Shown here in pieces: positions 1-64,000 of a stretch of DNA of 64,000 nucleotides. Each line of letters starts with the position of its first letter. The stretch's first letter is position 1. The position numbers and the translations under genes were made by a program. The notes beneath the pieces were generated by a model. It was not told the DNA's origin and did no database searches. It worked only from the letters and a program-made list of their open reading frames with translations. The DNA is taken from assembly GCA_027483605.1 (NCBI GenBank), contig JAIXUE010000041.1, forward strand, positions 1-64,000, written 5' to 3'. This DNA comes from Cryomorphaceae bacterium (GTDB lineage: Bacteria > Bacteroidota > Bacteroidia > Flavobacteriales_D > Crocinitomicaceae).

Positions 1-80
1 AAATTTCGAAAAACCGCTCTGGTAAAGGGATACAGGTTTTATCTTTTGTTATCAATTCATGTATCGGAAAGTAGCAAAAT

Positions 81-1307
81 TTACCTCACCACCAACTTCT
101 TCACCCATTGTAACTCACCTTGGGTTATTTGCGCAAAATAAACTCCCGGCGCATGACCACTTAGATCAAACGAATTATCAGAAGAAAGCGCATTGAGGTC
201 AAAGTGCGCAACTTGTTTACCTTGTTGATCAAGTATGGTAATTTGCATGGGTTCTGAGCTTTGTCCTGACACTTGAAAAATACCGTTTGATGGATTGGGA
301 ATGATGTCTATTTCTACCAGAGGATTATTAGAAGTTAGTCCTAGCCAACCAGGGCTGTTCGCTGTAAGCAAGGTGTGGATGTAAAGGTTGTCTGCCACCC
401 AAAGGTTACCTAGTGTATCTATCTCCAAGCCGAGGAATTCAGAGAAGTTGATTGGCGCATTGGAGGCATCAATTCTATTGATCCAATTGTTTGCTTCTAA
501 CTTGGCAATGGCAAAAGGCACATCGGCTGCATCACCAAAAACTGCCCAAAGTTGATCAAGATGGTCAAACTCAATTTCTAGCACATTCGAACTCGGCATG
601 TTTGACGTATTGTTGGGCGTAATCGTATCGAGAATGTCGTAGTTGTAGGCAAAGCTGATTCCTTTTACACCTCCTATGTAAAGAGTATCAGAAAATCTTG
701 AAAATTTTGTATCGTGAAAAACACCTTGCAAATAATTGGGATCAGCGGTTAAATTTAATTGGGAATTTGTTTGTTGGTCAAATTGATAGATTACCGAACT
801 TCCGTCGTGGCCATAGAAAAAGTTGTTTTTAGCATTGATTTTTGTGTAAAAGCGGTTAACTATCTCATTATTTCCCTGCGAGTATTTAACGAACCCATTC
901 GGAAAACCTGTAGTTACAAAAATAGTGTCTGCATTACTCTGTAAATAGAGATAATCAGGTATTGTTGAATTAACACTAATTGAAGTGAAGCCAGTAAACT
1001 TAAACAAGCCGTATAAATTTACCGCAAAATATATATCTGTAGGAGTAAATGCGAATTGAAGGTTAGATCCATTCCAAAGAGGGCCTAATTCTGCCGAAGT
1101 GAATTGCTGAATAGCACCATCATTTTTAATGACAGCCGCTTTATTGTCATTGACCAACCAAATATCATTGGTATACGGATTAATGACAAACTGCTTCCAT
1201 GCTACGGTATTGCCCGTCTGACTTTTGTGGATTGATTGCCAGGTTTGTGCCTTCAATCCATTGGGGAGGAAAAGCAGAATTATGATGATTACCAGCGTTT
1301 TTATCAT
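81..1307 (-). CDS. T9SS type A sorting domain-containing secreted protein
   Basis: A 408-residue secreted protein with an N-terminal hydrophobic signal peptide ending near residue 20 (GLKAQ). The body, about residues 25-325, looks like a beta-propeller: it carries repeated segments with the wording of two-component-sensor or WD-like propeller blades (NPYTNDIWLVND, DTLGNLWVADN). The last 75 residues form a T9SS type A sorting domain with the PNPSNGIF box, a central LDQQGK segment and a terminal GVYFAQ...WVKKLVVR. By family knowledge, the cargo crosses the outer membrane through T9SS and is then processed and attached. Its target is unknown. The C-terminal cassette is about 80 percent identical in DNA to the one in the gene ending at 3569. 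Confidence 0.9.
   Translation of the reverse strand: MIKTLVIIIILLFLPNGLKAQTWQSIHKSQTGNTVAWKQFVINPYTNDIWLVNDNKAAVIKNDGAIQQFTSAELGPLWNGSNLQFAFTPTDIYFAVNLYGLFKFTGFTSISVNSTIPDYLYLQSNADTIFVTTGFPNGFVKYSQGNNEIVNRFYTKINAKNNFFYGHDGSSVIYQFDQQTNSQLNLTADPNYLQGVFHDTKFSRFSDTLYIGGVKGISFAYNYDILDTITPNNTSNMPSSNVLEIEFDHLDQLWAVFGDAADVPFAIAKLEANNWINRIDASNAPINFSEFLGLEIDTLGNLWVADNLYIHTLLTANSPGWLGLTSNNPLVEIDIIPNPSNGIFQVSGQSSEPMQITILDQQGKQVAHFDLNALSSDNSFDLSGHAPGVYFAQITQGELQWVKKLVVR
84..262 (-). repeat. Duplicated T9SS sorting-domain cassette, copy 1
   Basis: The 3-prime end of this gene closely matches the 3-prime end of the gene at 3569-5137 (copy at about 3572-3750), by eye at roughly 80 percent DNA identity over 175 bp. 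The bodies of the two proteins are not alike. A third, weaker match limited to the last 25 bp sits at 5187-5212. Confidence 0.7.
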
Positions 1308-1310
1308 GTT

Positions 1311-2792
1311 TTAATAAATTACTAATCTTGCAACCCAATTTCTCGCCTTACCTGTAACCTTTACCTGGTATTGCCCTGCAAGTACGCGCGGAATAGCAAA
1401 CAGATACCCATCATAAGCCGAAACTTGAGAATAGAAAGCAACCCGGCGCCCGGCAAGATCAATCAGTTCGATATCAAGCAGTTCATTTGTTGGTAATTGG
1501 ATGATGAACGCTGAGCTAGCTGGATTTGGATAAATTGTCAAGTTTAGATTTGTATCTAATTGGCAACTTTGATTAGGCTCAATTGCGCCATAACAATTGG
1601 TCTTGACCAAAAAATGATCGTAGCCAAACGGAGGGCTCCAACGAAACTTGCTTCCTCCGGTAAGGATTCCGCCGTCTCTGGTGATGATGCCACCCGACCA
1701 TAAATCTGAACTATTCTCATACCCATAAGTGTGATCCCATTCTAAATCTCCTTCTTTAGTCAATTTTGCAACAAGTAATTCAAGTTGCGTATTGGTACCA
1801 AAATTCGTGTTGTCCAATCCAAAAACATACAGCTCGTCGTCTTGGTTTATGGCTAAATCGTATAGGTCGATATCTCTATTTGCTAATGTAGAAACTGCAT
1901 TTAGTAATTCTCCATTTTGATCATAATAGGCCAGGATCAATTGCTCGCTTTTACCAAATTTATTTTCAGAACAATAAATGGCTATTACTTCATTTTCAGA
2001 TGTTGAAGAAATTCCGGCTAGCACATTTTCAGTGTCAGGAATATCCAATGTACCAAAAGAATTATCTGTTGTTTGTTTTCTCCATATTTCCGACCCATTC
2101 AAATCAATTTTGATGATGTACCACTTCACCATTTCTGGATTGGGTAAGAACGGAATTGGGTCATAGTAGCTTTTCATGATGAGTATAGTTCCATCCTTCG
2201 ACGGAGCAGCCTTGACAAACACATCATTGTATAATACATTTTGCTCATGGGTAAACCATTTTTCCCACAAGAGATGTCCTTCTAAATCAAATTTGGTAAC
2301 ACTTGCTTGCGTACCAAACGTCTGATCAAAAGCTGAAGATGCAACCAAAATACCATTCTGAGTCGAGCACAACTTAGGAGATTCGTTGTCATGAAGTATC
2401 GTTGCTGGTTCCCCAAAAGGTTCTTCCCAAATCAGCTTACCTTGTTTGTCAAATTTCCATAAACACTTCTGATTAGTTTCTCCAACTTCGCTAACTAAGC
2501 CCGCAACGTATAAAAAGTCATGCAAACTTATAATTGAAGTAAAGCATACCGAAGCATGGTTATCAATCAAAATGCGATCTTTCAACTCACCTGATTTACT
2601 CACAAAAGTCAAAACACCTCGGTCCGGATTGTCAGCCGTTCTGTCCACGCCTGCAGACACAAAACCCGTACTTAACTCAGCACTACCACTCATGAAAATA
2701 TTATTTTCAGAGAAATATTGATTAAAAAATGTCGCTTGTGCAGAAGCGTAGAAGCTGATGAAAATAAAAATCGTTGCAAGGGTTCTATTCAT
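1311..2792 (-). CDS. T9SS type A sorting domain-containing secreted protein
   Basis: Secreted protein of 493 residues. The start at 2792 is preferred over the in-frame ATG at 2831 because it places the signal peptide (MNRTLATIFIF, cleaved after ASAQ) at the N-terminus. The body has repeated blades with motifs such as LWKFDKQGKLIWE and ITRDGGILTGG, typical of the PQQ-like or SBBP-type propellers often found in T9SS cargo. The C-terminus (LTIYPNPASSAF, then AGQYQVKVTG...WVARLVIY) is a type A sorting domain, divergent from its neighbours. The function of the propeller is not evident. It sits 40 bp downstream of the beta-barrel gene at 2833-3492 and may be co-transcribed with it. Confidence 0.88.
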   Translation of the reverse strand: MNRTLATIFIFISFYASAQATFFNQYFSENNIFMSGSAELSTGFVSAGVDRTADNPDRGVLTFVSKSGELKDRILIDNHASVCFTSIISLHDFLYVAGLVSEVGETNQKCLWKFDKQGKLIWEEPFGEPATILHDNESPKLCSTQNGILVASSAFDQTFGTQASVTKFDLEGHLLWEKWFTHEQNVLYNDVFVKAAPSKDGTILIMKSYYDPIPFLPNPEMVKWYIIKIDLNGSEIWRKQTTDNSFGTLDIPDTENVLAGISSTSENEVIAIYCSENKFGKSEQLILAYYDQNGELLNAVSTLANRDIDLYDLAINQDDELYVFGLDNTNFGTNTQLELLVAKLTKEGDLEWDHTYGYENSSDLWSGGIITRDGGILTGGSKFRWSPPFGYDHFLVKTNCYGAIEPNQSCQLDTNLNLTIYPNPASSAFIIQLPTNELLDIELIDLAGRRVAFYSQVSAYDGYLFAIPRVLAGQYQVKVTGKARNWVARLVIY

Positions 2793-2832
2793 ATTTTTAC
2801 GATTGTTCTTCCTGTAATTCAAGCAGCTCACC

Positions 2833-3492
2833 CTAAAAATGAAAACTCAAGCCTACTTTTAAAGATAAATCAAAGCGGTTGGGACTTCTGTCGTAAAGAA
2901 TTGTGTTTTTGAAGTAACCTCCTGTATTGAATGCGACAGTTCTTAAATCAAGCATCGTGTACAGGCTGAATCTTTTGTTCAATTGATATTGCAATCCAGT
3001 CGTGGTCGTTAATCCCAAGTTAGATTGATACCTCTTAGATAATGTTGAACAAAAAGAAATATTTGGCCCAGATCTTACATCTTGAATCCCATATCGGTAG
3101 CTGGCACCAAGGCCGTAGAAAAAACGAGTTCTTTCAGTAAGTTCCGTATAACGGTTGTACTTGAGGCAGAAGGTACCTAAAATCCTGCTGATCGTATATT
3201 TTTCTCCAACAGGATATTCATATCTATATTTCCTATAGCTGTTAGCAAGTATCGTTGCTTCTGCGGTAATACTACTCTTTTGATTCAAAGCATAAGCATA
3301 ACTCAAACCTGCTGAACCCAAAAAAACACCATGAAACAACCCCTGATCTTTGGAGGTATAATTAATATTCATGAGCGGTGTATTGTCAAAGAATGAGTGA
3401 ATCACTCCAGATTGAATCGAGATGGTGTGTCGAGATTGTGCGCTTGCGAGCTGTGTGATGCTTAGAAAAAGTAGTATGTAAATTAATTTCAT
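2833..3492 (-). CDS. Outer-membrane beta-barrel protein
   Basis: A 219-residue protein with a clear signal peptide (LFLSITQLASAQ). Alternating hydrophobic and polar strands rich in Tyr and Gly follow, and the chain ends in an amphipathic strand with a terminal aromatic (LKVGLSFHF), the usual C-terminal signature of an outer-membrane barrel. Segments such as FYGLGASYRYG and TGLQYQLNKRFSLYTMLDL fit an 8-10 stranded OmpA/PorT-like barrel (OMP_b-brl family). The role is unknown. It is the upstream member of a run of minus-strand secreted-protein genes. Confidence 0.8.
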   Translation of the reverse strand: MKLIYILLFLSITQLASAQSRHTISIQSGVIHSFFDNTPLMNINYTSKDQGLFHGVFLGSAGLSYAYALNQKSSITAEATILANSYRKYRYEYPVGEKYTISRILGTFCLKYNRYTELTERTRFFYGLGASYRYGIQDVRSGPNISFCSTLSKRYQSNLGLTTTTGLQYQLNKRFSLYTMLDLRTVAFNTGGYFKNTILYDRSPNRFDLSLKVGLSFHF

Positions 3493-3568
3493 GTCTGTAA
3501 GTTAGGATACCATAAAAGAAAGGTAACGAAATTTTTATACAACACGAGTAGTGACTAGCAGGACCGCC

Positions 3569-5137
3569 CTACCTCACCACCAACTTCTTCACCCAATGCA
3601 GATCACCTTGCGAAATATGCGCAAAGTAAACCCCCGGTGCTTGATCATTCAGATCAAATGAATTATCAGAAGAAAGTTCATCGAGATCAAATTGAGCAAC
3701 TTGCTTCCCTTGTTGGTCTAGCATGGTAATTCGCATTGGCTCAGTACTGATGCTTGAAACCTGAAAAATGCCGTCTGAAGGGTTGGGGAAAAAGCCGATT
3801 TCTGTTTCTGAAGCAGTGATCTCTTGTATGCCAACATATTGCCCATCTGGGTGATAGCCATCTGGTCCAGTGCGGTAGGTGAAAAAACTAGTAATACCAT
3901 CTTTATAGCTTCTGCCCGCAAAGATCAAATCACCATCTTCAAGAATGCTCAATGTGAAAATTTTATTGTCTGAACTTTCATCGATAGTGAAGTATTTAAT
4001 ATAGAGCAAGGGTCCATTTTTGCGATATTTGGCTACAAATTGGGTGGCCGCATAAGTATCCATATTAATGCATTGACCAATGACAAAAACTTCACCGGAA
4101 ATAGGGGAAATTTTAACGTTGTGTATGTCATATCCATACTCGGGCGGTAAGTTTCCAATCTTTTTATCCCAAATAACATTCAATGTAGAGTCTATGTATG
4201 CGACATAAACCGGATATGGATCTGGGTTTGTTCCATCGGTTGATTTAACAAAAGTAAACGCGAATGAATTTTGGGAGCCATCACAATTTAGCATCTGTTC
4301 ATCTGACTCTTCACTATTGTGATTTGGATAGTTTGCTAAAATTTCTCTAGTTGTGTATATGGTATCTGAATTCCAATGCCATAATACAGGACAAAGTGTG
4401 TATCTGTTTAACTGGTTGGTAGAATATTGCCTTTGAAAACTTCCAAATGTCAAATAATCGTTTTTGTAAGGGAATGTTCTTTCAGCTATCCCATTCATAA
4501 CTATTAGATTTTGATATGTATTTGTAATTGGTAAGAGGGCACTATCTACTATCAATCCATTGTCATTAATATTAATCAAGAAAGGAAATGCAAGGGGAAA
4601 TGCAGAAACAGGGGTCCCAACTGAAGAGGGATAATCCTTCCACCCAGAAGCTATGTTCACATCAGGTCGAATCCTGTCAAAAGCAGAAATAATTGTACTT
4701 GTATCAGAATCAACGGGAAACTTATTTATTTCAAATTCTCCGTTAGGATTGAGCTTTGTAATTTTTATTGAATCATCTATACAGTTCGAATTTGAAACGC
4801 ATATAACACTTGTAGCCATCAAAATATTTTCATCTGAAGTAAATGTTATTCCCACAACTGGCGAGAAAACTGAATCCCGATAATCCCATACAGGAGTATT
4901 AGAAAATTTATTTATCTTGATTAGGTAGTTTGAAAATGTTGCCTTTCCTGATAAATAATAAAAGTCATTTTTTTCCTCTATGGTAAGTGGTTTGAAACCT
5001 ACTAAACTACTAGAAAGATCACCTAATGTTGGTGTTGAATAATAATACCTCACCCCTCTCAAATCGTTGGTTGTTTGAGCAAAGAGATGTTTCAGGACAA
5101 AGAGCTGCAGAATCATTAAAAGAATGAGCTTTTTCAT
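3569..5137 (-). CDS. T9SS type A sorting domain-containing secreted protein
   Basis: A 522-residue cargo protein with a signal peptide (LILLMILQLFVLKHLFAQ). It has a long beta-rich body with propeller-like repeats (GEVFVIGQC, GDLIFAGRSYKDG) that report-style families share. The C-terminal sorting domain has the FFPNPSDGIF box and ends in WVKKLVVR. The last 60 residues are nearly the same as those of the gene at 81-1307, while the bodies differ, which points to exchange or duplication of the sorting cassette. A catalytic residue set could not be recognised. Confidence 0.88.
   Translation of the reverse strand: MKKLILLMILQLFVLKHLFAQTTNDLRGVRYYYSTPTLGDLSSSLVGFKPLTIEEKNDFYYLSGKATFSNYLIKINKFSNTPVWDYRDSVFSPVVGITFTSDENILMATSVICVSNSNCIDDSIKITKLNPNGEFEINKFPVDSDTSTIISAFDRIRPDVNIASGWKDYPSSVGTPVSAFPLAFPFLININDNGLIVDSALLPITNTYQNLIVMNGIAERTFPYKNDYLTFGSFQRQYSTNQLNRYTLCPVLWHWNSDTIYTTREILANYPNHNSEESDEQMLNCDGSQNSFAFTFVKSTDGTNPDPYPVYVAYIDSTLNVIWDKKIGNLPPEYGYDIHNVKISPISGEVFVIGQCINMDTYAATQFVAKYRKNGPLLYIKYFTIDESSDNKIFTLSILEDGDLIFAGRSYKDGITSFFTYRTGPDGYHPDGQYVGIQEITASETEIGFFPNPSDGIFQVSSISTEPMRITMLDQQGKQVAQFDLDELSSDNSFDLNDQAPGVYFAHISQGDLHWVKKLVVR
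3572..3750 (-). repeat. Duplicated T9SS sorting-domain cassette, copy 2
   Basis: Second copy of the cassette described at 84-262. Both copies encode the conserved blocks LDQQGKQVA, LSSDNSFDL, APGVYFA and WVKKLVVR in the same order and spacing. Confidence 0.7.
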
Positions 5138-5182
5138 AGGCGGCTTTTCTTAGATTACGAAAAGGTTTGGAGAAAGGGGGGC

Positions 5183-6478
5183 TTACCTCACCACCAACTT
5201 CTTAACCCACCGATTTCCTCCTTGCGTAACCTGCGCAAAATAAACTCCGGGAGTTTGATTCGAGAGATCAATTGATAATTTTCCGTTTCCTACTAATGCA
5301 GCTTGATGCACAACTTGCCCAAGTTCATTGTAAACTAAAAGTGTTGCATTTCCTGTTTGGATGCCAGAAACATCGAAAATACCATTTGTAGAGGGGTTGG
5401 GAGAAATTTGAATTGGGTTGTTCGCATTGTCATTAAATCCACCGACATTTTGGAGCGGTTGCGTGACATAATTTGTTGTGATGCCGCCTGCGTTTGTAGT
5501 TTTGAGCAACTTGATCATACCTGAATCTTGGTTCACAGCCAAAGCGTAGGCGATATCGTTGTCAATGAATTCAATGCGTGTAAAATAAAGTAAAGAATCA
5601 GAAGGTAATGTGCATTCTTGTCTGAAAAAACTTTGACCTCCATCCATGCTTCGCAATGGTCTTTGGCTAACTGCGAATATTCCACTTGCATTAAGGGCCA
5701 CATCTGAAATGCCTTCGTCTAAAAAGTGAAGAACCGTTGTGCTACCACCAAGTTCAGAAATGGTAAGCGCGCGTAACGTGTTTCCCCATCCATCATTACA
5801 ATTGTTTGTTCGTATCAAGGTATCTCCGTAAGAACTCGTAAAACCTACGCCTCCAATCCCATAACAATCGAGGGTGTTTGTTTGAGAAGCAAGAGAAGAG
5901 GTATTCGTTAAATACACGTCATTGTTGTAAAAAGTAGCTATTTCCGACCCTAAATGAACAGGGAATTGGCCGGAGGTGGTATTCAATAAAGTCCAACTCG
6001 TGCCATAGTCATTGGTTTGATACATTCCTGCATAACAACTGACAAATCCAGTGCTATCATTTGTGAACACCATGCAATTTCTGTCTAGAAGACCTAAAGT
6101 ATTGAATATTTCATGTTGAGTCCAAGTCTGACCAGCGTTTAAAGAACGATAAATTTGTTTGCTTTGATACGCATTTGGTGTACCAAGATTGATGTCCACA
6201 TTACCAGCAGCATAAATAATTGAATCCGTTACCATAACCATACTTCTGAAGAACCCCGCTACCGTAGTAGTAGAATCCCAGGTCATGCCACCATTTGTAG
6301 TCCGGTAAAAAGTGCTTTTGCTGTTATTGTATGAAATAAGAAATCCTTTTTGCTCATTTAAAAAATCGAAATCCGTAATAGATTGAATAGGCGATGTTGC
6401 GTCAAATGTTTTCACTGGGCTCCATTGAGCAAAAGCTGCGTGGCATAACAACAGCATAGTGAGTAATGGTAGTTTCAT
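5183..6478 (-). CDS. T9SS cargo with YCF48/BNR-like propeller repeats
   Basis: A 431-residue secreted protein with signal peptide MKLPLLTMLLLCHAAFAQ. The body contains several Asp-box or YCF48-like repeats: STFYRTTNGGMTWD, IYRSLNAGQTWTQ, MYQTNDYGTSWTLL and PLRSMDGGQSFF. These indicate a sialidase-type beta-propeller of the photosystem assembly/BNR group, which here probably serves as a binding scaffold because no catalytic set is visible. The C-terminus (ISPNPSTNGIFDV, then GVYFAQVTQGG and WVKKLVVR) is a type A sorting domain; its final 12 codons match the two neighbouring cargo genes. Confidence 0.9.
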   Translation of the reverse strand: MKLPLLTMLLLCHAAFAQWSPVKTFDATSPIQSITDFDFLNEQKGFLISYNNSKSTFYRTTNGGMTWDSTTTVAGFFRSMVMVTDSIIYAAGNVDINLGTPNAYQSKQIYRSLNAGQTWTQHEIFNTLGLLDRNCMVFTNDSTGFVSCYAGMYQTNDYGTSWTLLNTTSGQFPVHLGSEIATFYNNDVYLTNTSSLASQTNTLDCYGIGGVGFTSSYGDTLIRTNNCNDGWGNTLRALTISELGGSTTVLHFLDEGISDVALNASGIFAVSQRPLRSMDGGQSFFRQECTLPSDSLLYFTRIEFIDNDIAYALAVNQDSGMIKLLKTTNAGGITTNYVTQPLQNVGGFNDNANNPIQISPNPSTNGIFDVSGIQTGNATLLVYNELGQVVHQAALVGNGKLSIDLSNQTPGVYFAQVTQGGNRWVKKLVVR

Positions 6479-6579
6479 AAGGAGTGTTTGAAGTGTTTAA
6501 CGTAATTATATCTGAAAGGGGTAGTTGGCTCTCTACATCTTCACTATTTTTCAAATAGGCTTGATTTTTGGTTTTTGAA

Positions 6580-7518
6580 TTAACCAAAAATCCGCACATG
6601 TCTCGCTTTCAATAAATCTGAATAGTCTGTTTTGAGGTGCTTGGGTAAGAAACTTTGATTGACAAACTGGAGCCATGGGTCTAAGCTATTTTCGAAGCGT
6701 TGGTAGATGGACTGAAGCGCTTTTTCATTCAATTTGAATGAGGTGGCAAGTAGGTCGAAGTCTTTGCGTTTGAGTTTGCTTTTTCGAGCGTTGATAGTTA
6801 GCGCAGACTCTTCTTTGTCTTCAGGCATGGCGATAGTCGTATTGACAAGGTCATAGGCAGGTGATAAATCAAAACCACCCAGGGTATTTTCAATAATTGA
6901 GTAGTTTTTTAGATGCATATCTGCATTGCCCGTCAGGAAGCAAAACAGAACCAATTCAAATAAGCGCTGCGCTTCGTATCCTTTATTGGTAGTCAATGTT
7001 TGTGTGAGTTTGCCGATTTTTTCGACAGAACCACGGTATTTGTGTTCGGTTAGGTTTTCACTTAATTGGCAGAAGTCTTCTACGGCGAGTTTATTTTTTT
7101 TGTCCCTATCAAAGCGCTTGGTGATGTAGGCAAGTTCACCAGATTTGAGTCGAATTAAAGCGTGTTGTGCTGTCTTGATTTTTACCATGGCAGCTAAATG
7201 CATGGTGAGGTCTTCGTTCTCAGGGAGCGCTTCAAAATAATCAGATGGCGGTTTCAAAATGTAGTCGCCATGGAGTCCTACAAGCGTGAGGCGGGCTGGG
7301 GCTTGTTGGGTTTTTTCAATATGGAGTGAAATTTTTGCTTGCACGCCAGTAACTGATTTGTTTTGAATGACAAATTGTTTGGCTAAATCTTCCAATTGAT
7401 TGAGTTCAAAATCGAGAATAGGCGCTTCTGTTGAGCCAAATAGTTTTTTTGCGCAACTTGAGTGAAAATCTACAGTGGAGTTATCAAGTGGTTGATAACA
7501 AATAAGGCATTTATTCAT
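6580..7518 (-). CDS. hipT: HipA-like Ser/Thr kinase toxin, core subunit (HipT-like)
   Basis: A 312-residue HipA C-terminal kinase domain lacking the N-subdomain-1, which is encoded separately upstream. Visible kinase features: a Gly-rich loop S55-VTGVQAK-62, the catalytic segment GNADMHLKN with Asp200 and Asn205, and the metal-binding Asp223 in SPAYDLVNT. These match the HipA family, in which the kinase phosphorylates an aminoacyl-tRNA synthetase (GltX for HipA, TrpS for E. coli HipT); the target here is unknown. The first 22 residues hold a C4-x2-C7...H19-x2-C22 cluster that could bind zinc. The start overlaps the previous gene by 4 nt. All catalytic residues seem intact, so this is probably an active kinase. 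Confidence 0.88.
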   Translation of the reverse strand: MNKCLICYQPLDNSTVDFHSSCAKKLFGSTEAPILDFELNQLEDLAKQFVIQNKSVTGVQAKISLHIEKTQQAPARLTLVGLHGDYILKPPSDYFEALPENEDLTMHLAAMVKIKTAQHALIRLKSGELAYITKRFDRDKKNKLAVEDFCQLSENLTEHKYRGSVEKIGKLTQTLTTNKGYEAQRLFELVLFCFLTGNADMHLKNYSIIENTLGGFDLSPAYDLVNTTIAMPEDKEESALTINARKSKLKRKDFDLLATSFKLNEKALQSIYQRFENSLDPWLQFVNQSFLPKHLKTDYSDLLKARHVRIFG

Positions 7519-7841
7519 GGTTTTTGAGGATAAGGAGTCACGGAAACGCAGCCAATATTTTCTTTACACAGGCTGAGTAAGAGCCCAAAACGATCAAGGG
7601 GTTTTATGTGCCAGTTGGTGATGGCAATGTTTAATAACCAACCTTCTGGAATGAGACCGTCAAAAAAGGCAAAAAGCGAAGTGCTTTGAAAAGCCTTTTG
7701 CTGGAGTGGAAGGGTTAGGCTTACGGGTTTGGCGTGTTCTTTTTTTAAGTAGTTTTCATCGTATTGAAACGCGAAGCCTTCTTCGGTTTCATAGAGTATG
7801 CCCGCGAATTGATCTTTATAAAATATGTTTGCTTTTCTCAT
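7515..7841 (-). CDS. hipS: HipA N-terminal subdomain protein (HipS-like)
   Basis: A 108-residue protein matching only the first subdomain of HipA (HipA_N/Couple_hipA), with the motifs AGILYETEEGFAFQYD, KPVSLTLPL and FFDGLIPEGWLL. In HipA this subdomain is fused to the kinase; here it is a separate gene. The start at 7841 is chosen because its ATG overlaps the hipB stop (ATGA) and gives the family N-terminus MRKANIFYKD; the longer reading from 7874 lies inside hipB. In the tripartite HipBST systems of E. coli, HipS is the antitoxin that neutralises HipT. The same role is inferred here from gene order B-S-T and from the separated domains. Confidence 0.82.
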   Translation of the reverse strand: MRKANIFYKDQFAGILYETEEGFAFQYDENYLKKEHAKPVSLTLPLQQKAFQSTSLFAFFDGLIPEGWLLNIAITNWHIKPLDRFGLLLSLCKENIGCVSVTPYPQKP

Positions 7842-8044
7842 GCGTTCTCCATTTCTACAACACCTAACTGACACCCGAAGAAATACAATACCTGACTCAC
7901 TTTGTCTAGGCGAACGGTTTGTTTCCCTTGTTCTAATTCGCGAATAAAGCGTAGCCCAACCCCTGCTCTTTCTGCTAATTCGGGTTGTGTGAGTTCAAGT
8001 TGTTTTCTCCTTTCCTTGATAAAATCGGCGATTCTAGACTCCAT
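7838..8044 (-). CDS. hipB: HipB-like XRE-family antitoxin/repressor
   Basis: A 68-residue helix-turn-helix protein of the Xre/Y4mF type. The HTH lies at about residues 5-60 (LELTQPELAERAGVGLRFIRELEQG). The start is ATG at 8044, because the longer reading to 8083 would run through the promoter and operator. In HipBST systems HipB represses the operon and augments binding by HipS/HipT. Three palindromic sites just upstream (8050-8145) are the likely operators. It is the first gene of an operon with two 4-nt ATGA overlaps, so translation of all three is likely coupled. Confidence 0.87.
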   Translation of the reverse strand: MESRIADFIKERRKQLELTQPELAERAGVGLRFIRELEQGKQTVRLDKVSQVLYFFGCQLGVVEMENA

Positions 8045-8049
8045 ATTTA

Positions 8050-8063
8050 TACCTTTTAGGGTA
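8050..8063. promoter_or_regulatory. Palindromic operator site 1 (probable HipB site)
   Basis: TACCTTTTAGGGTA has inverted half-sites TACC and GGTA. It lies between the hipB -7 box (8064-8071) and the hipB ATG (8044), over the expected transcription start, where a bound repressor would block initiation. Confidence 0.65.
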
Positions 8064-8071
8064 CAAATATA
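8064..8071 (-). promoter_or_regulatory. -7 box of the hipBST operon
   Basis: On the minus strand this reads TATATTTG, a perfect TAnnTTTG Bacteroidota -7 motif, 19 nt upstream of the hipB start and abutting operator 1. No -33 TTG is seen at 19-21 nt; operator 2 occupies that region. Confidence 0.6.
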
Positions 8072-8090
8072 TAGAAAAAACACATAAATA

Positions 8091-8104
8091 TACCTTAAAG
8101 GGTA
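8091..8104. promoter_or_regulatory. Palindromic operator site 2 (probable HipB site)
   Basis: TACCTTAAAGGGTA is the near-identical second copy, starting exactly 41 bp after site 1. The flank GTATAAATATA resembles that of site 1 (GTACAAATATA). It covers the -33 region of the hipBST promoter. Confidence 0.65.
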
Positions 8105-8131
8105 TAAATATAGATATAAGAGAATAAAACA

Positions 8132-8145
8132 TACCCGTTCGGGTA
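8132..8145. promoter_or_regulatory. Palindromic operator site 3, beside the dpp11 promoter
   Basis: TACCCGTTCGGGTA is a perfect 14-bp palindrome starting exactly 41 bp after site 2. It ends 25 bp before the -7 box of the divergent peptidase gene (8171-8178), over or next to that promoter's -33 region. Confidence 0.6.
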
Positions 8146-8170
8146 CATATTACAACTTCCATAATTTCCC

Positions 8171-8178
8171 TACCTTCG
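8171..8178 (+). promoter_or_regulatory. Probable -7 box of the S46 peptidase gene
   Basis: TACCTTCG matches TAnnTTTG with one mismatch, 19 nt upstream of the ATG at 8198. No -33 TTG is seen. Confidence 0.4.
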
Positions 8179-8197
8179 TATTCAAATTATCAACCCT

Positions 8198-10312
8198 ATG
8201 AAACTGCGTTTACTCGTCTTATTTTGTGTAGCTATTTTGGGCCTTAAGCCAGTGTTGGCAGAGGAAGGCATGCTCATTCCGTCTTTGATTGCGGCGTTTG
8301 AAAACGATATGAAAGCCAAGGGCATGAAGCTCAGTGCTGCCGACATCTATAGCGTCAACAATACAAGTATCAAAGATGCTATTTTCCAGTTTGGCGGCGG
8401 TTGTACGGCAGAGTTGGTCTCCGACAAAGGATTATTGCTCACCAATCACCACTGCGGCTATGGCCAAATACAAGCGCATAGTTCTTTGGAGCACGATTAC
8501 TTGAAAAATGGCTTTTGGGCGCAAACTATGGCTCAAGAATTGCCGAATCCAGGCTTAACGGCTACCAGAATTGTCCGCATCGAGGACGTTACTGCTGCGG
8601 TTTTGGCAGGTGCGAGCTCGAAAACTGATCAAGTGGTGATTGCGGCAAACATCAAGAAGTTGGTGGCTGCGGCCATTGCGGGTACGCATTTTGAGGCAGA
8701 GATCAAGCCATTTAATCATGGCAATGATTACTACCTTATGGTCAAGGAAACATTTACAGATGTGCGTTTTGTGGGAACACCTCCTAATTCTATCGGTAAG
8801 TTTGGTGGCGACACCGACAACTGGGTTTGGCCGCGCCACACCGGCGACTTCTCGGTTTTCCGAATCTATGCGGGCAAAGACAACAAGCCAGCTGCATTTT
8901 CCAATGACAACCAACCTTATAAGCCGCTGCATTATTTGCCGATTTCTTTTCAAAACCGTCAAGAAGGCGACTTCACTATGGTTTATGGTTTTCCGGGTAC
9001 CACCGAACAACACGTTGTTTCAGAATACCTCAAATTCATCATCGAAAAAGAGCGCCCAGCCCGTATCGAAATGCGCAACCATTCTTTAGCGGTTATCGAC
9101 GCCGGCATGAAAGCATCTGACCTCACCCGCATTCAATATTCAGCAAAGCAAGCGAGCATTGCCAATGCCTGGAAAAAATGGATTGGTCAGGTAGAGGGCT
9201 TAGAGAATTTGGGTGCGGTAAAACTCAAGCAAGACTACGAAGCCAAATACAAAGCAATGGCGATCAGCAAGCCTGAATGGGCTAAATATGCGGTTGCACT
9301 TCAAACGCTCAATGGCCTAATGGCCGAAGGCACCAAAACAGAGTACAATTATGCGATAGGCGTAGAATATTTTTCTGTGGGCCCTGAATATTTTAAGTTG
9401 GTCCGAAGTTTAGAGGACTTACTCACGAACTATGCTAAATACATGGCCAACAACGAATTGAAGGGAGTGCTCGACAAATTACAAAATACTGCAGATGGTT
9501 TTTTCAAGAATTTTGATGCGGCAGTAGATCGACAAATTTTCTTGGAGTTAACCAAATTATACCTTAGTTATTCTCAACAAGAGTTGAAAGGAACCACAGT
9601 TGAGCAATTGACCGAACTGATTTACAGTAAATCAATCTTTACTGACGCGGTACGTTACAAAGCGTTTTTGAGCAGTTTTAGCGAAAAATCAATCAAAAAA
9701 CTGCAAAAAGACGCTGGTTTTGTCCATTTTAATCAATTTTTTACACCATTTAGAAATGAAGTGGTGCCGGCTTACAAGTCTTTTCAAGCAGAAATCAATA
9801 AGTGGATGCAAGTATATGTAGAAGGAAAATACGTGATGTTTCCTACAGACAAGCACTGGCCCGATGCCAATTCTACTTTACGCATTACTTACGGGCAGCT
9901 CGAGGGTTCAGCGCCAACCGATGGCATGCGCTACACCGAACACACCACTTTAGATGGAATTGTGGCCAAATACAATACAGGCAACCCTGACTTCGAACTC
10001 TTACCGCGCATGCTCGACTTACATGCCACTAAAAACTACGGGCCGTATGCGCAAGGCGATGAATTATGGGTTTGTTTTACGGGGTCGAACCATACAACAG
10101 GTGGCAACTCTGGCTCTCCGGTACTCGATGAAAATGGCTACCTGATGGGGCTCAATTTTGACCGCAGCTGGGAGAGTACCATGAGCGATTACTTGTTTGA
10201 CCCGAACCGCTGCCGCAACATTGTGGTGGATATCCGCTATGTACTTTGGGTCATGGATATTTACTCTGGCGCCAAACACTTGGTCGACGAAATGACCTTA
10301 ATGAAAGAATAA
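8198..10312 (+). CDS. dpp11: S46 family dipeptidyl peptidase, DPP11-like (Asp/Glu-specific)
   Basis: A 704-residue periplasmic serine exopeptidase with a signal peptide (residues 1-21, ending PVLA). The chymotrypsin-like catalytic set is visible: His85 in TNHHCG, an Asp in the TGDFSVFRIY segment, and Ser638 in GGNSGSP. Arg656 in LNFDRSW falls where Porphyromonas DPP11 has Arg673 (Ser-to-Arg distance of 18 in both), whereas DPP7 has Gly. This predicts release of dipeptides with Asp or Glu at the second position. The length matches the family (about 700-720). It feeds peptide-based nutrition. It is divergent from hipBST, with operator 3 lying between them. Confidence 0.93.
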   Translation: MKLRLLVLFCVAILGLKPVLAEEGMLIPSLIAAFENDMKAKGMKLSAADIYSVNNTSIKDAIFQFGGGCTAELVSDKGLLLTNHHCGYGQIQAHSSLEHDYLKNGFWAQTMAQELPNPGLTATRIVRIEDVTAAVLAGASSKTDQVVIAANIKKLVAAAIAGTHFEAEIKPFNHGNDYYLMVKETFTDVRFVGTPPNSIGKFGGDTDNWVWPRHTGDFSVFRIYAGKDNKPAAFSNDNQPYKPLHYLPISFQNRQEGDFTMVYGFPGTTEQHVVSEYLKFIIEKERPARIEMRNHSLAVIDAGMKASDLTRIQYSAKQASIANAWKKWIGQVEGLENLGAVKLKQDYEAKYKAMAISKPEWAKYAVALQTLNGLMAEGTKTEYNYAIGVEYFSVGPEYFKLVRSLEDLLTNYAKYMANNELKGVLDKLQNTADGFFKNFDAAVDRQIFLELTKLYLSYSQQELKGTTVEQLTELIYSKSIFTDAVRYKAFLSSFSEKSIKKLQKDAGFVHFNQFFTPFRNEVVPAYKSFQAEINKWMQVYVEGKYVMFPTDKHWPDANSTLRITYGQLEGSAPTDGMRYTEHTTLDGIVAKYNTGNPDFELLPRMLDLHATKNYGPYAQGDELWVCFTGSNHTTGGNSGSPVLDENGYLMGLNFDRSWESTMSDYLFDPNRCRNIVVDIRYVLWVMDIYSGAKHLVDEMTLMKE

Positions 10313-10315
10313 ATC

Positions 10316-10323
10316 TATATTTG
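10316..10323 (+). promoter_or_regulatory. -7 box for the glycosyltransferase gene
   Basis: TATATTTG, a perfect match to TAnnTTTG, lies 33 nt before the ATG at 10357 and just after the dpp11 stop. It suggests the gene has its own promoter. A TTG at the usual -33 distance is not seen. Confidence 0.5.
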
Positions 10324-10356
10324 CTTTTTATTTTCACAACTATTGCGTTTTCTCGA

Positions 10357-12258
10357 ATGAAGAATTCTTTATTACTCCTCTTTTTTGGTCTTTTTATTGC
10401 TTTTTCTAGCCATGCGCACAAAGACCTCGCGATTCCTGTATCTAAAAAAATCGAAGGTTTTCTCGTAGATTTCAAGACAAAATCTGAAGTTGAAGAAGTT
10501 GAGGTACAGCTCAAATCAGCCGTCACAGGAAAAGTATATACGACTGAGACCGACGAAAACGGAAAATTCACTTTTAGAAATGTACCGATCGGGAAGTCTA
10601 CCATTAAGCTCATTGACAAAGATTACCGCGCAGCGGTTTTAAAAGTGTTCGAAACCAACGCCAAAGAACACCTTGTTCATTATACCTTCAGTCAAACCCA
10701 ACCTTTTTCTGCCCAACTCAAAGTATCTTGGTTGTTCAACTGGGGAGACTACCAAGGCAAAGAACACTACTGGTCTCATATGGTGGCGCGCATCATTTTG
10801 GTGATATACGGTTTGTGTTTGGTCTTGATTTTCTTCTATAGTGTAATCCAATTGAGTTTGGCAATTGCCTATGTCAAGAACAAGAAAAAACAACAAAGCC
10901 GCGTTACTCCACCATTAGACCTTGCAACTGCGCCAAAAGTTACGGTACAATTGCCGATGTTCAATGAAATGTATGTGGCCGAACGCATCATCGAAACTTG
11001 CGCAGAAATGGATTATCCGCGCGATAAATTTCAAATTCAAGTACTCGATGATTCTACCGATGAAACCAAAGACATCATTGCCAACAAGTGTGCAGAAGTA
11101 GCTGCCCGCGGCATCAATATTCAGCATGTGCACCGCACAGACCGCACAGGTTACAAAGCAGGTGCTTTGGATTGTGCTATGGATAAAGTTGAAGGAGAAT
11201 TCATTGCCATTTTCGACGCCGATTTTGTGCCGAGCAAGGATTTCTTGTTGCGCACCATTCCTTATTTCACTGAAAATGTGGGCGTGGTACAAACGCGTTG
11301 GGGTCACCTCAACAAAGATTATTCATTGCTTACGGAGTTGCAAGCTTTTGGCCTGAACGGGCATTTTGCCATTGAGCAAGGTGGTCGCAATGCCAGCGGA
11401 CACTACATCAACTTTAACGGTACAGCTGGAGTTTGGCGCCGTGCTACCATTGACGACGCTGGTGGTTGGGAACACGATACCATTACCGAAGACCTCGACC
11501 TCAGCTACCGCGCCCAAATGAAAGGCTGGCGTTTTGTATACTTAGAAGAAGTGGAGTCGCCTGCAGAATTGCCGATTACCATGTCTGCGCTCAAAAGCCA
11601 ACAGCACCGCTGGATGAAAGGCGGGGCAGAAGTATTCATCAAGATGTGGAAGCGCTTGGCAACTACCAAAGGTCTTAAAATTGGAGATCGCATTCACGGT
11701 TTGGCGCACCTTTTCAACTCATCCGTTTTCGTCTTTATCTTGATCCTTTCCCTACTAAGTTTGGCAGTATTGCACATCAAAGATTCTTTCTCTGATCTCA
11801 ATATCTTTATCAAGTACGGGATGTACTTCTTCTCGAGTACCATCTTCTTGGGCTTCTACTACTGGAATTCTTTCCGCGACAAGCGCGGTAACTTTTTTGG
11901 CGACCTCTTTCGTTTCTTGGGGCGTTTTGTACAGTTTTTAACGGTTTCAATGGCGCTCGGCCTCAGCAATGCAGTGGCGGTGATAGAGGGTTACCTCGGA
12001 ATCAAGAGTTCTTTTGTGCGCACGCCAAAGTTCAATGTTGCTAAGAAAGATGAATTCAAGGGCAATAAATACGATAAGAAGAGCTTATCGATCATCAATA
12101 TCATGGAAGGAATTTTCATGGTAACCTTTGGCTTTACGGCAGTCAACAGAGCGCTGTATGGTGACTTAGGAATGGTGCCTTTCCATTTGATGCTCGCGAT
12201 AGGTTACGGGATCATTTTCTTTAATACGCTCAAAGAAAACCGTACGCAACCGGCCTAA
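10357..12258 (+). CDS. Membrane glycosyltransferase family 2 with N-terminal periplasmic beta-domain
   Basis: A 633-residue processive-type glycosyltransferase. The start at ATG 10357 gives a signal peptide (LLLLFFGLFIAFSSHA) and avoids the upstream frame that overlaps dpp11. Residues about 30-100 resemble a carboxypeptidase regulatory-like/CNA-B beta-sandwich (GFLVDFKTKSEVEEVEV, TDENGKFTFRNVPIG). A membrane span follows at about 143-172. The cytosolic GT2 domain then shows QLPMFNE (about 198), the DDS motif (231), DxD at 287-289, TED at 377-379 and QQHRW at 415-419; three or four more membrane spans end the protein. The core resembles CslA/cellulose synthase-like enzymes that build cell-surface beta-glycans. 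The sugar is unknown. Confidence 0.85.
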   Translation: MKNSLLLLFFGLFIAFSSHAHKDLAIPVSKKIEGFLVDFKTKSEVEEVEVQLKSAVTGKVYTTETDENGKFTFRNVPIGKSTIKLIDKDYRAAVLKVFETNAKEHLVHYTFSQTQPFSAQLKVSWLFNWGDYQGKEHYWSHMVARIILVIYGLCLVLIFFYSVIQLSLAIAYVKNKKKQQSRVTPPLDLATAPKVTVQLPMFNEMYVAERIIETCAEMDYPRDKFQIQVLDDSTDETKDIIANKCAEVAARGINIQHVHRTDRTGYKAGALDCAMDKVEGEFIAIFDADFVPSKDFLLRTIPYFTENVGVVQTRWGHLNKDYSLLTELQAFGLNGHFAIEQGGRNASGHYINFNGTAGVWRRATIDDAGGWEHDTITEDLDLSYRAQMKGWRFVYLEEVESPAELPITMSALKSQQHRWMKGGAEVFIKMWKRLATTKGLKIGDRIHGLAHLFNSSVFVFILILSLLSLAVLHIKDSFSDLNIFIKYGMYFFSSTIFLGFYYWNSFRDKRGNFFGDLFRFLGRFVQFLTVSMALGLSNAVAVIEGYLGIKSSFVRTPKFNVAKKDEFKGNKYDKKSLSIINIMEGIFMVTFGFTAVNRALYGDLGMVPFHLMLAIGYGIIFFNTLKENRTQPA

Positions 12259-12263
12259 TTGTT

Positions 12264-12650
12264 TTATTCTTTGACGATGCTCAGGCTTTCGAGCTTGGTT
12301 TCGTATTTTCCGCTGCGGAATTGAAAAGTAGCACGGTAACTGTTGCCTTTTGCTACATATGAGCCTATTGCGGTTGCGTTTCCTTCTACAGATTTGGTGT
12401 TTTTATACCTGAAAACGAAAGTACCTTTAGGATTTTTTTGAAAGAAACTATTTAAGATCATTTCTGCCTGTGACAACGGATATGCGCCGTCAGAGCCGGG
12501 GACTTGCAATACGATTTTATCCTTGCCAAGACCAACAATAGCGTGTGCGTCGTTGGTTTCCATGCCTCGCTGAATGGTCGCGTAGGGTAAATCACTACTG
12601 AGGCTCAGTGAAATCAGGAGGGCGCTTAGCAAACTGTATATTCCGTTCAT
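12264..12650 (-). CDS. DUF4783 domain-containing protein
   Basis: A 128-residue secreted protein with a signal peptide (LLSALLISLSLSS). The rest is a cystatin/NTF2-like fold of the DUF4783 family as I recall it in Bacteroidota: a helix (ATIQRGMETNDAHAIV), the PLSQAEMILNSFFQKNP segment, then three strands ending in ESLSIVKE. The family has no known activity. It is convergent with the glycosyltransferase, only 5 bp away. Confidence 0.75.
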   Translation of the reverse strand: MNGIYSLLSALLISLSLSSDLPYATIQRGMETNDAHAIVGLGKDKIVLQVPGSDGAYPLSQAEMILNSFFQKNPKGTFVFRYKNTKSVEGNATAIGSYVAKGNSYRATFQFRSGKYETKLESLSIVKE

Positions 12651-12687
12651 GCCGCAAACTTAACAAAAATGATGCCGTAAAATTGGC

Positions 12688-12695
12688 TAAATTTG
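12688..12695 (+). promoter_or_regulatory. -7 box for cysS
   Basis: TAAATTTG, a match to TAnnTTTG, lies 18 nt before the cysS ATG. No TTG is found at the standard -33 spacing. Confidence 0.45.
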
Positions 12696-12713
12696 TAAGA
12701 ATAATCACAACAA

Positions 12714-14180
12714 ATGAAAGCGCAGCAAGATCAACTCGTCATTTACAATACACTCAAAGGAGAAAAAGAACCTTTTGTCCCGATCGTAGCGGGGCGTGTT
12801 GGAATGTACGTCTGTGGGCCAACACTTTACAGCGAGCCCCATATGGGTAACATGCGCACTTTTATCAATTTTGACCTCATTTACCGTTATCTCCTGCATT
12901 TAGGTTTCAGTGTCAAGTATGTCCGCAACATCACTGATGCCGGCCATATCACGAATTCAGCTGGCCAAGAGGTAGACAGCATCGGCGCGGCTGCCAAAGC
13001 TGAGCAGCTACAGTCTTTAGAAATTGTCTATAAATATGCGGTCAAGTTTCAAGAATTACAGCGCATTTACAACCTCTTACCGCCTTCTATAGAACCAACC
13101 GCTACACAGCACATTCAAGAGCAAATCGAAATCATTGAGCAAATTATAGCCAATGGTTATGCTTATGAAGTGAACGGCTCTGTTTATTTTGATACGCGTC
13201 GCTACATGCAAGATTTCAACTATGGTATTTTGAGTGGGCGCAAAGTAGACGAGCTCGAAAACGAAACCAGAACGCTCAACGCCCAAGACGAAAAGCGTTT
13301 CTTTGCCGATTTCGCTCTCTGGAAAAAAGCCAACCCCGACGACATGCAAATTTGGCGCTCGCCTTGGGGCAACGGCAACCCTGGTTGGCATATCGAGTGC
13401 ACAGCAATGAGTACCAAATACCTCGGCAAGCAATTCGATATCCACGGTGGCGGCATGGACCTCAAATTTCCGCACCACGAAGATGAAATTGCGCAAAGTT
13501 GCGGCTCTTTTGGTTGCAACCCTGCCCGCTACTGGATGCATGCTAATATGCTCAATGTCAATGGCCAAAAGATGTCGAAGTCTTTTGGGAATTATTTTTT
13601 GCCAAAGCAAATCTTAGATGGTAGTACGGGCTTATTTGATAAATCTTATTCTGCCAATGTAGTGCGTTTTTTCATGATGCAGGCCCATTATCGCAGCAAC
13701 TTAGACTTCACCCAAGACGCACTCAATGCGGCAGAAAAGGGCTTGTCTAAACTCACAGACGCCATTGCTACACTCGAGCGTATCCAACCCGCAGCGCAAT
13801 CATCTTTTGATGTCAACATGTTGGTTCAGTCGTTCTATAAAGCCATGAACGACGACTTCAATGCGCCAATTCTTGTGGCTAATTTATTTGAAGCCACACG
13901 ATTAATCAACTTAGTCAACGATGGCAAAGAACATATTTCTTCACCAGACCTCGCTCTTTTAAAAGAGAAAATGACGGTATTTGCTTATGATGTGTTGGGC
14001 TTGCAAAAAGAAGCTGCTGGCTCAGAAAGTCGTTTAGCGCCTGTCATGGAGCTCGTTCTAGATTTGCGTGGCCAAGCCCGAACCAACAAAGACTGGACAA
14101 CCTCAGATCAAATTCGAGATGGTTTGGCCAAAGCCGGAATTGTAGTCAAAGACGGTAAAGACGGAACTACTTGGAGTTGA
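12714..14180 (+). CDS. cysS: Cysteine--tRNA ligase
   Basis: A 488-residue class I aminoacyl-tRNA synthetase charging tRNA-Cys. Visible motifs: [13 protein letters not shown] (zinc Cys plus the HIGH-type signature PHMGN) near residues 31-44, the further zinc ligands in GWHIECTAM and HHEDEIAQS, and the KMSKS loop in [11 protein letters not shown]. The C-terminal anticodon-binding DALR-type helical part is present. The length is normal for the family. Its stop overlaps the convergent DUF3050 gene by 14 nt. Confidence 0.97.
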
Positions 14181-14940
14181 GTTTGGCTTGAACGCCATCC
14201 CACAACGCGTAGCGTTTTTCGAGTGCTTGAATAGAAACCTCAGTTGCTTCTTGCCACTTGATGGCATCCGAACCACAAATTTCTTGCATCATTTGAAGTG
14301 ATATAGGACCGTGATCACCGCCGTCTATTTCGATATGTCTTTCGAGGTAATAGAGTAGTTTGTCGATATTGGTTTGTCCTTGGCTTTGCATTTCGCGCAA
14401 GATTTCAATGAACATATCGGGGATGAGGTCTTCTCTGCCAAAGGTAAACAACGCTGCAATTTTGTGGAGTTGCCCGCTGTTGATGATTTCAAAAGTGAAG
14501 CGAACAAACGCGCGTGTTTCTTCTCGGATTTCTAGTTGGTAGAGGGCTTCATCTAGTGTTTTGCCATAGGAAAGCCACTCGGTGAGTTGGTGAATAGGTA
14601 GCGTGTTGGCGCCAATTTGCTGCATGGCTTCCAAGTACATTTCAAAGTGACTAAGCACTTTGCCGTCTTTGTCGAGGTCAGACTCTTCGCCTAATACAAT
14701 TTCATTGATGAAGCGGCGGGTAACTGGAGATCCTTTTGGAGCCCACGGAACTTCTACGCAAGTGAGGTTGCGCTGCAAGGCTTTGAGCAGGCTCATGAAA
14801 TCCCAAACGGCAAAGATGTGTTGCTCCATGAACACCTGAAAATCGGTGCTGCTATGGATTTGAGCATACATCGGGTGCGCCAATAGTTTGGTGCGTTGTG
14901 CGCTGAGCGCAGCTTGAAGTTGATCGATTTGTGGGTTCAT
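14167..14940 (-). CDS. DUF3050 domain-containing protein (heme-oxygenase-like fold)
   Basis: A 257-residue all-helical cytosolic protein of the DUF3050 family. Diagnostic segments are FMEQHIFAVWDFMSLLKALQ, RFINEIVLGEESD and YYLERHIEIDGGDHGP. The spacing of acidic residues and histidines (E...H in the first helix pair; E, D and H in the later HIEIDGGDH block) is like the metal ligands of heme-oxygenase-like di-iron oxidases, but no activity is established that I can name. It has its own start on the minus strand, 25 bp downstream of aspS, and may be the last gene of the aspS transcript. Confidence 0.8.
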   Translation of the reverse strand: MNPQIDQLQAALSAQRTKLLAHPMYAQIHSSTDFQVFMEQHIFAVWDFMSLLKALQRNLTCVEVPWAPKGSPVTRRFINEIVLGEESDLDKDGKVLSHFEMYLEAMQQIGANTLPIHQLTEWLSYGKTLDEALYQLEIREETRAFVRFTFEIINSGQLHKIAALFTFGREDLIPDMFIEILREMQSQGQTNIDKLLYYLERHIEIDGGDHGPISLQMMQEICGSDAIKWQEATEVSIQALEKRYALWDGVQAKLNSK

Positions 14941-14965
14941 ATCTTTACAACAATTAACAAGCAGC

Positions 14966-16711
14966 TTAGTTGAGCTTGAGACCTAATTCTTTGAGTTGGG
15001 CTTCGTTTAGTGGTGAAGGCGCGTCGATCATGGTGTCGCGGCCCGAGTTATTTTTCGGGAAGGCGATGTAGTCGCGGATAGATTCTGAGCCGCCCATGGT
15101 AGCCACCAAACGGTCTAGACCAAAGGCCAAACCACCGTGTGGCGGTGCGCCGTATTCAAATGCAGACATCAAGAAACCGAATTGCGCTTGTGCTTCTTCT
15201 TTGCTGAAACCGAGCAGGTCAAACATTCTGGATTGGAGCGCGCGGTCGTGGATACGGATAGAGCCGCCCCCGAGTTCTACGCCGTTCATGGCGAGGTCAT
15301 AGGCATTGGCACGCACCTTACCTGGGTCGGTATCGATGAGGTGCATGTCTTCGGGTTTAGGCGAGGTAAAGGGGTGGTGCATGGCGTGGTAACGACCGCT
15401 TTCTTCGTCCCATTCAAGTAACGGAAAATCCAATACCCAAAGTGGTTTGAATACATTAGGGTCGCGCAGGCCAAGTTGGCTAGCGAGGTGCAAACGCAAT
15501 TCGTTGAGTTGCTTGCGTGTTTTGGCAAGATCTCCAGAAAGGAGTAAGAGTAAATCACCTGGCTTGGCATTGGCGCGCTCGGCCATGGCTTTAAGATCTG
15601 CTTCACTGTAGAATTTATCTACGCTGGACTTGAAAGTACCGTCGGTGTTACATTTGATGTATACCAAGCCCTTAGCGCCAATTTGTGGGCGCTTGACCCA
15701 TTCGGTGAGCTCGTCGAGTTGTTTGCGCGTGTATTCGCTGCAGCCTTCGGCATTGATCGCCAACACAGCTTCTGCGCTATTGAAAACCACAAAATCGTTT
15801 TGTTGGGCTAGGGCAGTGAGGTCTACGAACTCCATTCCGAAGCGGATATCGGGTTTGTCTGAACCATAGCGCTCCATGGCTTCTGCGTAGGTCATGCGCG
15901 GAAAAGCGCCTTCGAATTTGACACCGCGAACGGTTTCAAAAAGGTGCTTGATGAGGCCTTCGAACATTTCCAAGATGTCATTTTGCTCTACAAACGCCAT
16001 TTCGCAGTCGATTTGGGTGAACTCGGGTTGGCGGTCTGCACGGAGGTCTTCGTCGCGGAAACACTTGACAATTTGGTAGTAGCGGTCAAAACCACTCACC
16101 ATGAGCAATTGCTTGAAGGTTTGTGGCGATTGCGGAAGCGCATAAAATTGACCTTCGTTCATGCGACTAGGCACTACGAAGTCTCGAGCTCCTTCTGGCG
16201 TAGACTTGATCAGGACAGGTGTTTCGACGTCTAAAAATTCCTTGGAGTCTAAGTATTTGCGGGTTTCTAGAGCCACGCGATTGCGCAGGCGAAGTTTTTC
16301 CAAAACAGGGTTTCGACGCAAATCAAGGTAGCGGTATTGCATGCGTAGTTCGTCGCCGCCATCGGTGTCGTCTTCGATGGTAAATGGTGGTAACTTGGCG
16401 GCGTTTAGCACGACTAAATTGGTGACGTTGATCTCAATTTCACCAGTTGGGATATTTTTGTTTTTGCTGCTGCGTTCAATGACCTCGCCTTCTACTTGGA
16501 TCACGAATTCGCGTCCGAGCTTACGGGCTTGCTCGCAGAGTGCGGCATTGACCTCCATATTGAAAGCCAATTGGGTAATGCCGTAACGGTCTCGGAGGTC
16601 GATGAAGGTCATGCCACCGAGGTCTCGGGAGCGTTGCATCCAGCCAGCAAGTGTGACTTTTGTTCCGATGTGTTCAATTCTTAATTCTCCGCAAGTGTGT
16701 GAGCGATACAT
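14966..16711 (-). CDS. aspS: Aspartate--tRNA ligase
   Basis: A 581-residue class II synthetase of the bacterial type. It has an N-terminal OB anticodon-binding domain ([27 protein letters not shown]), then motif 2 ([18 protein letters not shown]), the GAD insertion, and motif 3 ([10 protein letters not shown]) near the end. The start is ATG 16711, giving the usual [10 protein letters not shown]; the in-frame ATG at 16744 would precede the promoter box at 16732-16739. The Asn/Asp discrimination state of the enzyme cannot be judged by eye. It lies downstream of the MbnH-like gene, with 39 bp between them. Confidence 0.97.
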
Positions 16712-16731
16712 AGCCTTTGATTTTGAAGCAA

Positions 16732-16739
16732 CAAAGGTA
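16732..16739 (-). promoter_or_regulatory. -7 box for aspS
   Basis: The minus strand reads TACCTTTG, 20 nt before the aspS ATG, in the gap after the di-heme enzyme gene. It gives aspS a promoter separate from the copper/heme genes upstream. No -33 TTG is seen at the usual distance. Confidence 0.5.
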
Positions 16740-16750
16740 AGCAATCTCGC

Positions 16751-17737
16751 TTAAAAGCCGTTTCTGCGCAAGTAAGAAGTATCGACCAAAGCGCTAAAAA
16801 AATAGAGGAGTTGTGCTTTTTCTTTTTCCGATAGTTCAAATGCGACAATCCGTGGGTCTTGTAGCGGATGTTTGGCTCCACCTTGCTGGTAATGCGCAAG
16901 GACTTCCGCCAAAGAAATTTTACTGCCGTCGTGCATGTATGGATAGGTGAGTGGCAGGTTTCTTAATGATGGAATTTTGAATTTGCCAATGTCGGATGAA
17001 TCGTGGTGTATCCGAAAACGCCCTTGGTCGGTTTGGCCTTCATAGCTAGAGTATAAGCCATTGTTGGCCGCTTCATAGGTTGTGAAATAAGGTGCCGGAT
17101 GACACTGCGTGCAGTAGAGTTTGTCAGAAAAAATTCGCCACCCAGCAACTTGATCTTTACTCATCGCCTTTTTATTGCCGGCCATGTATTGATCAAATGG
17201 CGCGTTCAAAGAAAGTAGGCTGCGCTCAAAAGCGGCAAGGCTGCGCGTCAGTACCCATGCGTCGAAGTCTCGTCCAAAAATAGCCTGAGCCGCGGCTTGG
17301 TATTCGGGAATTTGGCGCAATTGCTTGATCAGGTTTTTCATGTTATGCCCCATTTCTACGGGCTCTTGAATGGGCACAATAGCTTGTAACTCAAGTGTAG
17401 CCAAATGCGCGTCGAACATGGCGGTTTTCAAGAAAGCGGCATTGAGTATGCTGGGCGCATTGCGCTCGCTGAGCTGCCCCTTAATGCCAATACTTTTGCT
17501 TCTTTGGTCGCTGAAGGCTTTTTTTGGATCGTGGCAGCTCGCACAAGAAATGCTGCCGTCTAAGGATAGGCGCGTATCAAAAAAGAGTTTACGCCCTAAA
17601 GCGATTTTCTCGGCATTTTGAGGATTATCTGTTGGAGCAGGTACAAGAACTGTTGCGTTCAAGTCTTGGGTTTGACCACAGCGGAGGGTCACAAAACCAC
17701 TAACGAAAAGCAGCGCTATGGATAAAAAGCGCAGCAT
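16751..17737 (-). CDS. Di-heme cytochrome c peroxidase / MauG family enzyme, MbnH-like
   Basis: A 328-residue exported di-heme protein. The N-terminus is a hydrophobic export signal with Cys20 (a poor lipobox). Two c-type heme motifs are seen: CASCH at 65-69 and CTQCH at 209-213. The family segments LGRKLFFDTRLSLDGSISC, RNAPSILNAAF and YPYMHDGS are present. The family includes CcpA peroxidases, MauG and MbnH. Because the gene directly follows an MbnP-like gene (3 bp between the CDSs), the MbnH role, tryptophan oxidation on its MbnP partner, is the most likely. An ordinary H2O2-scavenging peroxidase remains possible; the heme ligands that would decide cannot be read by eye. Confidence 0.85.
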   Translation of the reverse strand: MLRFLSIALLFVSGFVTLRCGQTQDLNATVLVPAPTDNPQNAEKIALGRKLFFDTRLSLDGSISCASCHDPKKAFSDQRSKSIGIKGQLSERNAPSILNAAFLKTAMFDAHLATLELQAIVPIQEPVEMGHNMKNLIKQLRQIPEYQAAAQAIFGRDFDAWVLTRSLAAFERSLLSLNAPFDQYMAGNKKAMSKDQVAGWRIFSDKLYCTQCHPAPYFTTYEAANNGLYSSYEGQTDQGRFRIHHDSSDIGKFKIPSLRNLPLTYPYMHDGSKISLAEVLAHYQQGGAKHPLQDPRIVAFELSEKEKAQLLYFFSALVDTSYLRRNGF

Positions 17738-17740
17738 GGT

Positions 17741-18715
17741 TTAGGGTTTTACGATGCGAAAAGATTGGCACTGCCCTTTTGTAGTTTGCACACTCACCAG
17801 ATACATACCACTGCTTAAACGATCTAGAGGGATGTTTGCCGCAATGTTTTGAACTTGCTCATCTAGTAATGTTTGTCCGGTATTGGAGTATACTTGATAA
17901 CGTTCAATGACTTGATTTTGAACGCCGTGGATCATGACCTCAGTAGTGGATTGTTTCCAAGACACCAAATTATTTTCGGTCTCTTGAAGATTTGCTGACT
18001 GATCTAATGTAAATACGTTTTGTGTGTTTACATTTTGCAAAACATTGAGATTGAGGCCGCTTTCGCCATGCAGCACTCCTACACTAGACAGTGGCATTTG
18101 ATTGAACCAACGATCGATATGACAGTTATAATGAAGGTCAATTTGATGAGCGCTTGTGGTTTGAACTACCGGTAGCGAGACATCTTGTTGGTTATTGTTG
18201 CCAAAATTGTGTAATTCAAAGTAGGCATTAGGAACGCCGTCGTTGTTGCTATCGGCCTTTCCGCCGGCGATCATGTGCATGTAACCAAAAGACCAACCCC
18301 AATACATGGAAGGACTCTGAAAGCTCAAAGGATGGGAATCTGGATAAGTGGAAATATCTTGAGCAAGCGCACCGGCCTGTATATTGTATCGTTTGGGCAC
18401 ACCTATTGTAAATTGAATAGAGTCAATTTGTTGGATGGGTAAGTAACCCAAGTAAAGGCTATTTTGAACTGGAGTGACTAACCAGATGTCTGTGGGCAGG
18501 TTGGTTTGTTGCCCGTTGTCGTGAAATAACTTGACGTCGGATAAGTAATAATTGAAGTGTTCAATGCGCACAGCAACGCCGTCATTGCCCGTAAAGTTTT
18601 GGTTCAACACAAAAGGTTGGTTTGCAAAAACTGGATCCAGATTTAGAAAAATATTTTTTTGGGACCAACTTAAGAAGGTTGTAGCCAGAATTGTGGTTAG
18701 AAAAAGTATTCTCAT
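17741..18715 (-). CDS. MbnP-family copper-binding protein with T9SS sorting domain
   Basis: A 324-residue secreted protein with a signal peptide ending near LSWSQ (residue 18). Residues about 20-225 match the MbnP family (IEHFNYYLSDVKL at 51-63, QIDSIQFTIGVP, and SMYWGWSFGYM at 136-146 with the conserved Trp pair). In methanotroph MbnP/CorA a Trp is oxidised to kynurenine by the partner MbnH and takes part in copper binding. A linker follows, and a C-terminal T9SS-like tail (YQVYSNTGQTLLDEQ...SGMYLVSVQT) sends it to the cell surface. It overlaps the upstream methyltransferase by 4 nt and precedes the di-heme enzyme, so the three are probably one transcript. Confidence 0.82.
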   Translation of the reverse strand: MRILFLTTILATTFLSWSQKNIFLNLDPVFANQPFVLNQNFTGNDGVAVRIEHFNYYLSDVKLFHDNGQQTNLPTDIWLVTPVQNSLYLGYLPIQQIDSIQFTIGVPKRYNIQAGALAQDISTYPDSHPLSFQSPSMYWGWSFGYMHMIAGGKADSNNDGVPNAYFELHNFGNNNQQDVSLPVVQTTSAHQIDLHYNCHIDRWFNQMPLSSVGVLHGESGLNLNVLQNVNTQNVFTLDQSANLQETENNLVSWKQSTTEVMIHGVQNQVIERYQVYSNTGQTLLDEQVQNIAANIPLDRLSSGMYLVSVQTTKGQCQSFRIVKP

Positions 18716-19491
18716 GCTATCGACTTTTTAAAAATGTATAAGACCTCATCTTTCATGAGGCGAAAGCGTTTAATTTCTTCTGTAGAGTAGTGAGAATGAA
18801 AATCAAAAATATGAGTTTCAAAACCTACTTTTTCTAAGTAAGTTGGGTAATCTTTTGCGAACAAGCGCACGTGGTCTTTTTGCCAATAATGCTTTTCGCG
18901 GTCTGCTTCGGTGATGATTGCAGGGTCTTCATAGGTGGTCTCTCTCGAGAAATCTTGAGGTACTTGCATGATGGCCCAACCGCCAGGTTTCATGACCCGG
19001 AATAATTCTGACATACACTGAATGGGGTCTTGGACATGTTCCATAACGTGGTTGCAAAAAACGACATCGAAGCGCTGGTCTTCGAGTGGAATTTGATGTA
19101 AATCAAAATGTAGGTCAGCGATGGGTGAAACGAGATCTGCGGTGAGGTAGTTGAGGTTTTTTTGTGCTTTGAAGCGATCGATGAAACACTGCTCGGGAGC
19201 CATATGCAGCACCGACAGGTTTTCTTGGGTAAAAAAGTTACTGTGGTTTTTAAGGTAGAGCCACATGAGGCGGTGGCGCTCTAGGGTGAGATCATAGGGG
19301 CAAAGTACGTTTTCGCGGTGTGCCACTTGCGAACCATAAGACAAAAACTTAGAGAAAGATTTTTCACAAACGGGGCAACTTACGGCCTCTCCTTTGTACA
19401 AAACCGGAGCAACTAAACGAAAAAGATAGCTCAGCCGAATAAGTATAGGCCGAGGCAGTTTATTCAAGAGGTATTTGTAGAGTTTCTTCAC
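18712..19491 (-). CDS. Class I SAM-dependent methyltransferase with N-terminal Cys pair
   Basis: A 259-residue cytosolic methyltransferase. Residues about 30-60 carry CPVC and a further NVLCPYD Cys, a small zinc-ribbon-like lead seen in this family. The Rossmann domain follows: LHMAPEQCF (SAM loop, though not the classic GxGxG), DLVSPIADLHFDLH, FDVVFCNHVMEHV (motif post II) and MKPGGWAIMQVP. GTG at 19491 is taken as the start because it yields MKKLYKYLLNKLPRP, the N-terminus I associate with this family. The substrate is unknown; relatives often sit near polysaccharide or lipid genes. Confidence 0.8.
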   Translation of the reverse strand: MKKLYKYLLNKLPRPILIRLSYLFRLVAPVLYKGEAVSCPVCEKSFSKFLSYGSQVAHRENVLCPYDLTLERHRLMWLYLKNHSNFFTQENLSVLHMAPEQCFIDRFKAQKNLNYLTADLVSPIADLHFDLHQIPLEDQRFDVVFCNHVMEHVQDPIQCMSELFRVMKPGGWAIMQVPQDFSRETTYEDPAIITEADREKHYWQKDHVRLFAKDYPTYLEKVGFETHIFDFHSHYSTEEIKRFRLMKDEVLYIFKKSIA

Positions 19492-19495
19492 GTAC

Positions 19496-19503
19496 CAAAG
19501 TTA
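19496..19503 (-). promoter_or_regulatory. -7 box 4 nt before the GTG start of the methyltransferase
   Basis: The minus strand reads TAACTTTG, followed by 4 nt and then the GTG. This distance would put the transcription start at or next to the start codon, that is, a leaderless mRNA. Confidence 0.45.
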
Positions 19504-19526
19504 ATCTTTTCAAAAGAGAATATCGC

Positions 19527-19534
19527 TACTTTTG
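19527..19534 (+). promoter_or_regulatory. -7 box for the oligopeptidase gene
   Basis: TACTTTTG, a match to TAnnTTTG, lies 14 nt before the ATG at 19549. It is back to back with the methyltransferase promoter. Confidence 0.45.
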
Positions 19535-19548
19535 TAGCAAATCACGCT

Positions 19549-21639
19549 ATGAAAATCAAGCCTATATTCCTCTTTTTCTGCATCCTTATGAATTTAGATT
19601 TCTTTGCTCAAGAACCTGTTGCTCCTCAAATTGACCACAAGCTTGAGCAACATGGGCACCAAAGGAATGACCCGTACTACTGGCTGCGCGAACGCGATAC
19701 AAAACCTGTTCTTGACTATTTGCAAGCTGAGAACGCCTATGCAGCGGCATATTTTAAGGCTTTGGATCCGCTTGTCAATACCCTACTCCAAGAATTTGAA
19801 CAGCGCATCGACCCTAATGAAACAAGTGCACCTTTCGTTTTAAACGGTTATCAGTATCAAACGCGAAATGTGGAGGGGCTAGACTATCAGCAAATCTTCC
19901 GTTACGAACTCGACGGCAAAGCAGTCTTGTTTTTCGACGAAAACGAACGCGCCAAAGGCAAATCTTTTTATGAATTGGCGAGTTGGGCGCCTTCACCAAA
20001 CAATGACCTGCTCGCGGTCTGTGAAGATTTCAAGGGCCGTAGAAAATACGAAATTCGCTTTCGTCAAAAAGGCAAATACCTCAAAGATGTGCTCACCGAA
20101 ACGAGTGGTGGCTTGGTGTGGGCCAACGACAACAAAACGGTGTATTATACTAAAAAGGATCCAGAAACTCTGCGCGAATACTTGGTTTACCGCCACACTA
20201 TTGGCACACCACAAACCGCTGATGAACTCATCTACGAAGAAAAAGACGATAAATTCAGTGTAGGGATTGGCAAAACACTGACTGGAAAGTACATCCAGAT
20301 TTACAGTTACAGTTCCACTACCTCAGAGGTGTCTTTACTAGATGCCCATCTCGCCAAGGCAACGCTGCAGGTTTTTCTTCCTAGAAAAGCCGGACATATT
20401 TATGAAGTGGAGCACCACGATAATGGTTTTTACATTTTAAGTAATGACAACGCCATCAACAACCGCATTTTGTTTTCAAAAGAAATTCCAAAAGATATTG
20501 CTGCGTGCCAAGAGGTCGTCGAACACAACCCGAAAGTCTTGATTGAAGGATTGAGCGTTTACAAAGCGCATTTGCTCATTGAAGAAAGAGACAACGGGCT
20601 CTTGAAATTGAAGTTAAAAAATGTCACCGATGGTCAAGAAAAGTATATCGAGGTCGATGGTGAAACTTATTATTTAGGACTTGCGGTCAATGACAACTAT
20701 GCTGCGTCTAAAATTTATTATGTTTTCAATTCACTGACCACGCCTTCAAGAGTTTACGCCTATGATTTGCAGACCAACACGCGTGAAGTTTTCTTTGAGA
20801 AAAAATTAAAAGATCCAACTTTTACGCCTGATAATTATGTCTCCGAAAGGGTGTGGGCCACCGCTAATGACGGCACACAAATTCCTGTAAGTATTGTCTA
20901 TAAGAAAGGAACCGTATTAGCCAAAGCACCATTGTTACTCTACGCCTATGGGTCTTACGGCTACACCCTTCCAGATGTTTTTAGCCCGACGCGTCTTTCC
21001 TTACTCGACCGTGGTTTTGTATTTGCCACGGCGCATATTCGCGGCTGCAAATATCTGGGTGAAGCATGGTATCAAGATGGAAAATTTGACAAAAAGATCA
21101 ATACGTTTACCGATTTTATCAATGCTGCCGAATTTTTAGGCCACATGGGCTATTGTGACCCCGCTCATATTTACGCCAACGGCGGAAGCGCAGGCGGATT
21201 ATTGATGGGCGCTATTTCTAACATGGCTCCTTATCTTTTCAAAGGAATTGTATCGGAAGTGCCATTTGTAGATGTTGTGACCACCATGCTTGATGAGAGT
21301 ATTCCGCTCACTACTGGTGAATACGAAGAATGGGGCAATCCGACTGACCCGCATTACTACTATTACTTACTCAAGTACTCTCCTTACGACAACTTACATG
21401 CAATGGATTACCCAGCAATGTACGTGACGTCGGGTTATCACGATTCTCAAGTACAATATTGGGAGCCGGCCAAGTACGTGGCTAAACTGCGCACCTTGCG
21501 CACCAACAAGGAAGCACTGATTTTTGAGTGTAACATGGACGCCGGACACGGCGGCGGTTCTGGCCGCAGTGTTGAGCGCTTAGAGCGCGCAAAAGTGTTG
21601 GCATTTATCATTGGGCTTGAGCAGGGTATTACACATTAG
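19549..21639 (+). CDS. ptrB: S9 family prolyl oligopeptidase, oligopeptidase B type
   Basis: A 696-residue serine peptidase cleaving short peptides, for this subfamily after Lys/Arg. The N-terminal signal peptide (FLFFCILMNLDFFAQ) suggests a periplasmic location. A seven-bladed propeller occupies about residues 75-420. The C-terminal alpha/beta hydrolase has the nucleophile in NGGSAGGLL (about 550), Asp in SGYHDSQVQYWEP and His in DAGHGGG. DPYYWLRERD at the start is a family hallmark. The following DUF4421 gene overlaps its end by up to 29 nt. Confidence 0.93.
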   Translation: MKIKPIFLFFCILMNLDFFAQEPVAPQIDHKLEQHGHQRNDPYYWLRERDTKPVLDYLQAENAYAAAYFKALDPLVNTLLQEFEQRIDPNETSAPFVLNGYQYQTRNVEGLDYQQIFRYELDGKAVLFFDENERAKGKSFYELASWAPSPNNDLLAVCEDFKGRRKYEIRFRQKGKYLKDVLTETSGGLVWANDNKTVYYTKKDPETLREYLVYRHTIGTPQTADELIYEEKDDKFSVGIGKTLTGKYIQIYSYSSTTSEVSLLDAHLAKATLQVFLPRKAGHIYEVEHHDNGFYILSNDNAINNRILFSKEIPKDIAACQEVVEHNPKVLIEGLSVYKAHLLIEERDNGLLKLKLKNVTDGQEKYIEVDGETYYLGLAVNDNYAASKIYYVFNSLTTPSRVYAYDLQTNTREVFFEKKLKDPTFTPDNYVSERVWATANDGTQIPVSIVYKKGTVLAKAPLLLYAYGSYGYTLPDVFSPTRLSLLDRGFVFATAHIRGCKYLGEAWYQDGKFDKKINTFTDFINAAEFLGHMGYCDPAHIYANGGSAGGLLMGAISNMAPYLFKGIVSEVPFVDVVTTMLDESIPLTTGEYEEWGNPTDPHYYYYLLKYSPYDNLHAMDYPAMYVTSGYHDSQVQYWEPAKYVAKLRTLRTNKEALIFECNMDAGHGGGSGRSVERLERAKVLAFIIGLEQGITH

Positions 21640-22573
21640 TTGCTGTCTCTTTTTATGGAGTACGGTTTCATTTGCCCAACAGCGGGTGCTGGAGAGTTTC
21701 CATCACAGGCCTGTAATGTATGCAGATTTAGGCTACAACGTCAATCCGTTTCGCTTGAGCTACGCTTTTGATGCTCAAACCAACTCACTTGCTTACAAGA
21801 ACAATTTTAGCCCATTTTTAGGCTTGGGTTTTGCTTACAAGTGGTTTCATTTACGGGTTGGATTTCCTGTGGTCGGTAATTTGCGCCCAAATGACAAGTT
21901 TGGAAAAACCACTCAATACAACTTTGCTTATGATTTTACATATAATCGCGTCTGGTACGATGTAGAATTCAAATCGACATTTGGTTATGCCCTCAAACAA
22001 CCTAAAATCATTTTACCCGACGCATTTGCGCTCAATGTGATGGCGAATGCATGGTATTTTGGCAATGCAGATTTTCAGATGAATGGGCTTCTTGGCAAGC
22101 GTGCTCACTATAATACACAAATTCTCACGTGGTATTTTAAAGGAACACTTAATTATTTTGGTTCGGGCAATCGATCGGGTAGCTTGATTCCGATTGTTTT
22201 TCAAAATCCCAACGACCCCTTTACAACACTTACCCATCTCCAAGCATTTGATTTCGGTGCTGCACCTGGCGTAGCCTTCGTCAATCGCAAAAATAATTGG
22301 CAAATTGGCGGATGGGCAGGTGTGGGGCCGGTCGTGCAATTTAAAGAATACGAAACAGCAGATTTTTCAAAAATCAGCATAGGACTTGCGCCGCGTTACG
22401 ATATAAGGTTAATGGGTGGCTATTCTTCTGATGAAAAATTCTTCTTTTTGGTGAGTGATTTTGACAACAAAAGCCTGCGTTTTGATGATTTCCGCTATCG
22501 TCAAATTTATTTTGCCCTCAAATTTGTGGCGGGTTACCGTTTCAAAGAGAAAGAAAAAATTTCACCTAATTAA
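21611..22573 (+). CDS. DUF4421 family outer-membrane protein
   Basis: A 320-residue beta-rich envelope protein. The start is a non-ATG codon: TTG at 21611 (or TTG at 21617), which is needed to include the signal peptide ISCCLFLWSTVSFAQ. The first ATG, about 34 codons on, would remove it. The strands alternate (NFSPFLGLGFAYKWFHLRVG, NFAYDFTYNRVWYDVEFKS) and end in IYFALKFVAGYRF, like an outer-membrane barrel. The family is DUF4421, with no known activity. Translation probably depends on the upstream peptidase because the genes overlap. Confidence 0.75.
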   Translation: MGLSRVLHISCCLFLWSTVSFAQQRVLESFHHRPVMYADLGYNVNPFRLSYAFDAQTNSLAYKNNFSPFLGLGFAYKWFHLRVGFPVVGNLRPNDKFGKTTQYNFAYDFTYNRVWYDVEFKSTFGYALKQPKIILPDAFALNVMANAWYFGNADFQMNGLLGKRAHYNTQILTWYFKGTLNYFGSGNRSGSLIPIVFQNPNDPFTTLTHLQAFDFGAAPGVAFVNRKNNWQIGGWAGVGPVVQFKEYETADFSKISIGLAPRYDIRLMGGYSSDEKFFFLVSDFDNKSLRFDDFRYRQIYFALKFVAGYRFKEKEKISPN

Positions 22574-22640
22574 AGGGAAAGTAAGAAACTGTTTTTCCGT
22601 TGTAGGTAATGCGCAATTCGATGTTTTTTGGGGTATAAAA

Positions 22641-22662
22641 AATTCATCAATTCATCAATTCA
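22641..22662. repeat. Short tandem repeat AATTCATC x2.75
   Basis: Two full 8-bp units and a partial third run into the stop codon of the aldehyde dehydrogenase gene (22660-22662). A slip here would shift only the 3-prime flank. Confidence 0.5.
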
Positions 22663-24102
22663 ATACTTGATAAACACGTTTTTAGCTTCGGTGAAAAAGC
22701 GCAATGCTTCCCAGCCGCCTTCGCGACCTACACCCGATGCTTTGACGCCGCCAAATGGTGTACGCAAATCGCGAACGAGCCATGCATTTACCCAAACAAT
22801 TCCGGCCTGAACTTGGTCAGCCACGCGGTGCGCGCGCTTGAGGTCGGAGGTCCAGACGGTGGCGGCAAGCCCGTATTGGGTGGAGTTGGCCATGGTGAGT
22901 GCTTCTTCTTCGGTATCAAATGGAGTAATGGTAACTACTGGCCCAAAGATTTCTTCTTGGTTGGTGCGGCAAGTGTAGTGCAAACCTTCGATGATGGTTG
23001 GCTCAATGTAATAACCTTCGGCATGTGCGCCGTCTAAAATTTTGCGCTTTCCGCCACACAAAATGGTGCCGCCTTCTTCTTTGGCAAGTTCGATGTAGCT
23101 CAGGATTTTCTCCATGTGAGGTTTGGAAACAACTGCGCCCATTTTTGCCTCGGGGTCGGTAGGGAACGACACTTTATTTTTAGCCATTGCAGCAACAAAA
23201 GCTTCTTTGAACTGCTCGTAAATAGGTCTTTCGATAAAGATGCGCGAACCACACAAACAAATTTGGCCTTGGTTGGCAAAAGAAGAGCGAATGGTGGTGC
23301 TGAGTGCGTCTTTGAAATCGCAGTCTGCAAAGATGATATTAGGGTTCTTACCGCCGAGTTCAAGCGATAGTTTTTTGAACATGGGCCCAGCGGTTTGCGC
23401 AATGTATTCGCCGGTTTTGGTGCCACCTGTGAAAGAAATGGCTTTGATTTTTGGGTGTTTTACAATGGCATCGCCAACGTTTGGTCCGGTGCCGTGCAAA
23501 ATATTGAGTACGCCATCGGGCAGGCCAGCTTCTTTGGCGATTTTACCCAACATATAAGCGGTATAAGGCGTCACTTCAGAAGGTTTAGCAACCACGCAAT
23601 TGCCGGCTGCCAATGCAGGGGCAATTTTCCAAGAGAAAAGGTAAAGCGGCAGGTTCCAAGGAGAAATACAGCCCACCACACCAATTGGTTTGCGGGTGGT
23701 ATAGTTGAGCCCTACACCTTCCATCTGATGAGATTCCGATGCAAAATGCTCGATCGCGGTCGCAAAGAAGTGAAAGTTGGACACCGCTCTCGGAATATCT
23801 ACATGCTGAGCAAGGCTCAGTGGCTTGCCGTTGTCTTTGGATTCTGCTGCCACAAAAGCTTCCATATTTGCTTCTATGCCTTCAGATAGCTTGCGCAGTA
23901 TTGCAGCCCGACCTTCTATTCCCATTGTAGACCAAGCTGGGAATGCCGCTTCTGCTGCCAAAACAGCTTGCTCAACATCTTGGGCGTCTGAATCCGGGAT
24001 CAAAGAATATACTTGGCCAGTGGCTGGCTCGTAGTTGTCTAGGTAGCGGCCGCTGCTCGGTGCGACGTATTGGCCGTTGATGAAATTGCTCAATTTTTCC
24101 AT
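22660..24102 (-). CDS. Aldehyde dehydrogenase, ALDH8A1 / 2-aminomuconic semialdehyde dehydrogenase-like
   Basis: A 480-residue NAD-dependent aldehyde dehydrogenase. Motifs: the NAD-binding FTGGTKTGE, the general-base Glu in LELGGKNP, and the catalytic Cys in NQGQICLCGSR. The sequence is strikingly like human ALDH8A1 throughout (SWKIAPALAAGN, GLAATVWTSDL, PFGGVKASGVGREGG), which recommends 2-aminomuconic or 2-hydroxymuconic semialdehyde as substrate, in tryptophan/kynurenine or meta-cleavage catabolism. The start is ATG 24102, because the longer frame to 24162 overlaps the divergent mazG. No other kynurenine-pathway gene is in the window. Confidence 0.88.
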   Translation of the reverse strand: MEKLSNFINGQYVAPSSGRYLDNYEPATGQVYSLIPDSDAQDVEQAVLAAEAAFPAWSTMGIEGRAAILRKLSEGIEANMEAFVAAESKDNGKPLSLAQHVDIPRAVSNFHFFATAIEHFASESHQMEGVGLNYTTRKPIGVVGCISPWNLPLYLFSWKIAPALAAGNCVVAKPSEVTPYTAYMLGKIAKEAGLPDGVLNILHGTGPNVGDAIVKHPKIKAISFTGGTKTGEYIAQTAGPMFKKLSLELGGKNPNIIFADCDFKDALSTTIRSSFANQGQICLCGSRIFIERPIYEQFKEAFVAAMAKNKVSFPTDPEAKMGAVVSKPHMEKILSYIELAKEEGGTILCGGKRKILDGAHAEGYYIEPTIIEGLHYTCRTNQEEIFGPVVTITPFDTEEEALTMANSTQYGLAATVWTSDLKRAHRVADQVQAGIVWVNAWLVRDLRTPFGGVKASGVGREGGWEALRFFTEAKNVFIKY

Positions 24103-24108
24103 ACAAGA

Positions 24109-24116
24109 CAAAGGTA
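24109..24116 (-). promoter_or_regulatory. -7 box for the aldehyde dehydrogenase
   Basis: The minus strand reads TACCTTTG, 6 nt before the ATG at 24102. It forms a divergent pair with the mazG box at 24140-24147. Confidence 0.5.
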
Positions 24117-24139
24117 AGCATATCAACGAGAGGATTTGA

Positions 24140-24147
24140 TACCTTTG
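24140..24147 (+). promoter_or_regulatory. -7 box 4 nt before the mazG-like start
   Basis: TACCTTTG, then 4 nt, then ATG at 24152. A leaderless transcript is predicted. Confidence 0.5.
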
Positions 24148-24151
24148 CAAC

Positions 24152-24481
24152 ATGGAAATCAAAGAAGCGCAAGCAAAAGTTGATCAATGGATCCAAACGC
24201 TGGGGGTTCGTTACTTTAATGAACTCACCAATATGGCTGTTTTGATGGAAGAAGTTGGCGAGCTCGCTCGTATCATGGCCAGGCGTTATGGCGAGCAATC
24301 TGAGAAAGAAAGCGATAAGAATAAAGACCTCGGCGACGAAATGGCCGATATTTTATTTGTTTTGTGCTGTTTAGCCAATCAGACTGGCATAGACCTCGAT
24401 GCCGCGTTAGTCAAAAACCTCGAGAAAAAAACGGAGCGGGATGCTACGCGTCATCACGAAAACCCCAAACTGAAGTCCTAA
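24152..24481 (+). CDS. MazG-like nucleotide pyrophosphohydrolase
   Basis: A 109-residue single-domain MazG-type protein. The metal-binding ExxE...ExxD pattern of all-alpha NTP pyrophosphatases is seen in LMEEVGELARIMAR and LGDEMADILFVLCCLANQ. Such enzymes hydrolyse (d)NTPs to monophosphates in housecleaning. The stop codon TAA at 24479-24481 shares one base with the ATG of the next gene, so translation is probably coupled. Confidence 0.88.
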   Translation: MEIKEAQAKVDQWIQTLGVRYFNELTNMAVLMEEVGELARIMARRYGEQSEKESDKNKDLGDEMADILFVLCCLANQTGIDLDAALVKNLEKKTERDATRHHENPKLKS

Positions 24482-25026
24482 TGGAAACCATTCAAAAAGC
24501 CTTACAACCAGCCCAATATCTCTTGGTTTCTGCCCTTCCTCAGCAATACCAAATGCAACTTTGGCCTTTGATTGATGAAGTGATTCCGCAACCAGAAGAA
24601 GGCTCGCCAAGAGCCATCATTCTCTGCACCAGCGATGCGCAAGCCAGAGAAATTCACGCCGAATTTGTCAAATTGGCTAAAACCAAAGACCTCACCGTAG
24701 ACCTCGTTGTCGAGAAGGGCAATAAACTGCAGCAGCGCAATGACCTTTTTGATGGCACTGAAATTATTGTAGGCACCACCCGTCGCATGGCCGAGCTTTA
24801 TTTTCAGAACGGCTTCAATATCAAAAAACTCAAGCTTTTCATTGTACTTGGGCTAGAAGAACAAATGCGTGCTGGCCATAAAGGCTACATTGTTCGCCTC
24901 ACGGAGAGCTTACCTAAATGCAAGTCTTTGTTTTTTACAGCAAATCCTGATGAAGAACGTTTGGTGAGTTATCTAGAAGAATTTTATCCGAACATTCGCC
25001 TCCTTGAGTTGTCTGAAGAAGCATGA
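24481..25026 (+). CDS. Degenerate DEAD-box helicase-like protein (RecA1 domain only)
   Basis: A 181-residue cytosolic protein reminiscent of the first RecA domain of DEAD-box helicases but without its catalytic signatures. Residues 45-67 (AIILCTSDAQAREIHAEF) align with motif Ia (PTRELxxQ). GTEIIVGTTRRMAELY (92-107) aligns with motif Ib (TPGR). VLGLEEQMR (122-130) sits where DEADxML should be. FFTAN (151-155) replaces the SAT motif. No Walker A lysine is visible in the first 40 residues and there is no second RecA domain. A non-enzymatic regulatory or RNA-binding role is inferred. The ATG at 24481 overlaps mazG by 1 nt, and the stop overlaps the next gene by 4. Confidence 0.75.
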   Translation: METIQKALQPAQYLLVSALPQQYQMQLWPLIDEVIPQPEEGSPRAIILCTSDAQAREIHAEFVKLAKTKDLTVDLVVEKGNKLQQRNDLFDGTEIIVGTTRRMAELYFQNGFNIKKLKLFIVLGLEEQMRAGHKGYIVRLTESLPKCKSLFFTANPDEERLVSYLEEFYPNIRLLELSEEA

Positions 25027-25394
25027 GGTCGAATGTATCTATAAAGCAACTTAGGCCGAGCGTCAGAAAAGAAGCCACTGTATCCACTGAATTGGAATCG
25101 TTTCAAAACGACGTTTTGCGTCCAATACTGAAACTGCAGCATGAACTTTTCCATTTTGAGTGGTTTCAAAACCCTTTGTTTAAGGCTATACAATCAATTG
25201 AAAACCCTGTATTACAACGAACCCAACTCAGCAATTTTTTGTCGAAAAATCCAAATCTAACCAATCGTTATATTGGTATGGTCTGCGGCTTGTTTACCGA
25301 TGAAGAATTTGCGTTTTATTTGAATCACAAATCAATTGTCGATAAGCGCGTTAAAGAACTCCTCATTACGCGTTTTCTCTCTTATCAAGCGTAG
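25023..25394 (+). CDS. Uncharacterised small protein
   Basis: A 123-residue protein I cannot assign to a domain of known function. It is mostly helical and acidic-basic mixed, without signal peptide or membrane span. The segments ESFQNDVLRPILKLQHELF and MVCGLFTDEEFAFYL look like a small family found in Flavobacteria, sometimes named glyoxalase, but no glyoxalase metal ligands are visible. The ATGA overlap with the upstream degenerate helicase-like gene indicates a common operon with it and mazG. Confidence 0.6.
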   Translation: MRSNVSIKQLRPSVRKEATVSTELESFQNDVLRPILKLQHELFHFEWFQNPLFKAIQSIENPVLQRTQLSNFLSKNPNLTNRYIGMVCGLFTDEEFAFYLNHKSIVDKRVKELLITRFLSYQA

Positions 25395-25395
25395 C

Positions 25396-26397
25396 TTAAA
25401 CCATATCAAAGCCCGCAATAAAAACAGGTTCTTTGGGTTCAAAGTCTCCTCTGAAAACGACATCGACCTTTGCGACGCCAATCACCTGATGCAACAAACC
25501 CCATTTGAAATGTTGCTGTGCTTTTTGGTAGAGCGCGTCTCGCGTATCGTTCCACCAGAGCATTGTATGTAGTTTTTCATGGGCTAAAACGGCTTCAAAT
25601 AAACGTTCCACATCTTTAACGTTTCCCGACGGATTACACACGACATCTGGCACCAAAAAGGTATGTTCTTTTGGCTGTATCAGTCTGTTGATCAACGGAA
25701 TAAAAGGCAAAAGCTTGACTTGAAGCCCACCCAGTTTTCCCGGCAAGCGCTGGATTTCCCAGCGTACTTTGTGAAATTGTGCAAAGGCCAGGCGTTCACC
25801 TTTTTCATCACAAAGTGTATAGACCGTTCCATTTTCAAAAAAGTGTGTAAAATAAGCACTATAGTTGCTGTAGTGGCTTTCTATTGTCTGAAAAACTTGT
25901 CCTTCAATTTTTTCTTTTCTCAGATTGGCTGCAGCCTTCGGAAAAACTCTGCTGAAAGTTTGGGTGTTCAAATAGGCCTTGGTTTGAAAACCAAATGTTT
26001 CGCTCATCCATTTGCTGCGCACATTTTTCGCGTCGATGTAAGCGTAACAATAAGCCTGAGTACCGGGGTTTTGTGCGGTGATTTTCAAGAATACGTTTTC
26101 AATTTCTTTCTTGATTTGTGACTTCGGATTCATGCGCGCCTTTCCTTTTGATTGAAAGCGCTTGTCAAAAGCGAAATAGCGCAGATACAAGCCAAAAGGG
26201 CGCTTGCAGAAAGTAATATTGGCAATGAGTTGTTCGCGTCTGCGCAAGGAAAAACTCAAGGGGTGATCTGTGTGGGATACACTTTGTGCGACATCAAGGT
26301 GCTTGTATTTGGCACCGTTTGTACCTAAAACTGTATTTTCGAATAAGCCAATTAAATCAGGGCTGATGTGGTCGGTTTGTTCAAATTGCATAGACAA
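25396..26397 (-). CDS. GNAT-like acyltransferase, two-part
   Basis: A 333-residue cytosolic protein resembling tandem GNAT-type folds. The N-terminal part (about 1-150) has the strand-helix order FSLRRREQLIANITFCKRPFG ... YAYIDAKNVRSKWMSETFGF, where the DxxNxxSxxxxxxxGF ending is typical of GNAT motif B. The C-terminal part (about 150-333) repeats a similar pattern less clearly. A strict Q/RxxGxG/A acetyl-CoA loop is not evident, so activity is uncertain. It follows hemD by 9 bp on the same strand and is convergent with the small protein gene at 25394, with 1 bp between. Confidence 0.6.
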   Translation of the reverse strand: MSMQFEQTDHISPDLIGLFENTVLGTNGAKYKHLDVAQSVSHTDHPLSFSLRRREQLIANITFCKRPFGLYLRYFAFDKRFQSKGKARMNPKSQIKKEIENVFLKITAQNPGTQAYCYAYIDAKNVRSKWMSETFGFQTKAYLNTQTFSRVFPKAAANLRKEKIEGQVFQTIESHYSNYSAYFTHFFENGTVYTLCDEKGERLAFAQFHKVRWEIQRLPGKLGGLQVKLLPFIPLINRLIQPKEHTFLVPDVVCNPSGNVKDVERLFEAVLAHEKLHTMLWWNDTRDALYQKAQQHFKWGLLHQVIGVAKVDVVFRGDFEPKEPVFIAGFDMV

Positions 26398-26406
26398 ATC
26401 TAGTAC

Positions 26407-27060
26407 TTAAATTACTTTGCTGAGCCAGGTGAGCAATTCGGCTTGTTGTTCACCATTGAGCACAGTGGTGAGACTTATTTGCTGTTGAATCAATTCTTGG
26501 GCGGTTGAGGCTCCCCAGGCAACAACTTTCGCTCGAGCTGGTATGCGGTTGTGTGCTAGAAAGGCAAGTACATTACTTGGAGAAGAAAAAACATAAATGT
26601 CTTTTTCTTCGATTGGCAATTGTTTGAAAGTTGTATTGTAAATCGGTAAAATGATTTTTTCACTTTCTGGGAGCAAAGCAGCATAGGTTCCGACAGACAA
26701 TTGGCTACTTGGGAAGCAAACGCTACGGCCATTTCTCCAAGTGTTGAAACGCTTGGCTTCTACTTGTGGCTGCCCCGATTGCTGGGCAATGAACGCTATT
26801 TCTTTCTGATAGCGCTCTGCCACTTTTTTGGCGGTTTCTATGCCCGCACAGGCAATGGAAGCTTGGGTATTACATTGTTTGAAAAAGAACTCAGCTGCGC
26901 GGATACTCGATAAAAATAGAATGTCGTAGTGGCTAGGGCATTCAAATGGTAGGGCGCTGAATTCGATGAGTGACTGCGCTTCAAGGATTCCATTTTGTTG
27001 CAAGGCCAAAAGACCGCTATTGAGGTCTTGTGGGTCTTTTGAAATGAAAATCTTGCTCAT
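26407..27060 (-). CDS. hemD: Uroporphyrinogen-III synthase
   Basis: A 217-residue HemD-family protein that cyclises hydroxymethylbilane to uroporphyrinogen III. The sequence is divergent, as is normal for HemD, but shows the two-lobe pattern: FLSSIRAAEFFF, then IACAGIETAKKV, and YVFSSPSNVLAFL, then VVAWGASTAQEL. It lies 2 bp downstream of hemC, which supports the assignment strongly. Confidence 0.85.
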   Translation of the reverse strand: MSKIFISKDPQDLNSGLLALQQNGILEAQSLIEFSALPFECPSHYDILFLSSIRAAEFFFKQCNTQASIACAGIETAKKVAERYQKEIAFIAQQSGQPQVEAKRFNTWRNGRSVCFPSSQLSVGTYAALLPESEKIILPIYNTTFKQLPIEEKDIYVFSSPSNVLAFLAHNRIPARAKVVAWGASTAQELIQQQISLTTVLNGEQQAELLTWLSKVI

Positions 27061-27062
27061 CG

Positions 27063-27941
27063 TTATTGGCCCAAAGTAGCTGTAATCTCTTGGATGCTTG
27101 CCCCAATATGGAACTCAAAAAATTGAGCTGGCGTTGATGAAGACGGAGCGTGGGCAGCATAGATTTGGTCTTTGCCGAAGTAAACGCCTAATGGCAGTTG
27201 GCAACCGCCCTGTAGGGCTTGTAAAACACCGCGTTCAATGGCAATTTGAGCAGCAACTTCTGGATGATTCAGCTGGGCCACAATGGCTTGGGTCTGCGCG
27301 TCATTTTCACGGATTTGTAAACCCAAAACACCTTGAGCAGGTGCAGGCACAAATTCTGTAGGGTCGAGCACAAGCGTATGGAGGTCATCGAGGGCAAGTT
27401 GTAAACGGCTCACACCTGCGTTGGCGAGTAAGATGGCGTCGTAGTGGCCGGCGCGCAATTTGTCGATGCGGGTGGGCACGTTGCCTCGCAATTCTTCGAT
27501 TTGTAGATCGGGTCTTAACGCTTTAATGATTGATTTTCTGCGCGCTGAAGAGGTACCGATAATGGCACCTTGTTTGAGGCCCCATTTTTGCATTGGGTCT
27601 TGCGCTGAAGTGCGCATGAGTAAGAGCTCTGATGGATCTTCGCGGTAAGAAACAGCGCCAATGCAAAGACCTTCTGGTTGTGTAGTTTCGAGGTCTTTGT
27701 GCGAATGTACGGCCAGATCGATTTCGTTATTGAGCAAGGCCGCTTCAATTTCTTTAGTGAAGAATCCTTTTCCTTCGAGTTTGTCAAAACTGAGGTCTTG
27801 GATGCGGTCGCCTTGCGTAACAATGATTTGAAGGCTCACCTCGCAGCCCAATGCCTCGAGTGCATTTTTGACGAAACGCGCTTGCCATAAGGCCAGGTCG
27901 CTGCCTCGCGTTCCGATGCGGATAAGCGGTTTAGTCTGCAT
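27063..27941 (-). CDS. hemC: Hydroxymethylbilane synthase (porphobilinogen deaminase)
   Basis: A 292-residue cytosolic enzyme joining four porphobilinogens. Family motifs: IRIGTRGSDLALWQA at the N-terminus, VHSHKDLE, GTSSARRKS, LRGNVPTRI, and the cofactor-binding Cys in LQGGCQLPLG (about residue 244). The start overlaps the hemA stop by 11 nt, so the hem genes are translated from one message. Confidence 0.95.
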   Translation of the reverse strand: MQTKPLIRIGTRGSDLALWQARFVKNALEALGCEVSLQIIVTQGDRIQDLSFDKLEGKGFFTKEIEAALLNNEIDLAVHSHKDLETTQPEGLCIGAVSYREDPSELLLMRTSAQDPMQKWGLKQGAIIGTSSARRKSIIKALRPDLQIEELRGNVPTRIDKLRAGHYDAILLANAGVSRLQLALDDLHTLVLDPTEFVPAPAQGVLGLQIRENDAQTQAIVAQLNHPEVAAQIAIERGVLQALQGGCQLPLGVYFGKDQIYAAHAPSSSTPAQFFEFHIGASIQEITATLGQ

Positions 27942-29163
27942 GATTGAGGATGATTTCTTTGGCCAATTTCATGGGGCCACTGATGTATTTTTTCTCGAGG
28001 TAGCTCACCACTTTATCGAGCACTTCTTTTGCTTGTGGGTCGAGGGTTTCGAGGTCCTCTTTAAAAATTTCGGTATAGGCTGTAGCACGGAGTTCTTTGA
28101 CCTGAGCAGGTACTTCACGCATGGCAATTTCTACCTTGCGTTCGCGCAACAAATGCTGAAATTCATCACTTGCATTAGAGATAATTTGCTCTACTTGACG
28201 GAGTTCTTTTGAGCGCTCTTTGACATTCTCGTTGGAGATGCGCTGTAGGTATTCGATAGAGAGGTATTTGACTGCGTGTTTTTCTAGAATAGATTGATCA
28301 AGGTCTTGAGGTATAGCAAGGTCAATGACGATTTTTTCTTGTTGTTCGCCATGGAGCAAGCTGCTGTACAATTCAGGTGTGATGATCACGCCATCTGCGG
28401 CAGTACAAGTAATCAAAACATCAAATCCGCTTTGGTAACGAGGTAGTTCCTCTAGGGAAAATGCATTTGCTCGAATTTCGTCGGCAAGTTTGTGTGCATT
28501 TTCCAAAGAACGATTGAAAACATGGAAGTTTTTAAAGCCGTGTTTTTTGAGAAAGCGCGCCATAGTGGTGTTCGTGACACCAGCACCAATAATCAGGATG
28601 CGCGCCTCGAGCGGGATGTTGAGTTGTTTGAGGTATTGGTAGGCCAACGAAACAACTGAAACAGGTTTGGTTGAGATGCTGGTCTCGGTGTAGACTTGTT
28701 TGGCTGTCTCAATGACTTTTTTCATGAGCAAGCGAAGGAGGTCACCAGTGAGCTGGAGGCTATTGCAGTGTTCATATGCCAAGCGAACCTGCGTAATGAT
28801 TTCGCGCTCTCCTATGATCATGGAGTCTATGGAAGAGGCCACCGATAGCGCGTGCTGAACAGCAGCGCTTGCTGAGTATAACTCGGCTTTGCGAACGAAT
28901 TCTTCTAATTGAATCGGAACTAACTTTGGGTAAAGGGTTTGCAATAACCGGGTCAGAAAAGGGGTATCGAGCTCAGCGCTGTGAACGAAAGTGATTTCGA
29001 CGCGGTTGCAGGTGGTCAAGAACATCAGTTCTTTGAGGCCTAAGGCTGCTTTGAGTTGCGCTAATTGCAAGACTTGCGCTTCTTTTTCGATGTGTAACAA
29101 ACCAACTTTACTGACTTCTAGTTGTCGGTGCGTAAAGGCGATAATATGTAGTTGTTGCAACAA
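27931..29163 (-). CDS. hemA: Glutamyl-tRNA reductase
   Basis: A 410-residue enzyme reducing glutamyl-tRNA to glutamate-1-semialdehyde, the first committed step of the C5 tetrapyrrole pathway. Catalytic Cys in FLTTCNRVE (about residue 52), NADPH-binding LIIGAGVTNTTMARFL and the C-terminal dimerisation helix are visible. The start is uncertain: TTG at 29163 (or 29160). The TTG at 29184 is unlikely because it falls inside the -7 box (29182-29189). First gene of hemA-hemC-hemD. Confidence 0.93.
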   Translation of the reverse strand: MLQQLHIIAFTHRQLEVSKVGLLHIEKEAQVLQLAQLKAALGLKELMFLTTCNRVEITFVHSAELDTPFLTRLLQTLYPKLVPIQLEEFVRKAELYSASAAVQHALSVASSIDSMIIGEREIITQVRLAYEHCNSLQLTGDLLRLLMKKVIETAKQVYTETSISTKPVSVVSLAYQYLKQLNIPLEARILIIGAGVTNTTMARFLKKHGFKNFHVFNRSLENAHKLADEIRANAFSLEELPRYQSGFDVLITCTAADGVIITPELYSSLLHGEQQEKIVIDLAIPQDLDQSILEKHAVKYLSIEYLQRISNENVKERSKELRQVEQIISNASDEFQHLLRERKVEIAMREVPAQVKELRATAYTEIFKEDLETLDPQAKEVLDKVVSYLEKKYISGPMKLAKEIILNHAD

Positions 29164-29181
29164 GGCGCTTTTTCTATAGTG

Positions 29182-29189
29182 CAAAGCTA
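29182..29189 (-). promoter_or_regulatory. -7 box for hemA-hemC-hemD
   Basis: The minus strand reads TAGCTTTG. It rules out the most upstream TTG as hemA start and supports a TTG start further in. No -33 TTG is seen. Confidence 0.45.
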
Positions 29190-29266
29190 AGTGCTAGCTG
29201 CTGCAGTATTGTCATCGAATTGTCATAATTGCTAATTTAGAATGGGTTCAAATAGCCCAAGAACTT

Positions 29267-29274
29267 TAACTTTG
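29267..29274 (+). promoter_or_regulatory. -7 box 4 nt before the HAD hydrolase start
   Basis: TAACTTTG, then 4 nt, then ATG at 29279: predicted leaderless start. Confidence 0.5.
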
Positions 29275-29278
29275 CGCC

Positions 29279-29896
29279 ATGCAGCAATCTTTTCAAGCCA
29301 TTCTTTTTGACTTAGGTGGCGTACTCATCGATATCGATTACCACGCCACAGAAAAAGCGTTTGAAAAATTAGGCGTTGCCGATTTCAAAGCGCGCTACAC
29401 GCAATTTGCTCAAAATGCGCTATTTGACCGTTTTGAATGCGGAGAAATTTCCGAGCAACACTTTATCAATCTGCTGTTGCCGTATGCGCAAACAGGCACC
29501 TCACCCAACCAAGTTGTTGCGGCTTGGAACGCCATGATCGGCGCTTTTCCACAAAGAAAAATTGCACTTTTGAATCAATTGAAAAACCAACAAATACCGC
29601 TTTTTTTATTGAGTAATACCAATGCCTTGCATATTGTTGAGGTATCAAGAGCTTTGAAAAAGGTCTCCGATGTGGCCTTGGGCACCTATTTTCAGCAGGT
29701 GTTTTTATCGCACGAAATTGGCAAAAGAAAACCGCACCCTGAAACGTTTTTGTGGACCTGCAATCAAATGGGTTTTGCGCCAAAAGACGTCTTGTTTATC
29801 GACGACAGCCCTCAGCACATAGAAGGCGCACAAGCGGCAGGTTTACAAACTTATTTTTATCAGTCCGACACCGATTTTTACGCGTTCTTTTCTTGA
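29279..29896 (+). CDS. HAD family hydrolase (subfamily IA, YihX-like)
   Basis: A 205-residue haloacid dehalogenase-superfamily phosphatase. Motif I is FDLGGVLID (nucleophile Asp, with Gly where many members have the second Asp, as in YihX-type members), motif II is in FLLSNTNALH, and motifs III/IV are in GKRKPHPETF and VLFIDDSPQHIEGA. The substrate is probably a sugar phosphate such as hexose 1-phosphate by analogy with YihX, but this is inference. The last 19 bp overlap the convergent epimerase gene. Confidence 0.85.
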   Translation: MQQSFQAILFDLGGVLIDIDYHATEKAFEKLGVADFKARYTQFAQNALFDRFECGEISEQHFINLLLPYAQTGTSPNQVVAAWNAMIGAFPQRKIALLNQLKNQQIPLFLLSNTNALHIVEVSRALKKVSDVALGTYFQQVFLSHEIGKRKPHPETFLWTCNQMGFAPKDVLFIDDSPQHIEGAQAAGLQTYFYQSDTDFYAFFS

Positions 29897-30282
29897 CACA
29901 ATTCCACGAGTAAGCCGTTGGTCGATTTTGGATGTAAAAACGCAATGCGCTTGTTGTCGGCACCGTCTTTAGGGCTTTGATGGATCAATTGAAAGCCCGC
30001 CTTTTCTAAGCGCTCAAGCTCCGCATCGATATCGGCAACTTCGAAAGCTACATGATGAAAACCAGGCCCATTTTTCTCTAAAAACTTGGCTATCGGGGAG
30101 TCTGGCTTACTGGCTTCGAGGAGTTCGATTTTTGACTCCCCCACCTGAAAAAAAGCAGTTTGAACTCCTTCGGATGCAACCCCTTCTTTTTTGTAACATG
30201 GCGTATTGAGTAAGGCTTCAAAGAGTGGAATTGATTTTTCTAGGCTTTCAACAGCGATACCAAGGTGTTCGATGCGCTTCAT
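29878..30282 (-). CDS. mce: Methylmalonyl-CoA epimerase
   Basis: A 134-residue vicinal-oxygen-chelate protein interconverting (R)- and (S)-methylmalonyl-CoA. It has the two VOC repeats with the metal ligands typical of the family: His near residue 6 (IEHLGIAVE), His in GPGFHHVAFEV, and Glu in LLVELCQ. IELLEASKPDSPIAKFLEKNG is a characteristic epimerase segment. It supports propionate/odd-chain or branched-chain amino acid degradation. The mutase genes are not in the window. It begins directly after the upstream T9SS gene. Confidence 0.92.
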   Translation of the reverse strand: MKRIEHLGIAVESLEKSIPLFEALLNTPCYKKEGVASEGVQTAFFQVGESKIELLEASKPDSPIAKFLEKNGPGFHHVAFEVADIDAELERLEKAGFQLIHQSPKDGADNKRIAFLHPKSTNGLLVELCQEKNA

Positions 30283-31095
30283 TTAGTTTTCAATTTTGAT
30301 GAATTTTTCTGACTTGTTGTCGTAATTGATAAAGTAGACGCCACTCACAATATTCGTGCAGTCTACCGAAGAACCAAAACCGGTTTTGAGCAGATTTCCA
30401 TAAGCGTCATAAATCTCGTATTTCGTTTTAGCTACTTGATTTTTAGCCTTGAATGTGAGCGTGGAATGCACTTTTGTAGGGCTAAACGTTACACTGGGAA
30501 TGCTAGAAGTAAAACTGGTACTTTTTGAGGCTCTGGGCTTTCCGGAACTATCGGTTTGGCTTACTCTGACTGTGTTTTTACCCGAATGTGGGGTCAGTTG
30601 AAACTGATAGGTGTTGCTTCCTTTCATACCTTTGCCTTTGACTTGCCCGACTTCTACCCAGCGCCCCCACTTGTATTGCTCAATGCTGAAATCGAGCACC
30701 GCTTGTTCATTGGTGGTGGTCCAGGTCAAACTACCGTCTTTTTGAGCACTAATTTGAGTGCACTCAAACGTGCTTTTTGGCAATAAAATACTTGGATTGA
30801 GGAAGCGAGGTTCACAACCGGCTGCATGCTCGAGCACTACAAAAACTTCATCGCCTTTCTTCAAGTGAAAGAGTTGGAAGTCTATTTCGAAATGAGAAGT
30901 TTGGATTACGGCCGGTAAAATTTCGCCATTGACCAATACTTTACTAATGCAAAAGCCAAAACCGTCCGCCATTGGGGGGTTGTTGACCAGCAAATTCTTT
31001 TCTTGGTATGTACCCTCCAGTGATAGCAACTGCACCTGCGCTAAAACCGAGGAAAACTTGAAAATCACGAGCAAAAAAAGTATCCGGAGGCCCAT
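30283..31095 (-). CDS. T9SS type A sorting domain-containing secreted protein
   Basis: A 270-residue cargo protein. The ATG at 31095 is preferred because the -7 box at 31112-31119 lies only 1 nt from the ATG at 31110; both give an N-terminal signal peptide (ILFLLVIFKFSSVLAQ). The middle is a beta-sandwich of fibronectin type III look (SLTWTTTNEQAVLDFSIEQYKWGRWVEVGQV). The tail (VHSTLTFKAK, then YDAYGNLLKTG and GVYFINYDNKSEKFIK) is a type A sorting domain. The role is unknown; two Cys pairs could form disulfides. Confidence 0.83.
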   Translation of the reverse strand: MGLRILFLLVIFKFSSVLAQVQLLSLEGTYQEKNLLVNNPPMADGFGFCISKVLVNGEILPAVIQTSHFEIDFQLFHLKKGDEVFVVLEHAAGCEPRFLNPSILLPKSTFECTQISAQKDGSLTWTTTNEQAVLDFSIEQYKWGRWVEVGQVKGKGMKGSNTYQFQLTPHSGKNTVRVSQTDSSGKPRASKSTSFTSSIPSVTFSPTKVHSTLTFKAKNQVAKTKYEIYDAYGNLLKTGFGSSVDCTNIVSGVYFINYDNKSEKFIKIEN

Positions 31096-31111
31096 ATAGA
31101 AGCTTTTCATA

Positions 31112-31119
31112 CAAATATA
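31112..31119 (-). promoter_or_regulatory. -7 box for the T9SS gene at 30283-31095
   Basis: The minus strand reads TATATTTG. Its position next to the upstream ATG argues for the start at 31095. Confidence 0.45.
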
Positions 31120-31141
31120 GTACGAATCAAGCGCTTTCGAT

Positions 31142-31149
31142 TAATTTTG
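31142..31149 (+). promoter_or_regulatory. -7 box 4 nt before hemJ
   Basis: TAATTTTG, then 4 nt, then ATG at 31154: predicted leaderless start. Confidence 0.5.
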
Positions 31150-31153
31150 TGTC

Positions 31154-31705
31154 ATGCTGAACGCAAACTACGACTTTATCAAAGCACTGCACCTTATTTT
31201 TATGGTGAGTTGGTTTGCAGGGCTGTTTTATATGGTGCGCCTGTTCATTTATTTCAGAGAGGCTTCTGATAAAGCTGAACCTGAAAAAGAAATCCTACAA
31301 AAACAGTTTGTCATCATGATGCAACGTTTGTGGTGGATCATCACTACTCCGGCAATGGTACTAACTGTGGTTTTTGGTGTTTGGATGCTCGCCTTGAATC
31401 CGACGTATTTACTGCAAGCACCTTGGATGCACCTCAAACTGTGTTTTGTCCTCTTGCTTTTGATTTATCACTTTTACTCTCAAAGATTGTTGCGCAATTG
31501 TGAAAACGCCGCCTTGCTTTGGAGTTCCGGACAATTGCGCATATGGAATGAAGTCGCCACCTTATTTTTGGTGAGTATCATCTTTATTGTGGTACTCAAA
31601 GGACAACTCAGTTGGATATCCGGTACTATTGGTTTTTTTGGCGTCGGTATTCTTTTAATGTTAGGCATCAAACTCTACAAGAAATTGCGCAAAACTCAAG
31701 CCTGA
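31154..31705 (+). CDS. hemJ: HemJ-like protoporphyrinogen IX oxidase (CopD/UPF0093 family)
   Basis: A 183-residue inner-membrane protein with four or five membrane spans. The motif ALHLIFMVSWFAGLFYMVRLFIY at the N-terminus holds the conserved His and Arg of HemJ, and a second conserved stretch is WMHLKLCFVLLLLIYHFYSQRL. HemJ oxidises protoporphyrinogen IX to protoporphyrin IX. A CopD-like copper role is the alternative, but closeness to hemA-C-D favours heme synthesis. Confidence 0.85.
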   Translation: MLNANYDFIKALHLIFMVSWFAGLFYMVRLFIYFREASDKAEPEKEILQKQFVIMMQRLWWIITTPAMVLTVVFGVWMLALNPTYLLQAPWMHLKLCFVLLLLIYHFYSQRLLRNCENAALLWSSGQLRIWNEVATLFLVSIIFIVVLKGQLSWISGTIGFFGVGILLMLGIKLYKKLRKTQA

Positions 31706-31722
31706 ATTGTTCAAAAATTAAA

Positions 31723-31752
31723 TTGTTTCTTTAGAAAGTTTGGTTACCTTTG
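31723..31752 (+). promoter_or_regulatory. Promoter of the atpBEFHAG operon
   Basis: TTG at 31723-31725, 19 nt, then TACCTTTG at 31745-31752. This is a full match to the Bacteroidota -33/-7 consensus. The predicted start near 31758 leaves a leader of about 30 nt before the atpB ATG at 31790. Confidence 0.75.
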
Positions 31753-31789
31753 CAAAAATTTTTTCGCAAACACGCCAAAACACAATCTA

Positions 31790-32899
31790 ATGCAGCAAGC
31801 AGGTAAGTTTTCTTCACTTTTGCAAATCATCGTTTTCGCATTATCATTCTTTGTATTTCAACCTTTTGTGCACGCATCAGAAGAAGAAAACTTCAACGTT
31901 GGCGAAATGATCATGCACCACATCAAAGATGCGCATGAGTGGCACATTGCAGGCCCAGAGCACGGCGGAACCAGCATTTATCTCCCTGTAATTCTCTACG
32001 ACAACGGTTTCAAAGTTTTCAGTTCAAAATACTTCTACCACGGAAAAGAAGTAGAGGTTGCTAAAAAACTTGAAAGCCTTTCGTTCCATTATATGGAAGG
32101 AGTAGGCCCAGCTAAAGGCTATGCACTGTACCACGAAGAAATCTACAAACTAAACAAAAACGGCGAATTGCATTTTGTAGGTGAGCACCCCCACAATGCA
32201 AGTCCAACAGACCTCTCTATTACCAAGAACGTTGCTTCTTTGTTATTTGGCTCGATCCTGATCCTTCTTATTATGCTTTCTGTCGCCGGGTTCTACCGCA
32301 AAAACGGCGCTGTTGCACCTAAAGGACTCGCTAAGTTCTTTGAGCCAATCATCGTTATGGTCCGCGACGACATCGCCAAAGCCAACATCGATAAACATAA
32401 ATATCATAAGTACGTTCCTTATTTGTTGACCATCTTCTTTTTTATTTGGATCAACAACATGTTGGGCCTCATTCCAATTATCCCGGGCGGAGCCAACCTA
32501 ACAGGTAATATTACCATTACGCTTTTCTTGGCTTTCTGTACATTACTAGTAACAGTTTTCTCAGGAAACAAGAACTACTGGGGCCACATCTTCTGGATGC
32601 CTGGCATACCTGTTCCCATGAAAATCTTCATGATTCCAATCGAACTTATTGGTATCCTCACCAAGCCTTTCGCCCTCATGATTCGTTTGTTTGCGAATAT
32701 TACGGCTGGTCACATTATCGTTTTAGCCTTGATTTCCATCATCTTTATCAACAAAAACATCGCTTGGGCAGGTTTGTCTGTCCCGATGGCTTTGTTTATT
32801 TCGGTGCTCGAAATCCTCGTTGCTTTCTTACAAGGTTTCCTCTTCGCAATGCTTTCTGCATTGTTTATCGGGGCGGCTGTTGAAGAAGCACACCATTAA
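31790..32899 (+). CDS. atpB: F1F0 ATP synthase subunit a
   Basis: A 369-residue inner-membrane proton-channel subunit. The C-terminal two-thirds carry the family helices with the essential Arg in the helix KPFALMIRLFANITAGH. The N-terminal 150 residues are an extension with a signal-peptide-like start (ALSFFVFQPFVHA), then a His-rich soluble part (MIMHHIKDAHEWHI). This makes the protein longer than the usual 240-280 residues; long forms are common in Bacteroidota. First gene of the atp operon. Confidence 0.95.
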   Translation: MQQAGKFSSLLQIIVFALSFFVFQPFVHASEEENFNVGEMIMHHIKDAHEWHIAGPEHGGTSIYLPVILYDNGFKVFSSKYFYHGKEVEVAKKLESLSFHYMEGVGPAKGYALYHEEIYKLNKNGELHFVGEHPHNASPTDLSITKNVASLLFGSILILLIMLSVAGFYRKNGAVAPKGLAKFFEPIIVMVRDDIAKANIDKHKYHKYVPYLLTIFFFIWINNMLGLIPIIPGGANLTGNITITLFLAFCTLLVTVFSGNKNYWGHIFWMPGIPVPMKIFMIPIELIGILTKPFALMIRLFANITAGHIIVLALISIIFINKNIAWAGLSVPMALFISVLEILVAFLQGFLFAMLSALFIGAAVEEAHH

Positions 32900-32906
32900 T
32901 TAGTAA

Positions 32907-33146
<240 letters not shown>

Positions 33147-33154
33147 TTAAACTC

Positions 33155-33194
33155 AAAAGGAAACTGCAACGGTTGGTTGCGGTTTCCTTTTTTT
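33155..33194 (+). terminator. Hairpin with U-tract between atpE and atpF (attenuator/terminator-like)
   Basis: A 16-bp stem (33155-33170 with 33176-33191, one G-U pair), a 5-nt loop GGTTG and a run of T. It has all features of an intrinsic terminator, yet lies inside the operon. Partial termination, or stabilisation of an atpB-atpE message, would raise c-subunit output over the others. Confidence 0.75.
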
Positions 33195-33215
33195 AAATTT
33201 TAAAAACACACAAAA

Positions 33216-33710
33216 ATGGATTTGATATTACCTGATTTTGGTTTACTTGTTTGGACAGGCCTTGTATTTAGCCTTTTGCTTTTCTTGTTAGCCAAATTTG
33301 CATGGAAACCAATTTTGAATGCGGTCAATGCCCGTGAGCAAAAAATTTCTGAAGCCTTAGAACTTGCCGAAAAAACAAAAGCAGAAATGCAGGCACTCAA
33401 AGCAGAAAACGACCAAATTCTCAAAGAAGCTCGTGCTGAACGCGACCAAATTTTAAAAGAAGCGAAAGAAGCGGCCAACGGCATGGTTGAAGACGCCAAA
33501 GGAAAAGCTAAAGATGAAGCGGCTAAAATTGTAGAGTCTGCACGCCAGACCATCAACAGCGAAAAAGCTGCAGCCATGGCTGAACTCAAAAATCATGTAG
33601 CAAGCCTTTCATTGGAAATTGCCGAGAAAGTCGTTCGTCAAGAACTCAGCTCAGACGACAAACAAAAAGCACTTGCAACACAACTTGCAGGTGAAATCAA
33701 AATGAACTAA
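33216..33710 (+). CDS. atpF: F1F0 ATP synthase subunit b
   Basis: A 164-residue peripheral-stalk subunit. One N-terminal membrane helix (GLLVWTGLVFSLLLFLLAKFAWKPI) is followed by a long charged coiled coil with hendecad-like Ala/Glu/Lys spacing (residues 30-160). The length is usual. It precedes atpH by 3 bp. Confidence 0.94.
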   Translation: MDLILPDFGLLVWTGLVFSLLLFLLAKFAWKPILNAVNAREQKISEALELAEKTKAEMQALKAENDQILKEARAERDQILKEAKEAANGMVEDAKGKAKDEAAKIVESARQTINSEKAAAMAELKNHVASLSLEIAEKVVRQELSSDDKQKALATQLAGEIKMN

Positions 33711-33713
33711 TCC

Positions 33714-34244
33714 ATGAAGTCCAACAAATCTGCTGTTCGTTACGCCACCGCTCTTTTAGAGTTGGCTACAGAGCACAATAAAGTGGAGCTCATTGAGCAA
33801 GACATCCTTCAGCTGCTCAAAACAGCCGAAGAAGTTCATGATTTCCAAGTCTTCTTGAATTCGCCACTGATCATCATCGATAAGAAAATCGCTGTCATCA
33901 AGCAAATATTCACAGACTTCAACCAAACTACTATCGACTTTTTGTCTTTGGTAACGCAGAATGGTCGTGAAACCGTCATGATCGACATCGCCAAGCAATT
34001 TATTTCTTTGCTCAAAGCGCAACGCGGAATTGTTCCAATCACGATCATTAGCGCCCAACAGCTAGAAGACAACACAAAACAATCGATTCTTTCCAAAATC
34101 TCAGCTGCCATTACCGGTACTGCTGAAATTACAGAGCAAATCGATGCTGATCTTATCGGAGGTTTTATCGTTCGTATGGGTGACCACCAAATAGATGCTT
34201 CAGTAGCAACTCAGCTCAAGCGTCTCAAACAACAATTTGTATAA
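33714..34244 (+). CDS. atpH: F1F0 ATP synthase subunit delta
   Basis: A 176-residue OSCP/delta subunit linking the peripheral stalk to F1. RYATALLELATEH at the N-terminus and the C-terminal signature DADLIGGFIVRMGDHQIDASVATQLKRL match the family. Position between atpF and atpA is standard. Confidence 0.94.
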   Translation: MKSNKSAVRYATALLELATEHNKVELIEQDILQLLKTAEEVHDFQVFLNSPLIIIDKKIAVIKQIFTDFNQTTIDFLSLVTQNGRETVMIDIAKQFISLLKAQRGIVPITIISAQQLEDNTKQSILSKISAAITGTAEITEQIDADLIGGFIVRMGDHQIDASVATQLKRLKQQFV

Positions 34245-34274
34245 TCGTCAACAGACAAAATAAAATAAGTACAC

Positions 34275-35852
34275 ATGGCAGATATTAAACCAGCAGAAGT
34301 TTCCGCAATATTGAGAGAGCAGCTCTCAGGTTTCCGCTCAGAAGCTGAATTGCAAGAAGTAGGAACGGTACTTCAGGTAGGAGATGGTATTGCACGCATT
34401 TACGGTATGAACGGCGTTCAATACGGCGAACTCATTGAATTTGATGGAGGCATGCAAGGAATTGCACTAAACCTCGAAGAAGACAACGTCGGAGCAGTAT
34501 TGCTTGGTCGTTCTTCTAGCGTTAAAGAAGGTGACACCGTTCGTCGTTTGGGTAAAATTGCATCGGTTAAAGTTGGAGATGGCATGGTTGGCCGTGTTGT
34601 CGACACATTGGGTCAGCCTATCGACGGTAAAGGTCCCATCCAAGGAGAGTTATACGAAATGCCAATCGAGCGCAAAGCTCCAGGCGTTATCTTCCGTCAA
34701 CCGGTAAACGAGCCACTTCAAACGGGTATCAAAGCAGTTGACGCCATGATTCCAATTGGTCGTGGTCAGCGTGAGCTCATCATCGGTGACCGCCAAACTG
34801 GTAAAACAACTGTTGCCATCGACACCATCATTAACCAACGCGAGTTTTACGATCGCGGAGAGCCAGTTTACTGTATTTATGTAGCAATTGGTCAAAAAGG
34901 TTCTACTGTTGCCGGTATCGTTAAAAAATTAGAAGATGCAGGTGCCATGGCCTATACAACTGTAGTTGCCTCTAACGCATCTGATCCAGCTCCTATGCAG
35001 TTCTACGCACCAATGACCGGTGCAGCTGTCGGAGAGTATTTCCGCGACTGCGGTAAGCCAGCACTTATTGTTTATGATGACCTCTCTAAGCAAGCGGTTG
35101 CTTACCGTGAAGTATCACTTCTTTTGCGTCGCCCTCCAGGTCGCGAGGCCTACCCTGGTGATGTCTTCTATCTTCACTCTCGCTTACTCGAGCGCGCTGC
35201 AAAAGTAATTGCCGATGACAACATCGCTAAGCAAATGAACGACCTACCAGCTTCTTTAAAAGATAAAGTACGCGGTGGAGGTTCACTTACTGCACTTCCT
35301 ATCATTGAAACACAAGCAGGTGACGTTTCTGCCTACATTCCTACCAACGTGATCTCCATTACTGATGGTCAGATCTTCTTGGAGTCAGACTTGTTCAACT
35401 CTGGTATTCGTCCAGCGATCAACGTAGGTATCTCTGTATCTCGCGTAGGGGGATCTGCTCAAATTAAGTCCATGAAGAAAGTTGCGGGTACCCTTAAGCT
35501 AGACCAAGCTCAGTACCGCGAACTCGAAGCATTTGCTAAATTTGGATCTGACCTAGATGCTGCTACAAAAGCAGTACTTGACAAAGGTGCACGTAACGTA
35601 GAAATCTTGAAGCAGCGCGAAGGTGATCCATACCCAGTAGAGAAGCAAATCGCAATCATTTACGCGGGTGTAAAAGGCCTTATGCAACCAGTTCCTGTTA
35701 CCAAAATCAAGGAATTCGAAAAAGATTACCTTACGGTATTGGAAGCCAACCACGCAGACACACTTGTGGCACTTAAAGCCGGAAAATATACAGACGAAAT
35801 CGAGGCAGTTTTAGCAAAAACAGCCAAAGAAGTTGCTGCTAAATTTGCATAA
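34275..35852 (+). CDS. atpA: F1F0 ATP synthase subunit alpha
   Basis: A 525-residue non-catalytic nucleotide-binding F1 subunit. The P-loop GDRQTGKT is at 171-178. The beta-barrel N-terminus and the family signature [17 protein letters not shown] are seen. The length is usual (about 525 in Bacteroidota). The beta (atpD) and epsilon (atpC) genes are not nearby and must lie elsewhere. Confidence 0.97.
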
Positions 35853-35876
35853 TTACAGCCTTAACCCAGGATTACA

Positions 35877-36746
35877 ATGGCGAATCTAAAAGAAATACGC
35901 AACCGCATCAGTTCAGTGGGCTCCACCATGCAGATCACTTCTGCAATGAAAATGGTGTCGGCTGCGAAATTGAAACGTGCACAAGATGCCGTAACGCAAA
36001 TGCGTCCGTATGCGGGTAAATTGCGCGAAATCCTCGAAAACCTAAGTGCGAGCCTAGATTTATCAGAAAACGCCTATGCAGAACAGCGTGAGGCAAACAA
36101 AATTCTGCTTGTAGGCATTACCTCCAATCGTGGTCTTTGTGGTGGTTTCAACAACAATATCATTAAGCGTGTAGGCACACTCATTGCAGAAGATTACGCT
36201 GGAAAAGAAGTTTCGGTGCTTTGTTTAGGCAAGAAAATAAAGGATGTGTACAAACGCACTCCCAATTTCTACGCCAATGATAAGCTAGAAAACATGGAAG
36301 ACCTCTACGCCGATTTGCGTTTTGAGCTCGTAGCTCAAGTAGCCGAAGAAATCATGGCGCAGTTCCTCGACAAATCTTTTGACAAAGTCGTATTGGTTTA
36401 CAATCGTTTTGTCAATGCAGCTACTCAATCGATCGAGACTGAACAGTTTTTACCAATTGTACCAACAGTTTCTGGTTCAGAATCTGGTGATTACATTTTC
36501 GAGCCTTCGAAAATGGACATCGTAGAAGATTTGTTGCCAAAATCAATGAAGCTACAGCTTTATAAAGCCATCAGAGATTCATTTGCAGCCGAGCACGGAG
36601 CCCGCATGACCGCCATGCACAAAGCTACCGACAACGCTAGTGAACTTCAAAAAAGTCTTAAACTCAGCTACAACAAAGCACGTCAAGCGGCTATCACCAA
36701 CGAAATCCTCGAGATTGTCGGTGGTGCAGAAGCCCTCAACGGTTAA
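35877..36746 (+). CDS. atpG: F1F0 ATP synthase subunit gamma
   Basis: A 289-residue central-stalk subunit. N-terminal coiled coil EIRNRISSVGSTMQITSAMKMVSAAK and C-terminal AAEHGARMTAMHKATDNA are diagnostic. It is the last gene of the operon and is followed by a strong terminator at 36767-36799. Confidence 0.97.
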   Translation: MANLKEIRNRISSVGSTMQITSAMKMVSAAKLKRAQDAVTQMRPYAGKLREILENLSASLDLSENAYAEQREANKILLVGITSNRGLCGGFNNNIIKRVGTLIAEDYAGKEVSVLCLGKKIKDVYKRTPNFYANDKLENMEDLYADLRFELVAQVAEEIMAQFLDKSFDKVVLVYNRFVNAATQSIETEQFLPIVPTVSGSESGDYIFEPSKMDIVEDLLPKSMKLQLYKAIRDSFAAEHGARMTAMHKATDNASELQKSLKLSYNKARQAAITNEILEIVGGAEALNG

Positions 36747-36766
36747 TTTTGTTTTTACATCATTCA

Positions 36767-36799
36767 AAAAAAGAGCGCTGCACCAGCGCTCTTTTTTTG
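36767..36799 (+). terminator. Bidirectional intrinsic terminator after atpG
   Basis: Seven A, the 9-bp perfect stem AGAGCGCTG/CAGCGCTCT, a 3-nt CAC loop and seven T. Because A and T tracts flank it on both sides, it can also end the sufABCD transcript from the opposite strand. Confidence 0.9.
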
Positions 36800-36895
36800 T
36801 TTAAAGGATTTAGATAGAATAAGAGAACAATTGGATTTGAAAAGTTCTATTGATTTGCGAATTCAGTTTATTTCTTCAAATGCTTTTTTCTTCGC

Positions 36896-38149
36896 TTACT
36901 TTGATTTCGCTTCATAACTCCAATTGAAGCGCTCTGCTATGCGCTGATGAATATAATTTAGCACTTCTTCGTTTTTAATGTACGTAAGCACGTCTTCCAT
37001 AAATGCTTGTAGCAGTAGATTTTTTGCCGAAGCAGCACTCAAACCTCTGGCTCTTAGGTAGAACAGCGCGGTTTCATCGAGCTGGCCTGTTATGGAGCCA
37101 TGTGAGCACTTGACGTCGTCGGCATAGATTTCTAATTCTGGTTTTGAATTAACGCTAGCGTTTTCAGACAACAAGACGTTGGCATTGCTCTGATACGCAT
37201 TCGTTTTTTGGGCGTCTTTGCGCACAAAGACTTTGCCATTGAATACTGCAGTTGCTTTGTCTGCGGCTACACCTTTATAGGTTTCAAAAGATTCGCAATT
37301 GGCTACCTTGTGATCCATGGTGGTGTAGTTGGCGACGTGTTGTTCGTCTTTGAGCCAGTAAGCGCCATTCAGGTATGTTTGGGCGTGTTGCCCTTCAATT
37401 TTTACGGCTGCATCGTTGCGTACAAAACTACCATCTAGCGTAAAGGTGTTGATTTCAAAATGGGATTGCGCAGCTTGTTTGGCACGGTCTTCATTAAAGT
37501 CGAAATGGCCTGTGCTGCAATCTTGAATTTTGGATACTTTGATGCGAGCTGATTGCGCGACGTCATATTGAAAATGCGTGTGGGCAAAACTAGTGGTATC
37601 TGCAGTGCTTTTTGAAACAAAGTAAAGCGCAGCTTCTGAATTTTCACCAAATTGAAAATGATGTCGATAGAAATACTTGCCTCCGCTATTCACCTGAACG
37701 ATTTGAATGGGTTTATCTAAGGTGCAGTTCTTGGCAAGAGAGATGCTTACTCCATTTTGAGCGTACAACACGTTGAGCGCACCAAAAATATCATTAAAAC
37801 CAGGCTCATGGAACGCAGTGCTGGTCTCGGCAAGCAAGCTGATTTCTAAACCGATAGGTAAACTTTGCGGCACTATAATTTGATCGTTGTTCAAGAAAAT
37901 TGTGTAGGCATCACTTATTATGCAATGTTCTTTTAATTGTGTTTCATCGAGCTGAATTGGGCTGTTGAACGCTGCGGCTGCTAATTTACCAAGTCTAGTG
38001 TATTTAAATCTTTCGGCTTTGGTTGTCGGGAAGTCTTGGCCTAAAAGATGGCTTTGCGCTGCTTCTTGAAGTGCCATTGGCATTGCAATTTGGCTTGCCT
38101 TTAGATCGGCAATAAATTGATCGAGTTTGTTACTGACAGTGGTTTCCAT
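36896..38149 (-). CDS. sufD: Fe-S cluster assembly protein SufD
   Basis: A 417-residue SufBD-family beta-helix protein pairing with SufB on the SufC dimer. The C-terminal motif CSHGSITGQLDETALFYLRARGLS is typical of SufD (compared with the Cys-bearing SufB). The gene begins 1 bp after sufC. The cysteine desulfurase gene sufS, often next in line, is absent here. Confidence 0.94.
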   Translation of the reverse strand: METTVSNKLDQFIADLKASQIAMPMALQEAAQSHLLGQDFPTTKAERFKYTRLGKLAAAAFNSPIQLDETQLKEHCIISDAYTIFLNNDQIIVPQSLPIGLEISLLAETSTAFHEPGFNDIFGALNVLYAQNGVSISLAKNCTLDKPIQIVQVNSGGKYFYRHHFQFGENSEAALYFVSKSTADTTSFAHTHFQYDVAQSARIKVSKIQDCSTGHFDFNEDRAKQAAQSHFEINTFTLDGSFVRNDAAVKIEGQHAQTYLNGAYWLKDEQHVANYTTMDHKVANCESFETYKGVAADKATAVFNGKVFVRKDAQKTNAYQSNANVLLSENASVNSKPELEIYADDVKCSHGSITGQLDETALFYLRARGLSAASAKNLLLQAFMEDVLTYIKNEEVLNYIHQRIAERFNWSYEAKSK

Positions 38150-38150
38150 C

Positions 38151-38897
38151 TTACAAACTTTCTTTGATCCAGTCGTAGCCGCGTTCTTCTAGCTCAAGCG
38201 CTAATTCTTTTGGTCCGGATTTGACGATTCTGCCATCGTAAAGGACGTGCACTACATCTGGAACGATGTAGTCTAGCAAACGTTGGTAATGGGTAATCAC
38301 AATAGTTGCATTTTCTGCAGACTTGAGCGCGTTAACGCCTTGCGAAACAATGCGCAGGGCATCGATGTCTAGACCGGAATCGGTTTCGTCGAGCACGGCG
38401 AGTTTGGGTTCGAGCATCGCCATCTGAAAGATTTCATTGCGTTTTTTTTCACCGCCTGAAAAACCTTCATTGACAGAACGAGAAGCTAATTTGGCATCTA
38501 GTTCTACAAGTGCAGATTTTTCGCGGACAAGTGCCATAAAATCCTTTGCCGAAATTGGGTCTTGACCCAAATAAGCACGCTTTTCATTGAGGGCAGTTCT
38601 TAAAAAGTTGACGTTGCTCACACCTGGAATTTCTACGGGATATTGAAAAGCCAAGAACAAGCCTTCTCTTGCGCGGTCTTCGGTAGAGAGCTCAAGGAGG
38701 TCTTTGTCTAGGAAAGAAACACTACCTTCAGTAATTTCGTAATCTTCACGTCCTGCTAAAACCGAGGCGAGCGTACTTTTACCGGCACCGTTGGGCCCCA
38801 TTATGGCATGTACTTCACCAGCTTTTACTTCTAGGTTCAATCCTTTGAGGATTTCCTTGCCGTTGATGCTCGCGTGTAAATTTTCTATTTTTATCAT
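38151..38897 (-). CDS. sufC: Fe-S cluster assembly ATPase SufC
   Basis: A 248-residue ABC-type ATPase. Walker A GPNGAGKST at about 35-43, signature FSGGEKKR, Walker B LAVLDETDSG and the H-loop ITHYQRL are all visible. It powers SufBCD. Same operon, 29 bp after sufB. Confidence 0.97.
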   Translation of the reverse strand: MIKIENLHASINGKEILKGLNLEVKAGEVHAIMGPNGAGKSTLASVLAGREDYEITEGSVSFLDKDLLELSTEDRAREGLFLAFQYPVEIPGVSNVNFLRTALNEKRAYLGQDPISAKDFMALVREKSALVELDAKLASRSVNEGFSGGEKKRNEIFQMAMLEPKLAVLDETDSGLDIDALRIVSQGVNALKSAENATIVITHYQRLLDYIVPDVVHVLYDGRIVKSGPKELALELEERGYDWIKESL

Positions 38898-38926
38898 TGT
38901 TGTTGGGTTCTGGTCTTGAGATATTT

Positions 38927-40375
38927 TTAGCCTACGCTACCTTCTAAGCTGATGGCCAATAATTTTTGCGCTTCAACGGCAAATTCCATAGGTAGTTGAT
39001 TGAGTACTTCTTTGCAGTAGCCATTGACGATGAGGCTGATGGCCTTTTCTTCGCTGATACCGCGCTGCATGCAATAAAAGAGTTGGTCTTCGCCAATTTT
39101 GGAGGTGGTAGCCTCGTGTTCGATTTTGGCGCTCGGATTTTTACATTCGATATACGGGAAGGTATGTGCACCGCAGTGGTCGGTCATGAGTAAGGAGTCG
39201 CATTGCGAAAAATTGCGCGCATTTTGTGCTCCTTTATGGATTTGCACAAGGCCTCTGTAGGAGTTTTGTGAGTTTCCAGCAGAGATGCCTTTAGAAATGA
39301 TTGTTGACTTCGTGTTTTTGCCAAGGTGGATCATTTTGGTTCCGGTGTCGGCTTGTTGGTAGTTGTTGGTGACGGCTACAGAATAGAATTCGCCAACGGA
39401 GTTGTCGCCTTTTAAGATGCAAGAAGGGTATTTCCAAGTAACCGCCGAACCAGTTTCTACTTGAGTCCAGGAAATTTTGGCGTTGGTTTCACACATGCCG
39501 CGCTTGGTGACAAAATTAAAGACACCACCTTTGCCTTCTTTATCTCCTGGATACCAGTTTTGTACGGTTGAATACTTGATTTCGGCATCTTTGAGCGCAA
39601 TGAGTTCTACTACTGCTGCGTGCAGTTGGTTTTCGTCGCGTTGAGGAGCCGTACAACCTTCTAGGTAAGAAACATAAGCGCCTTCATCAGCTACTACAAG
39701 TGTGCGCTCGAACTGGCCAGTGCCGCCTGCATTGATTCTGAAGTAGGTAGAAAGCTCCATTGGGCAACGAACACCTTTCGGAATGTAACAGAATGAACCA
39801 TCGGTAAAAACGGCGCCGTTGAGCGCAGCGTAGAAGTTGTCGGTACTTGGCACAACTGTGCCCATGTATTTTTGTACGAGTTCGGGATGTTCTTGAACGG
39901 CGTCGGAGAAGGAGCAAAAGATGATGCCGAGCTCGCTGAGTTTTTCTTTGAAAGAAGTGGCTACAGAAACGGAGTCCATGACGAAATCGACGGCCACGCC
40001 TGTGAGGCGTTGCTGCTCTTCCATGGAAATACCCAATTTTTTCATGGTTTCCTTAAGCTCTGGATCGACGTCGTCCCAGGATTCGTATTTCTTGGTTTGC
40101 TTAGGTGCAGAATAATAGGCGATGGCCTGGAAATCGGGCTTTTGATAATGGACATGAGCCCATTCAGGTTCGCTCATGTTTTGCCAAATAGCAAAGGCTT
40201 TCAGACGTTCGTCAAGGAGCCATTGGGGCTCGTTTTTTTTAGCAGAAATCAGGCGAATGATGTCTTCGTTGAGACCGATAGGTACGGTATCGGTTTCGAT
40301 ATCCGTGACGAAACCAAATTTATATTCTTGGTTTTCGAGGTCCTGGGCAAGTTCGTTTTCGGTGTAGTTAGACAT
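38927..40375 (-). CDS. sufB: Fe-S cluster scaffold SufB
   Basis: A 482-residue SufB scaffold on which clusters are built. Diagnostic stretches are [37 protein letters not shown] and [12 protein letters not shown] with the cluster Cys, plus a C-terminal [12 protein letters not shown]. The length is normal. It follows sufA by 2 bp. Confidence 0.97.
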
Positions 40376-40377
40376 CG

Positions 40378-40701
40378 TTATACAGAAAAGGATTCACCAC
40401 AACCGCAGGTTCTATCAGCATTGGGGTTCTGAAAAACAAAACCTTTGCCATTGAGACCACCTGAAAAATCTAGGGTTGTGCCCACTAAATAGAGGTAACT
40501 TTTTTTATCGACAACAACTTTAACCCCGTTGTTTTCAAAGGACATATCGCCTTCGTTTTCTTGGTTATCAAAAGTGAGTTGGTACATGAGACCTGAACAG
40601 CCTCCGCCTTGCACGCCTACTCTAATGAAGAAACCTTCTTTTTGCTCGTCTTCCATGAGACGCAGCGACTGCTTTTTGGCAGCATCTGTTACGGTTAACA
40701 T
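40378..40701 (-). CDS. sufA: A-type Fe-S carrier (HesB/IscA/SufA family)
   Basis: A 107-residue carrier with the three family Cys: one in GGGCSGLMY and two in the C-terminal CGCGESF. It transfers clusters from SufBCD to targets. It leads the sufA-B-C-D operon. Confidence 0.93.
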
Positions 40702-40747
40702 CTCGTTTTTATTTAGATTAATTATAAATAAAACACTTTGTTTGCTG

Positions 40748-40779
40748 CAAATTTACCACTTTAATGGTATTGCATCCAA
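40748..40779 (-). promoter_or_regulatory. Promoter of the sufABCD operon
   Basis: On the minus strand, TTG (40779-40777), 21 nt, then TAAATTTG (40755-40748). This fits the Bacteroidota -33/-7 consensus. It lies 46 nt before the sufA ATG; no recognisable IscR or Fur box was found. Confidence 0.65.
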
Positions 40780-40833
40780 GGATTTAAACAAAGAAATTAC
40801 GAGCTTGTTTGTGTTTCTGCTTATTTTTAGCGA

Positions 40834-41778
40834 ATGAAAAGCTTTTTCTACGTTCTTGTTTTCCTCATTGGTTTTGTAGGCCAGGTATTTAGTCAAGTTT
40901 CAGCACAAAAGTTCAAGACCAAATACGTTTACATTTTGGTCATTGATGGCCCGCGTTACTCAGAAACTTATGGTGAGCCTTCTTGTAAATACAGCCCGAT
41001 TCTATGTGACTCATTGAAACACGAAGGGACTTTTTACGCAAATTTTAGAAACAACGGCCCTACCTACACCGTTCCTGGGCATACCGCATTAGTCACTGGA
41101 ATTTACCAACGCATTTCCAATGCCGGAACTGCCTTGCCTAAACAGCCCAGTATTTTTCAGTATTATTTACAGGCAAGTGGGAAAGATTCTACTGCAGCTT
41201 ATGTGGTGGCAAGCAAGGGAAAACTAGATGTGTTGGTCAATACTTCACATAAAAAATGGAACAATCAGTTTGTGGCCCCAACCTATTGTGGCCCCAATGG
41301 CAATGGCCTGGGTTATGGCCGCGACGACAAAACATTTGCTAAAGTCACGGAATTGGTTAGGAGTGAAAATCCACCTCAATTGATGCTCATCAATTTATTG
41401 GCAGTAGATGTCTATGGGCATGCCAACAACTGGGATAAATACTTAGAATCGATTACGCAGTCCGATTTATATGCTGCACAATTATGGCAAATGATACAGT
41501 CGAACCCTGTTTTGCGCAATCAGACTACTTTAATGATTACCAATGACCACGGCAGGCACCTCGATGGTGTGCGTTCGGGTTTTGTGAACCACGGTTGTCG
41601 TTGCGAAGGATGCAGGCATATTTCTCTACTTGTTTTGGGGCCAGACACCCCTAGAGGTGTTGTGGTAAGCGAAGAAGCCGAAATGATAGACATCTCTACA
41701 ACAATTGCAGAAATCTTGCATTTTGAGATGCCCACAAGCAAAGGAACTTATCTGCGTGCTGCCTTCCCAAAGAAATAA
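40834..41778 (+). CDS. Secreted alkaline phosphatase superfamily protein (phosphodiesterase-like)
   Basis: A 314-residue exported hydrolase with signal peptide (FLIGFVGQVFSQ). Metal and nucleophile sites of the superfamily are in order: IDGPRYSE (Asp), YTVPGHTAL (Thr nucleophile), DVYGHANNWDKY (Asp/His) and TNDHGRHLDG (Asp-His), then HISLLVLGP. The type I phosphodiesterase/nucleotide pyrophosphatase group fits best, but the substrate is unknown. Four nearby Cys include the compact CRCEGC. Confidence 0.8.
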   Translation: MKSFFYVLVFLIGFVGQVFSQVSAQKFKTKYVYILVIDGPRYSETYGEPSCKYSPILCDSLKHEGTFYANFRNNGPTYTVPGHTALVTGIYQRISNAGTALPKQPSIFQYYLQASGKDSTAAYVVASKGKLDVLVNTSHKKWNNQFVAPTYCGPNGNGLGYGRDDKTFAKVTELVRSENPPQLMLINLLAVDVYGHANNWDKYLESITQSDLYAAQLWQMIQSNPVLRNQTTLMITNDHGRHLDGVRSGFVNHGCRCEGCRHISLLVLGPDTPRGVVVSEEAEMIDISTTIAEILHFEMPTSKGTYLRAAFPKK

Positions 41779-41794
41779 GCGAATTTATTGATCT

Positions 41795-43795
41795 TTAGTA
41801 TAGCTCGTCTAGTAATTGATCATCAACCAAATTCGGCAGCGTCACTTTCAAAAGGGGTTCTGCTTCCATTGCGCGTTTGATGGCAAAAATGGCGTTTTCA
41901 TTGCGTGCCCAGTTGCGTCTGGCAATGCCATTATTGACATCCCAATGCAACATGCTCGTAAGATTGCGCTGCGCTTGTTCTGATCCATCTAGTAGCATTC
42001 CAAAACCACCATTCATGACCTCGCCCCAGCCTACGCCACCGCCATTGTGTATACTCACCCAAGTTGCGCCTCTAAAGCTGTCTCCAATCACGTTTTGAAT
42101 AGCCATGTCAGCTGTGAAGCGAGAGCCATCGTAAATATTAGATGTTTCGCGATACGGCGAGTCTGTTCCCGATACATCGTGGTGGTCTCGACCTAAAATG
42201 ACTGGTCCGATTTCTCCTTTTGCAATGGCTTTATTGAAGGCAGCCGCAATGCGCATGCGTCCTTCTGCATCAGCATAAAGAATACGGGCTTGTGAGCCAA
42301 CCACTAACTGATTTTGTTGTGCGCCTTTGATCCATTGGATGTTGTCGGCCATTTGCTGCTGGATTTCTGCTGGGCTCTCTTTCATCATTTGTTCGAGCAC
42401 TGCGCAAGCAATAGCATCTGTTTTTTCGAGGTCTTCTGGCTTACCGCTGGCACAAACCCATCGGAAGGGTCCGAAGCCAAAATCAAAGCACATTGGACCT
42501 AAAATATCTTGTATGTAAGAAGGGTATTTAAAATCGATATGATTTTCGGCCATCACTTCACCACCAGCTCTCGAAGATTCCAATAAAAAAGCATTTCCGT
42601 AATCGAAAAAGTAGGTTCCTCTGGCGGTATGTTTGTTTACCGCAGCAGCATGTCTGCGCAAGCTTTCTTGAACGTATGCTTTGAAGTTTTCTGGGTCATT
42701 GGCCATCATGTCGTTGGCTTCGTCGAAGCTCAGGCCAGCAGGATAATAACCTCCGGCCCAAGGATTGTGCAAAGAAGTTTGATCTGAACCGAGATCAACA
42801 TGTACGCCTGTTTGCTCAAACTTTTCCCAAACATCGACCACATTACCTAGATAGGCGATAGAAACTACCTCTTTTGACGCTTGCGCCTTTTTGACGCGAG
42901 CAACCAAAAGATCTAAATCTGAAATGATTTCGTCAACCCAGCCTTGTTCGTGTCGCGTTTTGGCCGCTTTAGGATTGACTTCTGCGGTTACGGAGATAAC
43001 GCCCGCAATGTTACCCGCTTTCGGCTGTGCTCCAGACATACCGCCTAAACCTGCTGTTAAAAACAATTTACCTTGGATGTCGTCGCGGTTTTTCGCTAGA
43101 CGACGCACGGCATTTAAAACAGTGATGGTAGTGCCATGGACAATTCCTTGTGGGCCAATATACATATAAGAACCAGCGGTCATTTGACCATATTGCGTGA
43201 CTCCCAAAGCATTGAATTTTTCCCAGTCGTCTGGTTTGGAGTAATTTGGGATCATCATGCCGTTGGTGACCACAACGCGCGGGGCGTTTGGATGCGACGG
43301 AAACAAGCCCATTGGATGCCCAGAGTACATGACTAAGGTTTGCTCGTCAGTCATTTCAGAGAGGTACTGCATGACCAAGCGGTATTGGATCCAATTTTGG
43401 AAAACCGCTCCGTTTCCGCCGTAGGTAATGAGCTCATGCGGATGTTGTGCAACGCGGTGATCCAGGTTGTTTTGGATCATGAGCATGATGGCTTTTGCCT
43501 GTTCAGATTTACCAGGGTATTCGTGAATTGGCCTTGCGAATATTGGATGTTCTGGCATAAAGCGATACATGTATATTCGGCCGTAAGCTGCAAGTTCTTG
43601 CGCAAATTCTGCTGCGAGAATGGCGTGTTGTTCTTTTGGAAAATAGCGCAATGCATTGGCTATGGCCAATTTCTTTTCAGTAGGACTTAAAATCTCTTTG
43701 CGTTTTGGCGCATGATTGATCACTGGATCCCACGCTTTAGCGTTAGGGAGAACGGTGGGGATTCCTTGTTTGATTTCGTCGGCAAAACTGATCAT
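41795..43795 (-). CDS. hutU: Urocanate hydratase, long form
   Basis: A 666-residue NAD-dependent enzyme converting urocanate to imidazolonepropionate in histidine degradation. Motifs YSGHPMGLFPSHPNAPRVV, TAGLGGMSGAQ (NAD loop), DQTSLHNPWAGGYYPAG and GGGVGWGEVMNGGFG match the family. The common form has about 550-560 residues; this belongs to a longer group seen in Bacteroidota, with about 100 extra residues spread over the N-terminus and an insert. Other hut genes are not near. Confidence 0.94.
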   Translation of the reverse strand: MISFADEIKQGIPTVLPNAKAWDPVINHAPKRKEILSPTEKKLAIANALRYFPKEQHAILAAEFAQELAAYGRIYMYRFMPEHPIFARPIHEYPGKSEQAKAIMLMIQNNLDHRVAQHPHELITYGGNGAVFQNWIQYRLVMQYLSEMTDEQTLVMYSGHPMGLFPSHPNAPRVVVTNGMMIPNYSKPDDWEKFNALGVTQYGQMTAGSYMYIGPQGIVHGTTITVLNAVRRLAKNRDDIQGKLFLTAGLGGMSGAQPKAGNIAGVISVTAEVNPKAAKTRHEQGWVDEIISDLDLLVARVKKAQASKEVVSIAYLGNVVDVWEKFEQTGVHVDLGSDQTSLHNPWAGGYYPAGLSFDEANDMMANDPENFKAYVQESLRRHAAAVNKHTARGTYFFDYGNAFLLESSRAGGEVMAENHIDFKYPSYIQDILGPMCFDFGFGPFRWVCASGKPEDLEKTDAIACAVLEQMMKESPAEIQQQMADNIQWIKGAQQNQLVVGSQARILYADAEGRMRIAAAFNKAIAKGEIGPVILGRDHHDVSGTDSPYRETSNIYDGSRFTADMAIQNVIGDSFRGATWVSIHNGGGVGWGEVMNGGFGMLLDGSEQAQRNLTSMLHWDVNNGIARRNWARNENAIFAIKRAMEAEPLLKVTLPNLVDDQLLDELY

Positions 43796-43811
43796 CGGTA
43801 TGGTTTTGCCA

Positions 43812-43819
43812 CAAAAATA
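43812..43819 (-). promoter_or_regulatory. -7 box for hutU
   Basis: The minus strand reads TATTTTTG, 16 nt before the hutU ATG. Confidence 0.4.
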
Positions 43820-43826
43820 AGCAATG

Positions 43827-46295
43827 TTAGTACTTCAGCACGATAAATCCATGTTTTTGAAGCTCAATACCACCATCTAGGGTAGCGTCTATGCGGTAAA
43901 AGTAGGTGCCTTCCTCTACAATTTCACCGGCAGCTGTTTTTCCATACCATTTTTCGGCAGGATTGGTGTATTCAAAGATCACGTTACCCCAACGGTTCAG
44001 AATGGTACAATTAAAGCTAGAAATGCCTTCATAGTTGACAAAAAAGGCCTCGTTACCAGTTTGAGAAGACAATACAACAACGTTCGGCGCTGTGATATCG
44101 CAAGGTTTATAAGTAATGTTGGCCGTATCACTAATGGTATTACATGAATTTTGAGCGATGTAGATATAGTTACCGGCTTGAGTGGCAAGCCTTGGCACTA
44201 CTGTGCTGCCGTCCCACCATTGCCCATTGATAGGAGGGCTGTAGCCACTTTGTAGCGGCGGTGTATTGATGACATAAGGATTGAGCCATAGGTTAGCTCC
44301 CTGGCAAATGGCTGAATCTAAAATAGCTGTATACACATACGGCATAAATTCTATACTCGTCGCGACGGTGTCTTGGCAGGCGTTATCTACAAAAAATACC
44401 GGGAAAATGCCCCCCATGTTGTAGGTCATGATTTCGGGGTTATTGACGAGATTGTTTGGTTCGAAATGAACGGCGGTATCTAAAGCAAACCACTGACCAC
44501 CGGCATAGGCTGTTGTGTTGCCAACAAAGTAGTTGTAGTTGCATACAGCGGTATCTGAGAAAATGGCAGGGCGCGGTAAAACCACAAATGAAACCGTCGT
44601 ATCATAGTTACAACCGAAGTTATCGGTAATGCTATAGGTATAATTGGTGACACCAGGAGCGCTCGGTTGGATCACGATAAGGGTATCGTTCTGGCCAGAA
44701 ATAATCGTTGGATCTGACATCCATCCTTCAGTAACTACATAATTTTGATATCCTTCGCTTTCCGGATAAAGGGCCGCATTGAAATAAATCCCCCAAGAGA
44801 AAATATAGCCGTCGTCTATACCTTGGTTGTCTTGAACAGAGATAGTCCAGTTGCCGTTTATAGGGCAACCCGCAAATTGGTTGAAATCGCCATCGGGTAG
44901 GTAAACACCGTTTGGATTCATGGACGGAAAGCCGTAATCATTGATAACCGTATTGCCCGCAGCATTTTCAGCACAAATGGTATTGAATGTGTTATTGGTG
45001 GTCGAGAAGCAATAGCTCCAAACAGGGGAGCCAGGGTTACCGCCATCGATATCGGTATCGTTGCCCAAGAAGGTGCTGATGCCATTGCCACAGCCTCCGG
45101 GAACGAGTTCTGCCCAGCCAAATGGGGTCTGGTTGTAGGCGTTCATCAAGGATACAGTGGTACCGTTTGGACAGGTAAGTGCGATTTCGATATCGCCAAT
45201 GTAAGAGTGTTCGATATCCAAGCAAATTTGTTCGATATCGGCACCTGAGGTAATGACAGCTGTGGAGTCAAAGCCAGACATCGGGATATTCGTTTGATAC
45301 ATCTGGCCTGCCCCATCTGGCAAAAAGGTAAGGCCTGCAAAAGTTCCGCCAATCTGAAAAGTTCCGCCAGGGATTTCAATACCAACGGTGTCTTGTGGTG
45401 TTACCCCACCTACCAGGTAAGAGTTTTGCCCCAAACAAACGGTGTCTTCTAGAGGCCCTGTGCCTGCAAAAATAGGAGGGATAGAAACCCTAACTTTGAA
45501 ATCGGAGTGGATGGTTTGCGGAAATTGGTCTGTTACTGCAAGATCTACATAGTAGCCGGTATTGGCAGTGGGTGTAAACCAGATTTGATCTCCAGTAAAT
45601 TGTCCGATGCCACCGATTGTCCAAGTAAAGGTGCAGTTATTGATGGTCTGCGAATACCCGGTGTTGGTATTTTCCAAAGAATGCGGAAAGGCAGGAAGCG
45701 CTTTGAGCAAGACGCTGTCTCCTGGGCAGAGGTCAACAAAACCGGTATCTATTGGGTTCATGATGTTGGTGCCGCCACCATTTTTGAAAGCCTCCACATG
45801 TGGAATAATTGGCTGAGGCGGGTTCCCGCATGCCACGTTGGCTACCCAACCAGTTCCTTCATTGGCACCATTTGATTTGAAACGCAGTGTGAGACAGCCG
45901 GTTGGATTGTTCCAAGAGGCCTGTGCAAAAAGACCGACAGGGTTAGTGCCGCTGTTGTAGGCACCGAGTAAAGGCGAAGCAATTGTTGGACCGTCGTAAA
46001 TGTAAAGGGTGTCTGTCGGGTGGACATCCCATTCAAAGCCGATGTTGGTGGCAAAGGCAATTGATACTTTAGAACCTTGCGTGAGATCTGGGCAAAGCAC
46101 TAAGGTTTCATTCATATTGGGCGCGTAGTTTCCAGTGCCATCGATAAAGTTGGTGCCACCTGTTGGCACAATACCCGCGCAGTTAAGCGGGTTGGTTTGC
46201 CCGTAGTCTGGACCTGTTAAAGTGAGGGTAACTTGTGCGTTGAGGCCTGAAATAAGACCAAATAGAACGCTTATGCTGAGTAAGAAATGTTTCAT
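43827..46295 (-). CDS. T9SS type B (gliding motility C-terminal) protein with CUB and proprotein convertase P-like domains
   Basis: An 822-residue secreted protein with signal peptide ending GLNAQ. Residues 35-155 look like a CUB domain (CPDLTQGSKVSIAF ... DTLYIYDG ... CLTLRFKSNG). At about 330-515 there is a P-domain-like jelly roll (CLDIEHSYIGDIEIALTCPNGTTVSL, then GNWTISVQDNQGIDDGYIFSWGI). Ig-like or PKD-like repeats follow, and the last 85 residues have the gliding-motility CTD (FNCTILNRWGNVIFE ... GTYFYRIDATLDGG ... KHGFIVLKY). Twenty-plus Cys suggest many disulfides. Probably an adhesin-like surface protein. It overlaps the upstream gene by 4 nt. Confidence 0.88.
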   Translation of the reverse strand: MKHFLLSISVLFGLISGLNAQVTLTLTGPDYGQTNPLNCAGIVPTGGTNFIDGTGNYAPNMNETLVLCPDLTQGSKVSIAFATNIGFEWDVHPTDTLYIYDGPTIASPLLGAYNSGTNPVGLFAQASWNNPTGCLTLRFKSNGANEGTGWVANVACGNPPQPIIPHVEAFKNGGGTNIMNPIDTGFVDLCPGDSVLLKALPAFPHSLENTNTGYSQTINNCTFTWTIGGIGQFTGDQIWFTPTANTGYYVDLAVTDQFPQTIHSDFKVRVSIPPIFAGTGPLEDTVCLGQNSYLVGGVTPQDTVGIEIPGGTFQIGGTFAGLTFLPDGAGQMYQTNIPMSGFDSTAVITSGADIEQICLDIEHSYIGDIEIALTCPNGTTVSLMNAYNQTPFGWAELVPGGCGNGISTFLGNDTDIDGGNPGSPVWSYCFSTTNNTFNTICAENAAGNTVINDYGFPSMNPNGVYLPDGDFNQFAGCPINGNWTISVQDNQGIDDGYIFSWGIYFNAALYPESEGYQNYVVTEGWMSDPTIISGQNDTLIVIQPSAPGVTNYTYSITDNFGCNYDTTVSFVVLPRPAIFSDTAVCNYNYFVGNTTAYAGGQWFALDTAVHFEPNNLVNNPEIMTYNMGGIFPVFFVDNACQDTVATSIEFMPYVYTAILDSAICQGANLWLNPYVINTPPLQSGYSPPINGQWWDGSTVVPRLATQAGNYIYIAQNSCNTISDTANITYKPCDITAPNVVVLSSQTGNEAFFVNYEGISSFNCTILNRWGNVIFEYTNPAEKWYGKTAAGEIVEEGTYFYRIDATLDGGIELQKHGFIVLKY

Positions 46296-46666
46296 TTTTT
46301 CTGATTTTGCATTTCTAGTGAAAGAACATTTTTAGACTTGACCACTAAGATTTTATTGGTGTTTATCACTGAATAGTATTGCGTTCTATCCAAAATACGA
46401 ATACCAAAATTGGTAAAAACTATTGGTTCTGGATATTGGGGCAACATCAAATCAAAAATAGGAAACTGACTAATGTCTTTACCTTGTGGAGCATCAATTA
46501 TATAACAAGCATGCGTAAGTGCATACTCGTATAGCGGCAAGGAATTTTCAGCTTTAAACTGCGCAATTTCTTCTTTGGAATAACTTTTGCTAAGCTGTGT
46601 TTCGAGGGTTTGAGACCAGCTTGAAAGGCTCAAAAGGGCAAAAAGCAGGGTGTAAAATAGTTTCAT
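46292..46666 (-). CDS. Uncharacterised secreted protein
   Basis: A 124-residue protein with a signal peptide (LLFALLSLSSWSQ). The mature part, about 105 residues, has no domain I recognise; it is mixed alpha/beta and ends in basic residues (NVLSLEMQNQKK). Its stop overlaps the start of the T9SS type B gene by 4 nt, so the two are probably translated together and may act as a pair at the surface. Confidence 0.65.
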   Translation of the reverse strand: MKLFYTLLFALLSLSSWSQTLETQLSKSYSKEEIAQFKAENSLPLYEYALTHACYIIDAPQGKDISQFPIFDLMLPQYPEPIVFTNFGIRILDRTQYYSVINTNKILVVKSKNVLSLEMQNQKK

Positions 46667-46758
46667 ATTGGATAGAATTCGGATGAGGACGTAACTTCTC
46701 GTTGAAAAGTTGCATCAAATGTTCAAAGTTTTAAATCTTAGACTAAGTTAATAAAACG

Positions 46759-46766
46759 TAGCTTTG
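46759..46766 (+). promoter_or_regulatory. -7 box for the transketolase operon
   Basis: TAGCTTTG. It ends on the first base of an in-frame GTG at 46766, which rules that GTG out as start and favours ATG 46793. Confidence 0.5.
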
Positions 46767-46792
46767 TGGCACGAAAAGTACAATTTTTTATC

Positions 46793-47635
46793 ATGGAAAA
46801 CACAGCATTGGCAGGCATTGCCTCACAAGTAAGAAGAGATATCGTCAGAATGGTTTCGGCCGTGAATTCAGGTCACCCAGGTGGCTCGCTGGGCTGTACA
46901 GACTTCCTTACGTATTTGTATTTTGAGCAAATGCAGCACAATGCGGCTGATTTTCAGATGGATGGCAAAAACGAAGATCTTTTCTTTTTGTCTAATGGTC
47001 ATATTTCACCAGTTTGGTACAGTGTTTTGGCCAGAGCTGGTTACTTTTCAGCTGCTGAATTAGGTACTTTTCGCAAATTAGGATCGCGCCTTCAAGGCCA
47101 TCCTTCAACCGACAAAAACTTACCAGGCATTCGCATGGCTTCGGGCTCACTAGGGCAAGGTTTATCTGTAGGTATCGGTGCTGCACAAATCAAAAAACTC
47201 AACCAAGACCCAACTTTGGTATATACTTTACACGGCGACGGCGAGCTACAAGAGGGTCAAATTTGGGAGGCAGCCATGTACGCTGCCGCCAACAACGTAG
47301 ACAACATCATTGCAACCATAGACGCCAATGGTCGTCAGATCGATGGCGATGTGGAAGAAGTACTTTCTCTTGGTGACCTCCAGCAGAAATGGCGGGCTTT
47401 TGGTTGGGAAGTTCTACACATGGACGGCCACAATTTTGACAGCATCCGCAGCACCATGCAACAGGCAAAAAGCATGACAGGCAAAGGAAAGCCTGTTGTC
47501 ATTATCATGAAAACAGAAATGGGACAAGGAGTAGACTACATGATGGGCTCTCACAAATGGCACGGTGTTGCACCTAATCCTGAGCAGCTGCAAGTAGCCC
47601 TAGACCAACTCGCTGAAACCCTCGGAGACTACTAG
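46793..47635 (+). CDS. tktA: Transketolase N-terminal subunit
   Basis: A 280-residue ThDP-binding half of transketolase. It has the AVNSGHPGGSLGCTDF and GSLGQGLSVGIG segments, the ThDP/Mg motif HGDGELQEGQIWEAAMYAAANNVDN, and ends at LAETLGDY where the full-length enzyme would continue. The split form, with separate N and C proteins, is common in Bacteroidota and archaea. Here the C half (48987-49949) is not adjacent but lies past an inserted VWA gene. Confidence 0.94.
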   Translation: MENTALAGIASQVRRDIVRMVSAVNSGHPGGSLGCTDFLTYLYFEQMQHNAADFQMDGKNEDLFFLSNGHISPVWYSVLARAGYFSAAELGTFRKLGSRLQGHPSTDKNLPGIRMASGSLGQGLSVGIGAAQIKKLNQDPTLVYTLHGDGELQEGQIWEAAMYAAANNVDNIIATIDANGRQIDGDVEEVLSLGDLQQKWRAFGWEVLHMDGHNFDSIRSTMQQAKSMTGKGKPVVIIMKTEMGQGVDYMMGSHKWHGVAPNPEQLQVALDQLAETLGDY

Positions 47636-48984
47636 TGAAAGCAACGTGGGCCCTCCTCTTTCTGACTTTCTTCAGTATTAGCTGGACCCAAACCACTACG
47701 CGCATTCTTTTCATATTGGATGCCTCCAATTCCATGAACCTTGACTGGAATAACCAAACGCGAATGGCCGCGGCCAAAGAAGTCCTGAGTAAAAGTGTCG
47801 AAAGTTTGCGCGGTGTCCCTGATTTAGAGCTTGCCTTGAGGGTATACGGCCATCAGTCTAACGTTACCAATACCTATCAGGACTGCCAAGACACCAAATT
47901 AGAAGTCGCTTTTGGCCCTGCAAATATTGATCCTATCAAGACCAAAATCAAAGGTTTGCAAGCCAAGGGAGCTACACCCATAGCCCGATCTCTCGAAGCC
48001 GCTGCCGCAGACTTCCCCGATACGCTTGCCCGCAATTTCATCATTTTGATTACTGACGGCCTAGAGTCTTGCGACAACGACCCTTGTATTATTGCGCGCA
48101 AACTGCGCGACAAAGGAGTGAAAGTAACACCTTTTGTAATCGGCCTAGGTATGGACCTCAGCTACCTCGACAAATTTGAATGCATCGGCAGCTATACCGA
48201 TGCCGAGAGCAAAGCCGCATTTGAGAACGTTCTTTCAAACATCCTATCTAAAGCTTTGCTCAATACTACCGTTCAAATCAATCTCAATACCGTAGAAGCC
48301 AAGCCACTTGAAACAGATGTCAGTATGTTCCTGTACGAAGCAGGTACCTCCAATCTAAAATATACATTCGTTCATACACTCAACCGCAAGGGCTTGCCAG
48401 ATACGCTTGTTCTCGACCCTTCGTTGCGCTATGATTTGCGCGTGGCTACCGTGCCACCAATTTCCAAAAACAACATTTCTATCATTCCGCACACCCACAA
48501 CACCATTCAGGTGCCAGCAGGCCAGGGGCAACTCAAAGTGACTTCCGTAAAAAGCCTTGCGGGTACACAGCTAGAAACGCGCATATTGCAAACAGAAGTT
48601 GCCAAAACACTGCATGTGCAGCAACTCGGCGAAATTCAAAAGTATTTGGTGGGTACGTATCAGTTGGAAATCTTAACGCTTCCGCGCACTTACAAGGAAG
48701 TCAAAATTGAGCAATCCAAACTGACCAGCATTGACATTGTGGCGGCTGGTCAGTTCGTATACCAAGCGCCTAAAGGAATTTTAGGTCAAGTGTTTTATGA
48801 ACGCAATCCGGGTCAGTGGGAGTGGGTCTGTGACCTCCCTTTCAACCAAACCACGGGCAATATCCGCTTGCAACCAGGCACTTTTAAAGTTGTTTATCGC
48901 GAAAAAGACCAGCGATCAAGCACCTACACCAGAGAAAAGAAATTCACTATTACATCCCTTAAAATCACTAATTTAACTTTATAA
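47635..48984 (+). CDS. von Willebrand factor A domain protein between the transketolase halves
   Basis: A 449-residue exported protein. It starts at GTG 47635, which overlaps the last base of the transketolase N stop (TAG). A signal peptide ([14 protein letters not shown]) precedes a VWA domain at about 22-205 with a full MIDAS set: DASNS (29-33), the Thr in [10 protein letters not shown], and the Asp in [11 protein letters not shown]. Residues about 210-449 are beta-rich repeats resembling tandem beta-sandwiches. The domain pattern suggests a metal-dependent adhesion or assembly role outside the cytosol, unlike its cytosolic neighbours. It is followed by the transketolase C half, 2 bp later. 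Confidence 0.83.
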
Positions 48985-48986
48985 AA

Positions 48987-49949
48987 ATGGAATTTGAAGT
49001 ATTCGGAAACAAAGACACCCGTTCGGGATTTGGCGAAGGTTTAGCTGTACTTGGCGAACAAAACCCAGATGTAGTTGCACTTTGTGCAGATTTGACGGGC
49101 TCTCTCAAAATGGATGCTTTTCAAAAAGCACATCCTGAGCGCTTTTTTCAAGCGGGTATTGCAGAAGCGAACATGATTGGCCTTGCAGCCGGCATGACCA
49201 TCGGTGGTAAAATTCCTTTTACAGGTACTTTTGCCAATTTTTCTACCGGCCGCGTTTACGATCAAATTCGTCAGTCTGTTGCCTATTCCAAAAAGAATGT
49301 GAAAATATGTGCTTCACACGCAGGTCTTACGCTCGGTGAAGACGGCGCAACGCACCAGGTACTCGAAGATATCGGCATGATGCGCATGTTGCCCAACATG
49401 ACCGTTATTGTGCCTGCAGACTTCAACCAAACCAAACAAGCTACCATTGCAATCGCTGCACACGAAGGCCCAGTTTACCTGCGTTTTGGCCGTCCGGTGA
49501 TGCCTATTTTTGTGAAGCCCGACGCAGCATTTGTGATTGGTAAAGCCGATGTTTTAGCTGAAGGCACAGACGTCACCATTATTGCCTGTGGCCATATGGT
49601 TTGGAAATCAATAGAGGCCCTCAAAGAATTGCATGCCATTGGTATTTCAGCCGAGCTCATCAATATGCACACCATTAAGCCACTCGACGAAGCCGCGATT
49701 TTAGAGTCTGTAGGCAAAACAGGTTGTGTGGTTACAGCAGAGGAGCACATGATGAACGGTGGTTTGGGCGAGGCTGTTTCTCAAGTATTGAGCCGAAAGT
49801 ATCCGGTTCCGCAAGAATACGTTGCCGTCAATGACACCTTCGGAGAGTCAGGCACACCAATGGAACTCATGACCAAATACCATATCGATACACCAGATGT
49901 AGTGGCTGCGGTCAAGCGCGCAATTGCACGCAAGTCTATCATTATTTAA
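48987..49949 (+). CDS. tktB: Transketolase C-terminal subunit
   Basis: A 320-residue protein covering the pyrimidine-binding and C-terminal domains. [36 protein letters not shown] and [20 protein letters not shown] match transketolase, with the activating Glu in the AGIAEANM segment. Together with the N subunit it gives an active pentose-phosphate enzyme. Third gene of the operon, convergent with the SPATA20 gene. Confidence 0.94.
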
Positions 49950-49950
49950 G

Positions 49951-51921
49951 CTAAAGCGCCAAAGCTTCAGCTACTGATTGTACAGGCTTATGGCAACTGC
50001 CGAACTCACACACCGAGATGGCGCTGTTTGTGTATATTTCGGAGCAGGGCAAACTTTGGTGGTAAGAAAGCAAGCTGTCTGTTTGTTTGGTGGCCTGAAA
50101 AACTTCCATAGGTTCCGCGTTATTGAGTACATGCCAGTGCTTTTCTGGGTAAAGTTGTCTGAACAAAAGAAGGCCCCAATTGGAATAACCAGACCCGTAG
50201 GTTTCCATGCCGTCGTAAATATTTTGTAGCATTTGTTGTGCGCTATTGGTCCAGTCTTGGTTCTGGTAGTAAAAGCCCATTGTTAGAAAAGCATGTGCCA
50301 TGACTGAATTGCTCGATGCAATGACGTTGTCATGGAGTTCCATGTTGCGGCTGATCAGCTTTGAATCAGCGGCTGTGAAATAACACATTTTGCTTTGTGG
50401 ATGCTGAAATTCGTCGGCTACTTTATGCGTAAGTGTTTTGGCAAATACTAAAAAGTCTAGCTGGCCTGTACACTGATATGCCAAACTCAAAGCTTCTATG
50501 GTGTGGGCATAATCTTCTAAAAAACCCGTAACAGTTCTGCGCTCATTGGTATTAACACGATACAAAAGTTGGCCATCCCATTGCACGTCCTTGATCCAAG
50601 AAAGGATTTTGAGTGCCCGAATTAAAAATGCGTCTTCTCCAAAAACACGGTAAGCCTCCAACAAGCCTTTGGCGGTTATGGCATTCCAACTGACCAATAA
50701 CTTGTGGTCTAGTCCTGGCCTGATTCTCTGACTCCTTTCCCTGAGTAAGGTCTCGTTGATCTCTACTTTTTGTTGAAACCAATCTTTCAATTCTAGGCCT
50801 TCTAACTTGGCAAAAGTGCTGTCGGTATGTTTGCGCAGCGGAATGTATTTGTCGTCTTCCCAATGACCGGTTTGATTGATATGGTAGTAACGCTTCACGC
50901 GCTCGGCCTGCACCCCAAATAAGCGGTCTATTTCGCTCGGCGTCCAGCAATAGAACTTACCTTCTTCACCCTCGCTATCTGCATCTAGCGCACTATAATA
51001 AGCGCCCAGTTTCGAAAGGAGCTCGCGCTCTAAGAAGTCAAAAGTTTGGAATACCAAATCTTTATAGTGGGGGCAACCATGTTGCGCATAAGCTTTGGCA
51101 TATAGCCCGATGAGTTGGCCATTGTCATAGAGCATTTTTTCAAAATGCGGCACTTTCCATAGCACATCTACACTGTAGCGCGTAAAGCCACCTCCGACCT
51201 GATCGTAAATGCCGCCAAAAGCCATTTTATCGAGGGTAAGCAGCACTTGTCTTTCAATTTTACCTTCATCGAAATGCTTTGCGTAGCGCATCAAGAAGAC
51301 CCAATTGTTAGGTAGCGGAAATTTCGGTGCTTTGTTGGTCCCGCCTTCAAAAGTGTCAAAATTTCTGGCCCAACGCACAACCATTTCGTGGAGTCTTTCG
51401 GCCTCAAAGCCCGAAATTTCTTGCGGGGCGGCAATGAGTTCCGCTTGTTGGATGCCTTCGTGCAGTTGTGTCGCGTATTCAATTGCTTTTACGCGGTCAT
51501 TGGCATATGTATGTGCCAATGATTTGAGAATGTGCATCCATTGATCCTTTGGGAAGTAGGTGCCGCCGTAGATTGGTCTGCCATCGGGGAGGGTGAAGCA
51601 ATTGAGTGGCCAACCGCCGCGTTGGGTCATGAGCTGAACCGCAGTCATGTAGATTTGATCTACATCTGGGCGCTCTTCTCGGTCCACTTTTACATTGATA
51701 AAATGTGTGTTCATGAGCGCTGCTACCTCTTCGTCTTCAAAGCATTCGTGCTCCATCACATGACACCAATGGCAGGCCGAATAGCCCACACTGATGAGCA
51801 CCATTTTGTCTTCTGCTTTTGCCTGCTCAAAAATGTCGTTAGACCATGCCACCCAATGCACGGGGTTTTGGGCATGTTGTAACAAATAAGGTGAACTTTC
51901 GTTGCCGAGTTGATTGGCCAT
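49951..51921 (-). CDS. Thioredoxin-like/DUF255 domain protein (SPATA20/YyaL family)
   Basis: A 656-residue cytosolic protein. The N-terminal 170 residues form a thioredoxin-like domain with CHWC at 50-53 in SACHWCHVME. From about 190 on, an (alpha/alpha)6 barrel of the six-hairpin glycosidase type follows (PLPNNWVFLMRYAKHFDEG, DQVGGGFTRYSVD, DADSEGEEGKFYCWTP). The family is conserved from bacteria to humans, but its activity is not firmly known; a redox or sugar-epimerase-like role has been proposed on fold grounds only. Confidence 0.92.
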   Translation of the reverse strand: MANQLGNESSPYLLQHAQNPVHWVAWSNDIFEQAKAEDKMVLISVGYSACHWCHVMEHECFEDEEVAALMNTHFINVKVDREERPDVDQIYMTAVQLMTQRGGWPLNCFTLPDGRPIYGGTYFPKDQWMHILKSLAHTYANDRVKAIEYATQLHEGIQQAELIAAPQEISGFEAERLHEMVVRWARNFDTFEGGTNKAPKFPLPNNWVFLMRYAKHFDEGKIERQVLLTLDKMAFGGIYDQVGGGFTRYSVDVLWKVPHFEKMLYDNGQLIGLYAKAYAQHGCPHYKDLVFQTFDFLERELLSKLGAYYSALDADSEGEEGKFYCWTPSEIDRLFGVQAERVKRYYHINQTGHWEDDKYIPLRKHTDSTFAKLEGLELKDWFQQKVEINETLLRERSQRIRPGLDHKLLVSWNAITAKGLLEAYRVFGEDAFLIRALKILSWIKDVQWDGQLLYRVNTNERRTVTGFLEDYAHTIEALSLAYQCTGQLDFLVFAKTLTHKVADEFQHPQSKMCYFTAADSKLISRNMELHDNVIASSNSVMAHAFLTMGFYYQNQDWTNSAQQMLQNIYDGMETYGSGYSNWGLLLFRQLYPEKHWHVLNNAEPMEVFQATKQTDSLLSYHQSLPCSEIYTNSAISVCEFGSCHKPVQSVAEALAL

Positions 51922-51948
51922 ATGCTTAAAATTTGACTAAAGAAGAAC

Positions 51949-51956
51949 TATATTTG
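51949..51956 (+). promoter_or_regulatory. -7 box for the SGNH-SGNH-MBOAT operon
   Basis: TATATTTG, 16 nt before the GTG at 51973. Confidence 0.45.
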
Positions 51957-51972
51957 CCCTAGATATCATACC

Positions 51973-53424
51973 GTGCAACAAATACGCCCCTACAAAGTTC
52001 TGCTTTTTTTAGTTCTAGTTCTTTCACTTTTGTGTATTCCTAGTGCACTTATTCCGGAAGAGGGTGTCAAGTGGTTGGGTGTGAAGTGGCGCTTTTTGCC
52101 CCTCGAGCGTGTGTGGGTAGCCAAAAAACAAGTGAAGAAGAACATCGAAAAAATTGTGGCTGCTGTCGATACCTCCAATATCAACGACGGCATTAAGCAT
52201 ATCGGTCAAAGTTCGGGTCAAACTGGGCTTCCAGAAGGCGGTTTATTGGCTAGCGAGGCAGCTAATCCACTCTATATGAGTGGTTCGGCAGCAGCCAAAC
52301 TTCACCGTTTCTTTGCTACACTTCAAGGAGCTGCTGAAGGGCAAAAAATCAGCATCTTTCACTACGGCGACTCCCAAATCGAAGGCGACCGCATGACCGG
52401 CTATATTCGCCAGCGTATTCAGCAACAATTTGGCGGCATTGGCCCAGGGTTTATCCCTGCCTACAACGTTTACAATACGCAAAGCTTCAAGCAAAAAGTA
52501 TCGCCAAACTTCAAGCGGTACACCGCTTTTTGGCCTCCAAAAATGAGTTCTCGACGCTATGGAGCGCTCTTGTCAGCCGCTACATTTGATGTCAGTGGAG
52601 CAACCGCTACCCCAACGGAAGCCTGGGTAGAAATTTCGCCCTCGCCCTCGGCTTTTACACGCGCCCGAACTTACAGCCAGGTCAAATGCTACTACAACAG
52701 TTGCTATGAGCCTTGTTTGGTTAGAATTTATGAAAATGACAAACTCATCCACGAAGACTCTTTAGTGGCAGATGGCGGTCAGCATGTTTTGCCCCTTAGT
52801 TTTGGTCACACACCGGGCAAATTGCGCTTCGTATTTGCCTCCACAAAGAGCCCGATATTTACAGGGTTTAGTTTAGAAGGCGATGTAGGTGTTCAGGTCA
52901 ATAACGTTGCGATGCGCGGTTCTTCTGGCCACGATCTCAGTTCTTCAGATGCCAGTATTTTTGCCCAAATGCACCGAGAGGCCAACACCAAATTATTCAT
53001 CTTGCAATTTGGCGGCAACTCCGTTCATGCCTTTCGAGACAGCAGCAGTGTGCGTTATTACATCAGCTCATTGAAAAACCGCATCAATTATATTCAAAAA
53101 TTGGTGCCCGACGCCGCCATTATTTTAATTGGCCCGAGTGATATGTCTCGTCTGCACGACGGCATTTTTGAAACCTATCCGTATTTGCCTTACACCGTGG
53201 ACCGCATGCAAAAAATGTGTGCCGAAAACGGAGTTGTGTTTTGGAATTTATATGGAGCCATGGGCGGTAAAAACTCCATGCCCGCATGGGTTGCTCAAGG
53301 CTTGGCTGGAAAAGATTACGTGCATTTTAGTCCTAGAGGTGCCAGCATTGCTTCACAGTACTTTTTTGAGGCGTTTGGCGCTGCTTATTCTGAATGGCAG
53401 TCCGAGAAGGGAGGTGCACAATGA
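51973..53424 (+). CDS. SGNH/GDSL hydrolase-like protein, first of the O-acetylation operon
   Basis: A 483-residue membrane-anchored periplasmic protein starting with GTG at 51973. A single N-terminal span (VLLFLVLVLSLLCIP) is followed by a linker, then an SGNH fold: FHYGDSQIEGDRM (Ser134 nucleophile), LQFGGNSVHAF (block with Gly/Asn), IGPSDM, and DYVHFSPRG (catalytic Asp/His). A carbohydrate-binding-like beta insertion sits at about 215-310. In AlgI/AlgJ/AlgX-type systems such proteins move acetyl groups onto surface glycans; this is inferred from the MBOAT two genes on. Confidence 0.83.
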   Translation: MQQIRPYKVLLFLVLVLSLLCIPSALIPEEGVKWLGVKWRFLPLERVWVAKKQVKKNIEKIVAAVDTSNINDGIKHIGQSSGQTGLPEGGLLASEAANPLYMSGSAAAKLHRFFATLQGAAEGQKISIFHYGDSQIEGDRMTGYIRQRIQQQFGGIGPGFIPAYNVYNTQSFKQKVSPNFKRYTAFWPPKMSSRRYGALLSAATFDVSGATATPTEAWVEISPSPSAFTRARTYSQVKCYYNSCYEPCLVRIYENDKLIHEDSLVADGGQHVLPLSFGHTPGKLRFVFASTKSPIFTGFSLEGDVGVQVNNVAMRGSSGHDLSSSDASIFAQMHREANTKLFILQFGGNSVHAFRDSSSVRYYISSLKNRINYIQKLVPDAAIILIGPSDMSRLHDGIFETYPYLPYTVDRMQKMCAENGVVFWNLYGAMGGKNSMPAWVAQGLAGKDYVHFSPRGASIASQYFFEAFGAAYSEWQSEKGGAQ

Positions 53425-54692
53425 AACACTTCTTTGTGCTCTGTTTTTTACCCTTATTTGCTTTTGGACAACAACGCTCATTGTGCAGCAACGATTCTTT
53501 GAGCACCACCGAAAAGGAAATTGCACAGAAGTATTCTTTTGTGGAGGTTCAATGTAATCAATTTCAGTTCTTTGGTACAGAAAGCCCAAATTGGCTGCAC
53601 CTGAACAAACAACTCAGTGACATGATCCAAACAGGTCAGGGGAAGCTCAATTTTTATCACATTGGAGGCTCCCATCTGCAGGCCGATATCTACTCGCACG
53701 ATTTCAGAACGTTTTTGCAATCTAATTGGCCGGGTTTGAGCGGGGAGCGCGGATTGGTGTTTCCTTACAGTTTGGCGCATACCAATAATCCCTCCAATTA
53801 TGATTTTTCATCGCCAAATACATGGAAAGGTTTTCGCAGCGTCAATCAGCGCCCAGAGGACTTCGATTATGGCCTTAGTGGCGCAGCTATCTCCTGTGCA
53901 GACTCTTTGGTTATAATTAATTTCAAGCATTTGCGTACGCTCGTGAAGCCACCTTTTGACCGCTTGCGCATCTACCACAACACCGGGGCGTTTCCATATG
54001 AGCTCAATTTTGGCGATCAGGAGTTGTTGGTTACTAGTGTAGCACACTTTCCAGAAATGGGTTACACCGAAATTCGCTTTTCAGACCACCTCGATTCCCT
54101 GGACTTACTTTTTGTCAAGAACACCTCAACACCCTTTACGCTTGAGCTTTTTGGTTTTGAGTTTTTAAATGACTTACCGGGCATCACTTATACTGCTATC
54201 GGAATCAACGGGGCAAGTTTGCCTACGTATTTGGCCAATACTCATTTTAGCCGCGATTTGCAATTGCGCCCCCCCGATTTATTTATCTTTTCGGTAGGCA
54301 CCAACGATGCGCATTGTACCTACGAGGCCTTTGACCCTATGGTGTATAAAGCTAATTTGGAAAAGATGATTTTGCAGGTTTTGCAAAGCAATCCGAACTG
54401 CGCCATCTTGCTAACTGTTCCGAATGATGATTATTATATGCGCAAATACCCCAACCGCAATACTGAACGTCAGCGCGAAGTTATTTTTCAGCTCGCGGCA
54501 CAATACCAAATGGCGGTCTGGGATTTTTATGGCATTATGGGCGAGTTGGGCGCTTCCAAAATCTGGAAAACAGCTGGGCTCATGCAAGCCGACTACGTCC
54601 ATTTTACAGGCACAGGTTACCACCTCAAAGGTACTTTATTGATTGAGGCTTTCAAGAAAAACCTCACGAGTTTACAAAATTTGCGCAATTGA
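53421..54692 (+). CDS. SGNH/GDSL hydrolase-like protein, second of the operon
   Basis: A 423-residue exported protein; ATG 53421 overlaps the previous stop (ATGA) and gives the signal peptide VLCFLPLFAFGQ. SGNH blocks: HIGGSHLQADIY (Ser84, with Gly in place of the usual Asp of GDS), FSVGTNDAH (GxND), ILLTVPNDDYY, and ADYVHFTGTGYH (Asp/His). The architecture is close to the first gene, so the two are probably ancient paralogues with different roles in acetyl transfer. Confidence 0.82.
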   Translation: MKHFFVLCFLPLFAFGQQRSLCSNDSLSTTEKEIAQKYSFVEVQCNQFQFFGTESPNWLHLNKQLSDMIQTGQGKLNFYHIGGSHLQADIYSHDFRTFLQSNWPGLSGERGLVFPYSLAHTNNPSNYDFSSPNTWKGFRSVNQRPEDFDYGLSGAAISCADSLVIINFKHLRTLVKPPFDRLRIYHNTGAFPYELNFGDQELLVTSVAHFPEMGYTEIRFSDHLDSLDLLFVKNTSTPFTLELFGFEFLNDLPGITYTAIGINGASLPTYLANTHFSRDLQLRPPDLFIFSVGTNDAHCTYEAFDPMVYKANLEKMILQVLQSNPNCAILLTVPNDDYYMRKYPNRNTERQREVIFQLAAQYQMAVWDFYGIMGELGASKIWKTAGLMQADYVHFTGTGYHLKGTLLIEAFKKNLTSLQNLRN

Positions 54693-54693
54693 T

Positions 54694-56355
54694 ATGAACC
54701 GCATACACGAACTATTTTCCTGGCAACATCAAGAAAGCTTGCTGTTTACAAGACTTGATTTTTGGCTGTTTTTTTTGGCTGTTATGGCCGTCTTTGTTTT
54801 GATTCACAAGCGGTATTTGCTACGCAGTATTTTCTTGACGGCAGTCAGTTTGTTTTTCTATTTCAAAACCTCTGGAAACTTTGTATTACTGCTGGCATTT
54901 ATGCTGTTGTTCAATTATTTGATAGCTCGTGGCGTTGGTTGGTTGGACCGACCCAAATGGAATAAAGGATTTTTGATTTCAGGGCTCATCGTTAATTTGG
55001 CGGGCTTGTTCTACTTTAAGTATGCCTACTTCTTTACCGATGCCTTCAATGCCCAATTTGGCACTGATTATAACGTCGTGAATCAATTTGCAGTAATTGG
55101 TAACGAATGGTTTGGCAAAGGGAGTTTTGTCGATAAAATCCTTGTTCCGATGGGGGTTTCATTTTTTACATTTCACAATATTTCTTATTTGGTCGACATC
55201 TCTCGAAAAGAAATACCTGCTGCCAAGAACTTCTTTGATTATGCTTTTTACGTGACGTATTTCCCGCATTTGATTGCTGGCCCGATTGTCAGAGCCCGCG
55301 ACTTCATTCCGCAAATACACCAACCTTATCAACTCAGTAAATACGAATTTTCTTGGGCCCTTTGGATGATTGGTAAAGGCCTTCTCAAAAAGCTTGTTTT
55401 TGCCGATTATATTGCGGTTCATTTTATTGATAAAGTATTGGATGCGCCGGGTTCCTATCCAGGATTTGTCGGGCTGATTGCGATGTTTGCTTATTCCTTG
55501 CAAATTTATGCAGACTTTTCAGGCTACACCGATATGGCTATTGGGGTTTCTAAGCTCATGGGCTTTGATTTATTAGAAAATTTTAAGTCACCGTATAAAG
55601 CTATTTCTGTGGCAGATTTCTGGCGTCGTTGGCATAAATCGCTCGGATCCTGGCTCAGAGACTACCTCTATATACCCCTCGGCGGCAATCAAAAAGGTTC
55701 CTGGGGGACGGCCATCATGACAGCTGTCATTTTAGGATTTTTATATTTCATTACCGGATGGGTAGAGCTGTGGTATACCTATGGCATTTTGTTGCTCATC
55801 TACCTCGTTCTATGGCAATTTTGGAAGGCGTTTCGAACTTTTGCCGTCCGAGACTTGAACTTGCTCATTACCATGATTGTAGGAGGCTTATGGCATGGCG
55901 CTAGTCAGAATTTTGTGATTTGGGGAGCTATGAATGGTGCCGCATTAGTGATTTATAATTACTGGAAACGCATTAGTCCTTATGAGCATGCAACAAATTG
56001 GCCCGTTCGCGCTTGGCGCATTTTCCTAACCCTGACTTTCATCACCTTTACCCGCATATGGTTTCGTTTACCCGAAGCCGATCAACCCCTCAAATTCTTG
56101 ACGATTGTCACCGAACAATTTGACTGGACGGATCAGACATGGTGGATTGTTTGGAATACCTACCAAGGAATTTTCTACCTGATCATCCTTGGCTTTTTGA
56201 CTCATTGGTTGCCTCAAAAATGGAAAGACCAAACCGTTTTGTTCTTTTCAAAATGGCCCATGCCGATTCAGGCGCTCACTTTTGCCGTGTCGGTGTTTGT
56301 GATGTATCAAGCCGTGTCCGATACCTTCAAGGCATTTGTATACTTCCAGTTTTAA
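54694..56355 (+). CDS. MBOAT family O-acyltransferase (AlgI-like)
   Basis: A 553-residue inner-membrane acyltransferase with about 11 spans. The catalytic His is His401 in VGGLWHGASQNF. Other family motifs are SYLVDISRKE, YFPHLIAGPIVRARDF and WRRWHKSLGSWLRDYLYIPLGG. The start is ATG 54694, 1 bp after the SGNH gene stop, not the ATG inside that gene. It passes acetyl groups across the membrane to a periplasmic SGNH partner; the glycan accepting them is unknown (alginate-like polymer, peptidoglycan or teichoic-like glycan are options). Confidence 0.92.
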   Translation: MNRIHELFSWQHQESLLFTRLDFWLFFLAVMAVFVLIHKRYLLRSIFLTAVSLFFYFKTSGNFVLLLAFMLLFNYLIARGVGWLDRPKWNKGFLISGLIVNLAGLFYFKYAYFFTDAFNAQFGTDYNVVNQFAVIGNEWFGKGSFVDKILVPMGVSFFTFHNISYLVDISRKEIPAAKNFFDYAFYVTYFPHLIAGPIVRARDFIPQIHQPYQLSKYEFSWALWMIGKGLLKKLVFADYIAVHFIDKVLDAPGSYPGFVGLIAMFAYSLQIYADFSGYTDMAIGVSKLMGFDLLENFKSPYKAISVADFWRRWHKSLGSWLRDYLYIPLGGNQKGSWGTAIMTAVILGFLYFITGWVELWYTYGILLLIYLVLWQFWKAFRTFAVRDLNLLITMIVGGLWHGASQNFVIWGAMNGAALVIYNYWKRISPYEHATNWPVRAWRIFLTLTFITFTRIWFRLPEADQPLKFLTIVTEQFDWTDQTWWIVWNTYQGIFYLIILGFLTHWLPQKWKDQTVLFFSKWPMPIQALTFAVSVFVMYQAVSDTFKAFVYFQF

Positions 56356-56374
56356 TTGAAGTACTGTTTTTGAC

Positions 56375-56635
56375 TTACAAAAGGAAGTAGGCCATAAGTA
56401 GTAAATCGAGCGTTGTGCTCACTATTGCACTGGTTACAATCCAGCGCATTGGCGCAACAGCCAATAAAAGGCTCAGGGTTAGCATCGTTGGAAGCACGAC
56501 GGTGATCAGTGTGAGCGTTGAACCAATGGCACCAAGGCCAACGGTCAATCCGCCAAGACATCCGACAATCACAATAATGACGGCAATCCAACCGAAGCGG
56601 TTGTCGTCCATTTCTTCAATCATTTTTGCATACAT
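56375..56635 (-). CDS. Small membrane protein of unknown function
   Basis: An 86-residue protein with about three membrane helices (WIAVIIVIVGCLGGLTVGLGAIG, LTLITVVLPTMLTLSLLLAV, WIVTSAIVSTTLDLLLMAYFLL) after a short acidic N-terminus (MYAKMIEEMDDNRFG). No family is recognised. It is convergent with the MBOAT gene, with about 20 bp between. Confidence 0.6.
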   Translation of the reverse strand: MYAKMIEEMDDNRFGWIAVIIVIVGCLGGLTVGLGAIGSTLTLITVVLPTMLTLSLLLAVAPMRWIVTSAIVSTTLDLLLMAYFLL

Positions 56636-56746
56636 AAGCGTTAGTTTTTAGCAAATTTCTTTTGAATTCGAGGTGTAAAAAATGAGTGATGTTTGCTCAA
56701 AAAATGATATTCGTCAGATTGCACCCATAAATAGTTGGTTAAATAC

Positions 56747-56778
56747 TTGACATGGGGGGTCTTGATGTTGTATCTTTG
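56747..56778 (+). promoter_or_regulatory. Promoter of queA-ribF
   Basis: TTG at 56747-56749, 21 nt, then TATCTTTG at 56771-56778, 35 nt before the queA ATG. The 178-bp gap 56636-56813 holds nothing else recognisable. Confidence 0.65.
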
Positions 56779-56813
56779 CGTTCCCCTGAAAGAAGGGATC
56801 TTAAAATTGTCCT

Positions 56814-57872
56814 ATGAGCAAAATGAAACTTTCAGATTTTGACTTCAATCTCCCCGAAGAATTAATCGCCAATTACCCAGAAGAAAACCGCGACGAATGC
56901 CGTCTTATGGTTATTCATCGTTCTACTGGCCTCATAGAACACAAAATGTTCCGCGATGTCTTAGATTACTTCAATGAAGGTGACGTCATGATCATGAACA
57001 ACACCCGTGTGTTTCCTGCCCGCATGTATGGCAACAAAGAAAAAACAGGGGCTAAAATCGAAGTATTTTTATTGCGCGAGCTCAATCGCGAAAGCCTTTT
57101 GTGGGATGTTCTCGTTGACCCCGCTCGCAAAATCCGCATCGGCAATAAATTGTATTTTGGCGAAGACGACTCACTTGTTGCTGAGGTCATTGACAACACT
57201 ACCTCTCGTGGACGCACTTTGCGTTTTTTATTTGACGGCCCTTACGAAGAATTCAAGGCCAAAATTACTGAGTTAGGCGAGACACCACTTCCTAAATACA
57301 TCAAAAGAGAGGTAGAGCCAGAAGACGAAGAGCGTTACCAAACTGTTTTTGCAAGCGTAGAAGGTGCAGTTGCTGCTCCAACGGCTGGCCTACACTTTTC
57401 CAAGCAATTGCTCAAGCGTTTAGAATTGAAAGGCATTAACTTTGCCGAACTGACCCTTCACGTAGGTTTGGGAACTTTTCGTTCAGTAGAGGTAGAAGAC
57501 CTCACCAAACACAAAATGGATTCCGAGCAAGTCATCATTCCACAAAGCGCAGTAGATATCGTTAACGACGCCAAACGCCACAAGCGAAAAGTTTGCGCCG
57601 TGGGCACAACCTCTATGCGTTCCATCGAAACATCCGTATCCACAGACGGCATGCTCAAACCTTACGACGGCTGGACCAACAAATTCATTTTCCCGCCTTA
57701 CGAATTCAGTATTGCCGACAGCATGATCACTAATTTTCATACGCCTCTTTCTACCTTGCTCATGATGATTTCCGCCTTTATGGGCCATGAACTCATGCAC
57801 AAAGCCTACGAAGAAGCGGTCCGAGAAAAGTACCGTTTCTATTCATACGGAGACGCCATGCTTATCCTCTAA
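56814..57872 (+). CDS. queA: S-adenosylmethionine:tRNA ribosyltransferase-isomerase
   Basis: A 352-residue enzyme making epoxyqueuosine in tRNA. Family signatures: [18 protein letters not shown] at the N-terminus, [33 protein letters not shown] and [16 protein letters not shown] near the end. The length is usual. The stop shares 1 nt with the ribF ATG. Confidence 0.97.
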
Positions 57873-58807
57873 TGGAGCTACACAAGCAACTAGCTGCTTT
57901 CCCTAAACACCAAAAAACGGTTCTCACTATCGGGACCTTCGATGGCCTGCATTTAGGTCATCAAAAAATCCTTTCAACGGTATGCAGCCAAGCCAAGCAA
58001 GAAGGCTTAGCGGCTGTCTTGCTCACTTTTCATCCGCACCCGCGTCGTGTTTTGTTTCCAGATCAGCCCCTGGGTCTTATCCAAACGCAAGAGGAGAAGC
58101 TTTCGCGGCTCGCCGCGCTCGGTCTAGATCACGTTGTAGTACTGGAATTCAACGCACAACTCGCACAACAAACTGCTGCTGAATTTGTAGAGGAGGTACT
58201 GATCAAAGGGCTCAATGCCCAAAGTATAATTATCGGCTATGACCATCAATTTGGTCACGATCGCCAAGGTAATTTAGCTTTTTTGCGCAGTTATGAAGCA
58301 AAGGGCTGTTTCGAGGTTATGGAAATTCCGGTAGAACAAATTGACGAAGTGTACATCAGCTCTTCTAAAATTAGAAAAGCGATAGCACAAGGCCATATTG
58401 CCCAAGCAAATGCCTACTTAGGGCAACCCTATCAAGTTTCGGGTTTTGTTTCAAGAGGTTTGCAGAATGGTCGCAGTATCGGTTATCCAACTGCCAATGT
58501 TCAACTCACAGAAGCAGAAAAGATTTTGCCTGCCGATGGCGTTTATGCGGTGTCGAGTGAATACAACGGAACCACGCTATTTGGCATGATGAATATTGGT
58601 TGGAGACCGACCATTGAAGAAGCAAAAATTGAACGCAAAATCGAAGTTCATTTTTTTGATTTTCAGTCGGATATCTATGAAGCCTACCTCGCTCTCAGTC
58701 TACATGAGCGCATTCGCCCAGAACAGAAGTTTGCCAACCTCGAGGCGCTCAAAGCACAACTCAAGAAAGATGAGTTAGCCGTAAAAACCTACTTTCAAAC
58801 GACTTAA
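57872..58807 (+). CDS. ribF: Bifunctional riboflavin kinase/FAD synthetase
   Basis: A 311-residue enzyme that phosphorylates riboflavin to FMN and adenylylates it to FAD. FAD synthetase motif: TIGTFDGLHLGHQKIL at the N-terminus, then GYDHQFGHDRQGN and ISSSKIRKAI. The flavokinase C-terminal domain has GYPTANVQL and the active-site Glu in the KIEVHFFDF region. One-nt overlap with queA; the stop overlaps the convergent T9SS gene by 4 nt. Confidence 0.96.
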   Translation: MELHKQLAAFPKHQKTVLTIGTFDGLHLGHQKILSTVCSQAKQEGLAAVLLTFHPHPRRVLFPDQPLGLIQTQEEKLSRLAALGLDHVVVLEFNAQLAQQTAAEFVEEVLIKGLNAQSIIIGYDHQFGHDRQGNLAFLRSYEAKGCFEVMEIPVEQIDEVYISSSKIRKAIAQGHIAQANAYLGQPYQVSGFVSRGLQNGRSIGYPTANVQLTEAEKILPADGVYAVSSEYNGTTLFGMMNIGWRPTIEEAKIERKIEVHFFDFQSDIYEAYLALSLHERIRPEQKFANLEALKAQLKKDELAVKTYFQTT

Positions 58808-60129
58808 TTTTTCTGGATTTTAAATTGTTGCGCCAGACCATTCTGGGTCTTAACCTTTACCACATAAATTCCGCTTGTCAATTTTGTAGTTGGAATACTC
58901 ACTTGGTTGTGGTCGCAAGGATGAGCCAAAAGTTGTTGTCCGAGGGCATTATAGATTTCAATCGAGTAGATCTTTTCTTTTCCCTTTATTTGAAGTTCAT
59001 CTTCACAAGGATTCGGAAATAAAAGGATAGGGTTTGCTGCAGCTGTTTGAAGACCAGTTTGATTTTCATCAAAGAAAAGTACGTTATCTACAAAGACCAC
59101 TCCTGTGCCAATAGGTTCACCAGATAAAATGAGTTGTGAAAAATGACTCAGGCTGTTGAGGTTACTGAACTGACTAAGTGGAATTTCAAGGGTATTCCAA
59201 GTTTGCGCAATTGGTTGAAAACTGAGCTCGCTCTCGCTGTCGTCGCCACCTGCGTATTGTCCATTGTTTCCAAAGTCCACCAGTTTAACTTTAAAAGGAT
59301 CCATGTTTGCGGTCCAGTAATCCAGTCTGAAATGGGTCATGTCGGAAAGGTCTAGTTGGTTGCCACCAAGTGTTTCAATACCTGCGAAGTTCATCGCGCT
59401 GTAGCGCTTGGTGTCATTACCTTGTATCTGTATATCGGTGACTTGTGCTTGAGACCACGGCGCCTGCCAAGTATCTACCGTTACATTGACATAAGGGTTG
59501 CTGAACATGGAAATAACAGCCGTTGCAGGATAAGTAGGCGTTGGTGCAGGCACCATAGGCGCTGCGTTTTGTGTACCGTCTTGATTCGAGAATTTGATGT
59601 TATCTAGATAGCATATGTTGTTGTCAGAACGCTGACCGAAATCCGGGAAAAAGATGATCTGGTCGATGCCAGTAGAAGTGGGATTACTGAGCACATTCGT
59701 AAAATCAAAAGTCAATTCTTCCCACTGATCGACAAGCGTATTGGAGACAAGTATTTCACCAGATGACGCACCGGATGGCGTTGCAAACTTGAGGCCAACT
59801 GGGCTGATTACCGATTTATAGACCATGACTTTGATTTGACAATTGGCCGCCGTTAAATTGAAAACACCAATACCTTGGCCGTGAACCGATTCAAAACCTG
59901 CCCATGGTGCGCCATTTACAAGTGCTGTGAACTTACAAACCGTATTTGATAAATTGATGCCGCTTGCCGATGGGTTGGCAACCATCTGAACAGGCGGGTT
60001 ATTGCCGTTTTCAAAAGTGGTCCAGGCCCAGTTGGCTCCAAAGCCATTTGGTTCAAAATCGATTGGCCCCGCTTGAGCAAAAACAAAAAAAGCAGACAGC
60101 GCTATAGTAAGGGTGAAAAGAAATTTCAT
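58804..60129 (-). CDS. T9SS cargo with two carbohydrate-binding-like beta domains
   Basis: A 441-residue secreted protein with signal peptide (LTIALSAFFVFAQA). Two beta-sandwich modules follow, about 20-185 (INLSNTVCKFTALVNGAPWAGFES ... QIIFFPDFG ... NICYLDNIKF) and 200-350 (HFRLDYWTANMDPFKVKLVDFG ... LEIPLSQFSNL ... VVFVDNVLFF). They resemble the CBM-like modules found next to glycoside hydrolases in Flavobacteria. The C-terminal tail (LLFPNPCEDELQI ... GIYVVKVKTQNG) is a type A sorting domain. No catalytic domain is attached, so it probably binds polysaccharide at the surface. Confidence 0.86.
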   Translation of the reverse strand: MKFLFTLTIALSAFFVFAQAGPIDFEPNGFGANWAWTTFENGNNPPVQMVANPSASGINLSNTVCKFTALVNGAPWAGFESVHGQGIGVFNLTAANCQIKVMVYKSVISPVGLKFATPSGASSGEILVSNTLVDQWEELTFDFTNVLSNPTSTGIDQIIFFPDFGQRSDNNICYLDNIKFSNQDGTQNAAPMVPAPTPTYPATAVISMFSNPYVNVTVDTWQAPWSQAQVTDIQIQGNDTKRYSAMNFAGIETLGGNQLDLSDMTHFRLDYWTANMDPFKVKLVDFGNNGQYAGGDDSESELSFQPIAQTWNTLEIPLSQFSNLNSLSHFSQLILSGEPIGTGVVFVDNVLFFDENQTGLQTAAANPILLFPNPCEDELQIKGKEKIYSIEIYNALGQQLLAHPCDHNQVSIPTTKLTSGIYVVKVKTQNGLAQQFKIQKN

Positions 60130-60212
60130 GGTAGTGTAGGTAGTATAGATATTGTTAAAAGTACAATAATTATTGATGAGTATACCATTTATTTTTTTCT
60201 TAACTTAGAGAG

Positions 60213-60779
60213 ATGCTTCTCAAACGCTTCTACTTCGTTTTGTTTACACATTTGGTGCTCTTGGCTAATGGCCAAGCCATTAAATGGCAAGATGCCCAGA
60301 AATTGGACCCCAAAAGCGTTACCTCATTGGATTGTTCAGGGCTCAAGTGGGACAGCATACCCCAAAAGTTGTTTGAGTTTGTCGCACTTGAATCACTGGA
60401 CTTATCTAAAAATAAGTTGACATTTCTTCCCGAAGAAATGAAGGAATTTAACCAACTTCAGTACTTAAAATTGGGCAAAAACAAACTCGACCATTTCCCT
60501 TTAGTGCTTTGCCAGTTACCAATGTTGCTTGAGTTATCCTTAGAACGCAATGCGCTGCGCATGCTACCTGACCAAATTAGTGCACTCTCCCAACTGCAAT
60601 ACCTTGACCTTTATGGCAATACCATTGAACAATTTGGCGAAGGTGTTTTTGTGCTTCCAGACTTGCGTGTACTCAATATTGAAGGCGTCATGTACGGAAC
60701 AATTTTTGCCAAACAACTGCTCGCTCGCCTACCCAACACGAAAGTCCTGATAGACCCACCGTGTAAGTGTTTGGATTAG
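60213..60779 (+). CDS. Leucine-rich repeat protein
   Basis: A 188-residue secreted protein with signal peptide (FVLFTHLVLLANGQ). About five LRRs with xLxxLxxLxLxxNxL spacing follow: LESLDLSKNKLTFLPEEM, LQYLKLGKNKLDHFPLVL, LLELSLERNALRMLPDQI and LQYLDLYGNTIEQFGEGV. A C-terminal Cys pair (PPCKC) closes it. A protein-binding role is expected. Overlap with an in-frame GTG of the next gene may couple translation. Confidence 0.82.
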   Translation: MLLKRFYFVLFTHLVLLANGQAIKWQDAQKLDPKSVTSLDCSGLKWDSIPQKLFEFVALESLDLSKNKLTFLPEEMKEFNQLQYLKLGKNKLDHFPLVLCQLPMLLELSLERNALRMLPDQISALSQLQYLDLYGNTIEQFGEGVFVLPDLRVLNIEGVMYGTIFAKQLLARLPNTKVLIDPPCKCLD

Positions 60780-60793
60780 TATCTTTGCTCATT

Positions 60794-61657
60794 ATGTCTT
60801 TGCTGCGCACCATTGCTTTATGGCTACTCAATCATCCGCAACAAGTGTTGCTTGTGTTTGTCATGCTGACTGCGCTACTGATTTGGACCAAAAAAAAATG
60901 GCGTCGCAAACGCCCTTATTTTCCTTGGATTTTAGCTTCAGGTTTGGTAGCTTACGTATTTGTTTTTATTCGTTTTTACGACCGCATTGACCTACTGCGT
61001 CCAGTCTTGAGCAATACAACCGCTGAAACGCTTTCAGAAACGGCCATTGCTGAAGACCAAACGCTTTGTTTTGGCATCGATGTATCTCAATACCAAGGCA
61101 GCATCAATTGGGATGAGGTCTTGCTGACCAAACATCCCTTGCGCTTCGCTATTGTCAGGGCGACCATGGGTACCGATGGACTAGACCCACAATTTGCAGT
61201 AAATTGGCAAGCGCTCCAAAGAGTAGGGCTTCAACGCGGGGCTTATCATTATTACCGCCCATATCAAAATTCTACTGAGCAAGCTCAAAATTTTATTCGC
61301 CAGGTAAGACTGAGCAAAGGCGATTTTCCGCCAGTATTAGACGTAGAAAAGATGTCTCCATTTGGCGCGGCTAACTTGCGCAAAGGCGTTCAAAACTGGC
61401 TGCGCATCGTTGGGCAGCATTATCATTGCAAACCAATTGTTTACACGGGCCGCTTTTTTTTCGAGCGCTATCTCAAAGGAAGTATAGACGGTTATCCGCT
61501 TTGGGTTGCTTCTTACGGCCCACACCATAAAGTCGAGCACCTCCCTTGGACTTTTTACCAATTTTCTGAAAAAATGGTTGTTCACGGCATCAATACTTAT
61601 GTAGACGGTAATTTCTTTCAAGGCAGCTTAACGAAACTTCGTAACTTCGGCTTATGA
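60794..61657 (+). CDS. GH25 lysozyme-like muramidase, membrane-anchored
   Basis: A 287-residue protein with one or two N-terminal membrane helices (about 17-31 and 44-61) and an extracytoplasmic GH25 domain from residue 92. Motifs: FGIDVSQYQGSINW (Asp96), FAIVRATMGTDGLDP, GAYHYYRP, PPVLDVEKM (Asp183, Glu185 catalytic), PIVYTGRFFFERYL and PLWVASYG. It hydrolyses beta-1,4-MurNAc-GlcNAc bonds of peptidoglycan. The start is ATG 60794; GTG at 60767 is also in frame and overlaps the LRR gene. It overlaps the next gene by 4 nt. Confidence 0.88.
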   Translation: MSLLRTIALWLLNHPQQVLLVFVMLTALLIWTKKKWRRKRPYFPWILASGLVAYVFVFIRFYDRIDLLRPVLSNTTAETLSETAIAEDQTLCFGIDVSQYQGSINWDEVLLTKHPLRFAIVRATMGTDGLDPQFAVNWQALQRVGLQRGAYHYYRPYQNSTEQAQNFIRQVRLSKGDFPPVLDVEKMSPFGAANLRKGVQNWLRIVGQHYHCKPIVYTGRFFFERYLKGSIDGYPLWVASYGPHHKVEHLPWTFYQFSEKMVVHGINTYVDGNFFQGSLTKLRNFGL

Positions 61658-62295
61658 TTTTACTTACGCTTCTTTTCAAGCTTGGTGTACGTTTTGCCAT
61701 CTTCAATTTCATTTGGTTTTTTCTGGAGTTAGTCCACAAAATGCTCACAGGCATGCGACCTCCTTTTTTAGCCGAGCAGTACCTCCTCAAAGGACTCAAG
61801 TATATCCTGCTTGTCAATATCACTTTTGTGTACTGTCTTGAATTTGCTCCCAAAGAGCCAAGCTATGTACTGAACTGGCAAAAATTAGTACCTGGAGGGC
61901 TTATTTTGATGCTTTATTTACTCGGAAAATTTCAAAAGCAGCAAGAACAACTCCAATTTTTGGGCGCTTTTCAGATGCCTGTTCAACAGCGGCCCTATTC
62001 TAAAAATTTAGAAATCCTCTTGCTCGTTTTGGCGGCGTTGACATTCACAGGCTTTTATTTTTACCCTCATCTATCAGAAAATATGGTCTCTCGTTGGTTT
62101 GAGTCCAATATACAGAGTCTAGAAAAGGCCTTTTTCTTAGGTTTTGTATTTCAGGTGCTTGGCTTTTTCTTTGTACTGAGTGTATTTTTTCGCTTGCTCA
62201 AAGCATTTAGCCCAAAACCGCCGTCTGCTGGCCCCACGCAAGGCCCCGATGATTATACTGACTACGAAGAAGTTTCCGATCAGCGCCTTGACTAA
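61654..62295 (+). CDS. Integral membrane protein of unknown function
   Basis: A 213-residue membrane protein with about five hydrophobic helices (FAIFNFIWFFLELVHKML, YILLVNITFVYCLEFA, VPGGLILMLYLLGKF, ILLLVLAALTFTGFYF, FFLGFVFQVLGFFFVLSVFF) and an acidic C-terminus (DDYTDYEEVSDQRLD). No recognised family. The ATGA overlap with the GH25 gene suggests a functional partner of the lysozyme in the envelope. Confidence 0.7.
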   Translation: MILLTLLFKLGVRFAIFNFIWFFLELVHKMLTGMRPPFLAEQYLLKGLKYILLVNITFVYCLEFAPKEPSYVLNWQKLVPGGLILMLYLLGKFQKQQEQLQFLGAFQMPVQQRPYSKNLEILLLVLAALTFTGFYFYPHLSENMVSRWFESNIQSLEKAFFLGFVFQVLGFFFVLSVFFRLLKAFSPKPPSAGPTQGPDDYTDYEEVSDQRLD

Positions 62296-62704
62296 ACCCA
62301 ACCCACATACCGATCAAAGTTTGCCCAAGGCATTCAAGTTGTGTAGCCTCAAAAAGATCGAGCAGCTCCATCAATCCGGGCAATTGATCAAGGCTTATCC
62401 GTTGAGAGTGTTATACTTACTAGAAGAGTATACTCCCGAAGCCGCAACTACCGAAGTGTTTCAAGTTTTGTTTTCTGCACCAAAACGCCGCTTCAAAAGA
62501 GCCCACGACCGCAATTATATCAAGCGCTTGATGCGGGAGGTCTTGCGCAAAAACAAATTACCTTTGTTAGCTGCACTGCAGCAAAACAACAAAAAAATGG
62601 TGTTTTCGTTAACTTTTGTTTCAAATGAACGTCCGAGTTATCAACTTTTGGAACAAAAGTTGTGTAAAGCGCTCGACCTACTTATAAAAGAAATTAAATC
62701 ATGA
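62249..62704 (+). CDS. rnpA: Ribonuclease P protein component
   Basis: A protein of up to 151 residues in which the C-terminal ~115 residues match RnpA: FQVLFSAPKRRFKRAHDRNYIKRLMREVLRKNK carries the RNR-type RNA-binding motif. It joins the catalytic RNA to mature tRNA 5-prime ends. The start is uncertain: ATG 62249 lies inside the membrane gene, and TTG 62288 would give 138 residues, nearer the family size. The usual neighbour rpmH is absent. The stop overlaps the next ATG (ATGA). Confidence 0.88.
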   Translation: MIILTTKKFPISALTKPNPHTDQSLPKAFKLCSLKKIEQLHQSGQLIKAYPLRVLYLLEEYTPEAATTEVFQVLFSAPKRRFKRAHDRNYIKRLMREVLRKNKLPLLAALQQNNKKMVFSLTFVSNERPSYQLLEQKLCKALDLLIKEIKS

Positions 62705-64000
62705 TCAAATTGACTAAATTCCCTTTTCTCTTTTTTGCATTTCTACTGAGTATTTCACTCGGGCATGCGCAAACCAATTCTTTTGAAACACTCAAGAGCT
62801 TGGAAATCATGGATCAGATCTATGAGCACCTCGAGCTCTATTTTGTAGACGAAACAAAAAATGGCCAGTTGGCCAAAACAGGAATCGATGCCATGCTCAA
62901 GGAGCTCGACCCTTACACCGTCTACTACCATGAATCCAATATTGAAGATTACCGCCTCATGACCACAGGTCAATATGGGGGAATAGGTGCGCTCATTCGC
63001 AAGATGGGTGATTTCAGTTTTATCGCCGAGCCATATGAAGGCAAACCCGCGCAAGTAGCTGGCCTAAAAGCTGGCGATAAAATCGTCAGTATTGATGGAA
63101 AGAGCATGGAGAAAAAAACAACAGAAGAAGTTTCAGATGCACTCAAAGGCCCCAAAGGAACTTCCTTTGAGTTGGTAATTGAAAGAATGGGCGAGGGAAA
63201 TAAAACTTTTAAAATGACCCGCGACGAAATCAAGTTACCCGACGTTCCTTATTTTGGTATGTTGCAAAATAAGGTTGGCTATGTGAAGCTCAATTCTTTT
63301 ACGCAAACAGCGTCTGCTGATGTGAAGAGTGCAATAGAAAAGTTGCAGGCTCAGGGCATGCAAGAGCTGGTGTTGGACTTGCGTGGCAACGGTGGTGGAT
63401 TGCTCATTGAAGCGGTAAAAATCGTTAATTTCTTTGTTCCTAAAGACAAAGTAGTCGTGACCACAAAAGGTCGTGTCACCGAAGAAAACCGCACCTACAA
63501 AACACTAGAAGAACCTTTTGCGCCCAACATGCCACTGGTGGTGCTCATCGACGGCGGATCTGCTTCTGCCTCCGAAATTTTGGCAGGTAGCCTACAAGAC
63601 CTCGACCGTGCTGTTGTCATTGGTGAAACTAGTTTTGGTAAGGGCTTGGTTCAGCGCACCTATGACCTCAAATACGGCTCCAAGATCAAGATCACCATCG
63701 CTAAATACTATACGCCTTCAGGCCGCTGTGTTCAACGTTTGGAATACTACGACAAAGAAAATGGTGAAAAGGCCAAAGAAGTTGCCGATTCCTTGCTCAA
63801 AACATTCTATACACAAAACGGCAGACCCGTTATTGACGGTCGTGGCATTGAGCCAGATATCGAAGTCGCTTATGAAGACCTCAGTCGGTTAGCAGCTATG
63901 CTTTTAGTCAAGAACCACATTTTCAATTATGCTACGCAATATGCTGCTGCGAATCCAACAATTGCAGCGGCAGGCACCTTCAAACTGAGTCCGGAAGCAT
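62701..64000 (+). CDS. S41 family C-terminal processing peptidase (partial, runs off window)
   Basis: The first 433 codons of an exported serine peptidase; the 3-prime end is beyond the window. Signal peptide LFFAFLLSISLGHAQ. A PDZ domain lies at about 90-175 (VAGLKAGDKIVSIDGK). The protease core has LDLRGNGGGLL and the catalytic dyad Ser289 (in GSASASE) and Lys314 (in FGKGLVQ), spaced by 25 residues as in Prc/CtpA. The carboxyl tail (GRGIEPDIEV) follows. It trims or degrades periplasmic proteins. The gene starts at ATG overlapping the rnpA stop. Confidence 0.93.
   Translation, partial: MIKLTKFPFLFFAFLLSISLGHAQTNSFETLKSLEIMDQIYEHLELYFVDETKNGQLAKTGIDAMLKELDPYTVYYHESNIEDYRLMTTGQYGGIGALIRKMGDFSFIAEPYEGKPAQVAGLKAGDKIVSIDGKSMEKKTTEEVSDALKGPKGTSFELVIERMGEGNKTFKMTRDEIKLPDVPYFGMLQNKVGYVKLNSFTQTASADVKSAIEKLQAQGMQELVLDLRGNGGGLLIEAVKIVNFFVPKDKVVVTTKGRVTEENRTYKTLEEPFAPNMPLVVLIDGGSASASEILAGSLQDLDRAVVIGETSFGKGLVQRTYDLKYGSKIKITIAKYYTPSGRCVQRLEYYDKENGEKAKEVADSLLKTFYTQNGRPVIDGRGIEPDIEVAYEDLSRLAAMLLVKNHIFNYATQYAAANPTIAAAGTFKLSPEA

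Follow-up and report, generated by a model that had tools for sequence, protein, structure and literature searches.

The closest described relatives of the locus analysed here are MbnP and MbnH of methanotrophs, for which we take the structures 7l6g (MbnP) and 6e1c (MbnH) both to come from Methylosinus trichosporium OB3b. Similar in kind are the MopE/SACCP and CorA/CorB systems, in which a surface-associated Cu(I) protein with a kynurenine is co-transcribed with a relative of the di-heme peroxidases (PMC3912023, PMC3621798). MopE and CorA are described as having two His ligands (PMC3912023), and MbnP as not markedly similar in sequence to either of them (PMC3621798). Among di-heme enzymes, the Trp between the two hemes is reported as necessary in MauG, while BthA, which has a Ser at this position, is described as forming bis-Fe(IV) (PMC6405878).

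Here, we describe an MbnP/MbnH-type pair in the window, i.e. the whole 64,000-nucleotide stretch of a Cryomorphaceae bacterium genome (contig JAIXUE010000041.1) that was analysed (Table 1). The gene order that an earlier note on this DNA had proposed, with a methyltransferase followed by an MbnP-like and an MbnH-like protein, was recovered at the same positions and with the same spacing: the methyltransferase and MbnP ORFs share 4 bp, the gap from MbnP to MbnH is 3 bp, and all three genes are on the minus strand. A gap of -4 to +10 bp separates MbnP from MbnH in 92 of 107 homologous loci, and the methyltransferase from MbnP in 63 of 79. Judged by the spacing in the window, the three genes may form a single transcript. 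The locus as described is real, and chance is excluded. A second MbnP-MbnH pair is encoded on another contig of the same genome, and its MbnP is untailed. Copper genes were not seen next to the window pair, and a search of the genome for MbnB, the sole methanobactin gene searched for, gave no TIGR04159 match; this agrees with the earlier note, which had seen no methanobactin precursor gene.

Table 1. Features of the locus in window coordinates.
Feature	Position	Strand	Remarks
Methyltransferase	19491..18712	-	GTG start, 259 aa; class I SAM type
MbnP-like protein	18715..17741	-	324 aa; signal peptide, MbnP domain and T9SS tail, in this order
M137-Y-W139-G-W141	18293..18307	-	putative copper-ligand Met and WxW; W139 is the expected oxidation site
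His169	18209..18211	-	putative copper-ligand His
T9SS C-terminal sorting domain, residues 249-324	17744..17971	-	TIGR04183, model and structure match
MbnH-like di-heme enzyme	17737..16751	-	328 aa
First heme motif CASCH (C65-H69)	17531..17545	-	invariant, 96/96 partners of long MbnPs
Phe108 at the inter-heme Trp position	17414..17416	-	Trp in 6e1c, 3o5c and 1iqc (alignments)
Second heme motif CTQCH (C209-H213)	17099..17113	-	invariant, 96/96 partners of long MbnPs
Tyr283, presumably where MauG has its axial Tyr ligand	16889..16891	-	96/96 partners of long MbnPs; Tyr also in 6e1c

The MbnP-like protein matches Pfam PF20243 over residues 21-210 (E 5.6e-27, 95.3 bits, cut-off 27). Because it misses the cut-off of the NCBIfam MbnP equivalog TIGR04052 (40.1 bits, cut-off 140), it is assigned only to the broader Pfam family. 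With this match and both Trp residues of the proposed pair (139 and 141) in place, its identification as an MbnP holds. The two Trp residues are kept in 192 of 192 aligned MbnPs, so that a lack of conservation, which had been named as a possible refutation, was not found; M137 is kept in 187 and His169 in 177 of the same 192 proteins, and the His is missing in 13 of the 111 long MbnPs of the window's family. PDB sequence searches with the window protein and with a mixed profile returned no MbnP entry, and neither MopE nor CorA was among the matches listed in searches with MbnP queries. A weak match to 7l6g (E 0.036), with Met-x-Trp-x-Trp and His in the same order, came from a profile of short MbnPs. 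In the predicted structure, computed with nine similar sequences as input, only the tail is usable because pLDDT is below 50 over residues 13-247, and a structure search with the model gave matches to the tail and none that bears on the MbnP domain.

The proposed T9SS-type tail is well supported. Residues 265-323 score 33.6 bits against TIGR04183 (cut-off 23), and 36.6 bits in the genome scan, while the Pfam tail model PF18962 reaches 22.1 bits and remains below its cut-off of 27. The tail is predicted with a pLDDT of about 67-90, and the best structural match of this model is the RemA C-terminal domain 8gl6_D (Z 11.8, rmsd 1.6, 75 aligned residues). The genome encodes SprA, the T9SS component searched for (2327 bits), and 97 tail matches in total. 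TIGR04183 matches 81 of 111 long MbnPs of the window's family versus 0 of 41 short ones, with the remaining 30 long proteins not reaching E 0.001. MbnPs of the tailed kind are present in 130 of 299 sampled genomes of the order. The literature searched, beyond whose reach lay the OB3b MbnH/MbnP papers, contained no report of an MbnP domain as T9SS cargo.

The MbnH-like enzyme belongs to the CCP_MauG family (E 1.4e-52). Its top NCBIfam model is TIGR04039, the MbnH family di-heme enzyme, at 249.2 bits and thus below the cut-off of 362.85; all 30 relatives compared match this model with E values of 1e-20 or lower. Residues 34-323 of the window enzyme align with 6e1c, a di-heme enzyme of solved structure (E 3.5e-44). 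Absence of MbnH-type heme ligands had been set as a second possible refutation, and here both CXXCH motifs and Tyr283, which we take to be the position of the axial Tyr ligand in MauG numbering, are kept without exception, as are Pro122 and Glu128 (96/96 partners of long MbnPs). An MbnH lies immediately downstream at 107 of the 120 long MbnP loci, among which some species may count twice because contigs L033-L041 overlap other sampled genomes. MbnHs of the same group also persist without an adjoining MbnP. An apparent natural MbnP-MbnH fusion in contig L041, with one ORF of 493 aa, is an artefact because its join is a run of N. Altogether, the claim of a true MbnP/MbnH-type pair stands.

The window enzyme differs from MauG, the peroxidases and the solved MbnH in that the inter-heme Trp is replaced by Phe108. 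This enzyme and its spread among tailed loci are new here. The survey for tailed MbnPs beside MbnH, suggested as a check in the earlier note, gave a Trp-less MbnH at 123 of 129 tailed loci, and the other six have one elsewhere in the same genome. For these counts, identical MbnHs were dropped and each locus had to have one or more complete MbnHs (280-420 aa), which leaves out loci whose MbnH is cut off or missing; the untailed loci counted are mostly the best PF20243 matches. In a first tree, the Trp-less enzymes formed a clade of 123 (support 1.0) whose members all came from tailed loci. In a wider tree built without the Trp column, 163 of the 170 tips of one group were Trp-less (support 0.72), and the group that encloses it had 169 Trp-less tips out of 176 (support 0.07); both trees contain unique proteins, and the wider one leaves out those shorter than 270 aa. 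We considered whether a Trp-less MbnH marks only the T9SS tail and rejected this, as the MbnHs that score high with the profile of the Trp-less enzymes include some beside untailed MbnPs that also lack the Trp; for the same reason, the claim was narrowed to two-enzyme operons. Both a Trp-less and a Trp-type MbnH follow MbnP at 15 tailed loci of other families and at 16 of 20 untailed loci chosen by hand from high-scoring MbnH matches. Thus, the Trp-less MbnH goes with operons of MbnP, Trp-less MbnH and Trp-type MbnH, and is not exclusive to the tail. In the window's family, the majority of tailed loci have the Trp-less enzyme alone beside MbnP, and the MbnH of the second locus in the genome studied here keeps the Trp.

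Based on these data, we suggest a model that we consider about equally likely to prove right or wrong, in which the product of the pair is a Cu(I) protein of the kynurenine type, secreted or held at the surface, that works like MopE and CorA and is matured before export by the T9SS. In this model, both proteins would reach the periplasm by Sec, and the di-heme enzyme would there oxidise W139, the first Trp of the WxW motif. Cu(I) would be held by Met137, His169 and the modified residue. The tail would then take MbnP across the outer membrane, and as a consequence the copper site would lie outside the cell, at its surface or in the medium, and could there capture or buffer copper as is thought for MopE and CorA. 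The enzyme would function without the inter-heme Trp, as BthA does in forming bis-Fe(IV), or with the help of a Trp-type MbnH from another locus. The model is favored by the PF20243 match with the invariant WxW motif and the largely conserved Met and His; by the downstream MbnH with its full set of conserved residues; by the tail, its predicted T9SS fold, SprA and the restriction of TIGR04183 matches to long MbnPs; and, by analogy, by the precedents of kynurenine-containing surface Cu(I) proteins (PMC3912023) and BthA (PMC6405878). Against it count the lack of a Trp reported as necessary in MauG, the MbnHs that persist without an adjoining MbnP, the family members without the His, the missed NCBIfam and Pfam tail cut-offs, the lack of a copper gene seen nearby and one methanotroph in which the di-heme partner could be knocked out and growth became faster (PMC3912023). 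Because the window enzyme lacks the inter-heme Trp, it may or may not form kynurenine in the way of methanotroph MbnH.

The missing Trp also raises the possibility, which we regard as unlikely but of appreciable weight, that the Trp-less enzyme is not itself a Trp oxidase. The tailed MbnP would then be modified by a Trp-type MbnH from another locus, in this genome the one next to the second MbnP, and the Trp-less enzyme would be a peroxidase, an electron acceptor or a helper in a two-enzyme reaction. The operons with both enzyme types, the Trp retained in the second MbnH of this genome and the MbnHs found without an MbnP all point in this direction; by contrast, the Trp-less enzyme is the only MbnH beside MbnP at most tailed loci of the family and is closely spaced with it, all heme ligands are kept, and BthA is described as reaching bis-Fe(IV) without the Trp (PMC6405878). 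We find it distinctly improbable that the tail or the copper site does not function as read, with MbnP staying in the periplasm or the WxW motif serving a purpose other than copper. The PF18962 score, the long MbnPs that fall short with TIGR04183, the proteins lacking His169 and the absence of copper genes seen nearby would fit this explanation, whereas the predicted T9SS fold of the tail, SprA together with the many tail matches in the genome, and the invariance of WxW speak against it.

The earlier note had placed the methyltransferase in one transcript with the pair; that it is part of the system is not supported. The protein (Methyltransf_11, E 1.3e-14) is immediately upstream at 79 of the 120 long MbnP loci and adjoins MbnH without an MbnP between them in 18 of 20 loci chosen from high-scoring MbnH matches, as would be expected if it modified MbnP or MbnH before export. 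However, it is present in 170 of 200 genomes of the window's family versus 110 in which a tailed MbnP was matched, 15 of 20 further loci hand-picked from methyltransferase matches have neither MbnP nor MbnH adjoining, and it was not found at the 29 loci of other families (L221-L249). A divergent prolyl oligopeptidase is also a conserved neighbor of the methyltransferase (61/96), and no export signal was seen in the methyltransferase sequence. Because it is retained in many genomes that lack the pair, the methyltransferase is probably a neighbor and not part of the system, and a role in the modification of either protein is very unlikely.

We speculate, at low confidence, that Bacteroidota have a division of labor in which a Trp-less and a Trp-type MbnH serve one MbnP, and that lineages displaying MbnP by the T9SS often kept the Trp-less enzyme alone. 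In oxidising a protein Trp, this enzyme would use its hemes in a way that does not involve an inter-heme Trp relay, and its product on the cell surface would be a system for copper at the outer surface that has no connection with methane and is widespread in one Bacteroidota order. If the model is correct, kynurenine copper sites also exist outside methanotrophs and are exported by the T9SS in many bacteria of this order, which would be a way of handling copper at the outer surface. That the inter-heme Trp has been lost naturally also offers a ready test of whether protein-Trp oxidation needs it, on which MauG and BthA point in different ways.

Compared to known systems, the window pair is adjacent as in methanotroph MbnP/MbnH, shares the order of M-x-W-x-W and His with 7l6g in a weak alignment, and aligns over the full length of its enzyme with 6e1c, with both heme motifs and the Tyr in common. 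It differs from the methanotroph pair in the T9SS tail of MbnP, in having Phe where the inter-heme Trp is expected and in that MbnB was not found in the genome. BthA of Burkholderia is likewise a member of the bCCP/MauG superfamily without the inter-heme Trp; however, it has Ser where the window enzyme has Phe, it is conserved in Burkholderia, and the part of its report used here mentions no MbnP partner (PMC6405878). In its proposed type, a surface Cu(I) protein with a di-heme partner, the pair would resemble MopE/SACCP and CorA/CorB, with putative Met137 and His169 ligands in place of the two His ligands of MopE and CorA. Finally, the window protein shares with T9SS type A substrates the TIGR04183 match and the predicted fold of the C-terminal domain, while the cargo here is an MbnP domain.

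The three open reading frames described in the earlier note were recovered at the same positions, all on the minus strand, and the reading of two of them as an MbnP/MbnH pair is upheld. The 324-residue MbnP-like protein matches PF20243 (the MbnP family), while the 328-residue di-heme enzyme keeps the MbnH ligands and can be aligned over residues 34-323 to the solved di-heme enzyme 6e1c.

Open reading frames of the MbnP/MbnH locus and the adjacent methyltransferase
Feature	Coordinates	Strand	Family match
Methyltransferase	19491..18712	minus	
MbnP-like protein	18715..17741	minus	PF20243, E 5.6e-27
Di-heme enzyme (MbnH-like)	17737..16751	minus	

The C-terminal T9SS tail claimed for MbnP also stands. 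In a genome scan, the tail scores 36.6 bits with TIGR04183, above the cut-off of 23 bits, and in structure the modelled tail (residues 249-324) most resembles the C-terminal domain of RemA in the T9SS (8gl6_D, Z 11.8, rmsd 1.6, 75 aligned residues); with Pfam's own tail model, the protein is below cut-off. The genome encodes SprA, and with 97 tail matches at E 0.001, of which five fall below the TIGR04183 cut-off, a tail of this kind is nothing unusual here. TIGR04183 matches, with an E of 0.001 or better, 81 of 111 long (i.e. of the length of the tailed kind) MbnPs of the own family, Crocinitomicaceae, 25 of a set of 40 from other families (29 of the 40 being tailed by length) and none of 41 short, untailed MbnPs; for long MbnPs lacking a match, length was the sole ground for scoring them as tailed. 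The 140 tailed proteins group together in a tree built from 192 MbnP domains, with support 0.40, or 0.92 with one additional tip. No published account of T9SS-tagged MbnPs was found in a literature search that did not reach the key MbnP papers.

Elsewhere in the window, four of five consecutive minus-strand genes (81-6478) carry terminal T9SS tails (PF18962), and a single 275-residue protein (30283-31110) has weak DOMON and T9SS-tail matches, both under the Pfam cut-offs; the genome scan counts seven tails in the window, including that of MbnP. A DUF3050 gene (14167-14940; PF11251, E 3.4e-101) is flanked by aspartyl- and cysteinyl-tRNA synthetase genes.

The Trp pair is conserved as the earlier note expected, also among T9SS-tagged homologues, with W139 and W141 present in all 192 aligned MbnPs. 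M137 is found in 187 of these and H169 in 177 (98/111 long family, 38/40 other-family and 41/41 short MbnPs). The short-MbnP profile aligns weakly (E 0.036) with 7l6g, a "Metallo-mystery pair system four-Cys motif protein", and in this alignment M-x-W-x-W and a His occur in the same order as in MbnPs. We take 7l6g to be the OB3b MbnP, in which Cu(I) is presumably bound by His, Met and a kynurenine generated from the first Trp by MbnH. By this comparison, Met137 and His169 are putative copper ligands. His216 (18068-18070), present in 111/111 long family MbnPs versus 15/41 short ones, is a possible additional ligand of tailed MbnPs.

PF20243 occurs in 194 of 200 family genomes and in 97 of 395 genomes of a sample of the phylum (Bacteroidota). 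The window MbnP as query (E 1e-20 or better) finds matches in 110 of the 200 family genomes. With E 7.5e-46 as the upper limit, a profile of tailed MbnPs matches 130 of 299 genomes of the order Flavobacteriales_D; 74 of these belong to the own family and 56 to other families, and a few of the counted rows end before the tail. In a phylum sample of 385 genomes, 13 match at E 1e-40, two of them from the own genus. The closest named contigs are mostly labelled Crocinitomicaceae, Cryomorphaceae or other Flavobacteriia. The same genome has a second MbnP-MbnH pair on a different contig, comprising an untailed MbnP of 245 residues with a lipoprotein-like N-terminal start and an MbnH of 357 residues in which the inter-heme Trp is present. 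In three other loci (L134, L140 and L141), two tailed MbnP genes stand in tandem ahead of a single MbnH gene.

MbnH-type heme ligands were confirmed on alignment: both heme motifs and the Tyr at the MauG ligand position, together with Pro122 and Glu128, are kept in 96/96 partners of long MbnPs. Position 108, by contrast, is Phe in the window MbnH and Trp in 6e1c and the other solved di-heme enzymes 3o5c and 1iqc. Among the 96 partners, this residue is Phe in 72 and Tyr, Leu or Trp in eight each; 27 of 39 other MbnHs of the same set have Trp. Tailed MbnPs associate with a mostly Trp-less MbnH group. When loci with a complete MbnH were sorted by gene order after removal of identical MbnHs, 123 of 129 tailed-MbnP loci had a Trp-less MbnH in the retrieved stretch and six a Trp-type enzyme only, while a Trp-type MbnH was present in 58 of 68 loci with only untailed MbnPs. 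Ten genomes inspected further, covering all six exceptions, each encode a Trp-less MbnH somewhere.

In a first tree, the Trp-less MbnHs of tailed loci formed a clade of 123 tips (support 1.0). A Trp-less clade tied to the T9SS tail was nevertheless rejected, as Trp-less enzymes also lie beside untailed MbnPs. Of 20 regions chosen because their MbnHs score high with the Trp-less profile, 16 have an untailed MbnP directly followed by first a Trp-less and then a Trp-type MbnH (the latter is short and doubtful in L346). Two MbnHs, one of each type, also follow MbnP at 15 tailed loci from other families. In the own family, the Trp-type partner is usually absent from the tailed locus. In a tree of 304 MbnHs with column 108 omitted, one group has 170 tips, 163 of them Trp-less (support 0.72), and the next larger one has 176, of which 169 are Trp-less (support 0.07). 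Trp-less MbnHs mostly form one weakly supported group that is associated with two-enzyme MbnP operons. The axial Tyr is replaced by Phe in 11 of the 304 MbnHs, 10 of them inside the Trp-less group; such enzymes occur in two-enzyme operons of other families among L333-L352 (e.g. L343, 2960-3994, and L351, 2563-3588).

The methyltransferase, which the earlier note placed in one transcript with the pair, should be dropped from the system, being common without a tailed-MbnP match or the pair alongside. Among 120 long MbnP loci, 79 have it immediately upstream of MbnP. It is present in 170 of the 200 family genomes, compared with 110 for a tailed-MbnP match, and therefore at least 60 have the methyltransferase but no such match. 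In a further set of 20 methyltransferase loci, MbnH alone adjoins the gene in five, and the other 15 show no MbnP or MbnH alongside; in 29 loci of other families (L221-L249), no methyltransferase is present within the retrieved flank. Because a gene for a divergent prolyl oligopeptidase also sits next to the methyltransferase at 61 of 96 loci, the association is partly plain synteny. In 18 (L293-L306 and L308-L311) of 20 regions selected from high-scoring MbnH matches, the methyltransferase adjoins MbnH with no MbnP between. Fifteen of these 18 MbnHs are Trp-less, and the 18 are placed in the tree among MbnHs of the family's tailed loci; most simply read, MbnP was lost from these regions. Adjacency of methyltransferase and MbnH without MbnP speaks for a looser link to the system.

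According to PMC12618676, proteins exported by the T9SS carry both a Sec signal and a C-terminal domain and travel by way of the periplasm. The starts of MbnP (Gln19 after the signal in 111/111 long family MbnPs) and MbnH (Cys at position 20 in 88/96) are both signal-like. In the model that we suggest, MbnP would enter via its Sec signal and traverse the periplasm as a T9SS substrate, and periplasmic oxidation of W139 followed by T9SS export would be the natural order. Oxidation of W139 by the window MbnH is the chemistry we propose from the sequences, and by analogy the role is most likely extracellular copper capture or buffering; none of the neighbouring genes proves a copper link. Several observations count against this model: MbnHs of the window enzyme's group also occur without an adjacent MbnP, the putative His ligand is missing from 13 of the family's 111 long MbnPs, and the window proteins miss the NCBIfam cut-offs for MbnP and MbnH. 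We also count against it that, in the available part of PMC3912023, a knock-out of a di-heme partner in Methylomicrobium alcaliphilum grew faster, and its authors thought that copper was still bound. The lack of the inter-heme Trp in the window MbnH may also mean that this enzyme does something other than oxidize W139. For W139 oxidation, our central claim, this missing Trp is the peculiarity of MbnH that makes it worth testing.

The closest functional precedents for the MbnP/MbnH pair in the literature available to us are MopE and CorA, which are surface Cu(I) proteins with a kynurenine and a di-heme neighbour (PMC3912023). As far as described in the available part of PMC6405878, MauG and characterised bCCPs differ from the window MbnH in having a Trp between the hemes where the latter has Phe108, and MauG was found to need this Trp to stabilise bis-Fe(IV) and to form TTQ. 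The same source describes BthA, which, like the window MbnH, has no inter-heme Trp, with Ser at this position instead of Phe, and in which bis-Fe(IV) is still formed.
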